Source of the DNA: Bacteroidales bacterium
GTDB lineage: Bacteria > Bacteroidota > Bacteroidia > Bacteroidales > P3
Reading direction: 5' to 3'
Length of the DNA: 64,000 nucleotides
Assembly: GCA_022482545.1 (NCBI GenBank)
Contig: JAKVOZ010000002.1
Span: 1-64,000 of the forward strand
Part shown: positions 1-64,000 of the stretch, piece by piece
Layout: the number at the start of each line of letters is the position of its first letter
Numbering within the stretch: position 1 is the first letter of the stretch
The notes under the pieces: generated by a model
Seen by the model: only the letters and a program-made list of their open reading frames with translations
Told to the model about the DNA's origin: nothing
The model's database searches: none
Translations under genes and position numbers: made by a program

Positions 1-1710
1 AATTTATATGTAGTAGTACCTATACTACTTAAAATTAGAAGATGTTACATAGCAATGAGTTATCTTACCTCCATCTCCAGATATTCCTCCAATAATAGCC
101 TCTCCTTGTAATGTCTGCATTTAGTATTCCTATATTTTTTTATATCTGCATTAATATCGCAAACACCAAATAAACCAATATAATTATGAGCATGTGATTC
201 TGTTGCACTTCTTTTTATTATTAAACCAGTTATTGTATGATTATCTCCGTCAAATGTTCCATAAAACTTCTTTGTTGACCCATCACCTATAATTGTTGTT
301 TCATTCTCCCAACCACCTATTGGAAGGAAGTTACTTTCATTTTCCACTTACTCCGTCCCAATCATAAACAGCATCACTGCTTGTAAATGTTAAATCATTG
401 GTTAATTTAAAGTATCTGTTTGTTGTTGCATAACCATTCATTACATAAGTAGAAAGTTCTTTAAGGTCTGATATACTTGTTATATTATAAGGTGTAGAAA
501 CCGTATTAATAGGTAATGATAATAAGATAGGATAACCATTATTAGCAGATAATATTGCTTTTCTATAAACTGTTGTTCCATTATTTAAAGAAGTAAGAAA
601 AGAAAGTCATATCGCTTGGAATATTTGTTCCACTTAATCCTGTCGGAGATGTTAATCCTGTTTGATTCCAAGTGCTAATAGAATAAGAATTAGTTATTGT
701 TCCACCATTTGATGTGTTTTTGTCCAACTAATCCCCCAAAGGTAGTTGCTGTTGTTCCTGTATTTTTATAAATTAATGCAGTAGAATAACAGTTTTTAAT
801 AGTGTTTTTTGTCAATTCGCCACAAATACCACCAACAATAGAAGAGCCAGTTATTGATGTATTAGTTACATAACAATTATTAACATATCCAGTACTTGTA
901 TTTTCTCCGCATATTCCACCTGCTTCACTGCTTCCACAAGTAATTGTAGAAGCAGTAACATAACATTGATTTATAGTTCCATTATTACCCTCCACATACT
1001 CCAGAAACATCACTATAGCCAGTAAATTCAGAATTACTAATACCAACATTTTGAACTGTTCCTCCTTTAACATAACCAAATAATCCAATATAATTATTAG
1101 AATTAGTAGAGGTAGATTTCTTTATCTTCAAACCATTTATTGTATAATTATTTCCTTCAAATGTTCCAACAAAATATTTTTTATTACTATTTGTTGTACC
1201 ATCACCCCAATATCCTATTGGAAGAAAATTACTTGAATAAGATGCTGCTCCATTCCAATTCCAAATTAAATCATTATCTGTAAATGTTATATCATTAAGT
1301 AATTCAAATTTCATATAATAAGTATTATTATATGAGCCATTAACATCTTTCATAACGAAAGTAGATAGTGCTCTTAATGTTTTTACATTATAAATAGGAT
1401 AAGAACCATTACCATTTTTAATAAACAATACTGTATCTCTTGTTATTGTAGAACCACTTAGTCCTATTGGAACATTATATACTAATATTACCTGAATATC
1501 TGTTGTTGTTCCTGTTGCATAAAAATAAGAATAGACAGCACTTACATTATCACTTTTTGTTGTAAGAGCAACGTTTGACACTGTTGTGCCTGTTGTACTT
1601 CCAGAGATATAATCTACTCTATCATATTGTGCATCGCATTTTGTTGATGCTACACCTACAAAGATTGTAAGCAGAAATAAAAATTGTAATGTTTTTTTTG
1701 TTTTCATCAT
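1..1710 (-). pseudogene. Decayed GLUG-repeat secreted surface protein
   Basis: The first reading frame (1710 down to about 985) starts with a signal peptide (MMKTKKTLQFLFLL, ending near CDAQ) and runs into GLUG-type repeats (NYIGLFGYVKGGTVQNVGI). It stops near 990, but the protein clearly continues in other frames: GLUG repeats to about 715, a linker and second copy of the N-terminal module from about 715 to 345, another GLUG block from about 345 to 150, then short pieces to the window edge. I see frame changes near 990, 715, 600, 345, 150, 110 and 35, several at short homopolymers. The ancestral protein had two tandem modules of about 200 residues. The 3' end lies outside the window. Neighbouring genes of over 4 kb are intact, so general sequencing error is unlikely, though low coverage at a contig edge could give the same picture. 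An intact GLUG relative lies at 10799-13198. Confidence 0.8.
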
Positions 1711-1734
1711 TATTCACTATTTAATATAATTATG

Positions 1735-1816
1735 CAAAAATAATAACTTTAATTTAAATAAAGGTTATTTTTTTTGCATAATTTTTATAATTAAAGAAGA
1801 AGTCTTTGTATTTTTG
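1735..1816. promoter_or_regulatory. Back-to-back promoters of the GLUG pseudogene and lipB
   Basis: There are two matches to the Bacteroidota -7 box TAnnTTTG: TATTTTTG on the minus strand (1735-1742) facing the GLUG pseudogene, and TATTTTTG on the plus strand (1809-1816) facing lipB. The plus box overlaps a possible TTG start at 1806, which rules that start out. Confidence 0.6.
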
Positions 1817-1841
1817 CAAAACATATTATAAAAAACATACG

Positions 1842-2510
1842 ATGAGTTTAAATTATATTGATTGGGGAACGATAGACTACAAAGAAGCATTAGACAAACA
1901 AGAAGCATTGTTTAATGATAAAGTTAATAAAAAACTAAATGGAGACAAAAACATAAAAGAAGATTTTATTGTTTGCGAACATCCACATGTTTATACAATA
2001 GGATTGCATGGAAAAGATACTAATATGCTTGTTAGTAAAGATTTTCTTGATAAAATAAACGCAAAAGTATATCATATAAATAGAGGCGGAGATATAACAT
2101 ATCATGGCTATGGACAAATAGTTGGTTATCCTATTATTGACCTTGATTATTATTCGCTTTCAATAAGAACATACATCTACACGATAGAACAGATGGTTAT
2201 TGACGTTATGAAAGAATATGATATTAAATGTGAGAGATTGCAAGGAGCAACAGGCGTTTGGATTGATACAGACAAAAAAAGCGTTAGAAAGATTTGTGCA
2301 ATAGGAGTTAAAGCATCAAGAGGTATAACAATGCACGGCTTTGCTATGAATGTGAAAACAGACCTTAAATACTTCTCTTACATCAACCCTTGTGGCTTTG
2401 TTGATAAAGGGGTTACAACTATGGAGAAAGAACTAAATCAAAAAATTGATATAGATAAAGTAAGACATCAACTTTTTGAACGTTTTAAATATTTAATTGA
2501 GAATAGATAA
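1842..2510 (+). CDS. lipB: Octanoyltransferase LipB
   Basis: Transfers octanoyl from octanoyl-ACP to lipoyl domains of 2-oxoacid dehydrogenases or the glycine cleavage H protein, the first step of lipoate synthesis in the cytoplasm. The protein has 222 residues, as expected for the family. Visible motifs are the RGGDITYHG segment, the KICAIGVKASRG segment with the catalytic lysine, and INPCGF with the acyl-accepting cysteine. I chose ATG 1842 because an upstream in-frame TTG (1806) overlaps the -7 promoter box at 1809-1816. pyrF follows after 18 bp on the same strand, so the two may be cotranscribed. Confidence 0.93.
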   Translation: MSLNYIDWGTIDYKEALDKQEALFNDKVNKKLNGDKNIKEDFIVCEHPHVYTIGLHGKDTNMLVSKDFLDKINAKVYHINRGGDITYHGYGQIVGYPIIDLDYYSLSIRTYIYTIEQMVIDVMKEYDIKCERLQGATGVWIDTDKKSVRKICAIGVKASRGITMHGFAMNVKTDLKYFSYINPCGFVDKGVTTMEKELNQKIDIDKVRHQLFERFKYLIENR

Positions 2511-2528
2511 CAAAAAAATATAAACATA

Positions 2529-3359
2529 ATGAATAGAAAAGAGTTAATCAATTTAATAAAAGAAAAACAAAGTTATCTTTGTGTAGGATTGGACAGCGAT
2601 ATTGAAAAGATACCGCAATGTTTAATGAAAGAAGAAGATCCAGTGTTTAGTTTCAACAAAAGGATAATCGATGCCACTCTACCATATACAATAGCATACA
2701 AACCTAATCTTGCGTTTTATGAGAGTCAAGGCATAAAAGGACTTATCTCTTTAAAGAAAACTATGGACTATTTGAAAGATAAAAGAAAAGAATGTTTTGT
2801 TATAGCAGATGCAAAGCGAGGAGATATTGGTAATACAAGCAAACAATATGCTAAGGCTTTTCTTTCTAATCAAGGTGATTATGATTTTGATGCTTTAACT
2901 GTTGCTCCCTATATGGGCAAAGACTCTGTTAGTCCGTTTCTTACTTATGAAAATAAATGGGTTGTTCTTTTGGCATTAACTTCTAATGAAGGTGCAGCAG
3001 ATTTTCAATATTTTGAGAGTAAGAACAACTTACAACTTTTTGAGAAAGTGATAATAACTTCTCAGCAATGGGGAACAGAGGATAATCTTATGTTTGTTTG
3101 TGGGGCAACAAAGGCAGAAAAATTTATAGATATTAGGCTTTTGGCACCACATCATTTTCTTCTTGTTCCAGGAGTTGGCGCACAAGGAGGCTCATTGAAA
3201 GAAGTAAGCAAATATGGTTTGAATACGGATTGCGGACTTATTGTTAATTCATCACGAGGTATTATTTTTGCAGATAATGGTGAAGATTTTGATAAAGTAG
3301 CCAAAGAAAAAGCGATGCAAATGCAGATAGAGATGAAATCATATCTTAAAGCAATCTAA
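2529..3359 (+). CDS. pyrF: Orotidine 5'-phosphate decarboxylase, type 2
   Basis: Decarboxylates OMP to UMP, the last step of de novo pyrimidine synthesis. At 276 residues it matches the longer type-2 PyrF subfamily. The catalytic [11 protein letters not shown] loop (Asp-x-Lys-x-x-Asp type) is clear, CVGLDSD sits near the N-terminus, and VPGVGAQGG forms the phosphate-binding end. It lies 18 bp after lipB and is followed by the 22-bp palindromic array that separates it from the convergent lnt. Confidence 0.93.
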
Positions 3360-3402
3360 CAGAATAAGACAAGAGATAATTATAATAAAGAGTTACTTCT
3401 AA

Positions 3403-3483
3403 CATAATGGCATTATGACTCAATCATAATGCCATTATAGTTTAATCATAATGCCATTATAACTCAATCATAATGCCATTATG
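3403..3483. repeat. Four palindromes at exact 22-bp spacing
   Basis: Cores at 3404-3416, 3426-3438, 3448-3460 and 3470-3482 all read ATAATG-S-CATTAT, a 6+6 palindrome around one central base. The starts are exactly 22 bp apart. The first core has the central base inverted relative to the other three, so it can also pair with each of them. The linkers are similar (RRYTYAATC type). The array lies between convergent pyrF and lnt. It could be a bidirectional terminator or a protein-binding array; the sequence does not decide. Confidence 0.85.
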
Positions 3484-3535
3484 TTAAGCATAAGATAAAG
3501 AAACAATTTACTAAAACAAGAAAAGAATACACCAC

Positions 3536-5209
3536 TTAATGATTTGTTCTTTTCTTTTTGTTTATTATGTTTTGTGTTATTGTGTAAATGAAGATTAAAA
3601 CGGCGATAAAACTAAATGGTTTCATTATTATGTCGCCATATTTTGTGAAGAAAGTTTGATTATTCAATAAAGGCACACTCATTTTTATTGCTTTTTCTTG
3701 CCAATAAGGAGTTTTCATTAATGTTTGTCCGCGAGGCGAGAAGAAACCAGAATAACCTGTGTTGGCACTTCTTGCTATGTATCTCCTATTTTCTATTGCC
3801 CTTAAAGCAGAAAAAGCAAAATGATGTTTATATCCAGCAGTGTTGCCCCACCAACCATCATTAGTTATAACGAACAAAACATTGGCTCCATTTTTAACAA
3901 ACTCTCTCACATAATTACCATCAACCGATTCATAACAAATAGGAGTGCCAACAGTTATGTCTTTACTTTGGGAATGAAAAGCAACAGCCGTTGAATCAAT
4001 ACCAAGACTACCTATTGTGCCACCAAAATCTAAGGCAAGTTTTTCAACAAAAGGCATATATTTTTTGAAAGGCATCTTCTCTACACCAGCAGTTAGTATG
4101 GATTTGTGATATATTTGGCAATGAGGATTAAGAGTGTCGCGGTTTATATCCAAACTTATGTTACAACTTTCATAGTATTGGTCTTGTCCATCTTCATATT
4201 TGCGAGATGCATCAGTTATTACTCCTTTTTCAAGCATACGTTCTGAGGACATACCTGCAATGAACTCTGCCTTCTTATATTTATTAGAAAATAATCTAAG
4301 ACTATTTATGCTATTAACGTTGTTTAACTGGTCTTCCCACGCATATTCTTGAATGCAACTTTCAGGACAAACAACATAATCAACGCTATCGTCCATCAAA
4401 GGTGTTGCTAAGGTTTCTATTCTTTTAACAACATCGCTTGGAGATAATGAATATTGTTCTTGGTAGGGGTCAAGGTTGGGCTGAATAACTACAATAGATG
4501 CTTGTTTGTTGGTGTTAGTGTCTTTATATGAGAACCAAAGATAGCAAGATAAGATAATTGGAAGACAAACAACAATAAGAGCAAACACAAGTTCTTGATT
4601 GTTTTTGAAAAGTCGTTTGTTGTTTGTTGTAAGATTAAGATGAGGTATTGCCAAGCAAGGTATTTTTCTAATTAATAGATAAAGCGTTATGTTTGAAAGC
4701 AAAATCCAAACACTGCCTCCTTCAACTCCAAGAACAGAGTACCATTGAACAAGAAAAGGATAGCGAGCAAAAGTGTTGCCAAGATTAAGCCATGGAAAGT
4801 TTAAGTCCCAATGTAGTTGTATTGTTTCAAAAAGAATCCAGAAAAAGATGAGAAACAAATATTTTCCTTTCTTATATTGTAGGTTCTTGGTAGTGTAATG
4901 ATATATTTGAAAGACAACAGACATCAAAGTTGCTTCAAACACTGGTATAACAATGGCAATGATTGATGCGTAACTAATCCAATATGTTGTAGAAAAATTA
5001 AAAAGCAAGAAAGCAAAGAAAGAATAACGAAAAGTAGCATAATTAGAAAATGTTTTATTGTCGTTGTTGTTTGAAATATAGTCTTCTACCCACAAAAGAG
5101 GAATAAAACTTATTAGTATTAGAGGAGCAAACATCATAACATTTACCCATGCAAGACTCATCAAAACACCACTTGACAAAGCAATTAAAAAAAGTTTTTT
5201 CTTATTCAT
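3536..5209 (-). CDS. lnt: Apolipoprotein N-acyltransferase
   Basis: Adds the third acyl chain to the N-terminal cysteine of lipoproteins in the inner membrane. The protein has 557 residues: about six membrane segments in the first 225 residues, then a nitrilase-like periplasmic domain, then a last membrane helix near 530. The catalytic triad expected for the family is visible: Glu283 in CPESCIQEY, Lys369 in YHKSILTAG and Cys425 in GTPICYES. NDGWWGNTAGYKHH follows. It is the last gene of a leftward unit, 21 bp after the cyclo-ligase gene. Confidence 0.93.
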   Translation of the reverse strand: MNKKKLFLIALSSGVLMSLAWVNVMMFAPLILISFIPLLWVEDYISNNNDNKTFSNYATFRYSFFAFLLFNFSTTYWISYASIIAIVIPVFEATLMSVVFQIYHYTTKNLQYKKGKYLFLIFFWILFETIQLHWDLNFPWLNLGNTFARYPFLVQWYSVLGVEGGSVWILLSNITLYLLIRKIPCLAIPHLNLTTNNKRLFKNNQELVFALIVVCLPIILSCYLWFSYKDTNTNKQASIVVIQPNLDPYQEQYSLSPSDVVKRIETLATPLMDDSVDYVVCPESCIQEYAWEDQLNNVNSINSLRLFSNKYKKAEFIAGMSSERMLEKGVITDASRKYEDGQDQYYESCNISLDINRDTLNPHCQIYHKSILTAGVEKMPFKKYMPFVEKLALDFGGTIGSLGIDSTAVAFHSQSKDITVGTPICYESVDGNYVREFVKNGANVLFVITNDGWWGNTAGYKHHFAFSALRAIENRRYIARSANTGYSGFFSPRGQTLMKTPYWQEKAIKMSVPLLNNQTFFTKYGDIIMKPFSFIAVLIFIYTITQNIINKKKRTNH

Positions 5210-5230
5210 CTCTTTTCTTGTTAAACATAA

Positions 5231-5785
5231 TTAATACATATATGTTGTAGTAATGATTTTATCCATCTTTATATCAAAATTTTCTGTTGGTACTTTATCA
5301 ACCAATTGAAAGTCAAAACCAACAGCAATCTTTGTTTTTTTAACTGTTGTTAGCAATCTATCATAAAAACCTCTACCTCTTCCCATACGGTTTCTTTCTT
5401 TATCAAAAGCAACACCAGGAATAATCATAATATCTATTTTATCTAATTCAGTAAATTCATCTCCTTTTGGTTCAAGAATATGAAACTGCTCACCTTCTTG
5501 CATAGATGAAAGACCTTGATATTGTCTAAGAATAAGATTATCTCCTTCAACGCATGGCAAAAGAATAGTTTTTTGTTTGTAATATTGTTCTACAAAATCG
5601 TGAGTGAAAACTTCATCGTCCATTGACCAATACAATAGAACGACATTGCTGTCTTTAAAACAATCTTCATTCTCCAATCTTTTGAAGATAGGAATAGATA
5701 GTTGTTTTTTTTGTTCAAGAGAAAATGTTTTCTTTTTATCTCTTATCATTGAGCGTAAGAGTTTTTTTTCTTGTTTAATATCCAT
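5231..5785 (-). CDS. 5-formyltetrahydrofolate cyclo-ligase
   Basis: Converts 5-formyl-THF to 5,10-methenyl-THF using ATP and so recycles a storage or inhibitory folate. The protein has 184 residues, typical for the MTHFS family. The nucleotide and folate site motif MIIPGVAFDKERNRMGRGRG, followed by FYDRLL, is well conserved. The N-terminal Lys/Arg-rich LLRSMIRDKKK segment also fits. It lies 2 bp after feoAB and 21 bp before lnt, so it is probably translated from the same mRNA. Confidence 0.9.
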   Translation of the reverse strand: MDIKQEKKLLRSMIRDKKKTFSLEQKKQLSIPIFKRLENEDCFKDSNVVLLYWSMDDEVFTHDFVEQYYKQKTILLPCVEGDNLILRQYQGLSSMQEGEQFHILEPKGDEFTELDKIDIMIIPGVAFDKERNRMGRGRGFYDRLLTTVKKTKIAVGFDFQLVDKVPTENFDIKMDKIITTTYMY

Positions 5786-5787
5786 TA

Positions 5788-8226
5788 TTAAATAATAAGT
5801 TTTGAAATGTTAAAGACTAAAAACGAGAACACATAAGCAACAACGGTTGTATATATTGCTAAGAAAACAGCCCATTTCCATTTGCTTTCTTTGCCAACAG
5901 CCGCTATTGTGCCAATACAAGGAACATAAAGCATAATAAACGCTAACAAACTAAGAGCAATAGGTTGAGAAAAAGAGTCTTTATGCTGAATAAGTTCTTG
6001 TGAAAGAGAAGAGTCGTTTGTTGAATCGTCAGAATATAGTATTTTCATTGTAGAAACAACTACTTCCTTTGCAGAAATACCAGCAAGTAAGGAAACATCT
6101 GTTTTCCAATCAAATCCCAAAGGACGCATTATTGGTTCCATTGCTTTGCCGATAGAAGCCACATAACTTTGTTCTATCTTATTTGTATCTTTTTGAGGAA
6201 AATAAGAAAGACACCAAAGAATAACTGAGGCAATAAGAATAACGCCTCCAATCTTTTTTAGATATTGTCCTGCTTTAAGACCAATATTATTAAAGACTGC
6301 TTTTGGTGTTGGAATACGATAAGGAGGTTGCTCCATAACAAAAGGAACGCCCTTGCCTTTAAATATGGTATGTTTGAATAGAATAGCAAAGAAAGCCGCA
6401 AAAATAATACCTATCAAATATAAAGAACAGAAAACAATTGCTTCATGATTAGGAAAAAATGTGCCAACAAGAATAACATATATTGGCAAACGAGCAGAAC
6501 AAGACATAAAAGGAATGATAAGCATGGTAAGTATTCTATCTTTTTTGTTCTCTAATGTTCTTGTTGCCATAACAGCAGGAACATTGCAACCAAATCCCAT
6601 AATCAAAGGAACAAAACTTTTACCGTGCAAGCCTATCTTATGCATTATCTTATCCATCAAAAAAGCCACTCTACTCATATAGCCACTATCTTCCATAAGA
6701 GAGATAAAGAAAAACAATATAAGTATGTTTGGAAGAAAGACAAGTACGCCACCAACACCTCCAATAATACCTTGACAGATTAAATCATTGATTGCGCCTT
6801 GTGGAAGAAGTTTAGAAAAAGTGTTACCAATAAAATCTACTCCTACTTGCATCCAATCTTGTGGATATTTGCCAAGAGAAAACGTGCAAGAAAACATAAG
6901 CCATAAGATGAAAAAGAAAATAGGGTAGCCAAGAACAGGGTGAAGAAGAATACTATCAACTTTTTCTGTTATTGTTTTATATTGATGAAAAGAAAAACTG
7001 TTGCTCGCTTTGTTTCTTAGATAATGAAAACGTGCATCTTTGTGTCGGTATGTTTTATCTTCATCTTTCTTTTCTGTTTTATGCAAATAGTGATAAGGAT
7101 TAACAAAATATGTTTCTTTTAATGCACCAGCAATAAATCCATAACGAGCCTCGGTTATCACTGTTTCACTATCATCATTGAACGTACTCTCAATCTTAGA
7201 TATAAGTTTCTTTGCTTTTTCGTGCAAGTCCTTATGGTCTATCCATTGTTCTGTCTCTTCAATTATGTCTTTATCTTTTTCTAATAAACGAACAGCATAA
7301 TATCTTGCTGCAACTTTTTCAATATATGATTTGCTCTCTTTTATTCTTATTGAAAGTCTATTGATACATCTTTCTATTGTTTCTCCGTAGTTAATATGAA
7401 CATGTCGCATAACTTTATTGGTGCCATTATAAACATCAATCAAAGTATCAAAAAGATTTTCTATACCTTCTTTTTTGCTTGCAACAGTCGGTATTATTGG
7501 TACGCCTATCATTCCTCCAAGCAGATTATAATCAAATCTATCACCTTTATGTTGCAATTCATCAAAGAAATTTAAAGCAAGAACCATCTTTATATCCATA
7601 TCAATCAATTGAGTGGTAAGGAAAAGATTTCTTCCAAGATTGCTTCCATCAACAACATTGATAACAATATCAGGTACATTATCAAATATATATTGTCTAA
7701 CATATTTCTCTTCTTCACTATATGCCGATATGCTATATGTACCAGGAAGGTCAATAATGTTTAGTTTATATCCTTTATAATTTACTTGTGCTTTCTTAGC
7801 ATCAACAGTTATACCAGAATAATTGCCAACTTTTTCTTTGTAACCAGATATTGCATTAAAAAGAGATGTTTTGCCAGAGTTGGGATTGCCAACAAGAACA
7901 ATATCTATTTCTTTGCCAAGTTCTTTATTGTTAAGATATTTGTCTTCATCTTCAATAACTCCATTATAACCAAAACTATAATCTTTATCTTTTTGTGCTT
8001 GACTTAAAGGAATAACTTCAATAAGAGACGCATCTGCTTGACGAAGACTTACTTCTGAATCTAAGACTTGATAAACAATAGGGTCTTTAAGTGGAGCAGC
8101 CAACTTCCTTTCAATGATATGCCCACGAACAAAGCCCATTTCGTTCAATCTTTTCAAAAAACTACCACGTCCTTTTACTTTGACAATGATACATTTTTCT
8201 CCTGTCTTTAACTCATTAAGTGTCAT
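5788..8226 (-). CDS. feoB: Ferrous iron transporter, FeoA-FeoB fusion
   Basis: GTP-dependent Fe(II) uptake across the inner membrane. The 812 residues begin with an SH3-like FeoA domain (about 1-73), then a linker, then the FeoB G domain: G1 GNPNSGKTS at 113-121, G3 DLPGTYS, and a G4-like NFFD in place of the usual NxxD. The membrane part carries the FeoB gate motifs GFGCNVPAVMATRTL and PFMSCSARLPIY and a second gate near the C-terminus (YVPCIGTIAAV). FeoA-FeoB fusion is common in Bacteroidota. It is the second gene of the leftward unit, 33 bp after the radical SAM gene. Confidence 0.95.
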   Translation of the reverse strand: MTLNELKTGEKCIIVKVKGRGSFLKRLNEMGFVRGHIIERKLAAPLKDPIVYQVLDSEVSLRQADASLIEVIPLSQAQKDKDYSFGYNGVIEDEDKYLNNKELGKEIDIVLVGNPNSGKTSLFNAISGYKEKVGNYSGITVDAKKAQVNYKGYKLNIIDLPGTYSISAYSEEEKYVRQYIFDNVPDIVINVVDGSNLGRNLFLTTQLIDMDIKMVLALNFFDELQHKGDRFDYNLLGGMIGVPIIPTVASKKEGIENLFDTLIDVYNGTNKVMRHVHINYGETIERCINRLSIRIKESKSYIEKVAARYYAVRLLEKDKDIIEETEQWIDHKDLHEKAKKLISKIESTFNDDSETVITEARYGFIAGALKETYFVNPYHYLHKTEKKDEDKTYRHKDARFHYLRNKASNSFSFHQYKTITEKVDSILLHPVLGYPIFFFILWLMFSCTFSLGKYPQDWMQVGVDFIGNTFSKLLPQGAINDLICQGIIGGVGGVLVFLPNILILFFFISLMEDSGYMSRVAFLMDKIMHKIGLHGKSFVPLIMGFGCNVPAVMATRTLENKKDRILTMLIIPFMSCSARLPIYVILVGTFFPNHEAIVFCSLYLIGIIFAAFFAILFKHTIFKGKGVPFVMEQPPYRIPTPKAVFNNIGLKAGQYLKKIGGVILIASVILWCLSYFPQKDTNKIEQSYVASIGKAMEPIMRPLGFDWKTDVSLLAGISAKEVVVSTMKILYSDDSTNDSSLSQELIQHKDSFSQPIALSLLAFIMLYVPCIGTIAAVGKESKWKWAVFLAIYTTVVAYVFSFLVFNISKLII

Positions 8227-8259
8227 CTATGTTTTCTTTATTGACTTATTAATATATGA

Positions 8260-9030
8260 TTAATATGTTTTTACTTTTATGCCTAATGCTTTTACTTTGT
8301 TAGCATAAGGTTCCAACTCTTTAAGTGATAGTTTTTCTAAATCTTTGTCTGGCGTTTCCCTATCAATAGTATATAACATAACTTCTCTTGGATTTATTTC
8401 CTTAACAATCTTTAACCATGCACTAAATTCTTCTTCTGTTGTATTGTCAATAAGTTTGCCATTGTCAATACCTCTTAAAAGCATTGTTTGAATTATTGCC
8501 TTATTACCAAATTTAATTAAACTACTTTTTATTTGAGATAACGTACAAGAAACAGGTTTATTTATTCTTTTATACATTTCTTCTGTTCCTGCATCAAGTT
8601 TTAATATTGGATTATCAATAAGATTAAGTGCTTGAAAAACATCATCTCTAACGATATTAGTTGAGTTTGTTAGTATTGTTACTTTCGCTCTTTTTGCATA
8701 AGTATCTCTAAAAGAAATAACATCTTTTACTATTTCTAATATATCAGGGTGAAGAGTTGGTTCTCCATTACCAGAGAATGTTATACTATCAATCTTTTGT
8801 ATGTCTTGCTTTGGAGTAGAAGTGAAATATTTTTCTAAGGCATTATGAATATCTTCTTTACTGTTGAATTTAACTTGAACGCTTGTGTCTATTTCATTCC
8901 AACCACATTCACAATAAACACAATTAAAACTACAATATTTTTTTTGTGTAGGTAAAACATTAACACCTAACGATGTTCCTAAACGTCTTGAATGAATAGG
9001 TCCAACAACTATATTTTCAAATAATAACAT
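8260..9030 (-). CDS. Radical SAM protein (COG0731-like), function unknown
   Basis: The protein has 256 residues with the radical SAM cluster motif CxxxCxxC at Cys33, Cys37 and Cys40 (CSFNCVYC). The N-terminus GPIHSRRLGTSLGVN and the segment GNGEPTLHPD are typical of a widespread small radical SAM family related to COG0731. The substrate is not known to me. The start is well supported: a perfect Shine-Dalgarno (AAGGAGG) sits 6 bp before the ATG, which is uncommon in this phylum. It is the first gene of the unit with feoAB, the cyclo-ligase gene and lnt, so an Fe-S enzyme is coexpressed with iron uptake. Confidence 0.85.
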   Translation of the reverse strand: MLLFENIVVGPIHSRRLGTSLGVNVLPTQKKYCSFNCVYCECGWNEIDTSVQVKFNSKEDIHNALEKYFTSTPKQDIQKIDSITFSGNGEPTLHPDILEIVKDVISFRDTYAKRAKVTILTNSTNIVRDDVFQALNLIDNPILKLDAGTEEMYKRINKPVSCTLSQIKSSLIKFGNKAIIQTMLLRGIDNGKLIDNTTEEEFSAWLKIVKEINPREVMLYTIDRETPDKDLEKLSLKELEPYANKVKALGIKVKTY

Positions 9031-9036
9031 TTTTTG

Positions 9037-9076
9037 CCTCCTTATCTTTATTGATTAATTATTATTTGCAAAGTTA
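9037..9076 (-). promoter_or_regulatory. Promoter and strong RBS for the radical SAM/feoAB unit
   Basis: The -7 box TAACTTTG is on the minus strand at 9069-9076. A full AAGGAGG Shine-Dalgarno (complement at 9037-9043) precedes the ATG at 9030. Confidence 0.6.
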
Positions 9077-9095
9077 ATACAAAATTCGTTACGAT

Positions 9096-10166
9096 TTATC
9101 TGCCACCTAAAATAAAAGAATATACTTTTGGCATTAGTTTTTTCAATAAATATGCTACACAAATACTTACAAAAATAATTATTGTTGGACAAAGAAAATA
9201 AATGATTAAAGAACTTGTTTCTGTTTTGCCAAAAAGATGAAACATTGTTTTAAATAAAAAAAGAAGTAAAGGAAAATGAAAAACATAAATGAAGAAAGTG
9301 TAACAAGAAAGAGTTTTTAAAAGTTTTATAGATAGTATTTTCTTTTGACACAAATCATAAAGAGTCCAAAAAGCAAACAATCCAACAACTATACCTATTT
9401 TGCATAATAAACTATCTTTATCGTAGCCTAAAATAGTTTGAGTTCCAACAATGATTATCCATAAAAAGGTAATAATAAGAATGATTTTTTTGTTAAAGGT
9501 TTTTAAAAGATAATTCTTATGATGTATTGAAAGATATGCTCCAAAAGAGAAAAAAACTATTGCTTCATTTCTTGGTATATCAAAAACATCTTTACCTAAC
9601 AACCAAAGAATAAAAAAACAAAGCGTTGGCAAGATTTTCATATATTTTATCGCATAATAAAAGATAGGGCAGAAGAAAACCATTACTATTAAATCTCTTA
9701 AAAACCACAATTGTCCAGAGATAGGATGCAAAGCAATGGAATCAAAAAAATCAAATAAAGAATAGTTGATAATAAGACTTCTTGAAGACGATTGTTTGAA
9801 AGAAGGTACGAATTGTAACAAGAAAACAATGACAACACCAAACAATGCCCAAAAAATAAATGGTACAACAAGAGAATGAAAACGTTTTTTAATCTTATAA
9901 ATGAACTCTTGTTTTGTGCCATTAAACTTTAAAAAGAAAAGATAACCAGATATTATGAAAAACATTGGTACTGCTATTCTGTTGATGCCTTGTGAAAAAA
10001 AACTTTGAACAAAAAGACTTATTTTCCAATCAAACCATTGTTGTGTTTTATAAAAAGAACCGTCGCTTGCAATACCATATTCAAATGTGAAACCATGAAT
10101 CCAAACAACCATAATGATTAAGAACAAAGATATTATATTTATTTTTTCGCTTAAATATTTATTCAT
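9096..10166 (-). CDS. Membrane acyltransferase, family 3 (OafA-like)
   Basis: A 356-residue polytopic membrane protein with about ten hydrophobic segments. The acyltransferase-3 signature is visible at the N-terminus: the family histidine in VWIHGF, then NRIAVPMFFIISGYLFF. Family members move acetyl or other short acyl groups onto surface polysaccharides; the substrate here is unknown. It lies 36 bp after the TfoX-like gene. A paralogue with the same N-terminal layout is at 19123-20205. Confidence 0.83.
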   Translation of the reverse strand: MNKYLSEKINIISLFLIIMVVWIHGFTFEYGIASDGSFYKTQQWFDWKISLFVQSFFSQGINRIAVPMFFIISGYLFFLKFNGTKQEFIYKIKKRFHSLVVPFIFWALFGVVIVFLLQFVPSFKQSSSRSLIINYSLFDFFDSIALHPISGQLWFLRDLIVMVFFCPIFYYAIKYMKILPTLCFFILWLLGKDVFDIPRNEAIVFFSFGAYLSIHHKNYLLKTFNKKIILIITFLWIIIVGTQTILGYDKDSLLCKIGIVVGLFAFWTLYDLCQKKILSIKLLKTLSCYTFFIYVFHFPLLLFLFKTMFHLFGKTETSSLIIYFLCPTIIIFVSICVAYLLKKLMPKVYSFILGGR

Positions 10167-10202
10167 AAGATGATATTGTTTGTTTTCATTCGTTTTATGT
10201 TA

Positions 10203-10526
10203 TTACTTTTTGTTTGTTAAATCATTAAATATTAAAGGAAGAACTTGTTTGAAAAGAATCTTGTTGTCAGGTTGATTATTATAAACAATATCTGAAACAT
10301 TTATCATTGGTTTTGCTCCTTGATAGGGGCTTTCAATAGGACAGGAGTTAAGAAGATTTTGTATGGATTGCGTGTTTTTGAGCATAAATTTATCGTCATA
10401 AATACCACCAACAACTTTTTCATTAAAATATATAAGATATTCTCCCATCATTTTTCGCCATGAAATATCTTCAATATCACTTAATTGTTCTAAAACAAAG
10501 TCTAATGTTTCTTTTTTTGATGCCAT
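10203..10526 (-). CDS. TfoX N-terminal domain protein
   Basis: A 107-residue protein made of a single TfoX/Sxy N-terminal domain: RKMMGEYLIYFNEKVVGGIYDD followed by FMLKN, with a PYQGAKP segment. TfoX/Sxy regulates competence in Gammaproteobacteria, but stand-alone N-domain proteins in Bacteroidota have no firm role, so a competence function should not be assumed. It is probably cotranscribed with the acyltransferase downstream. Confidence 0.8.
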   Translation of the reverse strand: MASKKETLDFVLEQLSDIEDISWRKMMGEYLIYFNEKVVGGIYDDKFMLKNTQSIQNLLNSCPIESPYQGAKPMINVSDIVYNNQPDNKILFKQVLPLIFNDLTNKK

Positions 10527-10551
10527 AATTTTATCGTTCTTTTATGAAATA

Positions 10552-10559
10552 CAAAGGTA
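10552..10559 (-). promoter_or_regulatory. -7 box for the TfoX-like gene
   Basis: TACCTTTG on the minus strand matches TAnnTTTG and lies about 26 bp upstream of the ATG at 10526. Confidence 0.55.
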
Positions 10560-10587
10560 ATAATTTATTTTTAATTATTGAAAGAAT

Positions 10588-10725
10588 AGATTTTATTATC
10601 TCTTCGTTTTATTTCAATATTTCTTCATTATACTAAAATATTTCTTTATTCTATTTCACTATCTCTTTATTCTATTTTAGCGGATTAAAGAACTATTTTA
10701 TTAGAATCAAAAGACATTATGAAAT
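10588..10725. repeat. Dispersed word repeat, at least four tandem degenerate units
   Basis: Read on the minus strand, this spacer is a chain of related words of about 20-22 bp: AAATAGAATAAAGAGATA, AAATAGAATAAAGAAATA, AGTATAATGAAGAAATA and AAATAAAACGAAGAGATA. Beside them stand ATAGTTCTTTAATCCG and GTCTTTTGATTCTAAT. The same words recur in many other spacers of this window. Confidence 0.7.
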
Positions 10726-10798
10726 CATTTTAAAACAAAAAAAGAGTGAAATGTTTTGCATCTCACTCTTAATATATTTTTTATTTAAATGTTTAATT

Positions 10799-13198
10799 CT
10801 ATTTTACAATAAGTTTTTTTGTTTGAGTAAATGAGTTACTTGAAATTTTAATATAATATATTCCACTTGATAAGTTAGAAGTGTTTAATCTCAATGAACT
10901 TTGACCTTTGGCAATATTATCTGTCTTTATTATTCTTCCAGCAACATCAGTCATTATAACCTTAGCATCACTATTAAGATTGTTTATTTGTAATGTTGTT
11001 TGTTCATTTGCTGGGTTTGGATACAAAGAAATAGAAATATTATCTTGTTTTGCGTTGTCTCTTATAGAAACATCATTCTTAAATTGAAGAACAAATCTTC
11101 CTGTAATATCACCTTTATCTGCATAGAAACGTAAAGTCTCTCCATGATTTAATGATATTATTGAACTATCTGTTAAATCAAGAACAGAAACATCAATATC
11201 AGAAGGAATATTTGATGCAGTAAATTCAACATTGCCAGCTTTGTTTGCTCTAAAATTTAAAGGTACTGAATATGGTAGAGATTTAAATTCATTTTTACAA
11301 AGATTCTTATCTTCTATTGTGAAATATGGTTCAACAAGGTCAGTATTGTTTGGGGAAAATATTATATAAGCATCATTGTTATCAAAAATATTTTCAGCAT
11401 TTTCATTCAAATTAGCATAAAGTGTTTTTTCAATATTATTAGCTCTTGCTTTGAATTGCATTAAAGAAGACCTTGACATAACAGAAGCAGAAGCAAGAGT
11501 TGGAACATTTTCACAATAAGAAATTGGTCTTTTAAAATTAATAGAGAAATCGTTAGTTGTTGTTGCTATTACGAAACCTTGTGATGGTTTTATTTCTTTT
11601 ATGCCATCAAGATTAGATTGCCATTCTTTTTTATCTGAATTATAAATATATAATATACCACCTTGAATATCTGATGTTTGACTTAATATTGAGTCTGCTT
11701 TTATTGTTGAAGTGTAAGGGTTACTTAATATTACAAGTTTTGGTTTATCTAATGAAGATTCATTAATATGTTTTGTGATAGAGAAATCATCTCTAAATAC
11801 TTTTCCTTTCTGCAATACTGTAATATAATCATCTTGTGATATAGCAATATGATTTAAATCTTTTGCATAAGGATAAACGAATAATCCTTCACCATTAGCC
11901 ATAACATCATTAGGATTAGCTGGAACTTCTGCCCAGTTATTATTATCATAATTATATTCCATTATAGAAATATAATGAGCTCTGTTTGTAGAAATACCTT
12001 TGTTGTTATTTAAAGATTCAATAATATTATTAGATATTGTTGGCCCGAATAAATTTAATGCTTCTACTTTAAGTTTTGTTTCAATCATTGCACTATCAAT
12101 AATATTTGCGTTGTCTATTAAAGAAGCACTATCTGTTATTGTAACATAAGATGGAATAGGAGAAACATAACCACTTGGGATTAATGCTTGACCTGTTATT
12201 ACTATATGCTTACCGTCAATATCTTTTTTTCTAATAAGAGCATTTGTGCTAAGATTGTTGATAGCAAAGCAATTGCACATAAGAGAACAATTAACATCTG
12301 ATGTTAATTCATCAAATATTTCTTGACTTGTTCTTTCTTCTCCTAATTGATTAGAATATATATTAGAAACATCTTCATTTGCAAAATATGAACTATTAAT
12401 ATATGTAGTGTCATTAACAAATCCACTTAATGGGCCACAATGAATATTAGAAGTATTAATTGTTTTTGTTGCATTATTCAATGTATAACAAGCATCAATT
12501 CTGCTACTGATAGGTATATTTATGTAACTATTGTTTATGTATTTTGTATTAGAACCTGATATTCCACCAATGTAATCATAACCTGAAACTTTATTGTTAA
12601 AAGTGTAGCAATGAGAAATACCACCGTCATTAACTGATTGAGCAGCTAAACCACAAACTCCACCAATATAAATAGATTGTCCTATGACAATAGAATTTGT
12701 TACGTAACAATTATATATAGAATCAAATTGGCAAACATATCCTCCAATAGCACCAACATAAGCTTGACCTTTTATAAAAGCGCTATCAATACCTATGTTT
12801 TTTATTACGGAAGTTGAACAATTAACATAACCAAATAAACCAATATAATTGTAGGCTGGATTATTAATTGTTAGATGTTTTATAACAAAACCATCACCAT
12901 CAAAACTTCCTTTGAAAGGATTTGTTTCTGTTCCTATTGAAGTAAATATTATTGAGGAGAAATCTATATCAGAAGTCATTTTGAAGTATTTTCCTTCATA
13001 ACTACTAACTCCACTATTAACATTTGTTGATAGTGTTTGTAAATCTGTTATAGATGAAATCAAATATGGATTAGCCATAGAGCCATCTCCATTAAATGAT
13101 TGTTGGGCATTACATATTGTTGTAAATAAAATACAACACATTATGCTTAATAGCAATTTAAGGGAAACATTACGATAAAGAGATGCTCTCATTGTCAT
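10799..13198 (-). CDS. GLUG-repeat secreted protein with T9SS sorting domain
   Basis: A surface or secreted protein of about 799 residues. A signal peptide (MRASLYRNVSLKLLLSIM, ending at CNAQ) is followed by GLUG-type repeats (YNYIGLFGYVNCSTSVIKNIG) over roughly the next 230 residues. A long middle part has no family I recognise. The type A T9SS sorting domain starts at SLYPNPANEQT and ends in KKLIVK. I chose the ATG at 13198, which has GGGAGG just upstream, rather than the in-frame ATG at 13261, because it places the signal peptide near the N-terminus. GLUG proteins are often adhesin-like; that role is inference. It resembles the broken gene at 1-1710. Confidence 0.85.
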   Translation of the reverse strand: MTMRASLYRNVSLKLLLSIMCCILFTTICNAQQSFNGDGSMANPYLISSITDLQTLSTNVNSGVSSYEGKYFKMTSDIDFSSIIFTSIGTETNPFKGSFDGDGFVIKHLTINNPAYNYIGLFGYVNCSTSVIKNIGIDSAFIKGQAYVGAIGGYVCQFDSIYNCYVTNSIVIGQSIYIGGVCGLAAQSVNDGGISHCYTFNNKVSGYDYIGGISGSNTKYINNSYINIPISSRIDACYTLNNATKTINTSNIHCGPLSGFVNDTTYINSSYFANEDVSNIYSNQLGEERTSQEIFDELTSDVNCSLMCNCFAINNLSTNALIRKKDIDGKHIVITGQALIPSGYVSPIPSYVTITDSASLIDNANIIDSAMIETKLKVEALNLFGPTISNNIIESLNNNKGISTNRAHYISIMEYNYDNNNWAEVPANPNDVMANGEGLFVYPYAKDLNHIAISQDDYITVLQKGKVFRDDFSITKHINESSLDKPKLVILSNPYTSTIKADSILSQTSDIQGGILYIYNSDKKEWQSNLDGIKEIKPSQGFVIATTTNDFSINFKRPISYCENVPTLASASVMSRSSLMQFKARANNIEKTLYANLNENAENIFDNNDAYIIFSPNNTDLVEPYFTIEDKNLCKNEFKSLPYSVPLNFRANKAGNVEFTASNIPSDIDVSVLDLTDSSIISLNHGETLRFYADKGDITGRFVLQFKNDVSIRDNAKQDNISISLYPNPANEQTTLQINNLNSDAKVIMTDVAGRIIKTDNIAKGQSSLRLNTSNLSSGIYYIKISSNSFTQTKKLIVK

Positions 13199-13334
13199 AA
13201 TTTCCCTCCCTTTCAGAATACATCTGAGAGGCATTTTAAATATTTCTTTGAGTATCATCATGATTATTGCTTTTAAATCCTGTTTCTAATTTAATTAAAT
13301 TAATAATTAGAACACTTTTTCTATAAATTTTTTG

Positions 13335-13342
13335 CAAATATA
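13335..13342 (-). promoter_or_regulatory. -7 box for the GLUG/T9SS gene
   Basis: TATATTTG on the minus strand lies about 137 bp upstream of the chosen start, giving a long leader of about 130 nt. The leader contains a TCAGA-TCTGA inverted repeat near 13215-13230. Confidence 0.5.
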
Positions 13343-13472
13343 CAACATGAAAATAAAAAGAGTATCAATTTTTGATATTTTTTTTTAACAAATTTCTGTT
13401 TAAAGGAGGAATTGCTAAGGTATATCTTCGTTCACGAGGGTTACATTTTTTGTGAAAAATCTTTAGAAAAAA

Positions 13473-14420
13473 TTAAAAAACTGAGATTTTTAAGTATTTT
13501 TTAGGATTCTTTTTTATTTCTTCAATTAAATTATCAAGATTTTTGGCAGATGAATTCAAATTTTTATAAAGATTATCATCATCAAGTAGTAATCCAACGT
13601 TTCCTTTTCCTTTTTCAATCTTATTAAGTATAACATTTAAACTTTGCAAACTTTGATTAACATTAGTAAGAGTTTTCCCAATGTTTTTCTTTTCTATTGT
13701 GTCTGTTATGTTATCAAATCTTGTTATAATATTATTTATTTCTTTATTATTGTTTGCAAGATTGCTTGTTATACTTTCAACGTTTGCAACAATCTTATTC
13801 ATCTTTTGTTTATTCGTTCCAACTAAACCATCAACATTTTTTGCTACATTATCTAATCTTTCTGTTATTGAATTGATGTTTTTAAGAGAATATTTTAAAT
13901 TATTTTGACCATCTTTATCTAAAACGTTATTTAAACCTTCTGTTAAAGTATCTATTCGTATAAGTATTGCAGAAAGATTATTGAACATTGGTATTATGTT
14001 TTGAGAAAGTTGGTCCATTATTCCAAGTTCAATATATCCTTGAAGAGTACCTTTGTTTTTTAGAGTTTGATTGCTATTGCCAGCATCAATACGTAGTGCT
14101 TTATTGCCAAGTACGCCATCAGAATAAAGAGTTAATTTGCTGTCAATAGGTATTTTAATGTTTTTCTTTACAATAATCGTTACTAAAAATTTATCTGTTT
14201 TTTCATTTACAGGCTTAATATTCGTAACATAACCAACTTTTAATCCATTAATATAAATATAATTACTTTCGTGCATTCCTTTTACATTATCAAACATAGC
14301 ATAGTATGTGTTTGTTGATGAAAATATGTTCCTACCTTTAAGAAAGTTTATGCCTAATACAAGAATGATGATAGTTAATAAACCTACTAAACCTATTTTA
14401 AATTCTGTTGTTAATTTCAT
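13473..14420 (-). CDS. MlaD/MCE-domain protein
   Basis: A 315-residue protein with one N-terminal membrane helix (residues about 8-26), then an MCE domain (YAMFDNVKGMHESNYIYING followed by LKVGYV) and a long C-terminal helical or coiled-coil region rich in Asn and Leu. MCE proteins are substrate-binding parts of lipid transport systems between the inner and outer membranes. Its start overlaps the end of the amidase gene by 4 bp (ATGA), so translation is probably coupled. No Mla ATPase or permease gene is in the window. Confidence 0.88.
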   Translation of the reverse strand: MKLTTEFKIGLVGLLTIIILVLGINFLKGRNIFSSTNTYYAMFDNVKGMHESNYIYINGLKVGYVTNIKPVNEKTDKFLVTIIVKKNIKIPIDSKLTLYSDGVLGNKALRIDAGNSNQTLKNKGTLQGYIELGIMDQLSQNIIPMFNNLSAILIRIDTLTEGLNNVLDKDGQNNLKYSLKNINSITERLDNVAKNVDGLVGTNKQKMNKIVANVESITSNLANNNKEINNIITRFDNITDTIEKKNIGKTLTNVNQSLQSLNVILNKIEKGKGNVGLLLDDDNLYKNLNSSAKNLDNLIEEIKKNPKKYLKISVF

Positions 14421-15670
14421 GATTCTGTTTTTTTGTTAGATAATCTTTTAGCCTCCACAATTGATATTCTTTTGCCTTTATAGAACGCAACAACAAAAGC
14501 ATCATTATAAGTTTCTTTGACTTTTTTTAAATATTCAAGTGCTTCACTTTGTGTTGCAAATAGTCCTGAGGCATATTTCCATTTTCCATTTTCTTGATAT
14601 GAATACATATCTTCTAATCCATTAAATCTGTTATCAGAAATAGATATTTGTTTTAATGATGAAGAAAATTGTACTCTATAAATAACCTCAGCACTTTCAT
14701 CTTTTGTTTCTTCTTGTCTTTGTTGTTGCTCTTCTTGTTCTTGAAGTTCTCTTTGTCTTTTTTCTTCGGCAAGTTGTTGTTGCTCTTTAATGTTAGCAAG
14801 GCGTTCGTTCTCTTTTCTTATACGTTCTTTTTCTAACACATCTTTTGGAATAAGAGAATTTATTTCAGGAACAGGCAAAGACATATTATCTGATTTATTT
14901 TTATATTCTATTATTGCTCTAAATATTGAAGATGCTATTGTCCATTGTCCTATATCAGAAGAAATATATGCTTCTTCTTGACTATTAGAAATGAAACCAA
15001 TCTCTGTAAGAACAGCAGGCATAGATGATTTCCAAAGAACAACCAAATTGGCTTGCTTTACTCCACGACTTTTCATTGAAGTGTTTTTGATATATTCTTT
15101 TTGAATCATATTAGCAAATTCCAAACTATTACTAAGATAAGCATTTTGGTAAAGAGAAAGAAGAATATCATTTTCAGGAGAGTTAAGGTCAAATCCTTGA
15201 TAGTTTAGTTCTCTATTTGCTTCGGTTAATATTTCACTATTCTCTTTTTTGGCAACGGCTAAGTTTTGATTAGTTTTAGCAAGTCCCATAGCAAAGGTTT
15301 CTGTTCCCATAGAATTTTTTGCAGTAGAAGAATTACAATGAATAGATATGAAAAGGTCAGCATTTATTTTGTTTGCAACCGTTGATCTTTTGTATAAATC
15401 AACATCTTGGTCAATAACTCTTGTATAATAAACTTTTACGGATTTAAGATTTTCATTGATTAGTTGTCCAACTTTAAGTGCAACAGCAAGAGTAATATCT
15501 TTTTCTTTTGAATGAGAACCAATAGCACCGGGTTTAATTCCACCATGGCCAGCATCAATCACAACTTTATCAAACTTCTCAGTACTACTTTGGCTTAAAG
15601 CAACATTAGAAATTAATAAAATGCAGAAAAAAATATAAAAAATACAATATCTATGTTTCTTACTTTTCAC
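14417..15670 (-). CDS. N-acetylmuramoyl-L-alanine amidase with SPOR-like C-terminus
   Basis: A periplasmic peptidoglycan amidase of about 417 residues. A signal peptide (KSKKHRYCIFYIFFCILL, ending at ALSQ) leads into an Amidase_3 domain with the expected zinc and catalytic residues: DAGHGG, SIHCNSS and TEIGFISN. A Glu/Gln/Arg-rich linker follows, then a C-terminal SPOR-like domain (YRVQFSSS, YKGKRISIVEA). I chose the GTG at 15670; the longer TTG start at 15733 would lie at the transcription start and spoil the signal peptide. The order amidase then MlaD-like, divergent from lptD, is familiar in Bacteroidota. Confidence 0.88.
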   Translation of the reverse strand: MKSKKHRYCIFYIFFCILLISNVALSQSSTEKFDKVVIDAGHGGIKPGAIGSHSKEKDITLAVALKVGQLINENLKSVKVYYTRVIDQDVDLYKRSTVANKINADLFISIHCNSSTAKNSMGTETFAMGLAKTNQNLAVAKKENSEILTEANRELNYQGFDLNSPENDILLSLYQNAYLSNSLEFANMIQKEYIKNTSMKSRGVKQANLVVLWKSSMPAVLTEIGFISNSQEEAYISSDIGQWTIASSIFRAIIEYKNKSDNMSLPVPEINSLIPKDVLEKERIRKENERLANIKEQQQLAEEKRQRELQEQEEQQQRQEETKDESAEVIYRVQFSSSLKQISISDNRFNGLEDMYSYQENGKWKYASGLFATQSEALEYLKKVKETYNDAFVVAFYKGKRISIVEAKRLSNKKTES

Positions 15671-15722
15671 TTTGTGTTTAATAATTAAACAATAAACTTT
15701 TATACAATAAAAATTAAATTCG

Positions 15723-15749
15723 TACTTTTGCAAATTCGTTACAAAGATA
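15723..15749. promoter_or_regulatory. Overlapping face-to-face promoters, lptD versus amidase
   Basis: TACTTTTG on the plus strand (15723-15730) serves lptD. TATCTTTG on the minus strand (15742-15749) serves the amidase-MlaD unit. Both predicted transcription starts fall near 15736, so each promoter lies inside the start of the other transcript and the two cannot be bound by polymerase at the same time. Confidence 0.55.
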
Positions 15750-15771
15750 CAGATTAAAATTTTAATAGCAA

Positions 15772-18381
15772 TTGATAAAACGAAATTATATAAATATTTT
15801 TTTGAAAATAACTCTTCTTGCCACCTTGTTATTGAGTGCTAAATCATACTCACAACAAGTTGTTAATTCGTCATATATATCAGATACTGTTTCTATTAAT
15901 AATGATACAACGACTATTAAAAAAGATTCGCTTGCAATAAAACCAAAAAACAAGAATAAGATAGAAGATAGGGTTGATTATTCGGCAAGTGATTCTGTTT
16001 TTTTTGACCTTGATAGCAAAGAAATACATCTTTACAACAAAGCAAACGTTAAACAGAAAGATATAAATCTTACTTCTGGATACATTACAATTAATCTGGA
16101 TACAAAAAACATTTCAGCACAACCAATAAAAGATTCATTAAATAAAGATAGTCAAGAGCCAATATTCAAAGATGCAACCAATGAATACAAGAGCAAAGAA
16201 TTAAAATTTAATTTTGATACAAAGAAAGGTGTAATAAAAGGAATGTTTACCAAAGAACAAGAAGGTTATTTGCATGGAGAGAAAATAAAGAAAATAGATG
16301 ATAGTACTTTGTATGTTTCTTCTGGAATATTTACAACATGTGATAGAGAAAATGACCCACACTTTGGTATTAATTTCAAGAAAGCAAAGATAGTTACTCA
16401 GGATAAAATAATAACAGGTCCAGCATGGTTTTCTCTTATGGGGATAAATCTTCCTATTGGTTTGCCATTTGGTTATTTTCCTTTTACAGATAAACAAAAA
16501 AGTGGTTTGCTTATTCCTACATATGGTAATGCGTCTAATAGAGGATATTATTTAAGAAATCTTGGTTGGTATTTTGCTATCAATGATTATGTTGATCTTG
16601 CCCTACAAGGTGATATTTATACTAATCTTTCTTATGCTTTAAATGCAACATCAACTTATGTTAAAAGATATAAGTATAAAGGTAATCTTCTTATTCGTTT
16701 TGAGGATAATCATACTGGATTAAAAAATACTCCTACTTATTCATCGCAAAAAGATTTTAAGTTTCAATGGAACCATACACAAGATAGTAAAGCACACCCA
16801 TATAAAACATTCTCTGCAAGTGTTAATGTTGTTAGTTCTTCATATAATCAATACACAACATCTCTTTCAGATTATCTTACTAATACTACTACATCATCTG
16901 TTGCATTTTCTACTCGTTTTGGACAAGATTGGAACTTCTCTGCTTCGTTGGGAGAAAACTATAATGTTAATACAAGATATATTTCTTTAAACTTACCTTC
17001 TGTAACATTATCTTCTTCTCAATTTCACCCTTTTAAACAAAAAAATAATAAAGGAAAGAATCATTGGTATGAAGATATATCTATTGCATATAGAATGAAT
17101 TTAATAAATAGTATAAATACTTATGATACTCTTTTGTTTAAAAAAGATATCTACAAGAAGATGAACAACGGTATAGAACATTACATACCAATAGAAAGTA
17201 GTATTAAGGTGTTAAAATATTTGAATTGGACAAATAGTATAGCATATACAGAACGTTGGTATTCAAATCATATAGTAAAGAAATATAATAGTGAAACAGA
17301 TTTAATTGATAAAGATACAAGTTATGGATTTATAGCAAATAGAGATGCAAGTTTTTCTTCTTCATTAAATACAAGAATATATGGTATGTTTAGTTTTAAG
17401 AAAGGATATATTAAAGCAATACGCCATGTGTTTAATCCAACACTTTCTTTTAATTTCACCCCAGATTTTTCTTCGCCAAGTCTTGGTTTCTATGATTTTT
17501 ATATAGACAAAGAAGGTAAGAAAGTTTATTATTCAAAGACTGAAGATGGTGTTTATGGTTCATCTCCATCATCTCGTTCAGGTGTTGTTTCTCTTACACT
17601 TAACAATTCCTTAGAGATGAAAGTAAAAGATAGAAATGATTCAATAACAGGAACAAAAAAACTTGTGTTGTTGGAAAACTTTGCTTTATCAATAGGTTAT
17701 GACCTTGCAAAAGATTCTTGCAATTGGCAACCTCTTAGATTATCTGCTCGTACAACTCTTTTTGGAAAGTTAATCGTTAATTATTCTTCTTCCTACACTC
17801 CTTATGTTTTGGATTCTAATAATAATATAACTAACACTTTTCTTTTAGATGATAAGCATAAACTTTTCCAAAAACAAAATGCTCAATGGAACTTATCACT
17901 TTCTTGGCAATTGAACTCAAAACAAAAACAACATACAAATCAACCATCAGACAATTATTCGCCAACAGAGATGAACTACTCACCATTTGTTAATAATAAT
18001 GAAACATTACCAGATGTTGTTGATTTTTCAATACCTTGGAACTTGAATATATCAATGAATTATTCACGTCTTAGTAATTATATAGTAAAGATAGCAGGAT
18101 ATGAAACAAACAAAGCATTTACTGTTTCTTTTCAAGGAGATTTAACTGTAACACAAAATTGGAAAGTTGGTTTTCGTACTGGATATGATTTCATAAATAA
18201 AGATTACACATATACAAGTATTGATTTTTATAGGGATTTGCATTGTTGGGAGATGAGAATGAATTGGGTGCCTTTTGGACCTCGTCAAGGTTGGAACTTT
18301 ACTATTTCTGTTAAAGCACCAATGTTGCAAGACCTTAAATATGAAAAACGTAATGATTTTAGAAACCGTTTAACTTATTAG
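15772..18381 (+). CDS. lptD: LPS-assembly outer membrane protein LptD
   Basis: An 869-residue protein with a signal peptide (ending near SYSQ), an N-terminal OstA-like beta-jellyroll (about residues 70-230, with LHGEKIKKIDDSTLYVSSG) and a large C-terminal beta-barrel with many alternating aromatic strands. It ends in a Bacteroidota LptD-type segment (WNFTISVKAPMLQDLKY). It inserts LPS into the outer leaflet. The start is TTG 15772: an in-frame stop lies 6 bp upstream and no ATG precedes the signal peptide. It heads a rightward unit with the HAD phosphatase and acyltransferase genes. Confidence 0.88.
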   Translation: MIKRNYINIFLKITLLATLLLSAKSYSQQVVNSSYISDTVSINNDTTTIKKDSLAIKPKNKNKIEDRVDYSASDSVFFDLDSKEIHLYNKANVKQKDINLTSGYITINLDTKNISAQPIKDSLNKDSQEPIFKDATNEYKSKELKFNFDTKKGVIKGMFTKEQEGYLHGEKIKKIDDSTLYVSSGIFTTCDRENDPHFGINFKKAKIVTQDKIITGPAWFSLMGINLPIGLPFGYFPFTDKQKSGLLIPTYGNASNRGYYLRNLGWYFAINDYVDLALQGDIYTNLSYALNATSTYVKRYKYKGNLLIRFEDNHTGLKNTPTYSSQKDFKFQWNHTQDSKAHPYKTFSASVNVVSSSYNQYTTSLSDYLTNTTTSSVAFSTRFGQDWNFSASLGENYNVNTRYISLNLPSVTLSSSQFHPFKQKNNKGKNHWYEDISIAYRMNLINSINTYDTLLFKKDIYKKMNNGIEHYIPIESSIKVLKYLNWTNSIAYTERWYSNHIVKKYNSETDLIDKDTSYGFIANRDASFSSSLNTRIYGMFSFKKGYIKAIRHVFNPTLSFNFTPDFSSPSLGFYDFYIDKEGKKVYYSKTEDGVYGSSPSSRSGVVSLTLNNSLEMKVKDRNDSITGTKKLVLLENFALSIGYDLAKDSCNWQPLRLSARTTLFGKLIVNYSSSYTPYVLDSNNNITNTFLLDDKHKLFQKQNAQWNLSLSWQLNSKQKQHTNQPSDNYSPTEMNYSPFVNNNETLPDVVDFSIPWNLNISMNYSRLSNYIVKIAGYETNKAFTVSFQGDLTVTQNWKVGFRTGYDFINKDYTYTSIDFYRDLHCWEMRMNWVPFGPRQGWNFTISVKAPMLQDLKYEKRNDFRNRLTY

Positions 18382-18470
18382 AAAAAAACGAAGAAATTTT
18401 TTTATTAAAACAAAGACTTATTTTGGAAAAACGAAGAAATATAACAAAAAAACGAAGCGATTTTGCATGC
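18381..18470. repeat. Dispersed word repeat at the lptD/HAD junction
   Basis: Three copies of the word AAAACGAAG (AAAACGAAGAAAT twice, AAAACGAAGCGAT once) lie across the spacer and the first codons of the HAD gene. The first codons of that gene therefore appear to be made from the repeat. Confidence 0.6.
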
Positions 18471-19103
18471 CTTTTTGACTTAGATGGAGTGATACTAAAT
18501 ACTGAACATTATTACACTGAACTTTGGCATAAAGAAGGTTTAAAATATCTACCTCACATCAAAAACTTTGAGATGAAAATCAAAGGACATAGTCTTACGG
18601 ATATTTATAGAGAATATTTTAATGAAGACAAACTTTTGCAAACAACAATAAGAGAAGATATTGATGTTATGGAAAAGAATATGAAGTATGATTATATTGC
18701 AGGAATAGAGCAATTTCTTGAACAATTAAAACAACATTCTATTGCACTTTGTTTGGTTACTTCTTCATTGAACACAAAGATGGATAATGTTTTCAAAGAA
18801 CATAAAGAACTAAGAAGTTATTTTTCTCATATTATTACAGGAGAAGATGTAAAATATAGCAAACCCAATCCAGAATGTTATCTTCTTGGGGCAAGCAAGT
18901 TAGGATTTGAACCAAAAGATTGTGTTGTGTTTGAAGATAGTTTGGCAGGATTATCTTCGGCAAGCAATGCAAATATGAATGTTATTGCTCTTTCAACAAC
19001 ACAAACAATAGAAGAAATACAGCAAGTTAAGAATGTACGTAAGATTATTGATGATTTTACTTCAATAACGATAGACGACATAAAACAAGTGCTTGCTAAA
19101 TAA
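18423..19103 (+). CDS. HAD phosphatase, beta-phosphoglucomutase-like
   Basis: A 226-residue HAD hydrolase. The nucleophile motif is FDLDGVI (Asp19 and Asp21), followed by the all-alpha cap, motif II VTSSLN, motif III lysine in YSKPNPE and motif IV VFEDSLAG. This arrangement is typical of sugar-phosphate phosphatases and beta-phosphoglucomutases; the substrate is unknown. The start is uncertain: TTG 18423 is the only usual start before the catalytic motif, and the first 15 codons are built from the dispersed AAAACGAAG word. It lies 41 bp after lptD and 19 bp before the acyltransferase gene. Confidence 0.82.
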   Translation: MEKRRNITKKRSDFACLFDLDGVILNTEHYYTELWHKEGLKYLPHIKNFEMKIKGHSLTDIYREYFNEDKLLQTTIREDIDVMEKNMKYDYIAGIEQFLEQLKQHSIALCLVTSSLNTKMDNVFKEHKELRSYFSHIITGEDVKYSKPNPECYLLGASKLGFEPKDCVVFEDSLAGLSSASNANMNVIALSTTQTIEEIQQVKNVRKIIDDFTSITIDDIKQVLAK

Positions 19104-19122
19104 TAATAATTGTTTTTAATTA

Positions 19123-20205
19123 ATGAATGATTATCTAAGTAAAAAGATAAAGATTTTGTCATTGATAGCAATGATGTTGGTTGTGCTTTTGCATTCTTTC
19201 TGTGTGGATAAAAGAGTTGTTGAAGGAGTGTCTTTGATGGCAAACAATAACTACAATAGTTTTATTCAATTCTTTTTTAGTTATGGTGCAACAAGGATTG
19301 CAGTGCCATTGTTCTTCTTAATATCAGGTTATTTGTTTTTTAGAAACATAACAGGCAAATGGAGTGAGTTTAAAAACAAATATAAGAGCAGGTTCTTTTC
19401 TTTGGTTATTCCCTATCTTTTGTGTAGTGTGCTTAGTTTATTGGCAGTAACAATAATTAATTATCATAGAACACATACTATCTTTTTTTCTTTTGTGCCA
19501 TTGAAACATATTATGGTTTATATCTTTCTTGATCCAATAGCCTTTCAGTTGTGGTTTGTTAGAGATTTAATTGTTTTGGTTGCTTTTTCTCCTATAATAT
19601 ATTATCTTGTTAAACGAATTAAAGTTTTGCCAATAATTTTTTTATTTGTTTGGGTTTTTGGTTCAATATATTTAGAAAAGCCTGTTTTTGTTGTTCATGG
19701 TATGAGATTAACTGATGATATATTATCAGCAACAACGTTTTTTGTTTGTGGAGCATATTTTGCAATACACAACCAACCAATGGTCTTGAAACAAAAAGCA
19801 AGTATGATGTTTTTCTATTTATGGATTGTTGTGCTTTTGATTAAGACTACTTTGTTATCTTGTTTTGTTGAGAATGTTTATCTTATTAATGTTCTTCATC
19901 AATTGAGTATAATAATAGGTGTTGTTGGAGTGTGGAATATGTATGATTTTGTTGCAAAAAAGATTAATAATAATGTTTTACAATGGACTTCTCAATACAC
20001 TTTCATTATCTATGTTTTTCATGGGCCATATCTTTTAGACTATTTGCAAAGATTGATAATAAATATGATGAATCAAGGACAGTTTGCTAATCTTGTTGCT
20101 TATTTTGGTTCAGTAATAGGAGCAATAATAGTAAGTGTTGCAGTTGGATATTGTTTAAAAAAGACTATTCCTTCGTTCTATAAAATTCTTACAGGTAATA
20201 GATAA
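19123..20205 (+). CDS. Membrane acyltransferase, family 3 (OafA-like), paralogue
   Basis: A 360-residue polytopic membrane protein closely resembling the product of 9096-10166: MNDYLSKKIKILSL, the family histidine in LLHSF, then TRIAVPLFFLISGYLFF, and a matching C-terminal YVFHGPYL segment. It probably O-acylates a cell-surface glycan. It is the last gene of the lptD unit and is followed by a strong hairpin terminator. Confidence 0.83.
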   Translation: MNDYLSKKIKILSLIAMMLVVLLHSFCVDKRVVEGVSLMANNNYNSFIQFFFSYGATRIAVPLFFLISGYLFFRNITGKWSEFKNKYKSRFFSLVIPYLLCSVLSLLAVTIINYHRTHTIFFSFVPLKHIMVYIFLDPIAFQLWFVRDLIVLVAFSPIIYYLVKRIKVLPIIFLFVWVFGSIYLEKPVFVVHGMRLTDDILSATTFFVCGAYFAIHNQPMVLKQKASMMFFYLWIVVLLIKTTLLSCFVENVYLINVLHQLSIIIGVVGVWNMYDFVAKKINNNVLQWTSQYTFIIYVFHGPYLLDYLQRLIINMMNQGQFANLVAYFGSVIGAIIVSVAVGYCLKKTIPSFYKILTGNR

Positions 20206-20249
20206 AAAATAGAGTAAAGAAATTATATGCTTTCCTTACTCTATTTTTA
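20204..20249. terminator. Bidirectional hairpin terminator
   Basis: AAAAATAGAGTAA pairs with TTACTCTATTTTT, and after one mismatch the stem continues as GAAA/TTTC. A/T runs on both sides allow termination in both directions, between the acyltransferase gene (plus) and the T9SS protein gene (minus). Confidence 0.85.
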
Positions 20250-20274
20250 TGGTAATAAATAAAAACTTAATATT

Positions 20275-21531
20275 CTAATTCTTAATAAATTTCTTACTTA
20301 TACAACCTTTGACAGTATTTAATTTTATTATATATTCTCCTTTAATTAGAGAATGAACATCTAATTTTGTTGAGAAATTATTTATATCTAAAAGTTTTAA
20401 AAGTTTTCCCTGTATATTGTAAATTTCAATATTTTTTATTTTATAGTTACATAAAGCATTTAGTTCATCATTCGCAGGATTAGGATAAACGAATGTTATG
20501 TTGTTTAATTCAACAGGAGAAAGAGAAGATGTATTTGAGTTGTGGGGAACAAGGATTATTGGCAGAAATTGAATATATGTTTTTTGGAAAATATAATACA
20601 GACTATCGTCAGCAAAACTTGTCCAAGTATTATTTCTAAATAACCAAGGGCTTATGTCTGATTGACAACAAATAACAGTATCCGTTACGTGAGATTGATA
20701 ACCATTAAATAGACCTACAAATATTGAATCATAAGGCATACGAAGCGAATCACATATATGTTTTAAACAATCAGATGTATCATATAAACTTAAAGAATAA
20801 TTAAAGTGAGGATTACAATAGCCAATAGCAAAATCAGCAAAATTAGTCGTTATAGGTTCAACATCTGCGGACAAATAAAAATTACGAATATTTACAACAG
20901 AATCAAAATAGAAACTACGTAATTTATATGGATTATTATATGGCATAATTGTATCTCCATTAGAATCTAACACTAATGCTGTCATATATACAGATTTTGT
21001 TATTGTTGTAAAATTACTATCTAATAAATGAAAATAATGTTGATTAAATTTTTGGTTTTCGTAATCATAACTATGAACATCACCAGCCATTTGAGTAGCA
21101 ACGCCACATATCAACATTGAAGAATCTAAATGATAAGGCTGAGCAAACTGATTAACATGATATGAATTAGAGCCAATTAACGGACCACTTGATGATAGAA
21201 GAATAGTATCATGTACAAAATCTCCTTCACAAAACTTCTTTTTGTAATAATATTTATCTAAACTATAATCATATTCAGGTGCAACTAGCAAAGGAGTTAA
21301 TATTGTATCAAATGTTAGATTTCCTTGCGAATCGTATCCATTGGCATGAAAAGAAGTGTCATAAAATGTGGCGTGAATTGTTGTATCAAAAAACATAGGA
21401 CAACCTTGTATTTGTGGAGGTTGAAATATTATTAAAGTATCATAACCATCATGGTAATTAGGATGATTTATTTGTGCGTTTAAAGAGACACACAATAACG
21501 TTAAACTAAAAATAAAAACTAATTTTTTCAT
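20275..21531 (-). CDS. Secreted protein with T9SS sorting domain, function unknown
   Basis: A 418-residue protein with a clear signal peptide (MKKLVFIFSLTLLCVSLNAQ). The middle region (about residues 25-335) has many Tyr, Asp and Cys residues and no domain I recognise. The type A T9SS sorting domain starts at FVYPNPANDE and ends in KKFIKN. It should be exported through the T9SS to the surface. The DNA coding for residues just before the sorting domain (IFQKTYIQFLPIIL) is partly copied in the remnant near 22110-22190. A -7 box (TATATTTG) lies 39 bp upstream. Confidence 0.82.
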   Translation of the reverse strand: MKKLVFIFSLTLLCVSLNAQINHPNYHDGYDTLIIFQPPQIQGCPMFFDTTIHATFYDTSFHANGYDSQGNLTFDTILTPLLVAPEYDYSLDKYYYKKKFCEGDFVHDTILLSSSGPLIGSNSYHVNQFAQPYHLDSSMLICGVATQMAGDVHSYDYENQKFNQHYFHLLDSNFTTITKSVYMTALVLDSNGDTIMPYNNPYKLRSFYFDSVVNIRNFYLSADVEPITTNFADFAIGYCNPHFNYSLSLYDTSDCLKHICDSLRMPYDSIFVGLFNGYQSHVTDTVICCQSDISPWLFRNNTWTSFADDSLYYIFQKTYIQFLPIILVPHNSNTSSLSPVELNNITFVYPNPANDELNALCNYKIKNIEIYNIQGKLLKLLDINNFSTKLDVHSLIKGEYIIKLNTVKGCISKKFIKN

Positions 21532-21569
21532 AATTTTAATATTTTATTATTTATTATATTTAACAAGTG

Positions 21570-21577
21570 CAAATATA
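21570..21577 (-). promoter_or_regulatory. -7 box for the T9SS protein gene
   Basis: TATATTTG on the minus strand lies 39 bp upstream of the ATG at 21531. Confidence 0.55.
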
Positions 21578-21968
21578 ATAATTATTTTTTATTTAGATAC
21601 ATTATATTTGTATTTATTTTTATATTATATATTATATATTGATTATCATTAAAATAATTTATTTATATAAAGAATAAGATTATTAGATTGTTTTAAATAG
21701 TTATGAACTATATTGTTACATTATAAAATATCAAAAATAATAAAAATTAATTAACTGATTATTAAATATATACCAAAAACATTAAAAAAATATACATTAA
21801 TCACACAATATTTTTAATAGTTACGACGTTTTGTACGTACAAACGCACGTTTTAAGCGTGCATGTCCGTACAAACACGTCTATTAAGTTAAGATTTATTA
21901 TAGAATAAGTATAGTTTGTTTTCATTGACACAATAATCGTTATTAATCAATCATTACAACATAAAAAT
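21578..21968. other. Gene-free AT-rich spacer with a GC-richer palindromic island
   Basis: No gene is visible. Most of the spacer is poly-A/T, but 21823-21880 contains CG-rich symmetrical DNA: the 14-bp palindrome TTTGTACGTACAAA (21830-21843), the inverted repeat GCACG/CGTGC (21845-21861), and CGTACAAAC repeated directly (21836-21844 and 21868-21876). Confidence 0.6.
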
Positions 21969-22050
21969 AAAACGAAGAGATATTTTTTTATTTCTTCGTT
22001 TTAGTAAATTATCTTTTGATTCTATTTTAATGGAATAAGAATCTATTTTT
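21969..22050. repeat. Dispersed word repeat forming a hairpin
   Basis: AAAACGAAGA (21969-21978) pairs with TCTTCGTTTT (about 21993-22002) in a terminator-like hairpin. It is followed by the companion word CTTTTGATTCTATTTTAATGG seen elsewhere in related form. Confidence 0.65.
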
Positions 22051-22053
22051 GTT

Positions 22054-22112
22054 ATTAGTCTATAATATATGTGTAATTTAGAGTAGCAGAAAATGTAGAA
22101 AGTTTTTCAAGA
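22054..22112. repeat. 59-bp direct repeat, left copy
   Basis: Identical over 59 bp to 23094-23152, which is the 3' end of the barrel gene. The two copies are 1040 bp apart and flank the DUF4919 gene. Confidence 0.9.
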
Positions 22113-22190
22113 ATTATTGGAAGAATTTGAATGTATATTTTTTGAAAATATAATGTATATGATGCAGTAATAATAGTTGTTCTTATTTAT
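22055..22190 (-). pseudogene. Chimeric gene remnant: T9SS-protein fragment fused to a barrel-protein tail
   Basis: Read on the minus strand, one open frame gives TLYFQKIYIQILPIIL, then EKLSTFSATLNYTYIID and a stop. The first part resembles the 20275-21531 protein (LYYIFQKTYIQFLPIIL). The second part is identical to the C-terminus of the barrel protein at 23095-23727. The frame is closed by a stop near 22192 and has no start. It looks like debris from recombination between the two neighbouring genes. Confidence 0.75.
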
Positions 22191-22327
22191 TAAGTATAAG
22201 ACAAATCTTAATGTAGAGAAAGAGTTAACTGACCTAAACAAACAACAATGGGAAAATGATTGAGTATATCGGTAGTTTATTTTAAGCAATGAAGATTATA
22301 ATAGATTAAAAAAATTCTTTATTTGAT

Positions 22328-23071
22328 TTATTTATCAAATATATTAGATAAATGTTTCATACAAATGGAAATATCAAAATAAAGACCTTCTATATCATAT
22401 TCATCAGACTTTATCTTTAAATAGTCATAAGGACAGCCGTCTTTATATAACAGTTTTTGCGATTCTATGTTTTTTCTATCTAATTCTAATACAAAGTTTA
22501 TTACGTCATATTCTTGATGAATGTTTATTACTTTTATTGCGTTTTCTTCACTTATGCCATCTCCTGTACTCATAAGTGCATCTAAAACAATAGTTCCTCT
22601 ATGTAGTATAGCATTCTTTTCTTCTAATCTATTCTCTTTTTTAAGGAAATACATCAAAGTAGTCATCTGTCTTACAAGAAAAGGGTCTTCTTTTAATGAC
22701 TTATATAAACAATCAATAGCATTCTTTTCATCATTTGCTGTTAAAGAATCTTTTGCAAGTAGTTTTTGTAATTTTTCATCATTATTTACATCTCCACCAT
22801 AAGGGTCATATTCTTTTTGGAAAGAGTATCCATAATAAACACATCTTTTTTCTTCTAATGTAAGAGTTGTATCTCCTTTAAGGTATCTATCAAATATTTT
22901 GGGATAATAGAAATTAGAAGACTTATCTGTTATCTTCTTTTCTATATCATTCATATCTATTTTTTTATATTTCTCTTCTTTTGTCTCTATGCTATCTTTT
23001 TGTGCATAAGACATTAAAGGTATCCACATCATTATTAGAGATAATAATGTATAAAATGTAATTTTTTTCAT
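22328..23071 (-). CDS. DUF4919-family secreted protein
   Basis: A 247-residue protein with a signal peptide (MKKITFYTLLSLIMMWIPL, ending at SYAQ). The body resembles the Bacteroidota family DUF4919: YYPKIFDRYLKGDTTLTLEE, then STGDGISEENAIKVINIHQE and later CPYDYLKI. The function of the family is not known; such proteins are exported and small. It lies 23 bp after the barrel gene in the same direction and is flanked by 59-bp direct repeats. Confidence 0.75.
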   Translation of the reverse strand: MKKITFYTLLSLIMMWIPLMSYAQKDSIETKEEKYKKIDMNDIEKKITDKSSNFYYPKIFDRYLKGDTTLTLEEKRCVYYGYSFQKEYDPYGGDVNNDEKLQKLLAKDSLTANDEKNAIDCLYKSLKEDPFLVRQMTTLMYFLKKENRLEEKNAILHRGTIVLDALMSTGDGISEENAIKVINIHQEYDVINFVLELDRKNIESQKLLYKDGCPYDYLKIKSDEYDIEGLYFDISICMKHLSNIFDK

Positions 23072-23093
23072 ATCTTTTTGTTTTGATTAAATC

Positions 23094-23152
23094 ATTAGTC
23101 TATAATATATGTGTAATTTAGAGTAGCAGAAAATGTAGAAAGTTTTTCAAGA
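23094..23152. repeat. 59-bp direct repeat, right copy
   Basis: This is the intact 3' end of the barrel gene and the partner of 22054-22112. Confidence 0.9.
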
Positions 23153-23727
23153 CGGTCGTTCTTAAAATAGTTCTCCAAACCAAACTCAATACCAAACCCA
23201 TCTCTATGATTAGTTGAAATCATAAGTCCTACATGAGGCAAAACACCAAAATGAAATCCACTTTGTCCTTCATAATCTCTGTTATAATATTCATTGATGT
23301 TGGCTGTATTAGAAAAAGAATAATCATATTTTCCCCACATTGCACCAAAACCACAACCTATATATGGTTTGACTTTTTCATTGAAAAAATAGTAATTAAC
23401 AAAGACAACAAAAGGAGCCTGTTGAGCAACGAATGTTTGTTTAGTAGGAAGAAATTGTCTTTTTAATGTTTTTGGTTGAAATCTATCGTAACCAAGAGAG
23501 AAACCCCATGATAATTTAATCTCTTGATATTGATATTCAACAGAGATATTTCCTCCTGCACCCCATTTATAATTATCACTAAGATTACTTAATGGTTTCA
23601 AAAAATGTCCTTTAACTGATAGAAAAACATCATAAGGTTGTCCATTAGATAAACGGTGCCTATCTTGTGCATTACTATTGATAACGCAAAACAACACAAC
23701 TATTAAGATTAATGCAAATTTTTTCAT
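23095..23727 (-). CDS. Outer-membrane beta-barrel protein
   Basis: A 210-residue protein with a signal peptide (MKKFALILIVVLFCVINSNAQ) and alternating beta-strand pattern (GNISVEYQYQEIKLSWGFSL, KPYIGCGFGAMWG, HFGVLPHVGLMIS) typical of small eight-stranded porin-family barrels. The substrate or role is unknown. It lies 18 bp downstream of glnS and upstream of the DUF4919 gene, probably in one operon. Confidence 0.78.
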   Translation of the reverse strand: MKKFALILIVVLFCVINSNAQDRHRLSNGQPYDVFLSVKGHFLKPLSNLSDNYKWGAGGNISVEYQYQEIKLSWGFSLGYDRFQPKTLKRQFLPTKQTFVAQQAPFVVFVNYYFFNEKVKPYIGCGFGAMWGKYDYSFSNTANINEYYNRDYEGQSGFHFGVLPHVGLMISTNHRDGFGIEFGLENYFKNDRLEKLSTFSATLNYTYIID

Positions 23728-23745
23728 ACAAATATTGTTTATTTT

Positions 23746-25422
23746 TTAGTTTTTATTCCAAGTCTCTTTTAATGTACAACAACGATTGAAGACAATGTTA
23801 TCTTGTTTGCTATCATAATCAACAGAAAAATAACCAAGTCTTTCAAATTGAAATTTTTGTAAAGGAGTAACGTCTTTCAAGCATTTCTCCATCTTGCAAT
23901 GTTTTAATACTTTCAAAGAATCAGGATTAATGTTGTCTAAAAATGTTTTTCCATCTTCAACCTTATCTGGTAGTTCTTCTTTGAATAATCTATCAAACAA
24001 ACGTACTTCACTTTCAATACAATCTTTTGCATTAACCCAGTGAATAGTACCTTTTACTTTTCTACCATCAGGAGAGTTGCCACCTTTTGAAAGAGGATCA
24101 TAAGTGCAATGAACAACAGTAACATTTCCTACATCGTCTTTTTCAATAGAAACACATTTAACAAAATAAGCATATCTTAAACGTACTTCATTACCAATAG
24201 AAAGACGGAAATATTTTTTTGGAGGGTTTTCCATAAAATCATCTCTTTCAATGTAAAGTGTATTAGAAAAACTTATCTTACGCATTCCTTTTGTTTCATC
24301 TTCTGGATTATTAACCGCTTCTAATTCTTCTTGAACATTTTCATCATAGTTATCTATAACAAGTTTAATAGGATTAAGAACAGCCATAACACGATTTGCT
24401 CTCTTGTTTAAGTCTTCTCTAAGAGCAAACTCTAATCTTCCATAATCAATTAAGTTATCTCTTTTTGCAACACCTATATCTTCGCAGAAGTTTCTAATAC
24501 TTTCAGATGTATAACCTCTTCTTCTAAGACCACAAATAGTAGGCATACGAGGATCGTCCCAACCACTTACATAGTTTTCTTTTACAAGTTGAAGTAGTTT
24601 TCTTTTGCTCATAACTGTGTAAGTAATATTCAAACGAGCAAATTCATATTGATGAGAAGGAAAGATACCAAGTTGTTTTATAAACCAATCATAAAGTGGG
24701 CGATGAATATCAAATTCCAAAGTACAGATAGAATGAGTTATGTTTTCAATACTATCACTTTCACCATGAGCATAATCATACATAGGATAGATACACCATT
24801 TGTTTCCAGTACGATGATGAGTTGTATGAATGATACGATACATAATTGGATCTCTAAAATTCATATTATTATTACTCATATCAATCTTTGCTCTAAGAAC
24901 TTTTTCTCCGTCAGCATACTTGCCTTGTTTCATTTCATTAAACAAACGAAGGTTTTCTTCAATTGTTCTATCACGATAAGGACTATTCTTGCCAGGAGTT
25001 TGAACAGTACCACGATTTAAACGAATCTCTTCTAATGATTGGTCATCAACATAAGCCAATCCTTTTTTTATTAACTCAATAGCCCAAAGATAAAGTTGGT
25101 CAAAATAATCAGAAGCATAATGTTCTTCTGCCCAAGAAAAGCCAAGCCAATTAATATCTTCCTTGATAGAATCAACATATTCTGTATCTTCTTTAACAGG
25201 ATTAGTATCATCAAATCTTAGATTAGTTTTGCCACCATATTTTTTTGCAAGACCAAAATTTAAACATATACTCTTTGCATGACCTATATGTAAATAACCA
25301 TTAGGTTCTGGTGGAAAACGCGTATGAATTGTTTCCACTTTTCCTTCTTGTAAATCATTCTCTATTATTTCTTCTAAAAAATTACGAGTAGTTTTTTCTT
25401 TATTTTCTGATTTTATGTCCAT
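23746..25422 (-). CDS. glnS: Glutamine-tRNA ligase
   Basis: Class I aminoacyl-tRNA synthetase charging tRNA-Gln. At 558 residues it is close to the E. coli enzyme. The motifs [16 protein letters not shown] (HIGH at 45-48) and VMSKRK (the KMSKS loop) are present, with a GlnRS-type [15 protein letters not shown] segment. The C-terminal anticodon-binding barrels follow. It heads a leftward unit with the barrel and DUF4919 genes. The ATG at 25422 fits the -7 box at 25443-25450. Confidence 0.95.
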
Positions 25423-25442
25423 AGTAAATGTTTTTTATATTG

Positions 25443-25480
25443 CAAAAATACTAAAATCATTTTTTATTTTCGTACTTTTG
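25443..25480. promoter_or_regulatory. Divergent promoters of glnS and the DUF3109 gene
   Basis: TATTTTTG on the minus strand (25443-25450) faces glnS. TACTTTTG on the plus strand (25473-25480) faces the DUF3109 gene, about 22 bp before its ATG. Confidence 0.6.
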
Positions 25481-25502
25481 CAAAAAAAAGTAGAAAAATA
25501 AT

Positions 25503-26081
25503 ATGTTGGTTGTTGGAAATAGCATAGTAAGTGAAGATATAAAAGACGTTAAATTTTGTTGTGATATATCGCTGTGCAAAGGAATGTGTTGCATTGAAGG
25601 AGATTATGGAGCACCAATAACTAAACAAGAACAAAAAATAATAAAAAATTATCTTCCAATCATTCTTAATTACTTAAATGATGAAGAAAAACAAGAAATA
25701 AAAGAAAACAACTTTTTTGATTTTGATGAAGAAAACAATCTTTGTACAAGAATAATAAAAGGAAAAGATTGTGTTTTTGTTACTAAGAATGAGAAAGGTG
25801 TTCCTATTTGTGCAATACAGAAAGCATATATTGAAAAAAAGATAGATTTTATTAAGCCTATTTCTTGCTATCTTTATCCAATAAGAGTAAGTGATTATGG
25901 TGAGTTTTCTGCATTGAACTATCATAAATGGAATATTTGCAAAAGTGCATTAATTCTTGGACAAAAAGAAAACATACCATTATATAAATTTCTTAAAGAG
26001 CCATTAATAAAACGATTTGGAGAAAAATGGTACAATGAACTTTTAGAACAAATAGAAGATTTTCAAGCAAATAAAAAATAA
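25503..26081 (+). CDS. DUF3109 family cysteine-rich protein
   Basis: A 192-residue soluble protein with the Cys-rich N-terminal motif CCDISLCKGMCC and further cysteines (CTRI, DCVF, ICAIQ, SCYLYP, ICKSA). This matches the DUF3109 family common in Bacteroidota; the cysteine arrangement resembles the YkgJ-type zinc- or iron-chelating proteins. The function is unknown. It lies 21 bp before the phosphofructokinase gene and probably shares its transcript. Confidence 0.82.
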   Translation: MLVVGNSIVSEDIKDVKFCCDISLCKGMCCIEGDYGAPITKQEQKIIKNYLPIILNYLNDEEKQEIKENNFFDFDEENNLCTRIIKGKDCVFVTKNEKGVPICAIQKAYIEKKIDFIKPISCYLYPIRVSDYGEFSALNYHKWNICKSALILGQKENIPLYKFLKEPLIKRFGEKWYNELLEQIEDFQANKK

Positions 26082-26102
26082 ATACCAATAAAAATATTTA
26101 TC

Positions 26103-27341
26103 ATGAAAGAGAACAAATTATTTAAAGGAAAAACATTAGCAATACTTTCAGGCGGAGGTGATACTCCTGCAATAAATTCAAGTATAGAAGCAGTAAGAAA
26201 CCGTGCTTCAATGCTTGGATTTAAAGTTTATGGAATAAGAAAAGGGTGGAAAGGACTACTTGGAGATGGAGATGTAGTGGATCTTACATGCCAACCATAT
26301 AGCGGACTTTATGGAGGAACAGCACTTCGTTCTTCTCGTACTAATCCATTTCCATCAAAAAAGAATCCAGAAGACAGAGTTCCACAAGTACTTAGAAATC
26401 TTAAACGTTATAAGATAGATGTTCTTGTAACAATAGGAGGAGATGATACTAATGGAGCAGCAAAACGTCTTTATGAACAAGAAGGTATTCCTGTAATAGG
26501 TTTTCCTAAAACAATAGATAACGACCTTCGCACAAAAACATGGCATACTTTTGAAGATAAGACAGTAGATGCTGTTATTTGTCCAGGTTTTCCAACAGCA
26601 GCCAAGTCAATAGCAGAGTTTGCATCAAGAATAAAAACAACAGCAGAAAGTCATAGTCGTATTATGGTTATGGAAGTTATGGGAAGAGATGCAGGTTGGC
26701 TAACAGGAGCAGGAACATTTGGTAGTGGTACTCTTTCTCTTATTCCAGAAGTAGAGATGAATAAAGAAAGAAAAGACTTCTTCCTTGAACTTGTTAATGA
26801 AGAATATCAAAGAAATCCAAAGAAAACACTTATCATTCCAGTATCAGAAGGTGTTCGTTGGTATGATGATGCAACAGGAAAAACAGATGTTGTTTATGCT
26901 TCAACAGAACAAGATGAATATGGACATGCACGTCTTGGAGGAGTATCTGGAGCAATAGCAAGTGAAATAAGTAATAAACTACATATAGATGCAAGAGCAC
27001 AAGTAACAGGTTATTATCCTCGTTCAGGAGTTTGCAGTGAATATGATAGAAGATTTACTCAAACATTAGCAGATAAAGTTGTTGATTTGTTGTTAAGAGA
27101 AGAATATGGAAAGATGCCTGTACTTAACAAAGTATGTAAGTATGAGGAATTGGAAGAATTTAATTGTTCTTCAATAGATATGGGAGCAATAGGCAACCGT
27201 CCATTACCAAAAGAATATTTTGATGAGAACACATTCAAATTTACTCCAATGTATTTAGATTTTCTTTCTCACATAATAGGCAAACCACATTATCCAGAAT
27301 TTTTATATGATTTTCCAGTAGTTATACCAGAAGAAGATTAA
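26103..27341 (+). CDS. Phosphofructokinase, PPi-type active site residues
   Basis: Phosphorylates fructose 6-phosphate in glycolysis. The protein has 412 residues. GGGDTPAIN at 17-25 and YGGTALRSSRTNP form the N-terminal part of the active site. The two positions that distinguish donors in the PFK-A family read IGGDDT (112-116, Asp rather than Gly) and PKTIDND (135-141, Lys rather than Gly), the pattern of pyrophosphate-dependent enzymes. I therefore expect PPi as phosphoryl donor and a reversible reaction; this is inference from residues. A membrane pyrophosphatase at 50185-52578 fits PPi-based energetics. Confidence 0.88.
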   Translation: MKENKLFKGKTLAILSGGGDTPAINSSIEAVRNRASMLGFKVYGIRKGWKGLLGDGDVVDLTCQPYSGLYGGTALRSSRTNPFPSKKNPEDRVPQVLRNLKRYKIDVLVTIGGDDTNGAAKRLYEQEGIPVIGFPKTIDNDLRTKTWHTFEDKTVDAVICPGFPTAAKSIAEFASRIKTTAESHSRIMVMEVMGRDAGWLTGAGTFGSGTLSLIPEVEMNKERKDFFLELVNEEYQRNPKKTLIIPVSEGVRWYDDATGKTDVVYASTEQDEYGHARLGGVSGAIASEISNKLHIDARAQVTGYYPRSGVCSEYDRRFTQTLADKVVDLLLREEYGKMPVLNKVCKYEELEEFNCSSIDMGAIGNRPLPKEYFDENTFKFTPMYLDFLSHIIGKPHYPEFLYDFPVVIPEED

Positions 27342-27435
27342 AAAAACAATAAGAATATAAAAAGAAAAACTAATAAAACAAGTAATAAAAATAAGACTTT
27401 GTTTTAGTGTAGTTATTTCTTCAAAATATTTTATT

Positions 27436-27469
27436 AAAACGAAGAGATAAAAAAATATTTCTTCGTTTT
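27436..27469. terminator. Hairpin terminator made from the dispersed word repeat
   Basis: AAAACGAAGA pairs with TCTTCGTTTT around an A/T loop and is followed by a T run on the plus strand. It lies 95 bp after the phosphofructokinase stop and before the convergent small membrane protein gene. Confidence 0.7.
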
Positions 27470-27577
27470 ATTTTTAATCGCTGTTTTATTTTAACAAAAC
27501 AAAGAAATACTATAAAATAAAATATAATAATAAATTTTAATTCTTAATCTATTTACATTACACAATATACTAAACAT

Positions 27578-27787
27578 TTATTTTACTACGCCTAAACCTT
27601 TTACTATTAAAATTATTCCTAATAATATAGCACCGAATGCTCCTATATATCCCATTTGATCCCACTGTTTATCAAGATAAGGAGTCTCACTATCTTTATC
27701 TCCAGAAGGATTCTTTATATTCCATATCAAACTTAATACGCCTACTATTAATGATACTATTCCCCATATTAAATCTTTTATATTCAT
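27578..27787 (-). CDS. Small membrane protein, function unknown
   Basis: A 69-residue protein with two hydrophobic helices (about residues 5-23 and 46-65) separated by a charged loop (NPSGDKDSETPYLDKQWDQ). I do not recognise a family beyond small two-helix membrane proteins. The frame is supported by a -7 box (TACCTTTG) 50 bp upstream and by helix spacing typical of real small membrane proteins. It stands alone between phosphofructokinase and lepA. Confidence 0.65.
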   Translation of the reverse strand: MNIKDLIWGIVSLIVGVLSLIWNIKNPSGDKDSETPYLDKQWDQMGYIGAFGAILLGIILIVKGLGVVK

Positions 27788-27836
27788 AATTATTTTCTCT
27801 TTTTGTCATTAATGTGATTAATCATTTATTTAGCCA

Positions 27837-27844
27837 CAAAGGTA
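27837..27844 (-). promoter_or_regulatory. -7 box for the small membrane protein gene
   Basis: TACCTTTG on the minus strand lies 50 bp upstream of the ATG at 27787. Confidence 0.5.
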
Positions 27845-27894
27845 ATTATTTATTTTTATTTAAAAGAAAGATTGTTATTTTATTTTGATTTGAT

Positions 27895-27965
27895 GATTCA
27901 ATTATGCTAAAAATCCATTAAAATAGCAATGTATTTCGCTATCTCTTTATTTAACTTACGTTATC
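27895..27965. repeat. Dispersed word repeat upstream of lepA
   Basis: Related words lie in the spacer upstream of lepA: GATGATTCAATTATG, ATCCATTAAAATAGC and TTTCGCTATCTCTTTATTTAA. They match the degenerate words at 10588-10725 and 49270-49380. Confidence 0.5.
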
Positions 27966-28011
27966 TTAGTTTTTTTATTAAAAGATATATTAAGATATAG
28001 AAAATTCTTTG

Positions 28012-28019
28012 TAACTTTG
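28012..28019 (+). promoter_or_regulatory. -7 box only 5 bp before the lepA start codon
   Basis: TAACTTTG ends 5 bp before the ATG at 28025. A start of transcription 5-7 bp after the box falls on or next to the start codon, so the mRNA would be leaderless or nearly so. Confidence 0.55.
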
Positions 28020-28024
28020 CAAGT

Positions 28025-29812
28025 ATGAAAAAAATAAGGAATTTTTGCATAATAGCACACATAGATCATGGCAAAAGTACTATTGCCGATAGACTTTTAG
28101 AGAAGACTAATTCAATACCTGTTCGTGAGATGGAGAATCAAGTATTGGACAATATGGACTTGGAGAGAGAACGAGGAATAACAATTAAAAGCCACGCCAT
28201 TCAAATGGAATATAATTATAAAGGTGAGAAATATTATCTTAACTTAATAGATACTCCTGGTCATGTGGATTTTTCTTATGAAGTTTCAAGGAGTATTGCA
28301 GCATGTGAGGGAGCCTTGCTTATTGTAGATAGCACTCAGGGTATTCAAGCACAAACAATTTCTAACCTTTACCAAGCATTGGATAATGATTTGGAGATAA
28401 TACCAATACTAAACAAGATAGATCTTCAAAATTCTATGATAGAAGAAGTGTCAGATGAGGTAATGGATTTGCTTGGTTGCAAAAAAGAAGACATAATTCT
28501 TGCAAGTGGAAAGACAGGACAAGGAGTAGAAGATATACTTCAAAGGATTGTTGAGGTTATTCCGCAGCCAAAAGGTGATGAAACAAAACCTTTGCAAGCA
28601 CTTATATTTGATTCTGTTTTTAATCCTTTCCGCGGAGTTATATCTTATTTTAGAATATTTAATGGAAAACTTAAAACAGGTGATAAAATAAAGTTTGTTA
28701 ATACTCAAAAAGAATATATTGCAGAAGAGATAGGAATATTAAAACATGAATTATCTCCATGTAAAGAATTAAGTGCAGGAGATGTTGGTTATATTATTTC
28801 TTCCATTAAAACAAGTACGGAAGTTAAGGTTGGTGATACAATAACAAGTTTAGAAAATCCTTGTGAAAAAGCAGTAGAAGGTTTTCAAAATGTAAAGCCA
28901 ATGGTTTTTGCTGGTGTATATCCTCAAGATACTAATGATTATGAGGAGTTGCGTTCTTCAATAGAGAAACTACAACTTAATGATGCTTCACTTACTTTTG
29001 TTCCAGAGAGTTCATTGGCTCTTGGTTTCGGCTTTCGTTGTGGATTCTTAGGGCTTTTACATATGGAAATCATACAAGAGAGATTGGAAAGAGAGTTTCA
29101 TATAGATGTTATTACAACAGTGCCAAATGTAAATTATAAGATATTTACAACAAAAGGACAATGTCTTGATGTTTATAATCCTTCAGGTCTTCCAGATCCT
29201 TCAATGATAGAGCATATTGAAGAACCTTATATTTTAGCTTCAATCATAACAAAAAGTGATTTCATTGGTGCGATAATGAAACTTTGTATTGATAAGCGTG
29301 GAATACTAAAAAACCAGACTTATGTTACAACAGACCGTGTTGAGATAGTGTTTGAGTTGCCATTGAGTGAGGTTGTATTTGATTTTTATGATAAACTAAA
29401 ATCTATTTCCAAAGGTTATGCTTCATTTGATTATCATCCATTTGATTATCGTCCATCAAAACTTGTTAAACTTGAAATACTTCTTAATGGAGAACCTGTT
29501 GATGCTCTTTCAACTTTAATATATTTTGATAATGCTTATTCGTTTGGTAGGCGTATGTGTGAGAAATTAAGAGAATTGATACCAAGACAGCAGTTTGATA
29601 TTGCTATTCAAGCGGCAATAGGTAGTAAGATTATAGCAAGAGAAACAGTTAAGGCGGTAAGAAAAGATGTTACCGCAAAATGTTATGGAGGAGATATATC
29701 AAGAAAAAGAAAACTACTTGAAAAACAAAAAGAAGGTAAGAAACGTATGCGACAAGTAGGTAATGTTGAAGTGCCTCAAACAGCTTTTCTTGCAGTATTA
29801 AAATTAGATTAA
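28025..29812 (+). CDS. lepA: Elongation factor 4 (LepA)
   Basis: A ribosome-associated translational GTPase that acts on stalled or mistranslocated ribosomes. The 595 residues match the family length. G1 AHIDHGKST, the switch region [11 protein letters not shown]3 DTPGHVDF and G4 NKID are present, and the LepA-specific C-terminal domain ends in RQVGNVEVP. The start [12 protein letters not shown] matches the conserved LepA N-terminus, so the ATG at 28025 is firm even though it is only 5 bp from the -7 box. The glycosyltransferase gene follows after 15 bp. Confidence 0.96.
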
Positions 29813-29827
29813 AACAAAAAAAGACTT

Positions 29828-30814
29828 ATGAAACAGACAGTATATTTCGTTGTTCCTTGCTATAACGAGGAAGATGTGATAAGAGAAACAGCAAGAAGAT
29901 TGTATTTGAAAGCAAATGAGCTTATAAAGAATGATGTAATAAAAGAAGATAGTAGAGTGTTATTCGTTAATGATGGCTCAAAAGATAAGACATGGGAACT
30001 GATAACAAAGTTGCATGAAAAAACACCATTATTTTCTGGTATTAGTCTTTCAAGAAATCGTGGGCATCAAAATGCTTTACTTGCCGGACTTATGTTTGCA
30101 AAAGATTATTGTGATGTTACAATATCAATGGATGCAGATTTGCAAGATGATATTAATGTTATTGATGATTTTCTTAAAGATTATTATTCTGGAAGTGATG
30201 TTGTTTATGGAGTAAGAAGTTCAAGAAAAAAAGATACTTTCTTTAAACGTACCACAGCTCTTTCTTTTTATAAACTTATGTCTTTTCTTGGAGCAGAAAC
30301 AATATATAATCATGCTGATTATCGTTTGATGAGCAAAAGAGCAGTAGAAGGATTAAGTGAGTTTGGTGAAGTTAATCTATTTCTTCGTGGGCTTGTGCCA
30401 ATGATAGGTTACAAATATTCAATAGTAACTTATGAAAGAAATGAAAGATATGCAGGAACAAGCAAATATCCATTCAAAAAAATGTTTGCTTTTGCTATGG
30501 ACGGCATAACTTCTTTGAGTATTAAACCAATAACTCTTATAACAAAACTTGGTTTTATTATATTTTTCGTTAGTTTGATTGCTTTGATATATTCATTAAT
30601 AATAAAATTCACAGGCAAAGCAGTTGGAGGTTGGACTTCTTTAACTATCTCTATTTGGATGATAGGAGGAATACAATTACTTTGTTTAGGCGTAATAGGC
30701 GAGTACATCGGAAAGATTTATAAAGAGACAAAGCACCGCCCTCGTTATATTATTGCAGAAAAACTTATAACTCTTAATCAAGAACCAACACAAAAAGAAA
30801 CAGAAAAAGAATAA
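29828..30814 (+). CDS. Glycosyltransferase family 2, polyprenyl-phosphate type
   Basis: A 328-residue GT2 enzyme: VVPCYNEEDVI at the N-terminus, VNDGSKDKTWE, the metal-binding SMDADLQDD and the Y-D-Y-R-L region (HADYRLMSK). Two membrane helices follow near 232-255 and 268-292. This arrangement is that of DPM1/GtrB/ArnC-like enzymes, which load a sugar onto polyprenyl phosphate for use outside the membrane. The sugar is unknown. It lies 15 bp after lepA. Confidence 0.88.
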   Translation: MKQTVYFVVPCYNEEDVIRETARRLYLKANELIKNDVIKEDSRVLFVNDGSKDKTWELITKLHEKTPLFSGISLSRNRGHQNALLAGLMFAKDYCDVTISMDADLQDDINVIDDFLKDYYSGSDVVYGVRSSRKKDTFFKRTTALSFYKLMSFLGAETIYNHADYRLMSKRAVEGLSEFGEVNLFLRGLVPMIGYKYSIVTYERNERYAGTSKYPFKKMFAFAMDGITSLSIKPITLITKLGFIIFFVSLIALIYSLIIKFTGKAVGGWTSLTISIWMIGGIQLLCLGVIGEYIGKIYKETKHRPRYIIAEKLITLNQEPTQKETEKE

Positions 30815-30849
30815 TAATTTAATGTGAGTAATCGTTTGAAAATCAGATA

Positions 30850-30930
30850 TTATTAATTCTATGAAATAAGTCTTCGTTTTTATGAATTATTTTGAAGAGT
30901 TAGTGAAATATTACGAAGAAATAAATTACC
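30850..30930. repeat. Dispersed word repeat
   Basis: Contains AAGTCTTCGTTTTTATG and, inverted, ATTACGAAGAAATAA, arms of the same word family seen at 21969, 27436 and 43286. Confidence 0.5.
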
Positions 30931-30961
30931 AGCAAAAGCAAAAAAAATACATAAGTTTTTG

Positions 30962-30969
30962 TATTTTTG
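30962..30969 (+). promoter_or_regulatory. -7 box for the 31023 gene
   Basis: TATTTTTG lies 53 bp before the ATG at 31023. Confidence 0.5.
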
Positions 30970-31022
30970 CAACAATAAGAATAAGTAAAATAGATAATAA
31001 AAATAAATAAAAGAATAAAGAT

Positions 31023-31568
31023 ATGGAAATGTTAGTTATTGCGATAGTTATAGCAGTTGTTTCTGTTATTGGCTTAGCACTTATGGGTTATTACTTTTTT
31101 AACCTAACAAAACAATTTGTAACAAATGAACAAAAGAAGACTCTACTTGAAATAGAGAAAATAAAAGAAGCTGAAACAAGAAAAGTGGTTACTCCTATTC
31201 AATTGCAGGCTTATGAACGTTTGGTTTTGTTTTTGGAAAGAATAGAACCTAATAATCTTGTTCTTCGTTGCTATCAGCCAACAATGGATACAAGGCTTTT
31301 AAGAGATGTTATGATTCAAAATATTAGAGATGAATATGAGCACAACCTTTCTCAACAACTTTATATCACAAGTCAAGCATGGATACTTATTAAGAACGCA
31401 AAAGAAGATATGATTAACCTTCTTAATAGTATAACTCCAAAAGATGAAGACAAGACAACACCAACAGCTTTTGCAGGAATATTGTTTGAAACTATGGCAG
31501 GAAAGAAAAATCAAATAGAGTTAGCACAAGATTTCCTTAAAAAAGAAATACAAACTCGTTTCAAATAG
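31023..31568 (+). CDS. Conserved membrane-anchored hypothetical protein
   Basis: A 181-residue protein with one N-terminal membrane helix (about residues 4-26), a charged coiled-coil stretch (TNEQKKTLLEIEKIKEAE), then an alpha-helical cytoplasmic domain (LQAYERLVLFLERI, ITSQAWILIKNAKEDM). Proteins of this layout occur in many Bacteroidota, but I do not recognise a named function. The stop codon TAG overlaps the first GC-rich palindrome of the repeat that follows. Confidence 0.72.
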   Translation: MEMLVIAIVIAVVSVIGLALMGYYFFNLTKQFVTNEQKKTLLEIEKIKEAETRKVVTPIQLQAYERLVLFLERIEPNNLVLRCYQPTMDTRLLRDVMIQNIRDEYEHNLSQQLYITSQAWILIKNAKEDMINLLNSITPKDEDKTTPTAFAGILFETMAGKKNQIELAQDFLKKEIQTRFK

Positions 31569-31660
31569 CCACAACCGTGGCGGGGGTTTATCCTAACGGA
31601 AGGCCACAACCGTGGCAGGGAGCCACAACCGTGGCGAGGAGTTTATCCTAACGGAAGGCT
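31566..31660. repeat. GC-rich mosaic repeat with three perfect CCACAACCGTGG palindromes
   Basis: GCCACAACCGTGGC occurs at 31568-31581, 31603-31616 and 31622-31635. TTTATCCTAACGGAAGGC occurs at 31587-31604 and 31642-31659. The whole element begins TAGCC and ends GGCTA, so its ends are complementary. It is far richer in GC than its surroundings and starts at the last base of the stop codon of the preceding gene. A single copy of the palindrome follows the glyA stop at 59361. Confidence 0.85.
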
Positions 31661-31732
31661 AAAATAGTAGAAGTAATAGTTTATTTAACGAAGAATAAAA
31701 TAAGAATAAGGAATAAAAAAGAAAAATTATAT

Positions 31733-32068
31733 ATGAAAGTAAGAGAGATAGTAGAGAAACTTCATCTTAATGTTGTTTCTGGTAAAGAAGGATTAGATAG
31801 AGAAGTAGAAGGCGGTTATGTTTCTGACCTTTTAAGTGATGTTATGGGTAATGCTGATATGAATCAAGCATGGGTAACTCTTCAAACACACAAAAACATT
31901 ATGGCTATTGCTTCTTTAAAAGAATTGGCTTGCATAATACTTGTCAAAGGCTTAGAACCTAATGAAGATACCAAAGAAAAAAGTAACGAAGAAAATATTC
32001 CTATTTTAAATACTGATAAAGATACTTTTGAAATAGCAGGAAAGCTCTATGCAATGCTACAAAGCTGA
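31733..32068 (+). CDS. DRTGG-like domain protein
   Basis: A 111-residue cytoplasmic protein similar to small DRTGG-domain proteins (MKVREIVEKLHLNVV, GGYVSDLLSDVM, IASLKELACIILVKG). In Clostridia and other anaerobes such a gene commonly stands with a PHP-domain and an ATPase gene in front of the NAD-dependent [FeFe] hydrogenase genes. Here it overlaps the PHP gene by 20 bp, but no hydrogenase follows. The function is probably regulatory; not established. Confidence 0.72.
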   Translation: MKVREIVEKLHLNVVSGKEGLDREVEGGYVSDLLSDVMGNADMNQAWVTLQTHKNIMAIASLKELACIILVKGLEPNEDTKEKSNEENIPILNTDKDTFEIAGKLYAMLQS

Positions 32069-32792
32069 TTTGCATATCCACACAGTGCTTTCGCCTTGTG
32101 GAGATTTGGAGATGAGTCCAACGAATATTGTTAGCAAAGCCAAAGAACTTGGATTAAACATCATTGGTATTGCTGACCATAATTGTACTTTGCACGATAA
32201 ACTCATAAGTCTTTTAGCACAAAGAGAAGGTATATTAGTTATTAAAGGAGCTGAGGTAACATCAAAAGAAGAAGCTCATTGTCTTTGTTTTTTTGAAAAA
32301 GATGAAGAGGTAGAAAAGTTTCAAGAATGGTTAGATGAACTTTTGCCAAAGATAGACTTGAATGAAGAGAAGTTTGGTTATCAACTTGTGGTTAATGAAA
32401 AAGAAGAGATAATTGACCAAAAACCATACTTGCTTACTTCTGCTATTAGTGCGGATATTGATGAGATTTACGAAAAAGTGCATTCATTAAATGGGCTCTT
32501 TATTCCTGCACATGTAAATCGTGGAGCAAACAGTCTTACTTCGCAACTTGGTTTTGTACCACCAGATATTAAAGCAGATGCCTTAGAAATTTCTAAACAC
32601 GTTACCAAAGAAAACTTTATCAAAAAGAACGCTTACTTAAAACATTTTCAGTTTATACAAGATAGTGATGCACATTACGTTCATATAATTGGCGAGATAT
32701 ATTGCAAACTATTTATGGAAGAACTTACTTTTAGTGAGTTTCGTAAGGCAATACACGGAGAACAAGGAAGAAAAGTAGAAAATATTATATAA
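32049..32792 (+). CDS. PHP-domain phosphoesterase
   Basis: A 247-residue protein of the PHP family with the metal-binding motif ADLHIHTVLSPCGD, then IGIADHN, KGAEVTS and the late QDSDAHY. Family members hydrolyse phosphate esters such as 3',5'-bisphosphonucleotides (TrpH-like). It overlaps the DRTGG gene by 20 bp and is followed 1 bp later by the ATPase gene, so the three are translated together. Its substrate here is unknown. Confidence 0.82.
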   Translation: MQCYKADLHIHTVLSPCGDLEMSPTNIVSKAKELGLNIIGIADHNCTLHDKLISLLAQREGILVIKGAEVTSKEEAHCLCFFEKDEEVEKFQEWLDELLPKIDLNEEKFGYQLVVNEKEEIIDQKPYLLTSAISADIDEIYEKVHSLNGLFIPAHVNRGANSLTSQLGFVPPDIKADALEISKHVTKENFIKKNAYLKHFQFIQDSDAHYVHIIGEIYCKLFMEELTFSEFRKAIHGEQGRKVENII

Positions 32793-32793
32793 T

Positions 32794-33342
32794 ATGAAAG
32801 ACTTATCATTACATGTTTTGGATTTATTGGCTAATTCTACTGCAATAAAAGCGACAAAAGTAGAACTAACAATAATAGACTCAATAAAAGAAAACAAATA
32901 TTGGTTTCAAATAAAAGACAATGGCAAAGGTATGGACAGTGAATTTGCAAAAAAAGTCGTTGATCCATACACTACAACAAGAAAAACAAGAAAAGTAGGT
33001 CTTGGATTGCCTCTTATTAAGATGAATAGTGAACAATGTAATGGAGGATTTAATTTAGAAAGTCAAATAGGAGTTGGAACTATTCTCACTTATTGGTTTG
33101 AGCACTCAAATATAGATAGGCAACCTCTTGGAGATATAGCATCTGCTGTTGTTATGACTGCGGCTATGAATGATGATACAAGACTTATTTACACTCATAC
33201 CACTGATTTTGGCTCTTATACCTTTGATACAAAAGAAATAAAAGAAACTTTGGAGGTAACAACTCTTAACGACCCAGATATAATTAAGGCTTTAAAAGAA
33301 ATGATTAATGAAAATCTTAAAGAAATAAAATACAATCAATAA
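32794..33342 (+). CDS. GHKL ATP-binding protein (HATPase_c)
   Basis: A 182-residue protein with a histidine kinase-like ATPase fold: N-box region ATKVELTII, then IKDNGKGMD (G1), TTTRKTRKVGLGLPL (G2), and a C-terminal half without a dimerisation or sensor domain. There is no phospho-acceptor histidine domain, so it is not a complete sensor kinase. It is the third gene of the DRTGG/PHP/ATPase trio; the role in hydrogenase expression or maturation suggested by the usual neighbourhood is inference. Confidence 0.78.
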   Translation: MKDLSLHVLDLLANSTAIKATKVELTIIDSIKENKYWFQIKDNGKGMDSEFAKKVVDPYTTTRKTRKVGLGLPLIKMNSEQCNGGFNLESQIGVGTILTYWFEHSNIDRQPLGDIASAVVMTAAMNDDTRLIYTHTTDFGSYTFDTKEIKETLEVTTLNDPDIIKALKEMINENLKEIKYNQ

Positions 33343-33345
33343 ATT

Positions 33346-33795
33346 ATGACATTAGAACAGCAAATAAATGCTGACATAAAAACATCAATGTTAGCAAAAG
33401 ACCACAAAACACTTGAAGCTCTTAGAAGCATAAAGAGTGAAATACTTTTATTAAAAACAAAGGCAAGCGGACACGAGATAACTCCACAAGAAGAATTGGC
33501 AACACTTCAAAGACTTGTCAAACAAAGAAAAGAGTCTGCTCAGATGTATAAGGAACAAAACCGTATGGACCTTTACGATGAAGAGACTTTTCAACAACAA
33601 GTAATAGAAAAATACCTTCCTAAACAATTATCAGAAGATGAGGTTAGAGATAAAATTGCTCAAATAATAGCACAAACAGGAGCATCTTCAATGAAAGATA
33701 TGGGTAAAGTAATGGGAATGGCACAAAAAGAGTTTGCTGGTAGTGCTGATAACAAACTTGTGTCTTCAATAGTAAAAGAATTACTTAGTAAATAA
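33346..33795 (+). CDS. GatB/YqeY domain protein
   Basis: A 149-residue protein of the YqeY family: a helical N-domain (LEALRSIKSEILLLKTKA) and a C-terminal domain like the tail of GatB (MKDMGKVMGMAQKEFAGSAD). YqeY is thought to relate to amidotransferase or tRNA-dependent processes, but its role is unclear. The presence of glnS shows direct Gln-tRNA charging, so this is unlikely to be part of GatCAB. It lies 3 bp after the ATPase gene. Confidence 0.87.
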   Translation: MTLEQQINADIKTSMLAKDHKTLEALRSIKSEILLLKTKASGHEITPQEELATLQRLVKQRKESAQMYKEQNRMDLYDEETFQQQVIEKYLPKQLSEDEVRDKIAQIIAQTGASSMKDMGKVMGMAQKEFAGSADNKLVSSIVKELLSK

Positions 33796-33803
33796 GCACA
33801 ATA

Positions 33804-33892
33804 AAAATAGTTCTTTATTCTAATAAAATAGAATCAAAAGACAATAAAATAGTTCTTTATTTCAGTAAAATAAAATAAGGAACTATTTTTTT
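33804..33892. terminator. Convergent terminator built from the dispersed word repeat
   Basis: AAAATAGTTCTTTATT (33846-33862 region) pairs with AATAAGGAACTATTTT (about 33874-33889) with one T-G wobble, followed by a T run. An extra copy of the first arm lies at 33805-33822 with the companion word AGAATCAAAAGACA. Confidence 0.75.
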
Positions 33893-33912
33893 GCCAAAAC
33901 ATATATTAATAA

Positions 33913-34497
33913 TTATTTTCGCTTTTTGTTTTTCATCTTAGGGTGATGCCCACCGCTACGATAAAGATTTTTCCAATATTTTTCATTTAAGGAACTTACA
34001 ATAACACCTTTTGAAGAAGAGGCATGTACAAATTTATCTTTATTTATAAATATGCCAACGTGATTAACCTTATTGCCACTGCCACCATTAAAGAAAACCA
34101 AATCACCTTCTTTTAAATCTTCTTGATTATCTATTATCTCCACTGCTTTTTCCATATCCTGACTTGTGCGAGGAAGGTTTATATTGAAAACATCATTATA
34201 AACATTCCAAACAAAACCAGAACAATCTACGCCATCTTTACTCATACCTCCCATAACATGAGGTGTTCCAATCCAAGAACTACAATAATTTGTTAGTTTT
34301 GTACTATGCTCTTTAAGGTATTGTTTTGAATCAGCAAAAACTGTTGAGTTGTTGGAATTATTATTGTTTGGTCTTTTGTGTGAATAAGATGAATGATTTC
34401 TATTATAATGACTTGTCCTTTTGGTTGAAGAACAACTGCAAAAGAAGAAAACAATACATATTGTTAAGAAATAAAATAATAGATACTTCTTCCTCAT
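33913..34497 (-). CDS. NlpC/P60 endopeptidase, lipoprotein
   Basis: A 194-residue C40-family peptidoglycan hydrolase that cuts stem peptides. The N-terminus has a hydrophobic signal ending in a lipobox-like FFCSC, then a Ser/Asn-rich linker. The catalytic cysteine sits in KDGVDCSGFVW, the histidine in VNHVGIFI and the third polar residue in FVHASSSKG. It is the last gene of a leftward unit with ugd and rfbD, 12 bp after rfbD. Confidence 0.88.
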   Translation of the reverse strand: MRKKYLLFYFLTICIVFFFCSCSSTKRTSHYNRNHSSYSHKRPNNNNSNNSTVFADSKQYLKEHSTKLTNYCSSWIGTPHVMGGMSKDGVDCSGFVWNVYNDVFNINLPRTSQDMEKAVEIIDNQEDLKEGDLVFFNGGSGNKVNHVGIFINKDKFVHASSSKGVIVSSLNEKYWKNLYRSGGHHPKMKNKKRK

Positions 34498-34508
34498 AAT
34501 AATCTTTA

Positions 34509-35351
34509 TTATAAAAGTTTAAGACATTCTTTTAAACTATCTTCCCAATGTGGTATCTTTATTTGAACTTTATCTTTTATTTCGCTTTTATCTAATACTG
34601 AGTAGTGAGGACGCCTTGCAATTGTTGGAAAATCTTTACTTAAAATAGGAGAGACTTTACAAGAAAGATGTTTTAAGTCCATTATTTTTTTTGCAAAATC
34701 ATACCAAGAACAAACACCTTCGTTTGTGAAATGAAAGATATTTTGAGAAGGCATATTATTAATCATAGACATTATTGCTTTGGCAAGGTCAGTAGCATAA
34801 GTTGGAGTTCCTATTTGGTCAAAAACAACGTTGATATTGCTTTTTGTTTGAGCAAGTTTAATCATTGTTTTAACAAAATTATTTCCAAATTCACTGTAAA
34901 GCCATGCAGTACGTATAATCTTTGCATCTTTATTAACCCTTAATATTTTCTTTTCACCATAGAACTTTGTTCCGCCATAAACACTCTTTGGATTAGGTTT
35001 GCTCATTGAAGAATATGGAGTAGAACTATTGCCATCAAAAACATAATCAGTTGATATGTGAATAAATTGGGAAGAATATTTTTTTGAATATTTGGCAAGT
35101 AGATAAGGAGCAGTAGCATTAAGAAGATATGCCATATCAAAATCATTTTCTGCTTTATCAACTGCTGTATATGCTGCTGCATTAACAACAAAGTCAAAGC
35201 GGTTTTTCTTTAAAAAACTTTGTACTTGACTTTCGTTAGTGATATCTAATTCATCTTTGTCTGTGAAAACAAAATCATAATTATAATTCTTGGCTATCTT
35301 TCTAAAACTATTGCCAAGTTGTCCATTGCTTCCTGTTATTAATATTTTCAT
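34509..35351 (-). CDS. rfbD: dTDP-4-dehydrorhamnose reductase
   Basis: A 280-residue short-chain dehydrogenase of the RmlD family, reducing dTDP-4-keto-L-rhamnose to dTDP-L-rhamnose. The NAD(P)-binding motif GSNGQLGNSF is near the N-terminus, with STDYVFDG and the catalytic YGGTKFYGEK. The other rml genes are not in the window. The start overlaps the ugd stop by one base (TAATG), so translation is coupled. Confidence 0.9.
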   Translation of the reverse strand: MKILITGSNGQLGNSFRKIAKNYNYDFVFTDKDELDITNESQVQSFLKKNRFDFVVNAAAYTAVDKAENDFDMAYLLNATAPYLLAKYSKKYSSQFIHISTDYVFDGNSSTPYSSMSKPNPKSVYGGTKFYGEKKILRVNKDAKIIRTAWLYSEFGNNFVKTMIKLAQTKSNINVVFDQIGTPTYATDLAKAIMSMINNMPSQNIFHFTNEGVCSWYDFAKKIMDLKHLSCKVSPILSKDFPTIARRPHYSVLDKSEIKDKVQIKIPHWEDSLKECLKLL

Positions 35352-36670
35352 TATTGTATTCCTATTCCTTTATAAATAAATCCTAATTCATTTAGTTCTT
35401 TTTTATCATATATATTTCTTCCATCAAGAATGATGTTTCCTTTCATCTCTTTTTTTACTTCTGCCCATAAAGGTAAACGAAATTCTTTCCATTCAGTTAT
35501 AAGAAGTAAAGCATCAGCATCTTTAACACAAGAATATATGTTGTCGCAGTATTTTATATCAACATCAGGAAGTCTTCTTTTAGTTTCATTCATTGCAATT
35601 GGGTCATAAACTTGAATCTTACAACCGCAATTATTAAGTTTCTCTAATATATAAAGAGATGGTGCTTCTCTCATATCATCAGTTTCTGGTTTGAAAGAAA
35701 GACCCCAAAGAGCTATTGTTTTATTTTTAAGATTATCTCCAAATATTGCAACAAGTTTATCAAAAAGAATAGTTTTTTGTCTTTTGTTTGTTTCTTCTGT
35801 TGCTTTGATTATAGACATTGAACAATTATTTTCATCACCTATTTTGCATAGAGCTTTAATATCTTTTGGAAAACAAGAGCCTCCATAACCTATTCCTGCA
35901 TAAAGAAATTTATTACCTATTCTAATATCTGTTCCTATACCATTTCTTACTTCACTAACATTAGCACCAACTTTATCACAAAGATTAGCTATTTCATTCA
36001 TAAAACTAATTCTTGTGGCAAGCATAGCGTTTGCTGCATATTTAGTCATCTCTGCAGAAGGAACATCCATAAAAATTATTCTATAATTATTTAACATAAA
36101 AGGTTTATAAAGACATTCTATTAAGTTTCTTGCTCTTTCTGTTTCTACTCCAACAACAATTCTATCTGGCGACATAAAATCTTTTACAGCACTTCCTTCT
36201 TTAAGAAACTCTGGATTAGAACATATATCAAAGTCAATATTGATATTTCTTTTCTTTAATTCATTATTTATAACATCTTTAACTTTATTTGCAGTTCCTA
36301 TTGGTACCGTACTTTTTGTTACAATGCAAACATATTTATTCATGTTCTGACCAATAGTTTTTGCAACTTGAAGAACATAACTAAGGTCAGCGCTTCCATC
36401 TTCATCAGGAGGTGTTCCAACAGCAGAAAAGATTATATCACTATTATTAATATTGTTTTTTAATTCTGTATCAAAATGTAATCTACCTTGTTTAATGTTT
36501 CTTGTAAGCAAATCATCAAGCGATGGTTCATAAATAGGAGAAATACCTTTTTTAAGTTTGTTTATCTTTTCTTTATCAACATCAATGCAAGTAACATTTG
36601 TACCCATTTCAGCAAAACAAGCACCTGTTACAAGCCCTACATATCCTGTTCCAACTATCGTTATATTCAT
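35351..36670 (-). CDS. ugd: UDP-glucose/nucleotide-sugar 6-dehydrogenase
   Basis: A 439-residue enzyme oxidising UDP-glucose to UDP-glucuronate with NAD. It has the Rossmann motif IVGTGYVGLVTG, the middle domain ATRISFMNEIANL, the catalytic cysteine in YGGSCFPKDIKAL and a C-terminal Rossmann fold (ALWGLSFKPETDDMREAPS). I chose the ATG at 36670; the in-frame extension to 36703 would start at the -7 box. It leads the unit ugd-rfbD-nlpC and provides precursors for surface polysaccharide. Confidence 0.92.
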   Translation of the reverse strand: MNITIVGTGYVGLVTGACFAEMGTNVTCIDVDKEKINKLKKGISPIYEPSLDDLLTRNIKQGRLHFDTELKNNINNSDIIFSAVGTPPDEDGSADLSYVLQVAKTIGQNMNKYVCIVTKSTVPIGTANKVKDVINNELKKRNINIDFDICSNPEFLKEGSAVKDFMSPDRIVVGVETERARNLIECLYKPFMLNNYRIIFMDVPSAEMTKYAANAMLATRISFMNEIANLCDKVGANVSEVRNGIGTDIRIGNKFLYAGIGYGGSCFPKDIKALCKIGDENNCSMSIIKATEETNKRQKTILFDKLVAIFGDNLKNKTIALWGLSFKPETDDMREAPSLYILEKLNNCGCKIQVYDPIAMNETKRRLPDVDIKYCDNIYSCVKDADALLLITEWKEFRLPLWAEVKKEMKGNIILDGRNIYDKKELNELGFIYKGIGIQ

Positions 36671-36691
36671 AATGTTTTGAAATTTTATTAG

Positions 36692-36731
36692 CAAAATTAA
36701 CATAAATTTTTCTCTTAACTTTGTATCTTTG
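36692..36731. promoter_or_regulatory. Divergent promoters of ugd and the O-antigen ligase-like gene
   Basis: TAATTTTG on the minus strand (36692-36699) and TATCTTTG on the plus strand (36724-36731). The plus box rules out a TTG start at 36721 for the ligase-like gene. Confidence 0.55.
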
Positions 36732-36759
36732 CAAAAAAATTAAAAAAATAATCAAAAAT

Positions 36760-38775
36760 ATGGTTAAGAATAAAATATTTAATCTTATTGTTGTAAAGAT
36801 ATTAGTATGTTTCTTTATATTAATGCAACTTTTTCCTCCATTATGGATTCAAGACATAACATCATTAAGACATTTTTTTATTGCTCTTTTTGATATATGT
36901 TCAATAGGGTTTATTCTTTTTTGGATAATAAAGAATGAAACTTTCTCTTTGAATAAACATTATTATTATAATAATCCATTGAGATTTATTTCCATAAAAA
37001 TATGGCTTGTGTTGTTGCTATTTATGTTGGTTTCATTCTTTTGGGCAATGAATGTTGTTGAAAGTGTAGCTATATTTAATAGATGGGCTATTGTATTTTT
37101 ATCTTCATTTGTTTTAATAATCTTGTGTTCCAATAATGATAAGATATTTAGAAATCTTGTTTATTGTACAATCGTTGCTTCATTTATCAATGTATTGGTT
37201 TGTATTTTTAGTTATTACTATTTTGATGTATATATTTCTCAAAGGAATAATCTTATGCTTAATGGTGGTTATGGCAATAAAAATATTTTTGCTGTATGTC
37301 TGCTGTTTAAACTACCTTTGCTTTATTATGCAGTGCTAAGATATAAAAAAATTGCTAAGTATATTTCTCTTTCATTGATATTTTTGATTACATTTTGTCT
37401 TATCATCATTTCAACAAGAAGTAGTTTCATAGGATTAGCTTTGCAGATGATGATATTATTGGCATATCTTTTTGTTTCTTATTTTAGATTTCATAGAGAT
37501 AAAAAATATTTAATAAAGATAGCCTTAGTTATTGTTGTTGCTTTATTCGGTTTTTTCATTGGAAATAAGTTTATTGAGTTTAACTATAAACACTATGCGG
37601 TAAAGAATGTTAAGAATTTATACACAGTAAGTCAAAGAGTAAAAACGATAGAAGAAGGAAATAGTAAAGGAAGATTGCTTATATGGAAGAATACAATAAA
37701 AACAATTAAGCAAAAACCAATCATTGGACATGGAATAGGTAATCATAAACTTGCAATAATGAAAGTTGAAGCACAGCAAAAGAAAGATTTTGTTGTTTCA
37801 GACCATGCACATAATGATTATCTTGAAATAGCATCAGAGTTAGGTATTGTTGGACTTGCTATTTATTTGTTGTTTTATTTTTCTTTAATAATAACAGCTA
37901 TTTCATTGTGTATGGACAAGAAACTTAAAGAACATTATCGTCTTGTTTCTTTAAGTGGGCTTTTGTTACTTATTACATATATGAATGATGCTATGTTTAA
38001 TTTTCCATTAGAGAGGGCATCTTGTCAAATATATCTTGCCTTGTCTTGTGCTCTTATTGCTTATGTTTATTTAAGAAAGAAAAAAGGGGAAACGAATAAG
38101 AATATAAAAACAGGGGTTATTATATCAATAGGGGTGATGTCAATCTTTATGTTCTATATAGAAACGCTTCATTTAAAATCATCTATAATGCAAAGAGAGA
38201 GAATAGAATGTCATAATAATGGTAATATTAATCATATTTCGCCTGAATATTGGGTAAAACATACGCCATGGATTCCAAATATTGATGAGAGTGATAAACC
38301 ATTGGCAATAAATAATGCTATGATGTTTGCAATGGAAGATGATTATAGACAAGCAATAGATTTGATTCTTTCAGATAATAGCAATCCATACTATGGACTA
38401 AAAGAGAGTCGTTTGGCAACATATTATAATCATCTTGATATGTTAGATAGTAGCCTTTATTATGCAGAGAAATGTATTAAGATGAAGCCTTTGTGTTATT
38501 ATCCAGTAAGAGTTAAGGTGAATATTTATGGTAGAATAGGTAGAAGAGATAAACAAATAGAATTTATTGATAATTATTTATCTAAACAAAAGAAAGAACC
38601 AATGGCATGGATTGACCAGATGAATGTTTATATTAAACTTAAACAATATAAAAAAGCATATCAAGTTTATAAGAATGCTTTGAAAAATAATCCACATTCA
38701 ACAGAAATTCTTTCTAAAAAGGTGGAAATAGATAGTTTAATGGCTGAAAAAGAGATAAAAGAGATGGAAAAATAA
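36760..38775 (+). CDS. O-antigen ligase/polymerase-like membrane protein with TPR tail
   Basis: About 671 residues. The first 450 hold some ten to twelve membrane helices and the Wzy_C/WaaL motif DHAHNDYLEIASELGIVGL. A periplasmic C-terminal part (about 530-660) has TPR-like helices (LDSSLYYAEKCIKMKPL, YKKAYQVYKNALKNNP). It joins or polymerises glycan chains on a lipid carrier at the periplasmic face; whether it acts on LPS, capsule or protein glycans cannot be read from the sequence. I chose the ATG at 36760 because an earlier TTG overlaps the -7 box. Confidence 0.85.
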   Translation: MVKNKIFNLIVVKILVCFFILMQLFPPLWIQDITSLRHFFIALFDICSIGFILFWIIKNETFSLNKHYYYNNPLRFISIKIWLVLLLFMLVSFFWAMNVVESVAIFNRWAIVFLSSFVLIILCSNNDKIFRNLVYCTIVASFINVLVCIFSYYYFDVYISQRNNLMLNGGYGNKNIFAVCLLFKLPLLYYAVLRYKKIAKYISLSLIFLITFCLIIISTRSSFIGLALQMMILLAYLFVSYFRFHRDKKYLIKIALVIVVALFGFFIGNKFIEFNYKHYAVKNVKNLYTVSQRVKTIEEGNSKGRLLIWKNTIKTIKQKPIIGHGIGNHKLAIMKVEAQQKKDFVVSDHAHNDYLEIASELGIVGLAIYLLFYFSLIITAISLCMDKKLKEHYRLVSLSGLLLLITYMNDAMFNFPLERASCQIYLALSCALIAYVYLRKKKGETNKNIKTGVIISIGVMSIFMFYIETLHLKSSIMQRERIECHNNGNINHISPEYWVKHTPWIPNIDESDKPLAINNAMMFAMEDDYRQAIDLILSDNSNPYYGLKESRLATYYNHLDMLDSSLYYAEKCIKMKPLCYYPVRVKVNIYGRIGRRDKQIEFIDNYLSKQKKEPMAWIDQMNVYIKLKQYKKAYQVYKNALKNNPHSTEILSKKVEIDSLMAEKEIKEMEK

Positions 38776-38849
38776 AAAATAGTTTTAAAATTATTAAACA
38801 CTAAATCAGCATATTAACGAAAATAAAGCAAAAAAAAGAAAAAAAAAGC

Positions 38850-38879
38850 TTGACAATAAATATTCTTGTTGTATATTTG
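38850..38879 (+). promoter_or_regulatory. Strong promoter of the small lipoprotein gene
   Basis: TTGACA (38850-38855) stands 16 bp before TATATTTG (38872-38879), a -7 box with a good upstream element. The leader is about 44 nt long. Confidence 0.6.
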
Positions 38880-38927
38880 CAAAAGTTAAAACAAAAGAAT
38901 TTATAAATTTTAAAAACACACAAAGAA

Positions 38928-39107
38928 ATGAAAAAAGTATTGTTCGTATTAGCAATCGCTGGTTTCTTCGCAGCTTGCGGAGGCAAAACAGAATCAAAAA
39001 CAGAAACAGCAACTGAAACTCCAGCTCAAGAAACAGTAGCAACTCCTACTGAAACTCCAGCTGAAACTCCAGCAGCACAACCAGCTGAAAAACCTGTTAA
39101 AAAATAA
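38928..39107 (+). CDS. Tiny Thr/Pro/Glu-rich lipoprotein
   Basis: A 59-residue protein: MKKVLFVLAIAGFFAACGG is a signal with lipobox FAAC, and the mature part is low-complexity with repeats of ETPA/ATPTETPAE and a PVKK end. It should be a lipid-anchored, extended, unstructured periplasmic or surface peptide. Codons are noticeably GC-richer and more uniform (GCT, CCA, ACT, GAA) than in neighbours, which fits high expression. It has its own promoter (38850-38879) and a near-perfect terminator (39129-39159), so it is an independent monocistronic gene. Its function is unknown. Confidence 0.8.
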   Translation: MKKVLFVLAIAGFFAACGGKTESKTETATETPAQETVATPTETPAETPAAQPAEKPVKK

Positions 39108-39128
39108 TTTTAACAAGTAACGAAAAAC

Positions 39129-39159
39129 AAGCAGTCCCATTAAACAGACTGCTTTTTTT
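39129..39159 (+). terminator. Intrinsic terminator of the small lipoprotein gene
   Basis: AAGCAGTC pairs with GACTGCTT over a 10-nt loop and is followed by seven T residues. Confidence 0.92.
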
Positions 39160-39179
39160 ATGCCCTTATGTTAGTGTGA

Positions 39180-39300
39180 TATTTATTTCTTTTTAATCAT
39201 TAATTCACAAAATTATTTCTTCGTTTTATTTTTTTATATCCTCACTTTATTTCATTGTTTCTTCGTTTTATTTCAACGCCTTATTTCGTATTTATTTCCT
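39180..39300. repeat. Dispersed word repeat
   Basis: Contains ATTTCTTCGTTTTATTT (about 39213) and GTTTCTTCGTTTTATTTC (about 39255) with related words between them (TCCTCACTTTATTTCATT). It fills the spacer between the lipoprotein terminator and the promoters of the next gene. Confidence 0.6.
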
Positions 39301-39373
39301 ATCATCTCATTATTATTTTGGTCTTAATCATTTATTTTGCATTTATTTACTTCGCCAAACGAAAAACTTTTTA

Positions 39374-39429
39374 TACTTTTGCAAAAGATATATAAAACAA
39401 TATAAAAAGGAATACATTTATTAGTTTTG
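39374..39429 (+). promoter_or_regulatory. Two -7 boxes before the BspA-like gene
   Basis: TACTTTTG (39374-39381) and TAGTTTTG (39422-39429) precede the ATG at 39468 by 86 and 38 bp. Confidence 0.5.
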
Positions 39430-39467
39430 CAAAAATAAATTATAATATAAATAAAAAATTAAAGACA

Positions 39468-41183
39468 ATGAAAAAATTATTAAAGATTTTATTCGGTGCT
39501 GTCATACTGTTTAGTATTAGCACAAACACAGCAAGGGCACAAGACTTTTTCCCTGCTGTCAATAGTGATGGTGATACACTTTATTACTACATCACTTCAT
39601 CAACAAGTCCTTATACAGTTGAAGTTTTTTCTGGAAGTGGGCAGTATTATTCTGGTAGTATAAATATACCTTCAACAGTAAGTCATAGTGGAACGACTTA
39701 TAACGTAACAAGTATTGGTGGTCATGCTTTTCATGGTTTTAGTGGTTTAACCTCGATAACAATACCAAATAGTGTAACAAGTATTGGTGAGTATGCTTTT
39801 AGTGGTTGTAGTGGTTTAACCTCAGTAACAATAGGAAATAGTGTAACAAGTATTGGTGAGTATACTTTTTTTTGTTGTAGTAGTTTAGACTCAATAATAA
39901 TACCAAATAGTGTAACAAGTATTGGTAAGGATGCTTTTAGGGGATGCATAGGCTTAACTGCAATAAATGTAGATAATGCCAATACTCGTTACTCATCTTT
40001 AAATGGTGTATTATACAGCAAATTACAAGACACTTTGGTTTATTGCCCAGCAAGAAGATATGGCTTATTTACAATTCCTAATAGTGTTACAAGTATTTAT
40101 GGTTATGCTTTTGCTAATTGCTATGGCTTAACTTCTATAACAATTCCAAATAGTGTTACAAGTATTGGTAAGGATGCTTTTTGGGGATGCGGAGGCTTAA
40201 CTGCAATAAATGTAGATAATGCCAATACTCGTTACTCATCTTTAAATGGTGTATTATACAGCAAATTACAAGACACTTTGGTTTGTTGCCCAGCAGGTAA
40301 ACATGGTGGGTTTATAATTCCTAATAGTGTTACAAGTATTTATGGTCGTGCTTTTGCTGATTGCACTGGCTTAACTTCTATAACAATACCAAATAGTGTA
40401 ACAAGTATTGGTGAGGATGCCTTTGCTTATTGCTATGGCTTAACCTCAGTAACAATACCAAATAGTGTTACAAGTATTGGTAATTTTGCTTTTGCTGATT
40501 GCTATGGCTTAACTTCTGTAATAATTCCTAATAGTGTTACAAGTATTGATACGGGTGCTTTTATAAATTGCACTGGCTTAACCTCTATTATTAATATGAG
40601 AACAGCACCACAGTCAATAGTAATAGGAACTAATTCATCTTTCCAGTACGTTTCATCAACTATTCCTGTTTATGTACCATGCTCTTCTGTTTCTACTTAT
40701 CAAAATAGTGATTGGGGAACAACGTTTAGCAACATAAGAGGTTTTTCTTATGATACAACAATAGTAGCACATATCAATCAAGGCGAGACTTATACTTTAA
40801 ACGGCTTTAATGCTGATTCAACAGGAGTATATGTCAATGCAACAGAAAATGAAGGCGGTTGTTATGACTTAAAAATACTTTATCTTACTGTTGGCAATGA
40901 TGTTAGTTCTATATATGAAATAAATAATAACACAACAAACAATCTTTCTGTTAAGGTTTATCCTAATCCTGCAAACGATAAAGTAAATATTACTATTAAT
41001 GGATTGAATGAAAAAGCATCATTGTTTGTTTATGATATTCAAGGCAGAATGATTAGAAAAACAATGGTTAATGCTAATCAAAACAATATAACGTTAGATG
41101 TTTCTTCTTTATGTAAAGGCGTTTATAACATTAAGATTGTAAATAGCAGAAACAACATTAGCAAAAGACTTATTCTTCAATAA
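39468..41183 (+). CDS. BspA-like leucine-rich repeat protein with T9SS sorting domain
   Basis: A 571-residue exported protein. Signal peptide ends at ARAQ. About residues 80-385 consist of LRR_5 repeats of about 23 residues (GLTSITIPNSVTSIGEYAF), interrupted twice by the same insert (AINVDNANTRYSSLNGVLY). The T9SS sorting domain begins at KVYPNPANDKV and ends in KRLILQ. BspA-type proteins often bind host or matrix proteins; adhesion here is inference. The repeats are nearly identical in DNA, including a 243-bp internal duplication, so copy number may change by recombination. Confidence 0.9.
   Translation: MKKLLKILFGAVILFSISTNTARAQDFFPAVNSDGDTLYYYITSSTSPYTVEVFSGSGQYYSGSINIPSTVSHSGTTYNVTSIGGHAFHGFSGLTSITIPNSVTSIGEYAFSGCSGLTSVTIGNSVTSIGEYTFFCCSSLDSIIIPNSVTSIGKDAFRGCIGLTAINVDNANTRYSSLNGVLYSKLQDTLVYCPARRYGLFTIPNSVTSIYGYAFANCYGLTSITIPNSVTSIGKDAFWGCGGLTAINVDNANTRYSSLNGVLYSKLQDTLVCCPAGKHGGFIIPNSVTSIYGRAFADCTGLTSITIPNSVTSIGEDAFAYCYGLTSVTIPNSVTSIGNFAFADCYGLTSVIIPNSVTSIDTGAFINCTGLTSIINMRTAPQSIVIGTNSSFQYVSSTIPVYVPCSSVSTYQNSDWGTTFSNIRGFSYDTTIVAHINQGETYTLNGFNADSTGVYVNATENEGGCYDLKILYLTVGNDVSSIYEINNNTTNNLSVKVYPNPANDKVNITINGLNEKASLFVYDIQGRMIRKTMVNANQNNITLDVSSLCKGVYNIKIVNSRNNISKRLILQ
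39951..40436. repeat. Internal 243-bp tandem duplication in the BspA-like gene
   Basis: The segment from GGCTTAACTGCAATAAATG recurs 243 bp (81 codons) further on, at 39951 and 40194, with few differences. Confidence 0.8.
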
Positions 41184-41206
41184 TAAACTATAACAATATT
41201 ATAATA

Positions 41207-41240
41207 AAATCCTTACATAGTCTTATGTAAGGATTTTTTT
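41207..41240. terminator. Bidirectional terminator between the BspA-like gene and tyrS
   Basis: AATCCTTACATA (41208-41219) pairs perfectly with TATGTAAGGATT (41224-41235) and is followed by a T run, with an A run on the other side. Confidence 0.92.
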
Positions 41241-41285
41241 GTTCTAATGGATTAAAGAGATAAAAAAATAGTTCTTGTTATTATT
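41236..41285. repeat. Dispersed word fragment
   Basis: TCTAATGGATTAAAGAGAT and AAATAGTTCTTG match companion words of the dispersed family (compare 10680-10720 and 49310-49335). Confidence 0.45.
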
Positions 41286-41291
41286 TTATCA

Positions 41292-42572
41292 TTATTTAGC
41301 AACAACAATAAAATAGTTTTTCTTACCTTTTTGAACTAAGATATATTTATCGTTAAGCAAACTGCCTGCATTGGTTTGGTAAGTGTCAGATACTTTTTCT
41401 TTATTGACTGAGAGAGAGTTTTCTTTCAATGCCCTTCTTACCTCTGATTTTGATGCAAGGATTTGAGTTTTATCTGCCAAAAGGTCAATGATGTTTATTC
41501 CGTTTTCAATCTCTGTTTTGCTGACAATATATTGAGGTACGCCTTCAAAAACAGAAAGGAATGTCTGTTCATCTAAGTGTTTTAGGCTATCTGTTGTACC
41601 TTTGCCAAAAAGAATTTCAGAAGCAGAAAGAGCTGCATTATAATCTTCTTCGCTATGAACACGTATTGTTATATCTTTTGCAAGCGTCTTTTGAATGATA
41701 CGCTTACTTGGGTCTTGGTCTTGCTCTTTTTCCAAAGCAAGAATCTCATCTTCTTTCATAAGAGTAAAGATACGGATAAATTTCTTTGCATCATCGTCGG
41801 AAAGATTCAACCAAAACTGATAGAAAGTGTAAGGAGATGTTTTTTCTTTATCTAACCAAATATTACCTTTCTCTGTTTTTCCGAACTTCTTTCCATCACT
41901 CTTTGTAATAAGTGGGCAAGTAATAGCAAAAGCATCTTCATTCAATATACGTTTTATTAGTTCTGTTCCTGTTGTTATGTTGCCCCATTGGTCTGAACCT
42001 CCCATTTGAAAACGGCAATTGCGTTCTTTGAATAAGTGATAGAAGTCATAACCTTGCAAAAGTTGATAAGAAAACTCTGTAAAAGATATTCCACTCTCCA
42101 TTCTTTTCTTTACGCTATCTTTTGCCATCATATAATTGACTGTAATATGTTTTCCAATATCACGAATAAAATCAATGAAACTCCAATCTTTTATCCAATC
42201 ATAATTATTAAGTATTTCAGCATGGTTTTCTTTTGCTTTATCAAAGTCCATAAACTTCATAAGTTGCTTTTTAATACATTCTTGATTATGGTGTATTTCA
42301 TCAATAGTTAGAAGTTTTCTTTCTTGGTTTTTAAACGAAGGGTCGCCTATCATACCTGTTGCTCCTCCAACAACAATCAATGGTTTATTACCACATTGTT
42401 GAAAGTGTGTCATTATCATTATGCTAACCAAATGTCCAATATGCAAACTATCTGCCGTTGGGTCAATACCTACATAAGCAGTTGCCATACCTTTTTTTAG
42501 TTCTTGCTCACTATTAGGCGTCATATTGTGAATCATCTTTCTCCAAGTCAATTCTTCTACAAAGTTTTTCAT
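41292..42572 (-). CDS. tyrS: Tyrosine-tRNA ligase
   Basis: Class I synthetase charging tRNA-Tyr, 426 residues. [15 protein letters not shown] carries the HIGH motif (44-47), [11 protein letters not shown] follows, and KFGKTEKG is the KMSKS-type loop. The last 65 residues form an S4 RNA-binding domain ([18 protein letters not shown]). It is a single gene with a -7 box 44 bp upstream. Confidence 0.96.
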
Positions 42573-42615
42573 AGTCTATTGTATCTTTTTATTTATTCTC
42601 TATTACAATTGTTTG

Positions 42616-42623
42616 CAAAGGTA
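42616..42623 (-). promoter_or_regulatory. -7 box for tyrS
   Basis: TACCTTTG on the minus strand lies 44 bp before the ATG at 42572. Confidence 0.55.
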
Positions 42624-42672
42624 AAAAAAAATCAGGTTCAACTAATGTAAAACCTGAAAAATTTAGTTTTTT

Positions 42673-43161
42673 TTAGTAGCAATCTACTCTAACTTGCCCT
42701 TGTCTAACATGGCAACCATTAATTATACCGCCACCTTTCTGCGAATATCTTCTAATATCTACCGTACCTTTATCTGTTTTTATATTTGCTTCAAAACTAA
42801 AACTTTTATCCTTATACGTTTGTGAATTATATTTGACAGAAACAACTTGATTGATTGTTGTATCTTGACGATTAACAATAAGAAAAACTTGTTTTGGTGT
42901 TATCTTTATTTGAAATCCCGATAAATTTTCTCTCCTATTTATTTCCCTGCTTTCATCAAACAGCACCGCATCCTTAAAATCAAACACACTATCTTTGAAA
43001 TATGTTTGTATTTCCTTATTCTTTGGATTTACTTGTTGAAAAGTTTGAGATGATTCATTCTCTGTTTGATTTGTTTGTTTATCTTCTTTTTGTGAGTTAT
43101 TATCTTTTGAGCAAGCATTAGCAATAAGGACAAGAGATAATATTAAAAATATTTTTTTCAT
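42673..43161 (-). CDS. Lipoprotein, function unknown
   Basis: A 162-residue protein with a lipoprotein signal (MKKIFLILSLVLIANAC), a charged Gln/Asn/Ser-rich linker, then a compact beta-rich domain of about 100 residues (FQIKITPKQVFLIVNRQ, SVKYNSQTYKDKSFSFEA). I do not recognise the domain. I chose the ATG at 43161 because it starts a textbook lipoprotein signal; the open frame extends upstream to 43212 without such a feature. Confidence 0.72.
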   Translation of the reverse strand: MKKIFLILSLVLIANACSKDNNSQKEDKQTNQTENESSQTFQQVNPKNKEIQTYFKDSVFDFKDAVLFDESREINRRENLSGFQIKITPKQVFLIVNRQDTTINQVVSVKYNSQTYKDKSFSFEANIKTDKGTVDIRRYSQKGGGIINGCHVRQGQVRVDCY

Positions 43162-43239
43162 TCTATTTAAACTACATTTTCTATTTACTTTAATCATAAC
43201 GTTTAAAAACATATCATATTATTTATTTATGTTGATAAA

Positions 43240-43330
43240 ATAAAATGAAGAAATATTTGAATATATTAAAGAAATAAATAAAAAAAACGAAGAAATAATT
43301 AAATATCTCTTCGTTATCTCCTCGTTTTTG
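43240..43330. repeat. Dispersed word repeat downstream of tRNA-Asn
   Basis: Contains AAAATGAAGAAATATTTG, ATTAAAGAAATAAATAA, AAAACGAAGAAATAA and the inverted TCTCTTCGTTATCTCCTCG. Part of it folds into the tRNA terminator. Confidence 0.65.
43279..43315 (-). terminator. Intrinsic terminator of tRNA-Asn
   Basis: On the minus strand AACGAAGAGATA pairs with TATTTCTTCGTT around a TTAAT loop and is followed by a run of T residues, 19 bp after the tRNA 3' end. Confidence 0.8.
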
Positions 43331-43333
43331 AAG

Positions 43334-43407
43334 CGCCCCCATTAGGACTTGAACCTAAGACCCCATGATTAACAGTCATGTGCTCTAACCAACTGAGCTA
43401 CGGAGGC
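43334..43407 (-). tRNA. tRNA-Asn (GTT)
   Basis: A 74-nt cloverleaf: acceptor stem GCCTCCG/TGGGGGC with two G-U pairs, D arm GCTCAGTTGGTTAGAGC, anticodon stem CATGA/TCATG with loop CTGTTAA (anticodon GTT), and T arm with TTCAAGT. CCA is not encoded. It lies 132 bp beyond the rseP stop in the same direction and has its own hairpin terminator. Confidence 0.97.
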
Positions 43408-43541
43408 GTGTTTGTCTTTAAAACGTTTGCAAAATTACATATTGTTTTTATTATGACAAAGTTTTTTCAAAGTTTTTTTGTTTTTTTTCAATATCTTTTT
43501 TTTATTATCTTGAAAATAAAGACGTTATTTTTAATCTTTTT

Positions 43542-44924
43542 TTAGAATTTACCACTGAGCCATCTAAATAAATCATTGCCATTAGCATAAATAAGCAAGG
43601 CAAACAAGATAACCATACCAACAATTTGAGCTCTTTCCATAAACTTATCACCAGGTTTTTTGCCAGTAATCATCTCCCAAAGAGTAAACATAACGTGTCC
43701 TCCGTCAAGTGCTGGAATAGGAAGAATGTTCATAAAGGCAAGAATGATAGAAAGAAAAGCAGTCATGTTCCAAAATATCTGCCAATCCCAAGAAGCAGGG
43801 AAAAGACTACCTATTGCTCCAAAGCCTCCAAGTTGTTTTGCCCCTTCTTTTGAGAAAACGAACTTAAACTGTTTTACATAATTAACAAGTGTTGTTATTC
43901 CTTGGTCAATACCTTTTGGAATAGATTCAAGAAGATTATAATTTGTTTTGACAGTCTTTAAATCTTTTGTGTAATCTTTGCAAAAAGCACCTATCTTACC
44001 ATCGTTGTTAAGAGTTATTTTAACACTATCTAATACATTGTTTCTATAAAAAGCAACAGACACTGTTTTGCCTTGATATCTACTAACTTTGTTGGCAAAT
44101 TCAGCAAAAGAATTAGTAGGCATATTATTTAAAGCAACAATACTATCGCCTATTTGCATGCCGGCTTTCTTTGCAAGAGAGTTGTCAATAAAACCACCAA
44201 CAACAAAAGCAAATCTTGGAACAGCGAATTGTTTTTCTCCGCTACCAATCATCTCTTTTGTAAATGTTTGAGGAAGATGAATATTTACTATGCTGTCGCC
44301 TCTTTTAACTTTAAGATTTTGTTTGTTATCAAGAAGTACTTTGCTGACAACATCTTTCATATCAACTACTTTCTCATTATCAACAGCAATTATTTTATCT
44401 CCGTTTTGTAATCCATAATGAAGAGCCGTTTGATTATAATCATAACCATTAGGCACATTATTAATAGGAAGAGTCTCTTTTCCCCAAGTAAATAATATAA
44501 GAGAAAAGATTATTAAAGCACCAACAAAGTTCATAAGCACACCACCACTAACAATAAGAAGTCTTTGCCAAGGTTTTTTGCTACGATATTCCCATTGTTC
44601 AGGCTCTTTATTCATCATATCTGCACTTGTGTGAGTCTCATCAATCATTCCGCCTATTGCACAATAACCTCCAAGAGGAACCCAACCTATGCCCCATTCT
44701 GTTTTGTCTGGACAATCGTCAAATGCTTTTGGACTTTTTCTGCTAAACCAAGATATATGCCATTTGTTATTTATCTTCTTTGCCCTAAGAATAGAAAAAT
44801 AAGGATTGAAAAAAAGATAAAACTTCTCAACTCTTGTCTTAAAGATACGTGCAAAGATATAATGCCCAAACTCATGTATAAAAACTAAGAAGGATAAGCT
44901 AATAATTAGTGCTAAAATTTTCAT
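43542..44924 (-). CDS. rseP: Site-2 protease RseP
   Basis: An intramembrane zinc metalloprotease of 460 residues. HEFGH at 17-21 in the first helix binds zinc, and LDGGHVMF near the C-terminus supplies the third ligand. Two PDZ-like domains lie between (GLQNGDKIIAVDNEKV and AGMQIGDSIVALN). It cleaves membrane-anchored anti-sigma factors or signal peptides. It is the last gene of the sufC-sufD-nadK-dxr-rseP operon, 6 bp after dxr, a neighbourhood often seen with dxr. Confidence 0.94.
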   Translation of the reverse strand: MKILALIISLSFLVFIHEFGHYIFARIFKTRVEKFYLFFNPYFSILRAKKINNKWHISWFSRKSPKAFDDCPDKTEWGIGWVPLGGYCAIGGMIDETHTSADMMNKEPEQWEYRSKKPWQRLLIVSGGVLMNFVGALIIFSLILFTWGKETLPINNVPNGYDYNQTALHYGLQNGDKIIAVDNEKVVDMKDVVSKVLLDNKQNLKVKRGDSIVNIHLPQTFTKEMIGSGEKQFAVPRFAFVVGGFIDNSLAKKAGMQIGDSIVALNNMPTNSFAEFANKVSRYQGKTVSVAFYRNNVLDSVKITLNNDGKIGAFCKDYTKDLKTVKTNYNLLESIPKGIDQGITTLVNYVKQFKFVFSKEGAKQLGGFGAIGSLFPASWDWQIFWNMTAFLSIILAFMNILPIPALDGGHVMFTLWEMITGKKPGDKFMERAQIVGMVILFALLIYANGNDLFRWLSGKF

Positions 44925-44930
44925 ATTATT

Positions 44931-46097
44931 TTATTTTATTTGATATTGTTTTTTTAACTCTTCTCTAACGATAGAGTCTGTTTGTAAATAATCTTCAAAC
45001 GAAGGATTTTTAATAAAAGTATATTTTGTTATAGAATTCTCAATGATGTCAGCAATCTCTAAAAGATTTATTTTCTCTTGCAAAAAAGCTTCTACTGCAA
45101 TCTCATTAGCAGCATTCATTATAGCAGGAATATTACCACCTTGTTCAATTGCTTTATATGCTAAGTCAAGACAGCGAAAAGTATCTCTATCTGGCTGAGA
45201 AAAAGTGATGTTAGGCAAAGAAAATATATCTAAACAAGGAAAACTACTTTGTATTCTTTTAGGGTAAGAAAGAGCATACATGATAGGAAGTCTCATATCT
45301 GCTGTTGCCATTTGTGCTTTAATGCTTCCGTCCATAAACTCAACCATTGAATGAACAATACTTTGAGGGTGAATAACAGCAGTAATGTTTTTAGCATCTA
45401 CATTGAACAACCATTTAGCCTCAATAACTTCTAAACCTTTATTCATCAATGTTGCAGAATCAATAGTAACTTTTTTGCCCATTGACCAATTAGGATGATT
45501 AAGAGCTTGTTTGGGAGTGGCTTTTTCAATATCTTCTTTCTTCCAACCAAAGAATGCACCACCAGAAGCAGTTAAAAGAATCTTTTTTATAGGATTAAGA
45601 TATTCTCCAACAAGACACTGAAAGATTGCACTATGTTCTGAATCGACAGGAAGAATAGGGACATTGTTTTCTATTGCTTTTTTTGTTATCATCTCTCCTG
45701 CAACGACAAGCGTTTCTTTGTTAGCAAGAGCAATAACTTTTTTTGATTCAATTGCTTTTATTGTAGGCTTTAATCCAGCAAAACCAACAAGCGCTTGAAC
45801 AACAATATCTACATCTTTGAATTGTACAACATCTTCAATACTTTCACTGCCACAAAACACTTTTATACCATCATCAAAAAGAGCATCATTTACTTTCTTG
45901 TATAAGTTTTTATCTGCAATTACAACACAATTTGGTTTAAACTTTTTTGCTTGCTCAATCAAAAGGTCTGCATTATGATTTGCTGTTAATACTTCAACAG
46001 AGAATTTATCTAAATTGGTTTCTATTACTTGAAGAGTTTGAGTGCCTATTGAGCCAGTAGAACCTAATATGGCTATATGTTTTATGTTTTCTGTCAT
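44931..46097 (-). CDS. dxr: 1-deoxy-D-xylulose 5-phosphate reductoisomerase
   Basis: Catalyses the committed step of the MEP isoprenoid pathway: DXP to MEP with NADPH. It has 388 residues. The NADPH motif is GSTGSIGTQTL, the metal and substrate residues sit in PVDSEHSAIFQ and MNKGLEVIEAKWLF, and a C-terminal helical domain follows. It abuts nadK with no gap (46097/46098), which fits coupled supply of NADP and its use by Dxr. Confidence 0.95.
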   Translation of the reverse strand: MTENIKHIAILGSTGSIGTQTLQVIETNLDKFSVEVLTANHNADLLIEQAKKFKPNCVVIADKNLYKKVNDALFDDGIKVFCGSESIEDVVQFKDVDIVVQALVGFAGLKPTIKAIESKKVIALANKETLVVAGEMITKKAIENNVPILPVDSEHSAIFQCLVGEYLNPIKKILLTASGGAFFGWKKEDIEKATPKQALNHPNWSMGKKVTIDSATLMNKGLEVIEAKWLFNVDAKNITAVIHPQSIVHSMVEFMDGSIKAQMATADMRLPIMYALSYPKRIQSSFPCLDIFSLPNITFSQPDRDTFRCLDLAYKAIEQGGNIPAIMNAANEIAVEAFLQEKINLLEIADIIENSITKYTFIKNPSFEDYLQTDSIVREELKKQYQIK

Positions 46098-46979
46098 TTA
46101 TTTTTCTTTTTTTGTTCCTGTTCCCCACATCAATTTGTTCCTTATCGCACAAAAGAAATCTTGATTACTCATACGAATAAGATTTAATTGGTAGAGAGAA
46201 AGTTGAACTAAAATATCTTTTGAATAAGCAATATCATAAGAGTAAGAATCTATAAGCATAGCAGTTTTTTCAACTTTTTGATTAAAATGAACTTTAACAA
46301 CATCATCTTCGGAAATTATTATTGGACGCAAAGTTAATGTGTGTGGAGCAATAGGGGTAAGGCATAAACATTTAGAATAAGGAGTTATTATTGGACCATT
46401 GCAAGATAATGAATAAGCAGTGCTACCTGTTGGAGTTGCAATGATTAATCCATCAGAAGCATAAGTTGTAAGATATTTATTATTAACATAAACATCTAAA
46501 TCAACCATCTCTTGTAATCCTTTTGAACGAAAACTTATTTCATTAATAGCATAACCTAATATGTTGTCTTCATTGATATAACTTGCTTGCAAAAGAGGAC
46601 GTTTTTCAATATAATAATTTCTGTTGTCTATTTCAGATATGAGATGTTTTATATCATTTTTACTTATGGCTGTTAAAAAACCAAGATGTCCAAGATTTAT
46701 TCCAAGTACTGCAATGTTAGTGTTTATTACTAATGGACGAGTGTCAAGCAATGTTCCATCACCACCTAAGGAAAGAAGAATATCTATTTTGTCTTTTATT
46801 TCATCTCTTGAAGAAAAAAGTCTTACTTGTTTATTTATTTTAATACAATCCTTAATAGCATTAAAGAACTTATCATAAATAAAGATAGTATCTTCTTTTT
46901 CTTCTATTTGATTGATTAGTTCTTGAACATAAACAATATCACTATTCTCTAATTGTTTTCCAAAGATAGCAAGGTACAT
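46098..46979 (-). CDS. nadK: NAD kinase
   Basis: Phosphorylates NAD to NADP, about 293 residues. The signature GGDGTLLD lies in the N-terminal domain and the second conserved block is TPTGSTAYSLSCNGPI; TLRPIII and the C-terminal beta-strands follow. I chose the ATG at 46979, which begins MYLAIFGKQ and does not overlap sufD; an earlier ATG at 47003 would overlap sufD by 20 bp. It is the third gene of the operon. Confidence 0.92.
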   Translation of the reverse strand: MYLAIFGKQLENSDIVYVQELINQIEEKEDTIFIYDKFFNAIKDCIKINKQVRLFSSRDEIKDKIDILLSLGGDGTLLDTRPLVINTNIAVLGINLGHLGFLTAISKNDIKHLISEIDNRNYYIEKRPLLQASYINEDNILGYAINEISFRSKGLQEMVDLDVYVNNKYLTTYASDGLIIATPTGSTAYSLSCNGPIITPYSKCLCLTPIAPHTLTLRPIIISEDDVVKVHFNQKVEKTAMLIDSYSYDIAYSKDILVQLSLYQLNLIRMSNQDFFCAIRNKLMWGTGTKKEK

Positions 46980-46983
46980 AGAA

Positions 46984-48066
46984 TTATAATTTTGATGAAT
47001 CAATCTTTATATCTCTACCTTCATTTTTACATTGAAAAACACAAGAAGAGCAATCAGAAAGGTCGCCATTAAGTCTTCTTTGAATAATGTCGCTAAGGCT
47101 TTCTTTCAATGCAGTAATCTCACTTTTTGAAATAACACTTTGACAAAAAGCATTCATAAGTAACATCTTAGCATTTCGATAAGATATACCTCTTGTTCTT
47201 AAATAATAAAGAGCATTATCATCAAGTTGACCTATTGTTGCTCCATGAGAACATTGAACATCATCATTGTATATTTCAAGAAATGGACGTGTATTTACTT
47301 TGGCTTTATCTGTTAGTAGTATGTTGTTATTAACTTGCATTGCTATTGTGTTGACTGCATTATAATCAACAAGGATATGCCCAATGAAATTAGCAACTGC
47401 ATTATCATCTACAATACCTTTAAATAGTTGATGACTTGTACAATTACTTTTATAATGATAAACATTCATTTGAGTATCTATCATCTGTTCTTTATCCATT
47501 AAATACAAGCCATTAAGGTCTGCTTCTGAATGTTCATCATTAAAATTAACTCTAAGATTGTTTTTTATGCTTCCACCATTAAGAGAAAGACAGAAAGTAG
47601 ATAGTCGTGCATTATCTTTAACATCAAAAACCATATTAGTATTAAGAGAAGATGAGTTGTTGATATTCTCCATCTTATAAAAAGTAAGACAAGAATAAGA
47701 CTTCATTTCAACATTAACATTATGAATTAAATGTCTTTCATCTTTTGAAATAGAATCATCACAGTTTATTATAGTTAGTTGGCTATTCTCTCCAACAATT
47801 ATTTTGGTTGTATATATCTTTTCTTCTTCGGTATCTTTATCTAATACATTTAGAATCTGCAAAGGCTTTTCTATAACAACATTATCTTTAATACTTATTG
47901 TTATATCATTTGTTGTGTTGTGTTGTTCAACAATTATTTTATTCTTGAACTCTTCTGCTAAACTATCATCAAAACAAATAATATTGTTAATTTTCTCTAT
48001 TCTTATTGTTTCAAGATTAGGAATATTACAATGTTTTTGTTTCCAATTCTTTTCTAATCCACTCAT
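46984..48066 (-). CDS. sufD: Fe-S cluster assembly protein SufD
   Basis: A 360-residue SufD, the partner of SufB and SufC in the Fe-S scaffold complex. The beta-helix core (KDNVVIEKPLQILNVL, LTIINCDDS) and the conserved C-terminal segment CSHGATIGQLDDNALYYL and RGISYRNAK are clear. The N-terminal helical part is short compared with many Bacteroidota SufD proteins. It overlaps sufC by 41 bp. SufB and SufS are not encoded nearby. Confidence 0.88.
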   Translation of the reverse strand: MSGLEKNWKQKHCNIPNLETIRIEKINNIICFDDSLAEEFKNKIIVEQHNTTNDITISIKDNVVIEKPLQILNVLDKDTEEEKIYTTKIIVGENSQLTIINCDDSISKDERHLIHNVNVEMKSYSCLTFYKMENINNSSSLNTNMVFDVKDNARLSTFCLSLNGGSIKNNLRVNFNDEHSEADLNGLYLMDKEQMIDTQMNVYHYKSNCTSHQLFKGIVDDNAVANFIGHILVDYNAVNTIAMQVNNNILLTDKAKVNTRPFLEIYNDDVQCSHGATIGQLDDNALYYLRTRGISYRNAKMLLMNAFCQSVISKSEITALKESLSDIIQRRLNGDLSDCSSCVFQCKNEGRDIKIDSSKL

Positions 48067-48793
48067 AACCTTTTTCTTCTAATTGTTTTGCTAAATCTTT
48101 ATCTCCACTCTTAACTATCTTACCTTCATAAAGTATATGAACCACATCTGGAACAATATAATCAAGTAGTCTTTGGTAGTGAGTAATTACAACAATGGCA
48201 TCTTCTTTAGAATGTATCTTATTAACACCTGAGGCAACAATACGCAAAGCATCTATATCTAATCCTGAATCTGTTTCATCAAGAAAACTAAGTTCTGGAT
48301 TAAGCATAGCCATTTGAAATATTTCATTCTTCTTTTTTTCTCCACCAGAAAAGCCTTCATTTACACTACGATTAGCAAGAGAAGAGCTAAGTTCTACCAC
48401 TTTTTCTTTTTCTTTCATAAGAGAGATAAAGTCTTTGGCACTTATTGGGTCAAGTCCTTTATATTTTCTTTGTTCATTGATAGCAGTACGCATAAAATTA
48501 GTAATACTTACTCCTGGTATTTCAACAGGATATTGAAAGCCGAGAAATATTCCTTCGCAAGCTCTTTGTTCAATAGGCATACTAAGAAGGTCTTTGCCTT
48601 TATAAGTAATACTTCCTTGTGTTACAACAAAGTTTTCATTGCCTGCAACAACAGAAGCCAATGTACTTTTGCCATTTCCATTTGGTCCCATAATTGCATG
48701 AATTTCTCCTTTGTTAATAGTAAGGTTTAAGCCTTTAAGTATTTCTTTATCGCCAATCTTACAATGTAAATCTTTTATTTCTAACAGTGCCAT
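48026..48793 (-). CDS. sufC: Fe-S cluster assembly ATPase SufC
   Basis: An ABC-type ATPase of 255 residues that powers the SufBCD scaffold. Walker A GPNGNGKST at 36-44, signature SGGEKKKNE and Walker B LSFLDETDSGLD are present, with the SufC-typical YPVEIPGVS segment. It is the first gene of the operon with a good -7 box (TATCTTTG) 27 bp upstream and a GGAG motif before the ATG. Confidence 0.95.
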   Translation of the reverse strand: MALLEIKDLHCKIGDKEILKGLNLTINKGEIHAIMGPNGNGKSTLASVVAGNENFVVTQGSITYKGKDLLSMPIEQRACEGIFLGFQYPVEIPGVSITNFMRTAINEQRKYKGLDPISAKDFISLMKEKEKVVELSSSLANRSVNEGFSGGEKKKNEIFQMAMLNPELSFLDETDSGLDIDALRIVASGVNKIHSKEDAIVVITHYQRLLDYIVPDVVHILYEGKIVKSGDKDLAKQLEEKGYEWIRKELETKTL

Positions 48794-48819
48794 AATACTC
48801 CTAATATTAAATTATTTTG

Positions 48820-48827
48820 CAAAGATA
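48820..48827 (-). promoter_or_regulatory. -7 box for the sufC operon
   Basis: TATCTTTG on the minus strand lies 27 bp before the ATG at 48793. Confidence 0.6.
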
Positions 48828-48836
48828 ATAAAAATC

Positions 48837-49202
48837 TTATAAAGAATGTTTTTCTATCTTATATTTTAAAACGTATTTATTAATATCAAAGAAAATAAAA
48901 AATAGTAAAAAATACGACATGTAATATATACTTATTATAGAATTTATATTGCCATAATTTGATATATTAATAGAATAATCTTTTGGCATTACAAAAATCT
49001 TTATCATAAAATCAACCCACAAAAATCCAATATAACAATAGCCTATTATTCTTTCTGCTGTTTTATTAAATTGATAATATTTTTGAAGTTTTTCTATTGT
49101 TGTATTTTTTGTTACTATCTTGATGTAAATACAAGAAGCAAGCAAATCTAACAAAAGCCCGCATAAAACAATGATTATTAACGTCCATTCAAAATTATTC
49201 AT
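48837..49202 (-). CDS. Small polytopic membrane protein, function unknown
   Basis: A 121-residue protein with about four hydrophobic helices (WTLIIIVLCGLLLDLLA, IIGYCYIGFLWVDFM, ISIYYMSYFLLFFIF) and a basic C-terminus (KYVLKYKIEKHSL). No family is recognised. The frame is supported by a -7 box (TATTTTTG at 49229-49236) 27 bp upstream and by regular helix spacing. Confidence 0.62.
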   Translation of the reverse strand: MNNFEWTLIIIVLCGLLLDLLASCIYIKIVTKNTTIEKLQKYYQFNKTAERIIGYCYIGFLWVDFMIKIFVMPKDYSINISNYGNINSIISIYYMSYFLLFFIFFDINKYVLKYKIEKHSL

Positions 49203-49228
49203 AAGTTTGCTATTTTTTTATTAAAGTA

Positions 49229-49236
49229 CAAAAATA
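49229..49236 (-). promoter_or_regulatory. -7 box for the 48837 gene
   Basis: TATTTTTG on the minus strand lies 27 bp before the ATG at 49202. Confidence 0.5.
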
Positions 49237-49269
49237 CAAAAAGTTTTTTTAATTAAAGTAAAAGACAAT

Positions 49270-49380
49270 TTAAAATGGTTCTTTATTCTAATAAAATAAA
49301 TCGCTATTATATTTCAACGGATTAAAGAAATATTTTTTTATTTCTTCGTTTTATTTTCAAACAAACGAAAAGATAATTTA
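49270..49380. repeat. Dispersed word repeat
   Basis: Successive words: ATGGTTCTTTATTCTAAT, AAATCGCTATTATATTTC, AACGGATTAAAGAAATA and TATTTCTTCGTTTTATTTTC. AAGAAATA pairs with TATTTCTT to give a short hairpin. Confidence 0.65.
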
Positions 49381-49383
49381 TTG

Positions 49384-49983
49384 TTATTGCTCTTTTTCTT
49401 TTAGTTCTTTTATCTTGTCTCTTAGAATAGAGGCAACTTGATAATCTTCTTTGTCAATAGCATCTTTTAAAAGGTCTTCTAACATATTCATTCCCCAAAT
49501 AGACATATCTCCAATACTATTTAATAATGAATTATTAGGTTGTTTTTCTTCTTTAATCATATCGTTTAAGTATTTCTTGCAATCAAAACCCACATCGTCT
49601 AATATTTTTTCTGTGGCAAAGATAGGACAATTGCTTCTTAATGCAAGGTTTATTGCATCAGAAGGCCTACAATCTACAATAATAACATCACTATCATTTT
49701 TGCTGACTATTAAATTAGCAAAATATGTTCCATCAATAAATTTGGTAATAATAACTTCGTTGATTTTAATGTTAAAAGATTTTAAGATATTAAAGAACAT
49801 ATCATAGGTTAATGGACGTGAAGGTTGAGTGGAATCAAGAAAAATTGCAATATTTTTTGCTTCATTTTCTCCAATAGATATGTTTAGTGCTCTATTTCCA
49901 TCATCTTCAACAAGCATTAAGTCATAAAAATCATTAATCTTTGCTCTTTGAATATCTTTTATCAGCATTCTCTTTTTGTCCAT
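49384..49983 (-). CDS. Bifunctional nuclease (DUF151) with UVR motif
   Basis: A 199-residue protein with a BFN/DUF151 domain in the first 135 residues (NIAIFLDSTQPSRPLTYDM, VDCRPSDAINLALRSNCPI) and a C-terminal UVR motif (AIDKEDYQVASILRDKI) of the type that links UvrB and UvrC or Clp adaptors. Some BFN-domain proteins degrade DNA and RNA in vitro; the bacterial role is not clear. It appears to be a single gene. Confidence 0.87.
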   Translation of the reverse strand: MDKKRMLIKDIQRAKINDFYDLMLVEDDGNRALNISIGENEAKNIAIFLDSTQPSRPLTYDMFFNILKSFNIKINEVIITKFIDGTYFANLIVSKNDSDVIIVDCRPSDAINLALRSNCPIFATEKILDDVGFDCKKYLNDMIKEEKQPNNSLLNSIGDMSIWGMNMLEDLLKDAIDKEDYQVASILRDKIKELKEKEQ

Positions 49984-50132
49984 AAATATTTCTTTGGTTT
50001 ATTAAACATATTTTTATACGCAAAAGAGTGAAAAAGGTTTAAAAAAAGATGAAAAATTTGATGTAATGATAAAAAATTACAAAAAAGTTACAAAAAAGTT
50101 TAATTTTTTTTTGCTCGGTAAATAAGAATAAG

Positions 50133-50140
50133 TATTTTTG
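50133..50140 (+). promoter_or_regulatory. -7 box for the membrane pyrophosphatase gene
   Basis: TATTTTTG lies 44 bp before the ATG at 50185. Confidence 0.6.
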
Positions 50141-50184
50141 CAAAATCAAATTAAGTAGAAAATAAAATAAAAATAATATAACAT

Positions 50185-52578
50185 ATGAAAAAACTGATTA
50201 GTTTAATGATTGCAGTCGCCTCACCCGTGGCGATGTTTGCTAGTGAAGCAGACTTAAAAATCCCTGATGCAATACACAATTATAGTTTCTTGCATTGGGG
50301 ATTTTTGGTTACAATCCTAGGTCTTTTATTTGGATTGTACCATTTTAATAAAGTAAAAAAACTTCCTGTACATAAAAGTATGAAGGATATTGCAGGAGTT
50401 ATTTACAAAACATGTTCAACTTATCTAAAACAACAAGGTAAGTTTCTTGCTATACTATTTATATTTATAGGGATAGCAGTTGCTTGTTATTTTGGATTTT
50501 TGGCAGAGAACACAGTAGGAATAGGAGGAGTTTTACTTATACTTCTTTGGACAGTTATAGGTATTCTTGGCTCATATTCAGTTGCAGCGTATGGTATTCG
50601 TATGAACACTTTTGCAAATGCAAGAATGGCTTTTGCTTCATTAAGAAGACAGCCATTGAAGTTGTTAAACATTCCATTAGATGCTGGAATGAGTATTGGA
50701 GTTATGCTTGTTTGTGTAGAGTTGTTTTTGATGCTTGTCATTCTATTGCTTATGCCAGCAGATTTAGCAGGAAGTTGCTTTATAGGATTTGCAATAGGAG
50801 AAAGTCTTGGAGCAAGTGCATTAAGAATTGCAGGTGGAATCTTTACAAAGATAGCAGATATAGGCTCAGACCTTATGAAAGTCGTCTTTAAGATAGGTGA
50901 AGATGACCCAAGAAATCCTGGCGTTATTGCAGATTGTACTGGTGATAATGCAGGAGATAGCGTTGGACCAACAGCAGATGGTTTTGAAACTTATGGAGTA
51001 ACAGGAGTTGCTTTGGTTTCTTTCATACTTCTTGCAGTTACAGACCCAAATATTCAAAAAGAACTTCTTGTTTGGATATTTTCTATGCGTATTCTTATGG
51101 TTATTACTTCCGTTGTATCTTTTTGGATTAATAAAGGAATAAGTAAAATTAAATATGGAAAGAGTGATGAGTTGGATTTTGAAAAGCCATTAACTAATCT
51201 TATTTGGATAACATCAATTCTAAGTATCATAGTAACATTCTTTGTCTCTTATTTCTTAATAGGAGATTTGTCAAATGGTTCTCTTTGGTGGAAACTTGCC
51301 CTTATTATTTCTTGTGGAACAATAGGAGCAGCAGTTATACCAGAGATTACAAAAGTATTTACTTCACCAAAAAGCGGACATGTTCAAGAGGTTGTTAAAG
51401 CATCAAATGAAGGTGGAGCATCTTTGAATATATTGTCTGGTTTTGTAACTGGAAACTTTTCTGGTTTTTGGACAGGGCTTATCTTTGTTATTCTTATGTT
51501 CTTTGCATACACACAAAGTATTGATATAGATAGTTCAATAATGAGTTATCCATCTATCTTTGCTTTTGGATTAGTTGCTTTTGGAATGCTTGGTATGGGA
51601 CCAGTAACTATTGCAGTTGATAGTTATGGACCAGTAACAGATAATGCTCAAAGTGTTTATGAATTATCTTTAATAGAAGATGAACCAAACGTAGATGAGA
51701 ACATTCAAAAAGATTTTGGTTTCAAACCAGATTGGGAGAAAAGCAAGTATTATTTGGAAGCAAACGATGGAGCAGGAAATACATTTAAAGCAACAGCAAA
51801 ACCAGTCCTTATTGGTACAGCAGTAGTTGGTGCAACAACAATGATATTTTCACTTATTCTTGTTATTAAAAAAACACTTCAAGTAGAACCTTCAACCATA
51901 CTTAATATTCTTAATCCATATACTATTCTTGGATTTATCCTTGGTGGTTGTGTGGTTTATTGGTTTACTGGAGCAAGCACTCAGGCAGTAACAACAGGAG
52001 CATATCGTGCTGTTGCATATATTAAAAAACATATAAACCTTGACCCTAATGCACCAAAGAAAGCAGATGAAAAGAGTAGTGTTGAAGTAGTTAAGATTTG
52101 TACTCAATATGCACAAAAAGGTATGTTTAATATTTTTATAGCAATCTTTTTCTTTGCTCTTGCAATAGCATGTCTTTCTTCTCCATCAGGCTTTGGAGGA
52201 AAAGAAGCAGTATCATTATTCGTCTCATATTTAATATCTATTGCTTTGTTTGGTTTATTCCAGGCAGTATTTATGGCAAATGCAGGAGGCTCTTGGGATA
52301 ATGCAAAGAAAGTTGTAGAAGTTGATATGAATATGAAAGGCACGCCACTTCATGATGCAACAGTTGTTGGAGATACAGTAGGAGACCCATTTAAAGACAC
52401 ATCATCTGTTTCTTTGAATCCTATTATTAAATTCACAACATTGTTTGGACTTTTGGCAATGGAAATGGCAATAAGTGAAAGTTTTAGAGATTTAGCACCA
52501 TATTTTGGTATAGTCTTTTTCGTTATTGCAGTTGTCTTTGTATGGCGTTCATTCTATAAGATGAGAATAGAAAAATAA
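50185..52578 (+). CDS. hppA: Membrane ion-pumping pyrophosphatase, divergent type
   Basis: Hydrolyses PPi and pumps cations across the inner membrane. The 797 residues form about 16 helices after a short hydrophobic N-terminus. The catalytic loop is EDDPRNPGVIADCTGDNAG (239-257) followed by DSVGPTADGFETYGV, which differs from canonical pumps (GDNVGDxAGMGADLFESY). The potassium-site motif reads GNTFKA with Lys535, the residue that gives K+ independence in canonical pumps. These features fit the divergent, Na+-regulated H+-pumping group described from Chlorobium and Cellulomonas, so proton transport is the best guess. Promoter and terminator suggest a single-gene transcript. Confidence 0.9.
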   Translation: MKKLISLMIAVASPVAMFASEADLKIPDAIHNYSFLHWGFLVTILGLLFGLYHFNKVKKLPVHKSMKDIAGVIYKTCSTYLKQQGKFLAILFIFIGIAVACYFGFLAENTVGIGGVLLILLWTVIGILGSYSVAAYGIRMNTFANARMAFASLRRQPLKLLNIPLDAGMSIGVMLVCVELFLMLVILLLMPADLAGSCFIGFAIGESLGASALRIAGGIFTKIADIGSDLMKVVFKIGEDDPRNPGVIADCTGDNAGDSVGPTADGFETYGVTGVALVSFILLAVTDPNIQKELLVWIFSMRILMVITSVVSFWINKGISKIKYGKSDELDFEKPLTNLIWITSILSIIVTFFVSYFLIGDLSNGSLWWKLALIISCGTIGAAVIPEITKVFTSPKSGHVQEVVKASNEGGASLNILSGFVTGNFSGFWTGLIFVILMFFAYTQSIDIDSSIMSYPSIFAFGLVAFGMLGMGPVTIAVDSYGPVTDNAQSVYELSLIEDEPNVDENIQKDFGFKPDWEKSKYYLEANDGAGNTFKATAKPVLIGTAVVGATTMIFSLILVIKKTLQVEPSTILNILNPYTILGFILGGCVVYWFTGASTQAVTTGAYRAVAYIKKHINLDPNAPKKADEKSSVEVVKICTQYAQKGMFNIFIAIFFFALAIACLSSPSGFGGKEAVSLFVSYLISIALFGLFQAVFMANAGGSWDNAKKVVEVDMNMKGTPLHDATVVGDTVGDPFKDTSSVSLNPIIKFTTLFGLLAMEMAISESFRDLAPYFGIVFFVIAVVFVWRSFYKMRIEK

Positions 52579-52677
52579 AAAAAACTTTGAGTTTAAACAA
52601 TAAAACATTAATAAAAAAGTTTTACAATTGACAATAATTTTTTTATTAGTCAACAAGTTAATTAATTATTTATTTAT

Positions 52678-52713
52678 GGGCAGTAAGATTTTTAATTTTA
52701 TTGCCCTTTTTTT
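52678..52713 (+). terminator. Intrinsic terminator of the pyrophosphatase gene
   Basis: GGGCAGTAA pairs with TTATTGCCC (one G-T wobble) and is followed by an eight-base T run. Confidence 0.88.
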
Positions 52714-52735
52714 GCTATATTCAATAAATAATCAC

Positions 52736-52770
52736 TAATTTTGCAACCTTATTTAATAGAGTTATTAAAT
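52736..52770 (+). promoter_or_regulatory. TetR-gene promoter with overlapping palindromic operator candidate
   Basis: The -7 box TAATTTTG (52736-52743) is followed by the 20-bp inverted repeat ATTTAATA-GAGT-TATTAAAT (52751-52770), which begins at the predicted transcription start. Its size and place fit autorepression by the TetR protein encoded next to it. This is inference. Confidence 0.55.
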
Positions 52771-52792
52771 AATATTATTTAATTAAGTGAAT

Positions 52793-53428
52793 ATGAAGGA
52801 GAATATAGATAAAGATTGTATGGAGAAGACCATACTTACTAAGGCAGAAGATTTGTTTATATCAAAAGGATATAACGGAGTTTCAACGATAGATATAGCA
52901 AATAGTGTTGGGTGCAATCAAGCATTAGTCCATTATTATTTTAGGACAAAAATGAATTTATTCAAAATAGTTTTTTCTCAAAAGATTAATCAAATTCAAA
53001 AAGAGTTAGAAGATAGCTATCGTGAACAAGAATGTTTTGAAAATAAGATAAAAAAGATGATTGATGTTCATTTTGATTTTCTTTTAAAAGATGCTCGTCT
53101 TCCTCTTTTTATTATTAATGAGATAAATAATAATAACGATACAGCACAAACAATAAAAGAAGTTTTTAAGGATACAATTTTTCCAATATTATCAGCATTT
53201 CAAAAAGATTTAGACCAGGAAATAAAAGCAAATAGAATAAGACAAATATCAGCATTTGATTTGCTAATTAATATTGTTTCGTTAGATGTGTTTATTTTTA
53301 TTTCAGAGCCAATAATGAGAAATATACTATCTTATGATAAACAAGATATGAATAATGTTTTTCACAAAAGAAAAGAAGAGATAAAAAATACAATATTATT
53401 AAGTCTAAAACCAGTAGATATAAAGTAA
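52793..53428 (+). CDS. TetR family transcriptional regulator
   Basis: About 211 residues. The N-terminal helix-turn-helix reads TKAEDLFISKGYNGVSTIDIA followed by NSVGCNQALVHYYFRTK, a TetR signature; the C-terminal ligand and dimer domain is helical and unlike a named subfamily. I prefer the ATG at 52793 to a GTG 6 bp upstream. The giant activase-type gene starts 3 bp after the stop, so the regulator probably controls it and may sense an acyl-CoA or related ligand. Confidence 0.88.
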   Translation: MKENIDKDCMEKTILTKAEDLFISKGYNGVSTIDIANSVGCNQALVHYYFRTKMNLFKIVFSQKINQIQKELEDSYREQECFENKIKKMIDVHFDFLLKDARLPLFIINEINNNNDTAQTIKEVFKDTIFPILSAFQKDLDQEIKANRIRQISAFDLLINIVSLDVFIFISEPIMRNILSYDKQDMNNVFHKRKEEIKNTILLSLKPVDIK

Positions 53429-53431
53429 AAT

Positions 53432-56400
53432 ATGCAAAAGTGTTATAGAATAGGATTAGATGTTGGTTCAACAACGGCTAAGGTTGTTGTGGTTGATGAA
53501 AAAAATGATGTTGTTTATTCATCATATCAAAGACATAATGCAGATATTAATAATGCTGTAATCAATATATTAAATACTATTGAGCAACAATTTAAAGATA
53601 TTAATGTTTCAATAATGCTTAGCGGTTCAGCAGGTATGGGATTGGCAGAAAGATGTGATTTAAATTTCATTCAAGAAGTTGTTGCTTTATCAAATTATGC
53701 AAAGAAAATTAATTCATCATTACATTCTATTATTGATATAGGAGGAGAAGATGCTAAGATAATATTTTTGGAAGATAATCATGTGCCAGATATGAGAATG
53801 AATGGCAATTGTGCTGGTGGTACTGGTGCTTTTATTGACCAGATGAGTATTATTCTTGGTTTGACAATACCAGAAATGGATTCTTTGGCACAAAAAAGTA
53901 CTATACTTTATCCAATAGCATCGCGTTGCGGAGTTTTTTCAAAAACAGATGTGCAGAATCTTGTTGCAAAAAATATTCCATTAGAAGATATTTGTGCGAG
54001 TATATTTCATGCGATAGCAGTACAAGTAGTTTCATCACTATCTCGTGGTAAAGAAATTATGCCTAAGGTATTATTTGCTGGTGGTCCTTTAACATTTATA
54101 CAAAGTTTAAGAAAAAGTTTTATAGATTATCTGCAAATCAAACAAGAGGATATTCTTTGTGATAAGGAATCTAATCTTTTAGTTGCTTTTGGATGTGTGT
54201 GTGATAATGATTTAACTCAAAAATATTTTCCTTTGAGTGAATTAATAAACAAAATACAATCGTTAAATAAAAAAGTTGTCTATCAAAACAATGATTCTTT
54301 GATGCCAATATTTGATAGTGAAAAAGAGTATAAACAATGGCAAGAAGATAAAAATACATATTGCAATATAAAACCAATAACAAATTATAAAGATAAGGCT
54401 TTTATTGGTATAGATTCTGGAAGTACAACAACAAAAATAGTACTTTGCGATAAAGATGAAAACATTATTTTTTCTTATTATTCAAAAAACCAAGGTAATC
54501 CAATCAATGCTGTTATTAAAGGATTGAAAGAATTAAAAGATGTTTGCCATAAAGAGAATGCCAAGCCAATTATTGTTGGAGGCTGTTCAACTGGATATGG
54601 AGAAGATTTAATAAAGACAGCCTTTGGATTCAATCATTCTATCGTAGAAACTATTGCACACTATAAGGCAGCAAAAAAGATATTGCCAGAAGTGGATTTT
54701 ATTCTTGATATTGGCGGACAAGATATGAAAGCAATGTATATAGAAGATGGAGTGTTGAATAGGATAGAACTAAATGAAGCATGTTCGTCTGGTTGTGGTT
54801 CTTTTATTGAAACATTTGCTAATTCATTAGGTTATAAAGTAAGTGATTTTTCACATATAGCATTATTTGCCAAAAATCCTTGCAATCTTGGTACTCGTTG
54901 TACAGTGTTTATGAATTCCAAGGTAAAACAATATTTAAGAGAAGGAGCCGGAGTAGAAAATATTTCAGCAGGTCTTTCTTATTCTGTTGTGAAGAATTGT
55001 TTGTATAAGGTATTAAAAATCAAAAACACATCTATTGGCAATCACATTGTTGTTCAAGGTGGAACGATGAAAAATGATTCTATTGTTAAAGCATTTGAGA
55101 ATATGCTTAACAAAAAAGTTTTTCGTAGTACTAATCCAGAACTTATGGGAGCGTATGGGTGTTCGTTGTATGCAAAAGAAAAGAAAAATGAGATTGTTCT
55201 TGATTTGGATTCAATGATAGAAGTAAATAATTATTCAACAAAGCAAACAATATGTAAGGGGTGTGAGAATAATTGTCTTATATCTACATACACTTTTTTA
55301 AATCATCAAACTTTTCATTCAGGTAATAAATGTGAGAAAATCTTTTCATCATTTCATAAAACAAAGCCAGCAGACAATATTTTTGATTATAAGCAAACAA
55401 GATTATTTAGTCAAAATATTCTTGTTAACCCACAACAAATCATTGGCATTCCTAAGGTCTTGAATATGTATGAAGATTTTCCTTTTTGGAATACATTGTT
55501 TGAAAAATGTAATATACAAATAGAGTTGTCTGATAACTCATCTTATGTATCTTATGAGAAGAGTCTTAATCAAATAATGAGTGAAAATATATGTTTTCCT
55601 GCCAAACTTGTACATTCTCATATTGATAATCTTATAAATAAAGGAATAAAACATATATTCTTCCCATATATAGTTTATGAGAATAAAGAAGATGATAAAG
55701 CTAATAATAGTTATAATTGTCCCATTGTTTCATCATACAATGTTGTTATAAAAAATCTCAAAGAAAATCCTAAATATAGTGATGTTAAGATAGACAATCC
55801 TGTATTCACTTTTAAGGATAAAGATTTGTTGTATAACAATTGCAAACAATATCTTTTATCTTTGAATGTGGATAAGAAACTTATAGATAATGCTTTTGAA
55901 GAGGCTATTCAGGCAAAACAACAATATGTTTTAGACATTAAGAATAAGAATATTGAATATTTTAATAAAGCTAAACAGAACAAAAATATTATCATACTAC
56001 TTAGCGGGCGACCATATCATACAGATAGTTTAATTCAACACAATCTTTCTTCAATGATAGCATCTTTGGGAGTAACTGTGATTAATGAAGATATAACAAG
56101 GGACGATAACCAAATTGATACAAAAGAATCATATATTGTTTCGCAGTGGTCATATATTAATCGTATAGTACGTTCTTCGGAGTTTGTGTGCAAGCAAGAT
56201 AGAGATGTTAATTTTGTTCAAATGACTTCTTTTGGATGTGGGCCAGATGCTTTTCTTTTAGATGAGGTGAGTAATATAATGAAACGTTATCATAGAAGTG
56301 CAACACAAATAAAGATAGATGATATTCAAAATGTTGGTTCAATGAAATTACGTATTCGTTCATTGATAGAGAGCCTTAAAATAAAAAACAATATACGAAA

Positions 56401-57643
56401 AACCATCATACCTTTTGTTGATACAAAGAGTTTTGATATAGAAGACAAAAACAGAACTATTCTTGCTCCATTTTTCACTGATTATATCTCTCCATTTCTT
56501 CCAGCATTGTTTAAAATAAATGGTTATAATTTGAAAGTATTACCAAAAAGTAATGAAGAGAGTGTGGAATATGGATTACAATATTCAAATAATGAGGTTT
56601 GTTATCCAGCAACGCTTATTGTTGGCGATGTGATAAAAGCATTAAGAAGTGGAAAGTATGATACAAAGAATGTTGCCGTTGGTATAACTCAAACAGGAGG
56701 TCAATGTAGAGCAACAAACTATTATTCCATAATTCGTAAAGCATTAGTAGATGCAGGATATAGTGATGTGCCTGTGATAAGTGTTAATTTTAATGGCAAC
56801 ACAGCATTATCTCAAAAAGGTTTTTCTTTGAATTGGAAGAAAACATTGCCTTTGGCTTTGTCTGCAATATTGTTTGGTGATTGTTTTTCAAAGATGTATT
56901 ATTGTGCAATAGTACGTTTTTCGGATAAAACAAAGTTAGATGATTTGCAAACACAATATTTTAATAAGGTTAATCAAGCAATATTAAATCAAGATAATAA
57001 GGCAATACAACAACTTCTTATTAGTGCAGTCAATGATTTTAACGCCTTGTTGCCCAATGAAAAGATAGATAAACAAAGAGTAGGTATTGTCGGAGAGATT
57101 TTTCTTAAATATCATTCTTTTGCTAATCATGATGTTGTTAAATGGCTTATAAGTCAAGGCATAGAGGTTATTCCACCAACACTTATAACATTCTTTATGC
57201 AAACTTTTGTTAATAGACAAGTGAATAATAAATATGATATAGAGAAAACAAAGATACCTCAATTTGTGATGAATATTGTATATAGAATATTGAAAGGAAG
57301 GATTAAGCAATACAATAATATAATGTCAAAGTTCAAGTATTTTGCACCAATAGAAGATGTGTTTAATCTTTCTAAGTTTGCAAATGGTATCATACCTTTA
57401 TATTCTCAATTTGGAGAAGGGTGGTTGTTGCCTGCCGAGATAGCATCTATGGCAACTAATGGCATAAACAAGGTTATAAGTTTGCAACCTTTTGGCTGTA
57501 TTGCTAATCATATTATATCAAAAGGTGTTGAGAATAAATTGAAACAAAAATATCCATTGTTGAATTATCTATCTTTGGATTTTGATAGTGGAGTGAGTGA
57601 TGTTAATGTAAAGAATAGATTACTATTGCTTTTAAATGAATAG
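53432..57643 (+). CDS. Giant 2-hydroxyacyl-CoA dehydratase activase/DUF2229 protein
   Basis: 1403 residues in four parts. First ASKHA activase domain: IGLDVGSTTAKVVVVD (about 6-21), with cluster-type cysteines in NGNCAGGTGAF and ASRCGVFSKTD. Second activase domain from about 323: IGIDSGSTTTKIVLCD, NEACSSGCGSF, GTRCTVFMNS. DUF2229 from about 670: IGIPKVLNMYEDFPFW, ENICFPAKLVHSH. A dehydratase-subunit-like part from about 1010: NEVCYPATLIVGD, ITQTGGQCRATNY. HgdC-type activases use ATP to send an electron from a [4Fe-4S] cluster to a dehydratase. Long proteins of this layout are known in anaerobes, but their substrate is not. It is in an operon with the TetR gene. Confidence 0.88.
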   Translation: MQKCYRIGLDVGSTTAKVVVVDEKNDVVYSSYQRHNADINNAVINILNTIEQQFKDINVSIMLSGSAGMGLAERCDLNFIQEVVALSNYAKKINSSLHSIIDIGGEDAKIIFLEDNHVPDMRMNGNCAGGTGAFIDQMSIILGLTIPEMDSLAQKSTILYPIASRCGVFSKTDVQNLVAKNIPLEDICASIFHAIAVQVVSSLSRGKEIMPKVLFAGGPLTFIQSLRKSFIDYLQIKQEDILCDKESNLLVAFGCVCDNDLTQKYFPLSELINKIQSLNKKVVYQNNDSLMPIFDSEKEYKQWQEDKNTYCNIKPITNYKDKAFIGIDSGSTTTKIVLCDKDENIIFSYYSKNQGNPINAVIKGLKELKDVCHKENAKPIIVGGCSTGYGEDLIKTAFGFNHSIVETIAHYKAAKKILPEVDFILDIGGQDMKAMYIEDGVLNRIELNEACSSGCGSFIETFANSLGYKVSDFSHIALFAKNPCNLGTRCTVFMNSKVKQYLREGAGVENISAGLSYSVVKNCLYKVLKIKNTSIGNHIVVQGGTMKNDSIVKAFENMLNKKVFRSTNPELMGAYGCSLYAKEKKNEIVLDLDSMIEVNNYSTKQTICKGCENNCLISTYTFLNHQTFHSGNKCEKIFSSFHKTKPADNIFDYKQTRLFSQNILVNPQQIIGIPKVLNMYEDFPFWNTLFEKCNIQIELSDNSSYVSYEKSLNQIMSENICFPAKLVHSHIDNLINKGIKHIFFPYIVYENKEDDKANNSYNCPIVSSYNVVIKNLKENPKYSDVKIDNPVFTFKDKDLLYNNCKQYLLSLNVDKKLIDNAFEEAIQAKQQYVLDIKNKNIEYFNKAKQNKNIIILLSGRPYHTDSLIQHNLSSMIASLGVTVINEDITRDDNQIDTKESYIVSQWSYINRIVRSSEFVCKQDRDVNFVQMTSFGCGPDAFLLDEVSNIMKRYHRSATQIKIDDIQNVGSMKLRIRSLIESLKIKNNIRKTIIPFVDTKSFDIEDKNRTILAPFFTDYISPFLPALFKINGYNLKVLPKSNEESVEYGLQYSNNEVCYPATLIVGDVIKALRSGKYDTKNVAVGITQTGGQCRATNYYSIIRKALVDAGYSDVPVISVNFNGNTALSQKGFSLNWKKTLPLALSAILFGDCFSKMYYCAIVRFSDKTKLDDLQTQYFNKVNQAILNQDNKAIQQLLISAVNDFNALLPNEKIDKQRVGIVGEIFLKYHSFANHDVVKWLISQGIEVIPPTLITFFMQTFVNRQVNNKYDIEKTKIPQFVMNIVYRILKGRIKQYNNIMSKFKYFAPIEDVFNLSKFANGIIPLYSQFGEGWLLPAEIASMATNGINKVISLQPFGCIANHIISKGVENKLKQKYPLLNYLSLDFDSGVSDVNVKNRLLLLLNE

Positions 57644-57665
57644 ATAACATAATATCATTAAATAA

Positions 57666-57708
57666 AATAATCTCTTATATTAATGATATATAAGAGATTA
57701 TTTTTTTT
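57666..57708. terminator. Bidirectional terminator between the activase gene and rubredoxin
   Basis: AATAATCTCTTATAT pairs with ATATAAGAGATTATT and is followed by an eight-base T run. Confidence 0.92.
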
Positions 57709-57730
57709 GTTTTGATAATAGTTTAATCTA

Positions 57731-57895
57731 CTATTTTTTTTCAAAAGCAGATTTACCTACTCCACAAACAGGACAAGTCCAATCATCTGGTAAATCTTCA
57801 AAAGCTGTGCCTGGAGCTATTCCATTATCAGGATCTCCTACACTTGGATTATAAATATAACCACAAGTTGTGCATTCATAACTACTATTTTCCAT
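57731..57895 (-). CDS. Rubredoxin
   Basis: A 54-residue one-electron carrier with a Cys4 iron site: Cys8 and Cys11 ([12 protein letters not shown]) and Cys41 and Cys44 ([12 protein letters not shown]), with the usual [17 protein letters not shown] loop between them. The length is standard. Rubredoxins serve oxygen and peroxide detoxification or other redox steps in anaerobes. It has its own -7 box (TATATTTG at 57940-57947) and stands between two larger genes, transcribed leftward. Confidence 0.95.
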
Positions 57896-57939
57896 CTTTT
57901 TAAGTGTTTTTAGTTTTTATAAAATTATTTTTACGCTTG

Positions 57940-58041
57940 CAAATATAAACAAAAAAATAAGACACAACGATTTTTTTTAGGAAGATTTTTTGAAAATATG
58001 TACTTTTTTTTATTCGTTCTAAATAAAAACTCCTATCTTTG
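57940..58041. promoter_or_regulatory. Divergent promoters of rubredoxin and glyA
   Basis: TATATTTG on the minus strand (57940-57947) lies 45 bp before the rubredoxin ATG. TATCTTTG on the plus strand (58034-58041) lies 39 bp before the glyA ATG. Confidence 0.6.
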
Positions 58042-58080
58042 CACTTTAAAATATTAAGTAAATAATAAATTTTAATAGAA

Positions 58081-59361
58081 ATGACAAGAGATAACCAAAT
58101 CTTTGACCTAATAAAACAGGAAAGAGAAAGACAAACAAAAGGTATAGAATTGATAGCTTCTGAGAACTTTGTTTCAGAACAAGTGATGGAGGCTATGGGT
58201 AGCGTTATGACAAACAAATATGCAGAAGGCTATCCTGGAAAACGTTATTATGGTGGTTGCCAAATAGTAGACCAATCAGAACAAATAGCAATAGATAGAG
58301 CAAAACAACTTTTCGGTGCTTGCTGGGCTAATGTTCAACCACATTCAGGAGCACAAGCAAATCTTGCAGTGTTCTTTGCATGCTTACAACCTGGTGATAC
58401 TTTTATGGGATTAGACCTTAATCATGGTGGACACCTTTCTCACGGTTCTCCTGTAAATATTTCTGGCACTTATTTTCATCAAGTTGCTTATAGAGTAAAA
58501 GAAGAAACAGGTACAATTGATTATGATGAGATGGAAGAAGTAGCATTGAAAGAAAGACCAAAATTAATCATTGGTGGTGCTTCTGCATATTCAAGAGATT
58601 GGGATTGGGCAAGAATGAGAAAGATTGCTGACGAAATAGGTGCTATACTTATGGGCGACATCTCTCACCCTTCTGGTTTAATCGCAAAAGGAGAATTAAA
58701 TAATGCTGTTGATTATTGCCATATAGTAACGACAACAACTCATAAAACTCTTCGTGGACCAAGAGGTGGACTTATTCTTATGGGCAAAGATTTTGATAAC
58801 CCATGGGGAAAGAAAACTCCAAAAGGTGTAATCAAACCAATGAGTGCTCTTCTTGACTCTGCTGTTTTTCCTGGTTGCCAAGGCGGACCACTTGAACACG
58901 TAATCGCTGCTAAGGCTGTTGCTTTTGGTGAAGACCTTACAGAAAACTATCACGAATATGTTAAACAAATAATGAAGAACGCAAAAGCAATGAGTGCTGA
59001 ATTTACTAAGAAAGGCTACAAAGTTATTTCTGGTGGTACAGATAATCACTTAATGCTTATTGACCTTAGAACAAAATTCCCAGAATTAACAGGTAAGGTT
59101 GCAGAAAATACTCTTGTTCGTGCTGATATAACAATCAACAAAAATATGGTTCCATTTGATTCTCGTAGTCCATTCCAAACATCTGGTATTCGTGTAGGAA
59201 CACCTGCCGTTACAACAAGAGGTTTGAAAGAAGATGCAATGCCTGTTATTGTTGATATGATTGATGGTATTCTTTCTGATGTTAATAATGAGGCATTGAT
59301 AGAAAAGACAAGAAAACAAGTTAATGATATGATGTCTAACCGTCCTCTATATGCTTGGTAG
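58081..59361 (+). CDS. glyA: Serine hydroxymethyltransferase
   Basis: A PLP enzyme interconverting serine and glycine and loading tetrahydrofolate with a one-carbon unit. 426 residues. N-terminal [24 protein letters not shown], and the PLP lysine in [13 protein letters not shown] are all conserved. The stop codon TAG is directly followed by the GCCACAACCGTGG palindrome. It has its own promoter and hairpin terminator. The coding sequence uses more C-ending codons than neighbours, which fits high expression. Confidence 0.97.
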
Positions 59362-59377
59362 GCCACAACCGTGGTAG
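59361..59377. repeat. Single CCACAACCGTGG palindrome after the glyA stop
   Basis: GGCCACAACCGTGGTAGG begins at the last base of the glyA stop codon. The same 12-bp palindrome occurs three times at 31566-31660, also starting on a stop codon. Confidence 0.8.
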
Positions 59378-59420
59378 GAAATTTTGCCTATCTGGTTAGT
59401 TATACATTAATATATATAAT

Positions 59421-59460
59421 AAATAGAGATAGTGATTTTGTTCATTATCTCTATTTTTTT
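59421..59460 (+). terminator. Intrinsic terminator of glyA
   Basis: AAATAGAGATA pairs with TATCTCTATTT over an 18-nt loop and is followed by a T run. Confidence 0.85.
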
Positions 59461-59604
59461 ACTTGTAATATTAAACAATTATAATCAATTATTTAAAATA
59501 TTTTAATTTTAAGTATAAACCTGTTATTCAATTTATTATATATACAAAATAAAATAATTAAAAAATAAATGCAAAAAAAAATAGGAGAAATAAAATATAT
59601 ATTA

Positions 59605-59612
59605 TATTTTTG
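59605..59612 (+). promoter_or_regulatory. -7 box inside cassette copy A
   Basis: TATTTTTG lies 43 bp before the small open frame. In copy B one T is missing and the match is lost. Confidence 0.5.
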
Positions 59613-59654
59613 CCATCAAATTTAATTAATAGAATTAATTTTTATTTTTTAGTT

Positions 59655-59798
59655 ATGAAACATAATAATTATATATTATCAAATGATTGGTTTTGCAATA
59701 AGGAAAGTGTATTGCAAAAGAATTATTATGTCAGTGCTTTAATTACAAGATATACCTCAGAGTATATTTGGATAATTGGTAAAACTAATTTAGGGTAG
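59655..59798 (+). CDS. Possible 47-residue small protein in the duplicated cassette
   Basis: The open frame from ATG 59655 encodes 47 residues (MKHNNYILSNDWFCNKES at the N-terminus, ending IIGKTNLG). It has a -7 box 43 bp upstream. In the second cassette (62622) the matching frame has one inserted base and breaks after about 22 residues, so coding is not conserved between copies. I recognise no family. It could be a leader peptide, a relic, or chance. Confidence 0.35.
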   Translation: MKHNNYILSNDWFCNKESVLQKNYYVSALITRYTSEYIWIIGKTNLG

Positions 59799-60017
59799 TT
59801 TTGCTATCACTTATTTAGTTTCATATTCTTTAAGTGATAGCGGTATTTAATTAAATACTATTATGTTATAAAGTAAATGCGAGCCAATTATATTCTATAT
59901 ATTTATTTATAATAAAGAATAAATTTTTTTGAATAAAGGGTGTAATCAATGCTTTAAATAAAATCCACGAAAAGCATTTATTTTTAATAAGGATAAATTT
60001 TTATTTAATAAATTATA

Positions 60018-61226
60018 ATGATAAAAATAAAAAAGTGTTTTGATAAAACAAAACAAATAACATTAAAATTAACTATTATATTAGTTATTGTATTTTTAGG
60101 AATATTTGTAGATAGTTGTCAAAATAAAGATGATGATAATAATTTTATTTATCAAAAAGAAGCTAAATTGCCAAATGTATCTACAAAGATATTTGCAAAA
60201 GAATTAGCATATGCAATACAAAAAAATCCAAAGATTGTTAAAACTATTAATAATTCTGTAGATATTATTTCATCTTATGGTTTAGATGAAAATCTTACAG
60301 TATTTGATATATTAAATACTGATAAGTCAGTATTTTTTAGTAAAAATAATTTTGGAGATTTAAAGAGTGTGTTTAGTACTGAAGAATTAAAAAATTTAGG
60401 TTTTTCTTCTGATAATTATTACGGAAATCTAAATATATATTGGGGATATCATGATGATTGGGATGGCAAAACAAATCCTATTGTTTGTTATATAGATAAT
60501 ACAACAACATCTACGATAACGAAAGGATTTAAAATAGAAAAAGATAAATTGGTAGATGTTGAAATATCAGAAGAAGAATTTGATTCAGAAAAGCAACCAA
60601 TTATAGTTGTAAATGTAAATGATTTGAATTATGCAGTATATCCAGATTTTAAAAATGGTATAAGAATAAAAGATGGGGTAGATTGGAATGAATGGATTGA
60701 TAATGGAGATAACGATGCTAATGAAAATTCTGTTTATAATAATCCTAAAAAAATATATAAAGCTGGTTATACTTATTTACAAAGTGGTGGACATCAATAT
60801 GATTATTGGTGGGCAGGTGGAAGTGAATTTTATATTGAAGCTACTTTTGCAACTACAGAAACTACTGGAACATATGCAGAACATTCTTGCCCATTTACAA
60901 GAAAACAAATAAAACATAAAGTAAAAAAATCTTGTGGATTTTCAATTTTACATTCGGATTGGAAAACTAATTTTCTTAATGTTGATTTTAGATTATTTGA
61001 GTCTGATGGTGGATCAAAACAACCTTTTACTGTATCATTAAATATATTAAATAAAGTTTCTTTCAATGTGTCTGTACCTAAACGTAGTTATGATGATTTG
61101 GTTGGACAAGTTAATGTAAGTAGAGATTCTTTTATGGCTTCATATGATAATGGAGATAAATTGTATCAACTTGGAGATTGTACCTTAACAACAGATCTAA
61201 AAATATATAATAGACCAACTAAATAA
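60018..61226 (+). CDS. Large lipoprotein, function unknown
   Basis: A 402-residue protein. An N-terminal basic stretch is followed by a hydrophobic segment (LTIILVIVFLGIFV) and a lipobox-like DSC. The first part of the mature protein is helical (FAKELAYAIQKNPKIVKTI); the second part is beta-rich and aromatic (DYWWAGGSEFYIEATF) with a late DLKIYNRPTK end. I do not recognise a family. It is very AT-rich, more than the housekeeping genes. It lies 40 bp after cassette copy A and 12 bp before a barrel gene, so lipoprotein and barrel may work together at the outer membrane. Confidence 0.72.
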   Translation: MIKIKKCFDKTKQITLKLTIILVIVFLGIFVDSCQNKDDDNNFIYQKEAKLPNVSTKIFAKELAYAIQKNPKIVKTINNSVDIISSYGLDENLTVFDILNTDKSVFFSKNNFGDLKSVFSTEELKNLGFSSDNYYGNLNIYWGYHDDWDGKTNPIVCYIDNTTTSTITKGFKIEKDKLVDVEISEEEFDSEKQPIIVVNVNDLNYAVYPDFKNGIRIKDGVDWNEWIDNGDNDANENSVYNNPKKIYKAGYTYLQSGGHQYDYWWAGGSEFYIEATFATTETTGTYAEHSCPFTRKQIKHKVKKSCGFSILHSDWKTNFLNVDFRLFESDGGSKQPFTVSLNILNKVSFNVSVPKRSYDDLVGQVNVSRDSFMASYDNGDKLYQLGDCTLTTDLKIYNRPTK

Positions 61227-61238
61227 AATATAAAAAAA

Positions 61239-61994
61239 ATGAATAGATTAACAAGAAATTTTTTAATTGTATTTTTAGTTTTAATTATATCAATTTCAGT
61301 TAAAGGCCAAGAAAATCCTTTTAATCAACGTATTAAAAAAAATCATTTTGGGTTAGGTGTCTCTACTGCTATTTTTGATGGTAATACTGTGTTTAATGGT
61401 TTTACGGCTAAAACTATTTATTTTATAAATGCAAATAGAAGTATGAATCTTGATTTGCATTCAACGACTATGTATGGTATTTATTTTAAATACCAATATG
61501 ATTTGACAAATTATTTTTCTTTTGCATTAAAACTAAAATATAATCAGAGAAGTTTAGATTTTAATTATTATTTTAATACAAATCAAGGTATAATAAGTAT
61601 TAATAAATATAATGTAGATTTGAATAATATTCAAATACCAATTATTGCAAAATTTAAATGTTTAAATATAGATGGTTTGTGTTTATGGGGAGATTTAGGT
61701 TTTGGTGCTGATTTTAATATTAGTAAGAATACAGATATTTATAGTATTAGAGCAAGAGATGAAAATGGAGTTTTTAAAACTTATGATTTTAAATTAGATG
61801 TTAATAATGATGTTACTCCATTTCTTTATTTCGGTGTAACAAATGATTATAATATTACACAAAAAAGCAAATTAGAAACCACTTTATCTTATACATTGAA
61901 TTTACGAAATAATTATCAATATAAATCCACAGATGTTATAGGAGAGAAGTTTTCTCAAAATGTTTTAGAAATAGGAATTGCTTATTTATTTTGA
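61239..61994 (+). CDS. Outer-membrane beta-barrel protein (porin family-like)
   Basis: A 251-residue protein with a signal peptide ending near SVKGQ and alternating strands (SFALKLKYNQRSLDFNYYF, LCLWGDLGFGADFNI, FLYFGVTNDYNI), ending ...EIGIAYLF with a terminal aromatic residue typical of barrels. The role is unknown. It lies 12 bp after the lipoprotein gene, probably cotranscribed. Confidence 0.75.
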   Translation: MNRLTRNFLIVFLVLIISISVKGQENPFNQRIKKNHFGLGVSTAIFDGNTVFNGFTAKTIYFINANRSMNLDLHSTTMYGIYFKYQYDLTNYFSFALKLKYNQRSLDFNYYFNTNQGIISINKYNVDLNNIQIPIIAKFKCLNIDGLCLWGDLGFGADFNISKNTDIYSIRARDENGVFKTYDFKLDVNNDVTPFLYFGVTNDYNITQKSKLETTLSYTLNLRNNYQYKSTDVIGEKFSQNVLEIGIAYLF

Positions 61995-62447
61995 TGTAAT
62001 AATTTAGTATTTATATAACGGTAAAGAGTAATCTTTCTCTTTTGTTTTATTTATATATCATTATAAATTAATAATGTGAATTAAAGTGAGTCTAATATAA
62101 GAAAATGTTTGTAAGTAATTGATAAACATATTTAATGTTTTCTATTAAAGAGTATTAATCCCTCATATATTAAAAGGTTAATAGTGATTATTGAAAAAAT
62201 AGAGAAATAATTTTAACTATAAAATCACAAAACATTGGTTGTTGATATGTGTTATATATAGAATTCATGTTAATAGTGGACAATAAACAGAAGAAAAGTA
62301 GATTAACTGTATTTTAAAACAAAATATGACATTTTAAGTATCAATATTAAACTCATTAAATTCGTTTTAATAACTCTTTATTTTAATTTATTAATAATAA
62401 TAAATAATCAATTTATAATAAAAGACTTCAAAATATTATATAGTTTC
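61995..62447. other. Gene-free AT-rich spacer
   Basis: No open frame of note. The only recognisable elements are the 36-bp repeat at 62232-62267 and a short dispersed-type word (TTCGTTTTAATAACTCTTTA) near 62360. A weak AAGAG/CTCTT symmetry follows the barrel stop. Confidence 0.55.
62232..62267. repeat. 36-bp direct repeat, left copy
   Basis: ACATTGGTTGTTGATATGTG, continuing to GAATTCA, recurs at 63634-63667 with one TA unit fewer. The pair brackets cassette copy B and the barrel gene at 62990. Confidence 0.85.
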
Positions 62448-62948
62448 TATAATCAATTATTTAAAATATTTTAATTTTAAGTATAAACTTGTTATTCAAT
62501 TTATTATATATACAAAATAAAATAATTAAAAAAATAAATGCGAAAAAATTAGGAGAAATAAAATATATATTATATTTTGTCATTAAATTTAATAAATAGA
62601 ATTAATTTTTATTTTTTAGTTATGAAACCTAATAATTATATATTATCAAATGATATGTTTTGCAATAAGGAAAGTGTATTGCACAAAGAATTATTATGTC
62701 AGTGCTTTAATTACAAGATATACCTCAGAGTATATTTGGATAATTGGTAAAACTAATTTAGGGTAGTTCTGCTATTACTTATTTAGTTTCATATTCTTTA
62801 AGTGATAGCAGTATTTAATTAAATACTATTGTATTATAAAATAAAATACGAGCCAATTATATTCTATATATTTATTTTCTAATAAAGAATAATTTTTTTT
62901 GAACAAAGGGTGTAATCAATGCTTTTAATAAAATTCACGAAAAGCATT
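62448..62948. repeat. 500-bp duplicated upstream cassette, copy B
   Basis: The partner of 59480-59978. The small open frame (ATG 62622) is frameshifted near 62681 and ends at 62750. The hairpin (62771-62809) keeps its pairing, because the one arm change (C to T) leaves a G-U pair. The palindrome is extended to AGTATTTAATTAAATACT. It ends 42 bp before the barrel gene at 62990. Confidence 0.9.
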
Positions 62949-62989
62949 GCGAGTGTGATAGTTTAAATAAAATAATTAATATATTAAAA

Positions 62990-63613
62990 ATGAAAAAAGT
63001 ATTTTTAAGCGTATTGCTTTTATTTAGTTTTGTTATTATTGCTAATTCACAAGAAACAAAAAATACACATTTTGTTATAGATTGGAACAACGGTTTTTCT
63101 AAATTTTGTAATTATTCAGGATTATCAAATATTAATGATAATAAAGAAAGTCATATTGGTAGATTTATGCAAGCAGATGTAGGAATAATTAGGCATGAAA
63201 AAGGAGGAATATTTCTTGATATGGAAATAAATGATATTAATATGAGATATAATGAAATGTTTAATGAAAAATGTATCTTGGGATATGGTGGGGTATCTTT
63301 AGCTTTCATAGGAAAAGTATCAGATAAGTTTTCAATTGAGCCGAGATTTGGATGTGGAATTTTATCTTTATCAAATAAAATATATTATAATGATAAAGAT
63401 TATACAATGAATAGAATTGGTAACGGATGTAAATTTTCATTATTATTTTCATATAAATTATTAGAACATTTATACTGTGGAGTTAATGGAGAGTTCTTTT
63501 CTGGACATATTAAAAATAAAGATTTACCTGATGAATTAAAAACATATTCTATGAATCATAATAATGATATATATAGTGCTAATTTATCAATAGGTTTTAG
63601 AGCAATATTTTAA
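62990..63613 (+). CDS. Outer-membrane beta-barrel protein, function unknown
   Basis: A 207-residue protein with a signal peptide (MKKVFLSVLLLFSFVIIANSQ) and a barrel-like strand pattern (GYGGVSLAFIGKVSDKFSIE, FSLLFSYKLLEHLYCGVNGE, SANLSIGFRAIF), ending in Phe. No family assigned. The gene is preceded by cassette copy B at almost the same distance as the lipoprotein gene at 60018, suggesting shared control. Confidence 0.72.
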   Translation: MKKVFLSVLLLFSFVIIANSQETKNTHFVIDWNNGFSKFCNYSGLSNINDNKESHIGRFMQADVGIIRHEKGGIFLDMEINDINMRYNEMFNEKCILGYGGVSLAFIGKVSDKFSIEPRFGCGILSLSNKIYYNDKDYTMNRIGNGCKFSLLFSYKLLEHLYCGVNGEFFSGHIKNKDLPDELKTYSMNHNNDIYSANLSIGFRAIF

Positions 63614-63633
63614 TAAGACTATAAACGTATAAT

Positions 63634-63667
63634 ACATTGGTTGTTGATATGTGTTATATAGAATTCA
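63634..63667. repeat. 36-bp direct repeat, right copy
   Basis: Matches 62232-62267 except for a 2-bp TA difference. It starts 20 bp after the barrel stop. Confidence 0.85.
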
Positions 63668-63770
63668 CAATAAAATAGTTCTTTGTTTTATTGAAATAGA
63701 ATGAAAAACTATTTGAATAAAATAGCGATTTATTTTATTAGAATGAAGAAATATTTTAATAGTCTTTTAT
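63668..63770. repeat. Dispersed word repeat
   Basis: Successive words AAAATAGTTCTTTGTTTTATT, GAAATAGAATGAAAAACTATTT, AAATAGCGATTTATTTTATT and AGAATGAAGAAATATTTTAAT, the same set as at 10588, 33804 and 49270. Confidence 0.65.
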
Positions 63771-63864
63771 CAACATTTATTTTATTTATTATCAAAAAAT
63801 ATATTTTATTAAAACACTGACTATATATAATGATAGAACAAAATCACTTCCTCATTATACGTGT

Positions 63865-63894
63865 TTTGGTGCAGTAAGTGCAATGCTAACTTTG
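63865..63894 (+). promoter_or_regulatory. Near-consensus promoter reading out of the window
   Basis: TTTG (63865-63868) is followed after 18 bp by TAACTTTG (63887-63894), a close fit to the Bacteroidota TTTG/TAnnTTTG promoter. The gene it would drive lies beyond 64000. The rest of 63771-64000 shows nothing else I can name. Confidence 0.5.
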
Positions 63895-64000
63895 TAGTAT
63901 ATATAAATAATTTTCTATCATTACTATATCATTTCCATATAAATGATGTAAAGATTAATTTAATATACATTGTATCAATAATATAATATTATACTATCAA

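What the first reader, a model, noticed from the sequence alone, without database searches (positions are those of the whole stretch)
59480..62948. A 500-bp non-coding cassette is duplicated in front of two unrelated secreted-protein genes
59480-59978 and 62448-62948 are near-identical over their full length, with few substitutions and indels. Each ends about 40 bp before a start codon (60018 and 62990), yet the two genes encode unrelated proteins, a large lipoprotein and a small barrel. A copied upstream region carrying promoter, hairpin and palindromes points to shared regulation, such as a structured leader, a switchable promoter or a mobile regulatory cassette.
Basis: seen in the sequence. 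Interest (0 to 1): 0.62.

Follow-up and report, generated by a model that had tools for sequence, protein, structure and literature searches.

The report
Conserved leader-peptide switch before exported-protein genes
The duplicated 500-bp block carries a tiny gene whose protein ends in a conserved motif (about YASEYIWLIGKN) right in front of an RNA hairpin, and the same arrangement sits in many copies ahead of genes for exported proteins in Bacteroidales bacteria, which suggests an undescribed family of switches that control those genes as the ribosome reads the leader.

Summary
The duplication is real: 59480-59978 and 62448-62948 are 95% identical, the only two full copies in the genome. The block is not non-coding. 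Its core is a promoter-like box, a 47-codon leader ORF (59655-59798) and a hairpin starting where the ORF stops. The C-terminal motif, Y-[AS]-S-[DE]-x-I-[WF]-x-[IL]-G-K-N, recurs at nine places in this genome and about 40 including relatives, and is conserved as protein (Ser by TCN and AGY). The 5' arm of a sequence-variable hairpin usually begins 10-18 nt after the motif. All 39 copies with a readable next gene precede an exported protein (lipoproteins, signal-peptide proteins, NVEALA-like peptides, double-glycine peptides). A shorter core, I-[FW]-x-[IL]-[GC]-K-N-[KN]-F, extends the family across Bacteroidales, up to 11 hits per genome; there 24 of 34 leaders carry (AG)n, poly-C or similar repeats, mostly between a start codon and the motif, so the motif could slip in and out of frame. 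Best reading: a leader-peptide attenuator in which a ribosome pausing on the motif holds the hairpin open. Stalling and direction are inferred; the hairpins lack U-tracts, so they are not ordinary terminators. No paper found describes the motif.

The parts
59480..59978 (+). Copy A of the duplicated cassette
   Evidence: 95% identical to copy B over full length
59605..59612 (+). Promoter-like -7 box TATTTTTG (Bacteroidetes TAnnTTTG type), 50 nt before the leader ATG
   Evidence: same box at a similar place in most copies; consensus match only
59655..59798 (+). Leader ORF A, MKHNNYILSNDWFCNKESVLQKNYYVSALITRYTSEYIWIIGKTNLG
59661..59730 (+). Nested helices inside the leader: 59661-59670 with 59721-59730, and 59691-59699 with 59711-59719
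   Evidence: read from the sequence; pairing kept by changes on both sides in copies D and E (sequences); folds significantly in D and E but not in A or C
59751..59786 (+). Conserved motif codons YTSEYIWIIGKT
59797..59847 (+). Hairpin after the motif (arms 59797-59813 and 59831-59847)
   Evidence: fold of the leader z -3.7
59843..59858 (.). Palindrome GTATTTAATTAAATAC overlapping the end of the hairpin
   Evidence: sequence
60018..61226 (+). 402-aa lipoprotein gene downstream of A
61239..61994 (+). 251-aa outer-membrane barrel gene (OMP_b-brl_2)
62448..62948 (+). Copy B of the cassette; its -7 box has lost a base and its first ATG (62622) is out of frame with the motif
62650..62766 (+). Possible leader ORF B from an internal ATG in frame with the motif
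   Evidence: inference
62719..62754 (+). Motif codons of copy B
62765..62815 (+). Hairpin of copy B (arms 62765-62781 and 62799-62815); the three stem differences from A all keep pairing
62990..63613 (+). 207-aa signal-peptide protein gene downstream of B

Best explanation
The duplicated block is a leader-peptide attenuator. Transcription starts at the TAnnTTTG promoter, and the mRNA opens with a short ORF whose nascent peptide ends in Y-[AS]-S-[DE]-x-I-[WF]-x-[IL]-G-K-N. While the last motif codons are in the ribosome, its leading edge lies at the foot of a hairpin whose 5' arm begins about 10-18 nt further on. I infer that the nascent motif makes the ribosome pause or arrest there, probably depending on a signal, and that the parked ribosome keeps the hairpin from folding and so sets expression of the exported protein encoded about 85-250 nt downstream. 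The same unit, copied and diverged, controls a dispersed set of exported proteins. Shown: the leader ORF, protein-level conservation of the motif, the hairpin and its near-fixed spacing, the exported downstream genes, many copies per genome. Inferred: stalling, the direction of control (pause = ON preferred), and the level of control (transcript elongation by another route such as Rho, mRNA stability, or translation, since U-tracts are lacking). Unknown: the signal.
For: Leader ORFs in A, C and D align at protein level with YxSEYIWxIGKxxL intact. A profile from only these three found more copies in relatives, and a 19-aa profile from 30 sequences then found copies not used to build it, with the same anatomy (G189, G172, G176:C9, G009, G205). 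Pattern search: 18 hits against 0 reversed-control hits in 190 genomes. Codon use: Ser by AGY and TCN, Leu by CTN and TTR; pairwise differences by codon position 2369/1489/4565. Hairpin: mean fold z of the 90 nt after the motif -3.06 (25 of 36 below -2) against -0.20 for a stretch further downstream (2 of 35); 5' arm starts at +10 to +18 in 29 of 34 copies with a good stem. Downstream genes: 39 of 39 show export signals (35 N-terminal hydrophobic signals, one of them judged by eye, and 4 double-glycine leaders) against 17 of 48 window genes by the same simple rule; they include a TIGR04149 rSAM-modified RiPP, a Bacteriocin_IIc-like peptide and an NVEALA-like peptide. A promoter box lies shortly before the leader ATG in most copies.
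Against: No experiment shows stalling or regulation. The hairpins have no U-tract (2.2 T in 8 nt, 2.65 expected) and the terminator scan finds none there, so simple intrinsic-terminator attenuation does not fit. In B the original ATG is out of frame with the motif and the -7 box is changed, so B may be altered or dead. Some copies have no significant hairpin (for example G006_C55, G002_C53, G021_C93, Cd6_431; the stem search finds none in G006_C26, G002_C64a and G197_C57). The leader stop lies anywhere from +9 to +126 nt after the motif, so in some copies a ribosome that does not pause would also cross the hairpin.
Confidence: 0.6

Rival explanations
1. The small ORF encodes a free-standing small protein family; the hairpin is only the 3' end of its own transcript and the downstream gene is expressed separately.
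For: Protein-level conservation of the motif; the ORF has its own promoter-like box.
Against: Only about 12-15 residues are conserved, the rest and the length vary freely; the stop can lie 3 to 42 codons after the motif; the hairpins are not terminators; the ORF always sits 85-250 nt before an exported gene on the same strand.
Confidence: 0.13
2. The cassette is a structured non-coding RNA leader (riboswitch-like); the ORF is incidental.
For: Strong folding and compensatory changes in two helices upstream of the motif among copies A, C, D and E.
Against: No Rfam match. The conserved stretch varies at third codon positions with Ser switching between TCN and AGY, which an RNA constraint would not give; hairpin sequences are unrelated between copies.
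Confidence: 0.1
3. Local duplication or gene conversion of a promoter region without regulatory meaning.
For: Copies A and B are only 3 kb apart and 95% identical over 500 bp; B looks partly decayed.
Against: The same core stands before unrelated exported genes on other contigs and in other genomes with the motif and hairpin position kept. It explains how A and B arose, not what the unit is.
Confidence: 0.07
4. Mobile regulatory cassette or invertible promoter.
For: Copies at several sites.
Against: No terminal inverted repeats or flanking inverted repeats at the unit's ends, only two full-length copies, and other copies diverged to the motif alone.
Confidence: 0.03

Closest known systems
Streptococcus gallolyticus pil1 leader peptide, phase-variable attenuation-like control (PMC3894217)
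   Same: Leader ORF upstream of surface genes; a ribosome on the leader opens a hairpin; in the wider Bacteroidales family simple repeats lie in the leader, as the GCAGA repeats do there.
   Different: There the hairpin is a transcription terminator, only leader length matters, no conserved peptide motif, one locus. Here there is a conserved motif at a near-fixed distance from the hairpin, no U-tract, and many loci per genome. The window copies have no such repeat.
[quoted passage not shown]
   Same: Short upstream ORF with a conserved C-terminal motif beside an mRNA stem-loop that a stalled ribosome would keep open; CliM's KYxIW motif also holds I-W.
   Different: Those lie upstream of secA, secDF or yidC; SecM, MifM and CliM carry a signal or membrane segment. 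Here the downstream genes are exported cargo, the motif differs, N-termini are variable and often not hydrophobic, and copies are many.
Small-molecule-responsive leader peptides (TnaC, Erm leaders; from general knowledge)
   Same: Short nascent motif plus downstream RNA structure.
   Different: Downstream genes here are not catabolic or resistance genes; no ligand is suggested.
Short ORFs in long 5' UTRs of Bacteroides thetaiotaomicron (PMC7366714)
   Same: sORFs reminiscent of leader peptides are reported in a Bacteroidales 5' UTR survey.
   Different: In the passages read, no motif, family or link to exported genes is described.

Membership tests
Regulatory translation-arrest leader peptides (general kind) | short ORF upstream of the regulated gene, after a promoter | tested here: met
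   (co-transcription itself not shown)
Regulatory translation-arrest leader peptides (general kind) | C-terminal motif conserved as amino acids | tested here: met
Regulatory translation-arrest leader peptides (general kind) | mRNA structure placed where a stalled ribosome would affect it | tested here: met
Regulatory translation-arrest leader peptides (general kind) | ribosome stalls at the motif | not testable with these tools
   needs toeprinting or ribosome profiling
Sec/YidC monitoring substrates | downstream gene is secA, secDF or yidC | tested here: not met
   downstream genes are lipoproteins, secreted proteins, RiPP and NVEALA-like peptides
Sec/YidC monitoring substrates | N-terminal signal or membrane segment in the leader | tested here: not met
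   by inspection absent in copies A, C, D and others, present-looking in F-H, G197, G021
Phase-variable leader attenuators (S. gallolyticus pil1 type) | frame-changing simple repeats in the leader | tested here: not met
   not in the leader ORFs of the window copies; present in 24 of 34 leaders of distant relatives
Phase-variable leader attenuators (S. gallolyticus pil1 type) | hairpin is an intrinsic terminator | tested here: not met
   no U-tract
Known structured RNA leader (Rfam) | match to a covariance model | tested here: not met
Mobile cassette / MITE | terminal inverted repeats and many full-length copies | tested here: not met

The most novel reading that the evidence does not exclude
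An undescribed, Bacteroidales-wide family of arrest-type leader peptides (core I-[FW]-x-[IL]-[GC]-K-N-[KN]-F beside a hairpin) forms multi-copy regulons for exported proteins and secreted peptides. In several lineages it is phase-variable, because (AG)n, poly-C or CATA repeats inside the leader move the arrest motif in and out of frame.
Probability: 0.5. Interest if true: 0.87.

Novelty: new variant of a known kind. Interest (0 to 1): 0.72.

Why it matters
The well-known arrest peptides guard one operon each. Here one short motif appears to be reused as a plug-in controller in front of many unrelated exported proteins (up to 11 pattern hits in one genome), including likely RiPP and bacteriocin-like peptides, in Bacteroidales, where little is known about leader regulation. 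The repeat-bearing versions would add frame slippage of an arrest motif as a way to switch surface and secreted proteins. The motif also gives a simple way to find such genes and a ready substrate for testing nascent-chain stalling on Bacteroidota ribosomes.

Tried and rejected
Rfam search of the window, and at relaxed threshold for the cassette: no family. Pfam on leader A: none. The search for related loci with the three-sequence profile in genome and viral collections: no confirmed relative; a 47-aa query with a 12-aa core is too short for its tblastn check, so degenerate DNA patterns were used instead. Of the 23 pattern stretches in 84,980 species, the Bacillus-group hits (a glycine-rich protein with ...YASEDISVIGKN...), the Lachnospiraceae hit and the Acidobacteriota hit are judged chance by inspection (two of the Bacillus-group hits not inspected); the rest are Bacteroidales/Bacteroidota MAGs. 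The strict motif is absent from viral contigs; three viral hits of the looser core lack the anatomy. Outside the order: 8 hits against 3 control hits in 137 genomes, close to chance. Programmed -1 frameshifting at AAA-AAY plus hairpin was considered and dropped: AAG-AAT and AAA-ACT also occur, and the conservation lies in the peptide upstream. Intrinsic termination rejected. Looser-core hits with TGA or TGG in the G/C codon position were treated as noise. Two weak protein hits inside about 200-aa frames in genus g3 were set aside as chance.

Full report
Observation. The two 500-bp copies are real: 59480-59978 and 62448-62948, 95% identical, the only full-length pair in the 1.88-Mb genome. Copy A starts just after an intrinsic-terminator-like site at 59421-59456 that follows the 58081-59361 gene. 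Each copy ends about 40 bp before a start codon, and the two downstream proteins are unrelated. A third, partial copy (87%, query positions 81-315) lies on contig C22, also in front of a lipoprotein gene.

The conserved core is a leader ORF. In A, C (contig C22) and a diverged copy D (contig C13) the region after a TAnnTTTG box encodes 47, 48 and 54 aa that align as ...YxSEYIWxIGKxxL. A profile of these three found further copies in the same genome (on C11) and in related genomes. A degenerate pattern for the 12-codon motif gave 18 hits and no reversed-control hit in 190 family genomes, and 23 stretches in a scan of 84,980 species, all Bacteroidales/Bacteroidota apart from hits judged to be chance. 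Over 37 distinct motif sequences most variation sits at third codon positions, and Ser, Leu and Ile use several codons, so selection acts on the peptide. The search pattern fixes some bases, but not the third positions of most codons or the AGY/TCN choice. A 19-aa profile then found copies not used to build it, with the same anatomy.

Anatomy across 40 copies. A promoter-like box lies shortly before the ATG in most copies. The ORF is 30 to over 100 codons with an unconserved N-terminus. After the motif comes a hairpin whose sequence is not conserved but whose position is: the 5' arm starts 10-18 nt after the last motif codon in 29 of 34 copies with a good stem, median 13.5. The 90 nt after the motif fold far better than dinucleotide shuffles (mean z -3.06), whereas a later stretch does not (-0.20). 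By general knowledge of ribosome footprints, a ribosome with the last motif codons in its P site would have its leading edge near this point. Between A and B all three stem substitutions keep pairing (arms). The stems are not followed by U-tracts.

What follows. In 39 of 39 copies with a readable next gene the product looks exported: 35 with an N-terminal hydrophobic signal (many lipoproteins; one judged by eye, with its start picked by hand) and 4 with double-glycine leaders, against 17 of 48 genes of the window by the same simple rule (three of the 17 belong to this finding). Families include a TIGR04149 rSAM-modified RiPP, a Bacteriocin_IIc-like peptide, an NVEALA-like peptide and a redoxin-like lipoprotein (the bacteriocin and NVEALA matches lie below the curated cut-offs).

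The wider family. Weak profile hits showed that I-[FW]-x-[IL]-[GC]-K-N-[NKD]-[FL] is the inner core. A pattern for it gave 126 hits against 34 control hits in 247 Bacteroidales genomes, with sets of 11, 7, 5 and 5 in single genomes (totals counted by hand from its listing). The fetched loci of those sets mostly show the same leader, hairpin and exported-gene layout; a few hits look like chance. Outside the order the pattern is near chance. In these lineages 24 of 34 leaders hold a simple repeat ((AG)n, poly-C, CATA, TA), while 83.5 kb of flanking sequence holds none. The repeat classes were chosen after seeing the leaders, so the contrast, not the exact figure, is what counts. In most cases a start codon lies upstream of the repeat and the motif downstream. 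In genome G333 some copies are in frame (C77, C140, C14) and others would come into frame by adding or removing one or two units (C5, C23, C30, C74, C145). The leader ORFs of the window copies have no such repeat. These are assemblies, so variation within a population is not shown.

Mechanism. The layout resembles arrest peptides next to a stem-loop (PMC10987492, PMC13183943) and the S. gallolyticus pil1 leader, where a ribosome on the leader opens a hairpin and repeats change the leader's length (PMC3894217). I propose that the nascent motif pauses the ribosome at the foot of the hairpin and that this sets expression of the exported gene. Pausing, direction and signal are inferred. Because U-tracts are missing, control may work through Rho, mRNA stability or translation rather than an intrinsic terminator. 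Copy B has a 1-nt insertion that puts its original ATG out of frame; an internal ATG (62650) is in frame with the motif, and its -7 box is altered, so B may behave differently from A.

Known or new. It is not a Sec/YidC monitor (downstream genes differ), not an Rfam element, and not a mobile element by the tests done. Full-text searches for five spellings of the motif found nothing relevant; subscription journals and preprints were mostly not searched. I rate it a new variant of a known kind (regulatory leader peptides), with unusual features: one motif reused across many exported-protein genes, and repeat-bearing relatives.

Noticed in passing
L207-L246 (genomes G333, G273, G438, G255, G427, G274 and others), 300 nt upstream of the motif: Long pure (AG)n, poly-C, CATA or TA repeats inside leader regions, most between an upstream start codon and the conserved motif; 24 of 34 leaders against none in 83.5 kb of flanks. 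Looks like phase variation of a leader peptide.
   Followed up: partly
window 62216-62258 and 63618-63660: A 43-nt near repeat (88%...ACATTGGTTGTTGATATGTGTTATATA...) downstream of the barrel gene and of the 207-aa gene (D10).
   Followed up: no
window 59661-59730 and the same region of copies C, D and E: Two nested helices inside the leader ORF upstream of the motif, kept by changes on both sides in copies D and E relative to A; not tested statistically as a set.
   Followed up: partly
L070 (G002:C53) and L073 (G006:C55), just after the motif: Runs of 7 and 9 G directly after the motif in orthologous leaders of two related genomes, i.e. length-variable.
   Followed up: no
L087, L088, L090, L101, L103, L128 (MAG Cd354_bin6): Six copies of the leader in one MAG, each before a small NVEALA-like exported peptide gene.
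   Followed up: partly
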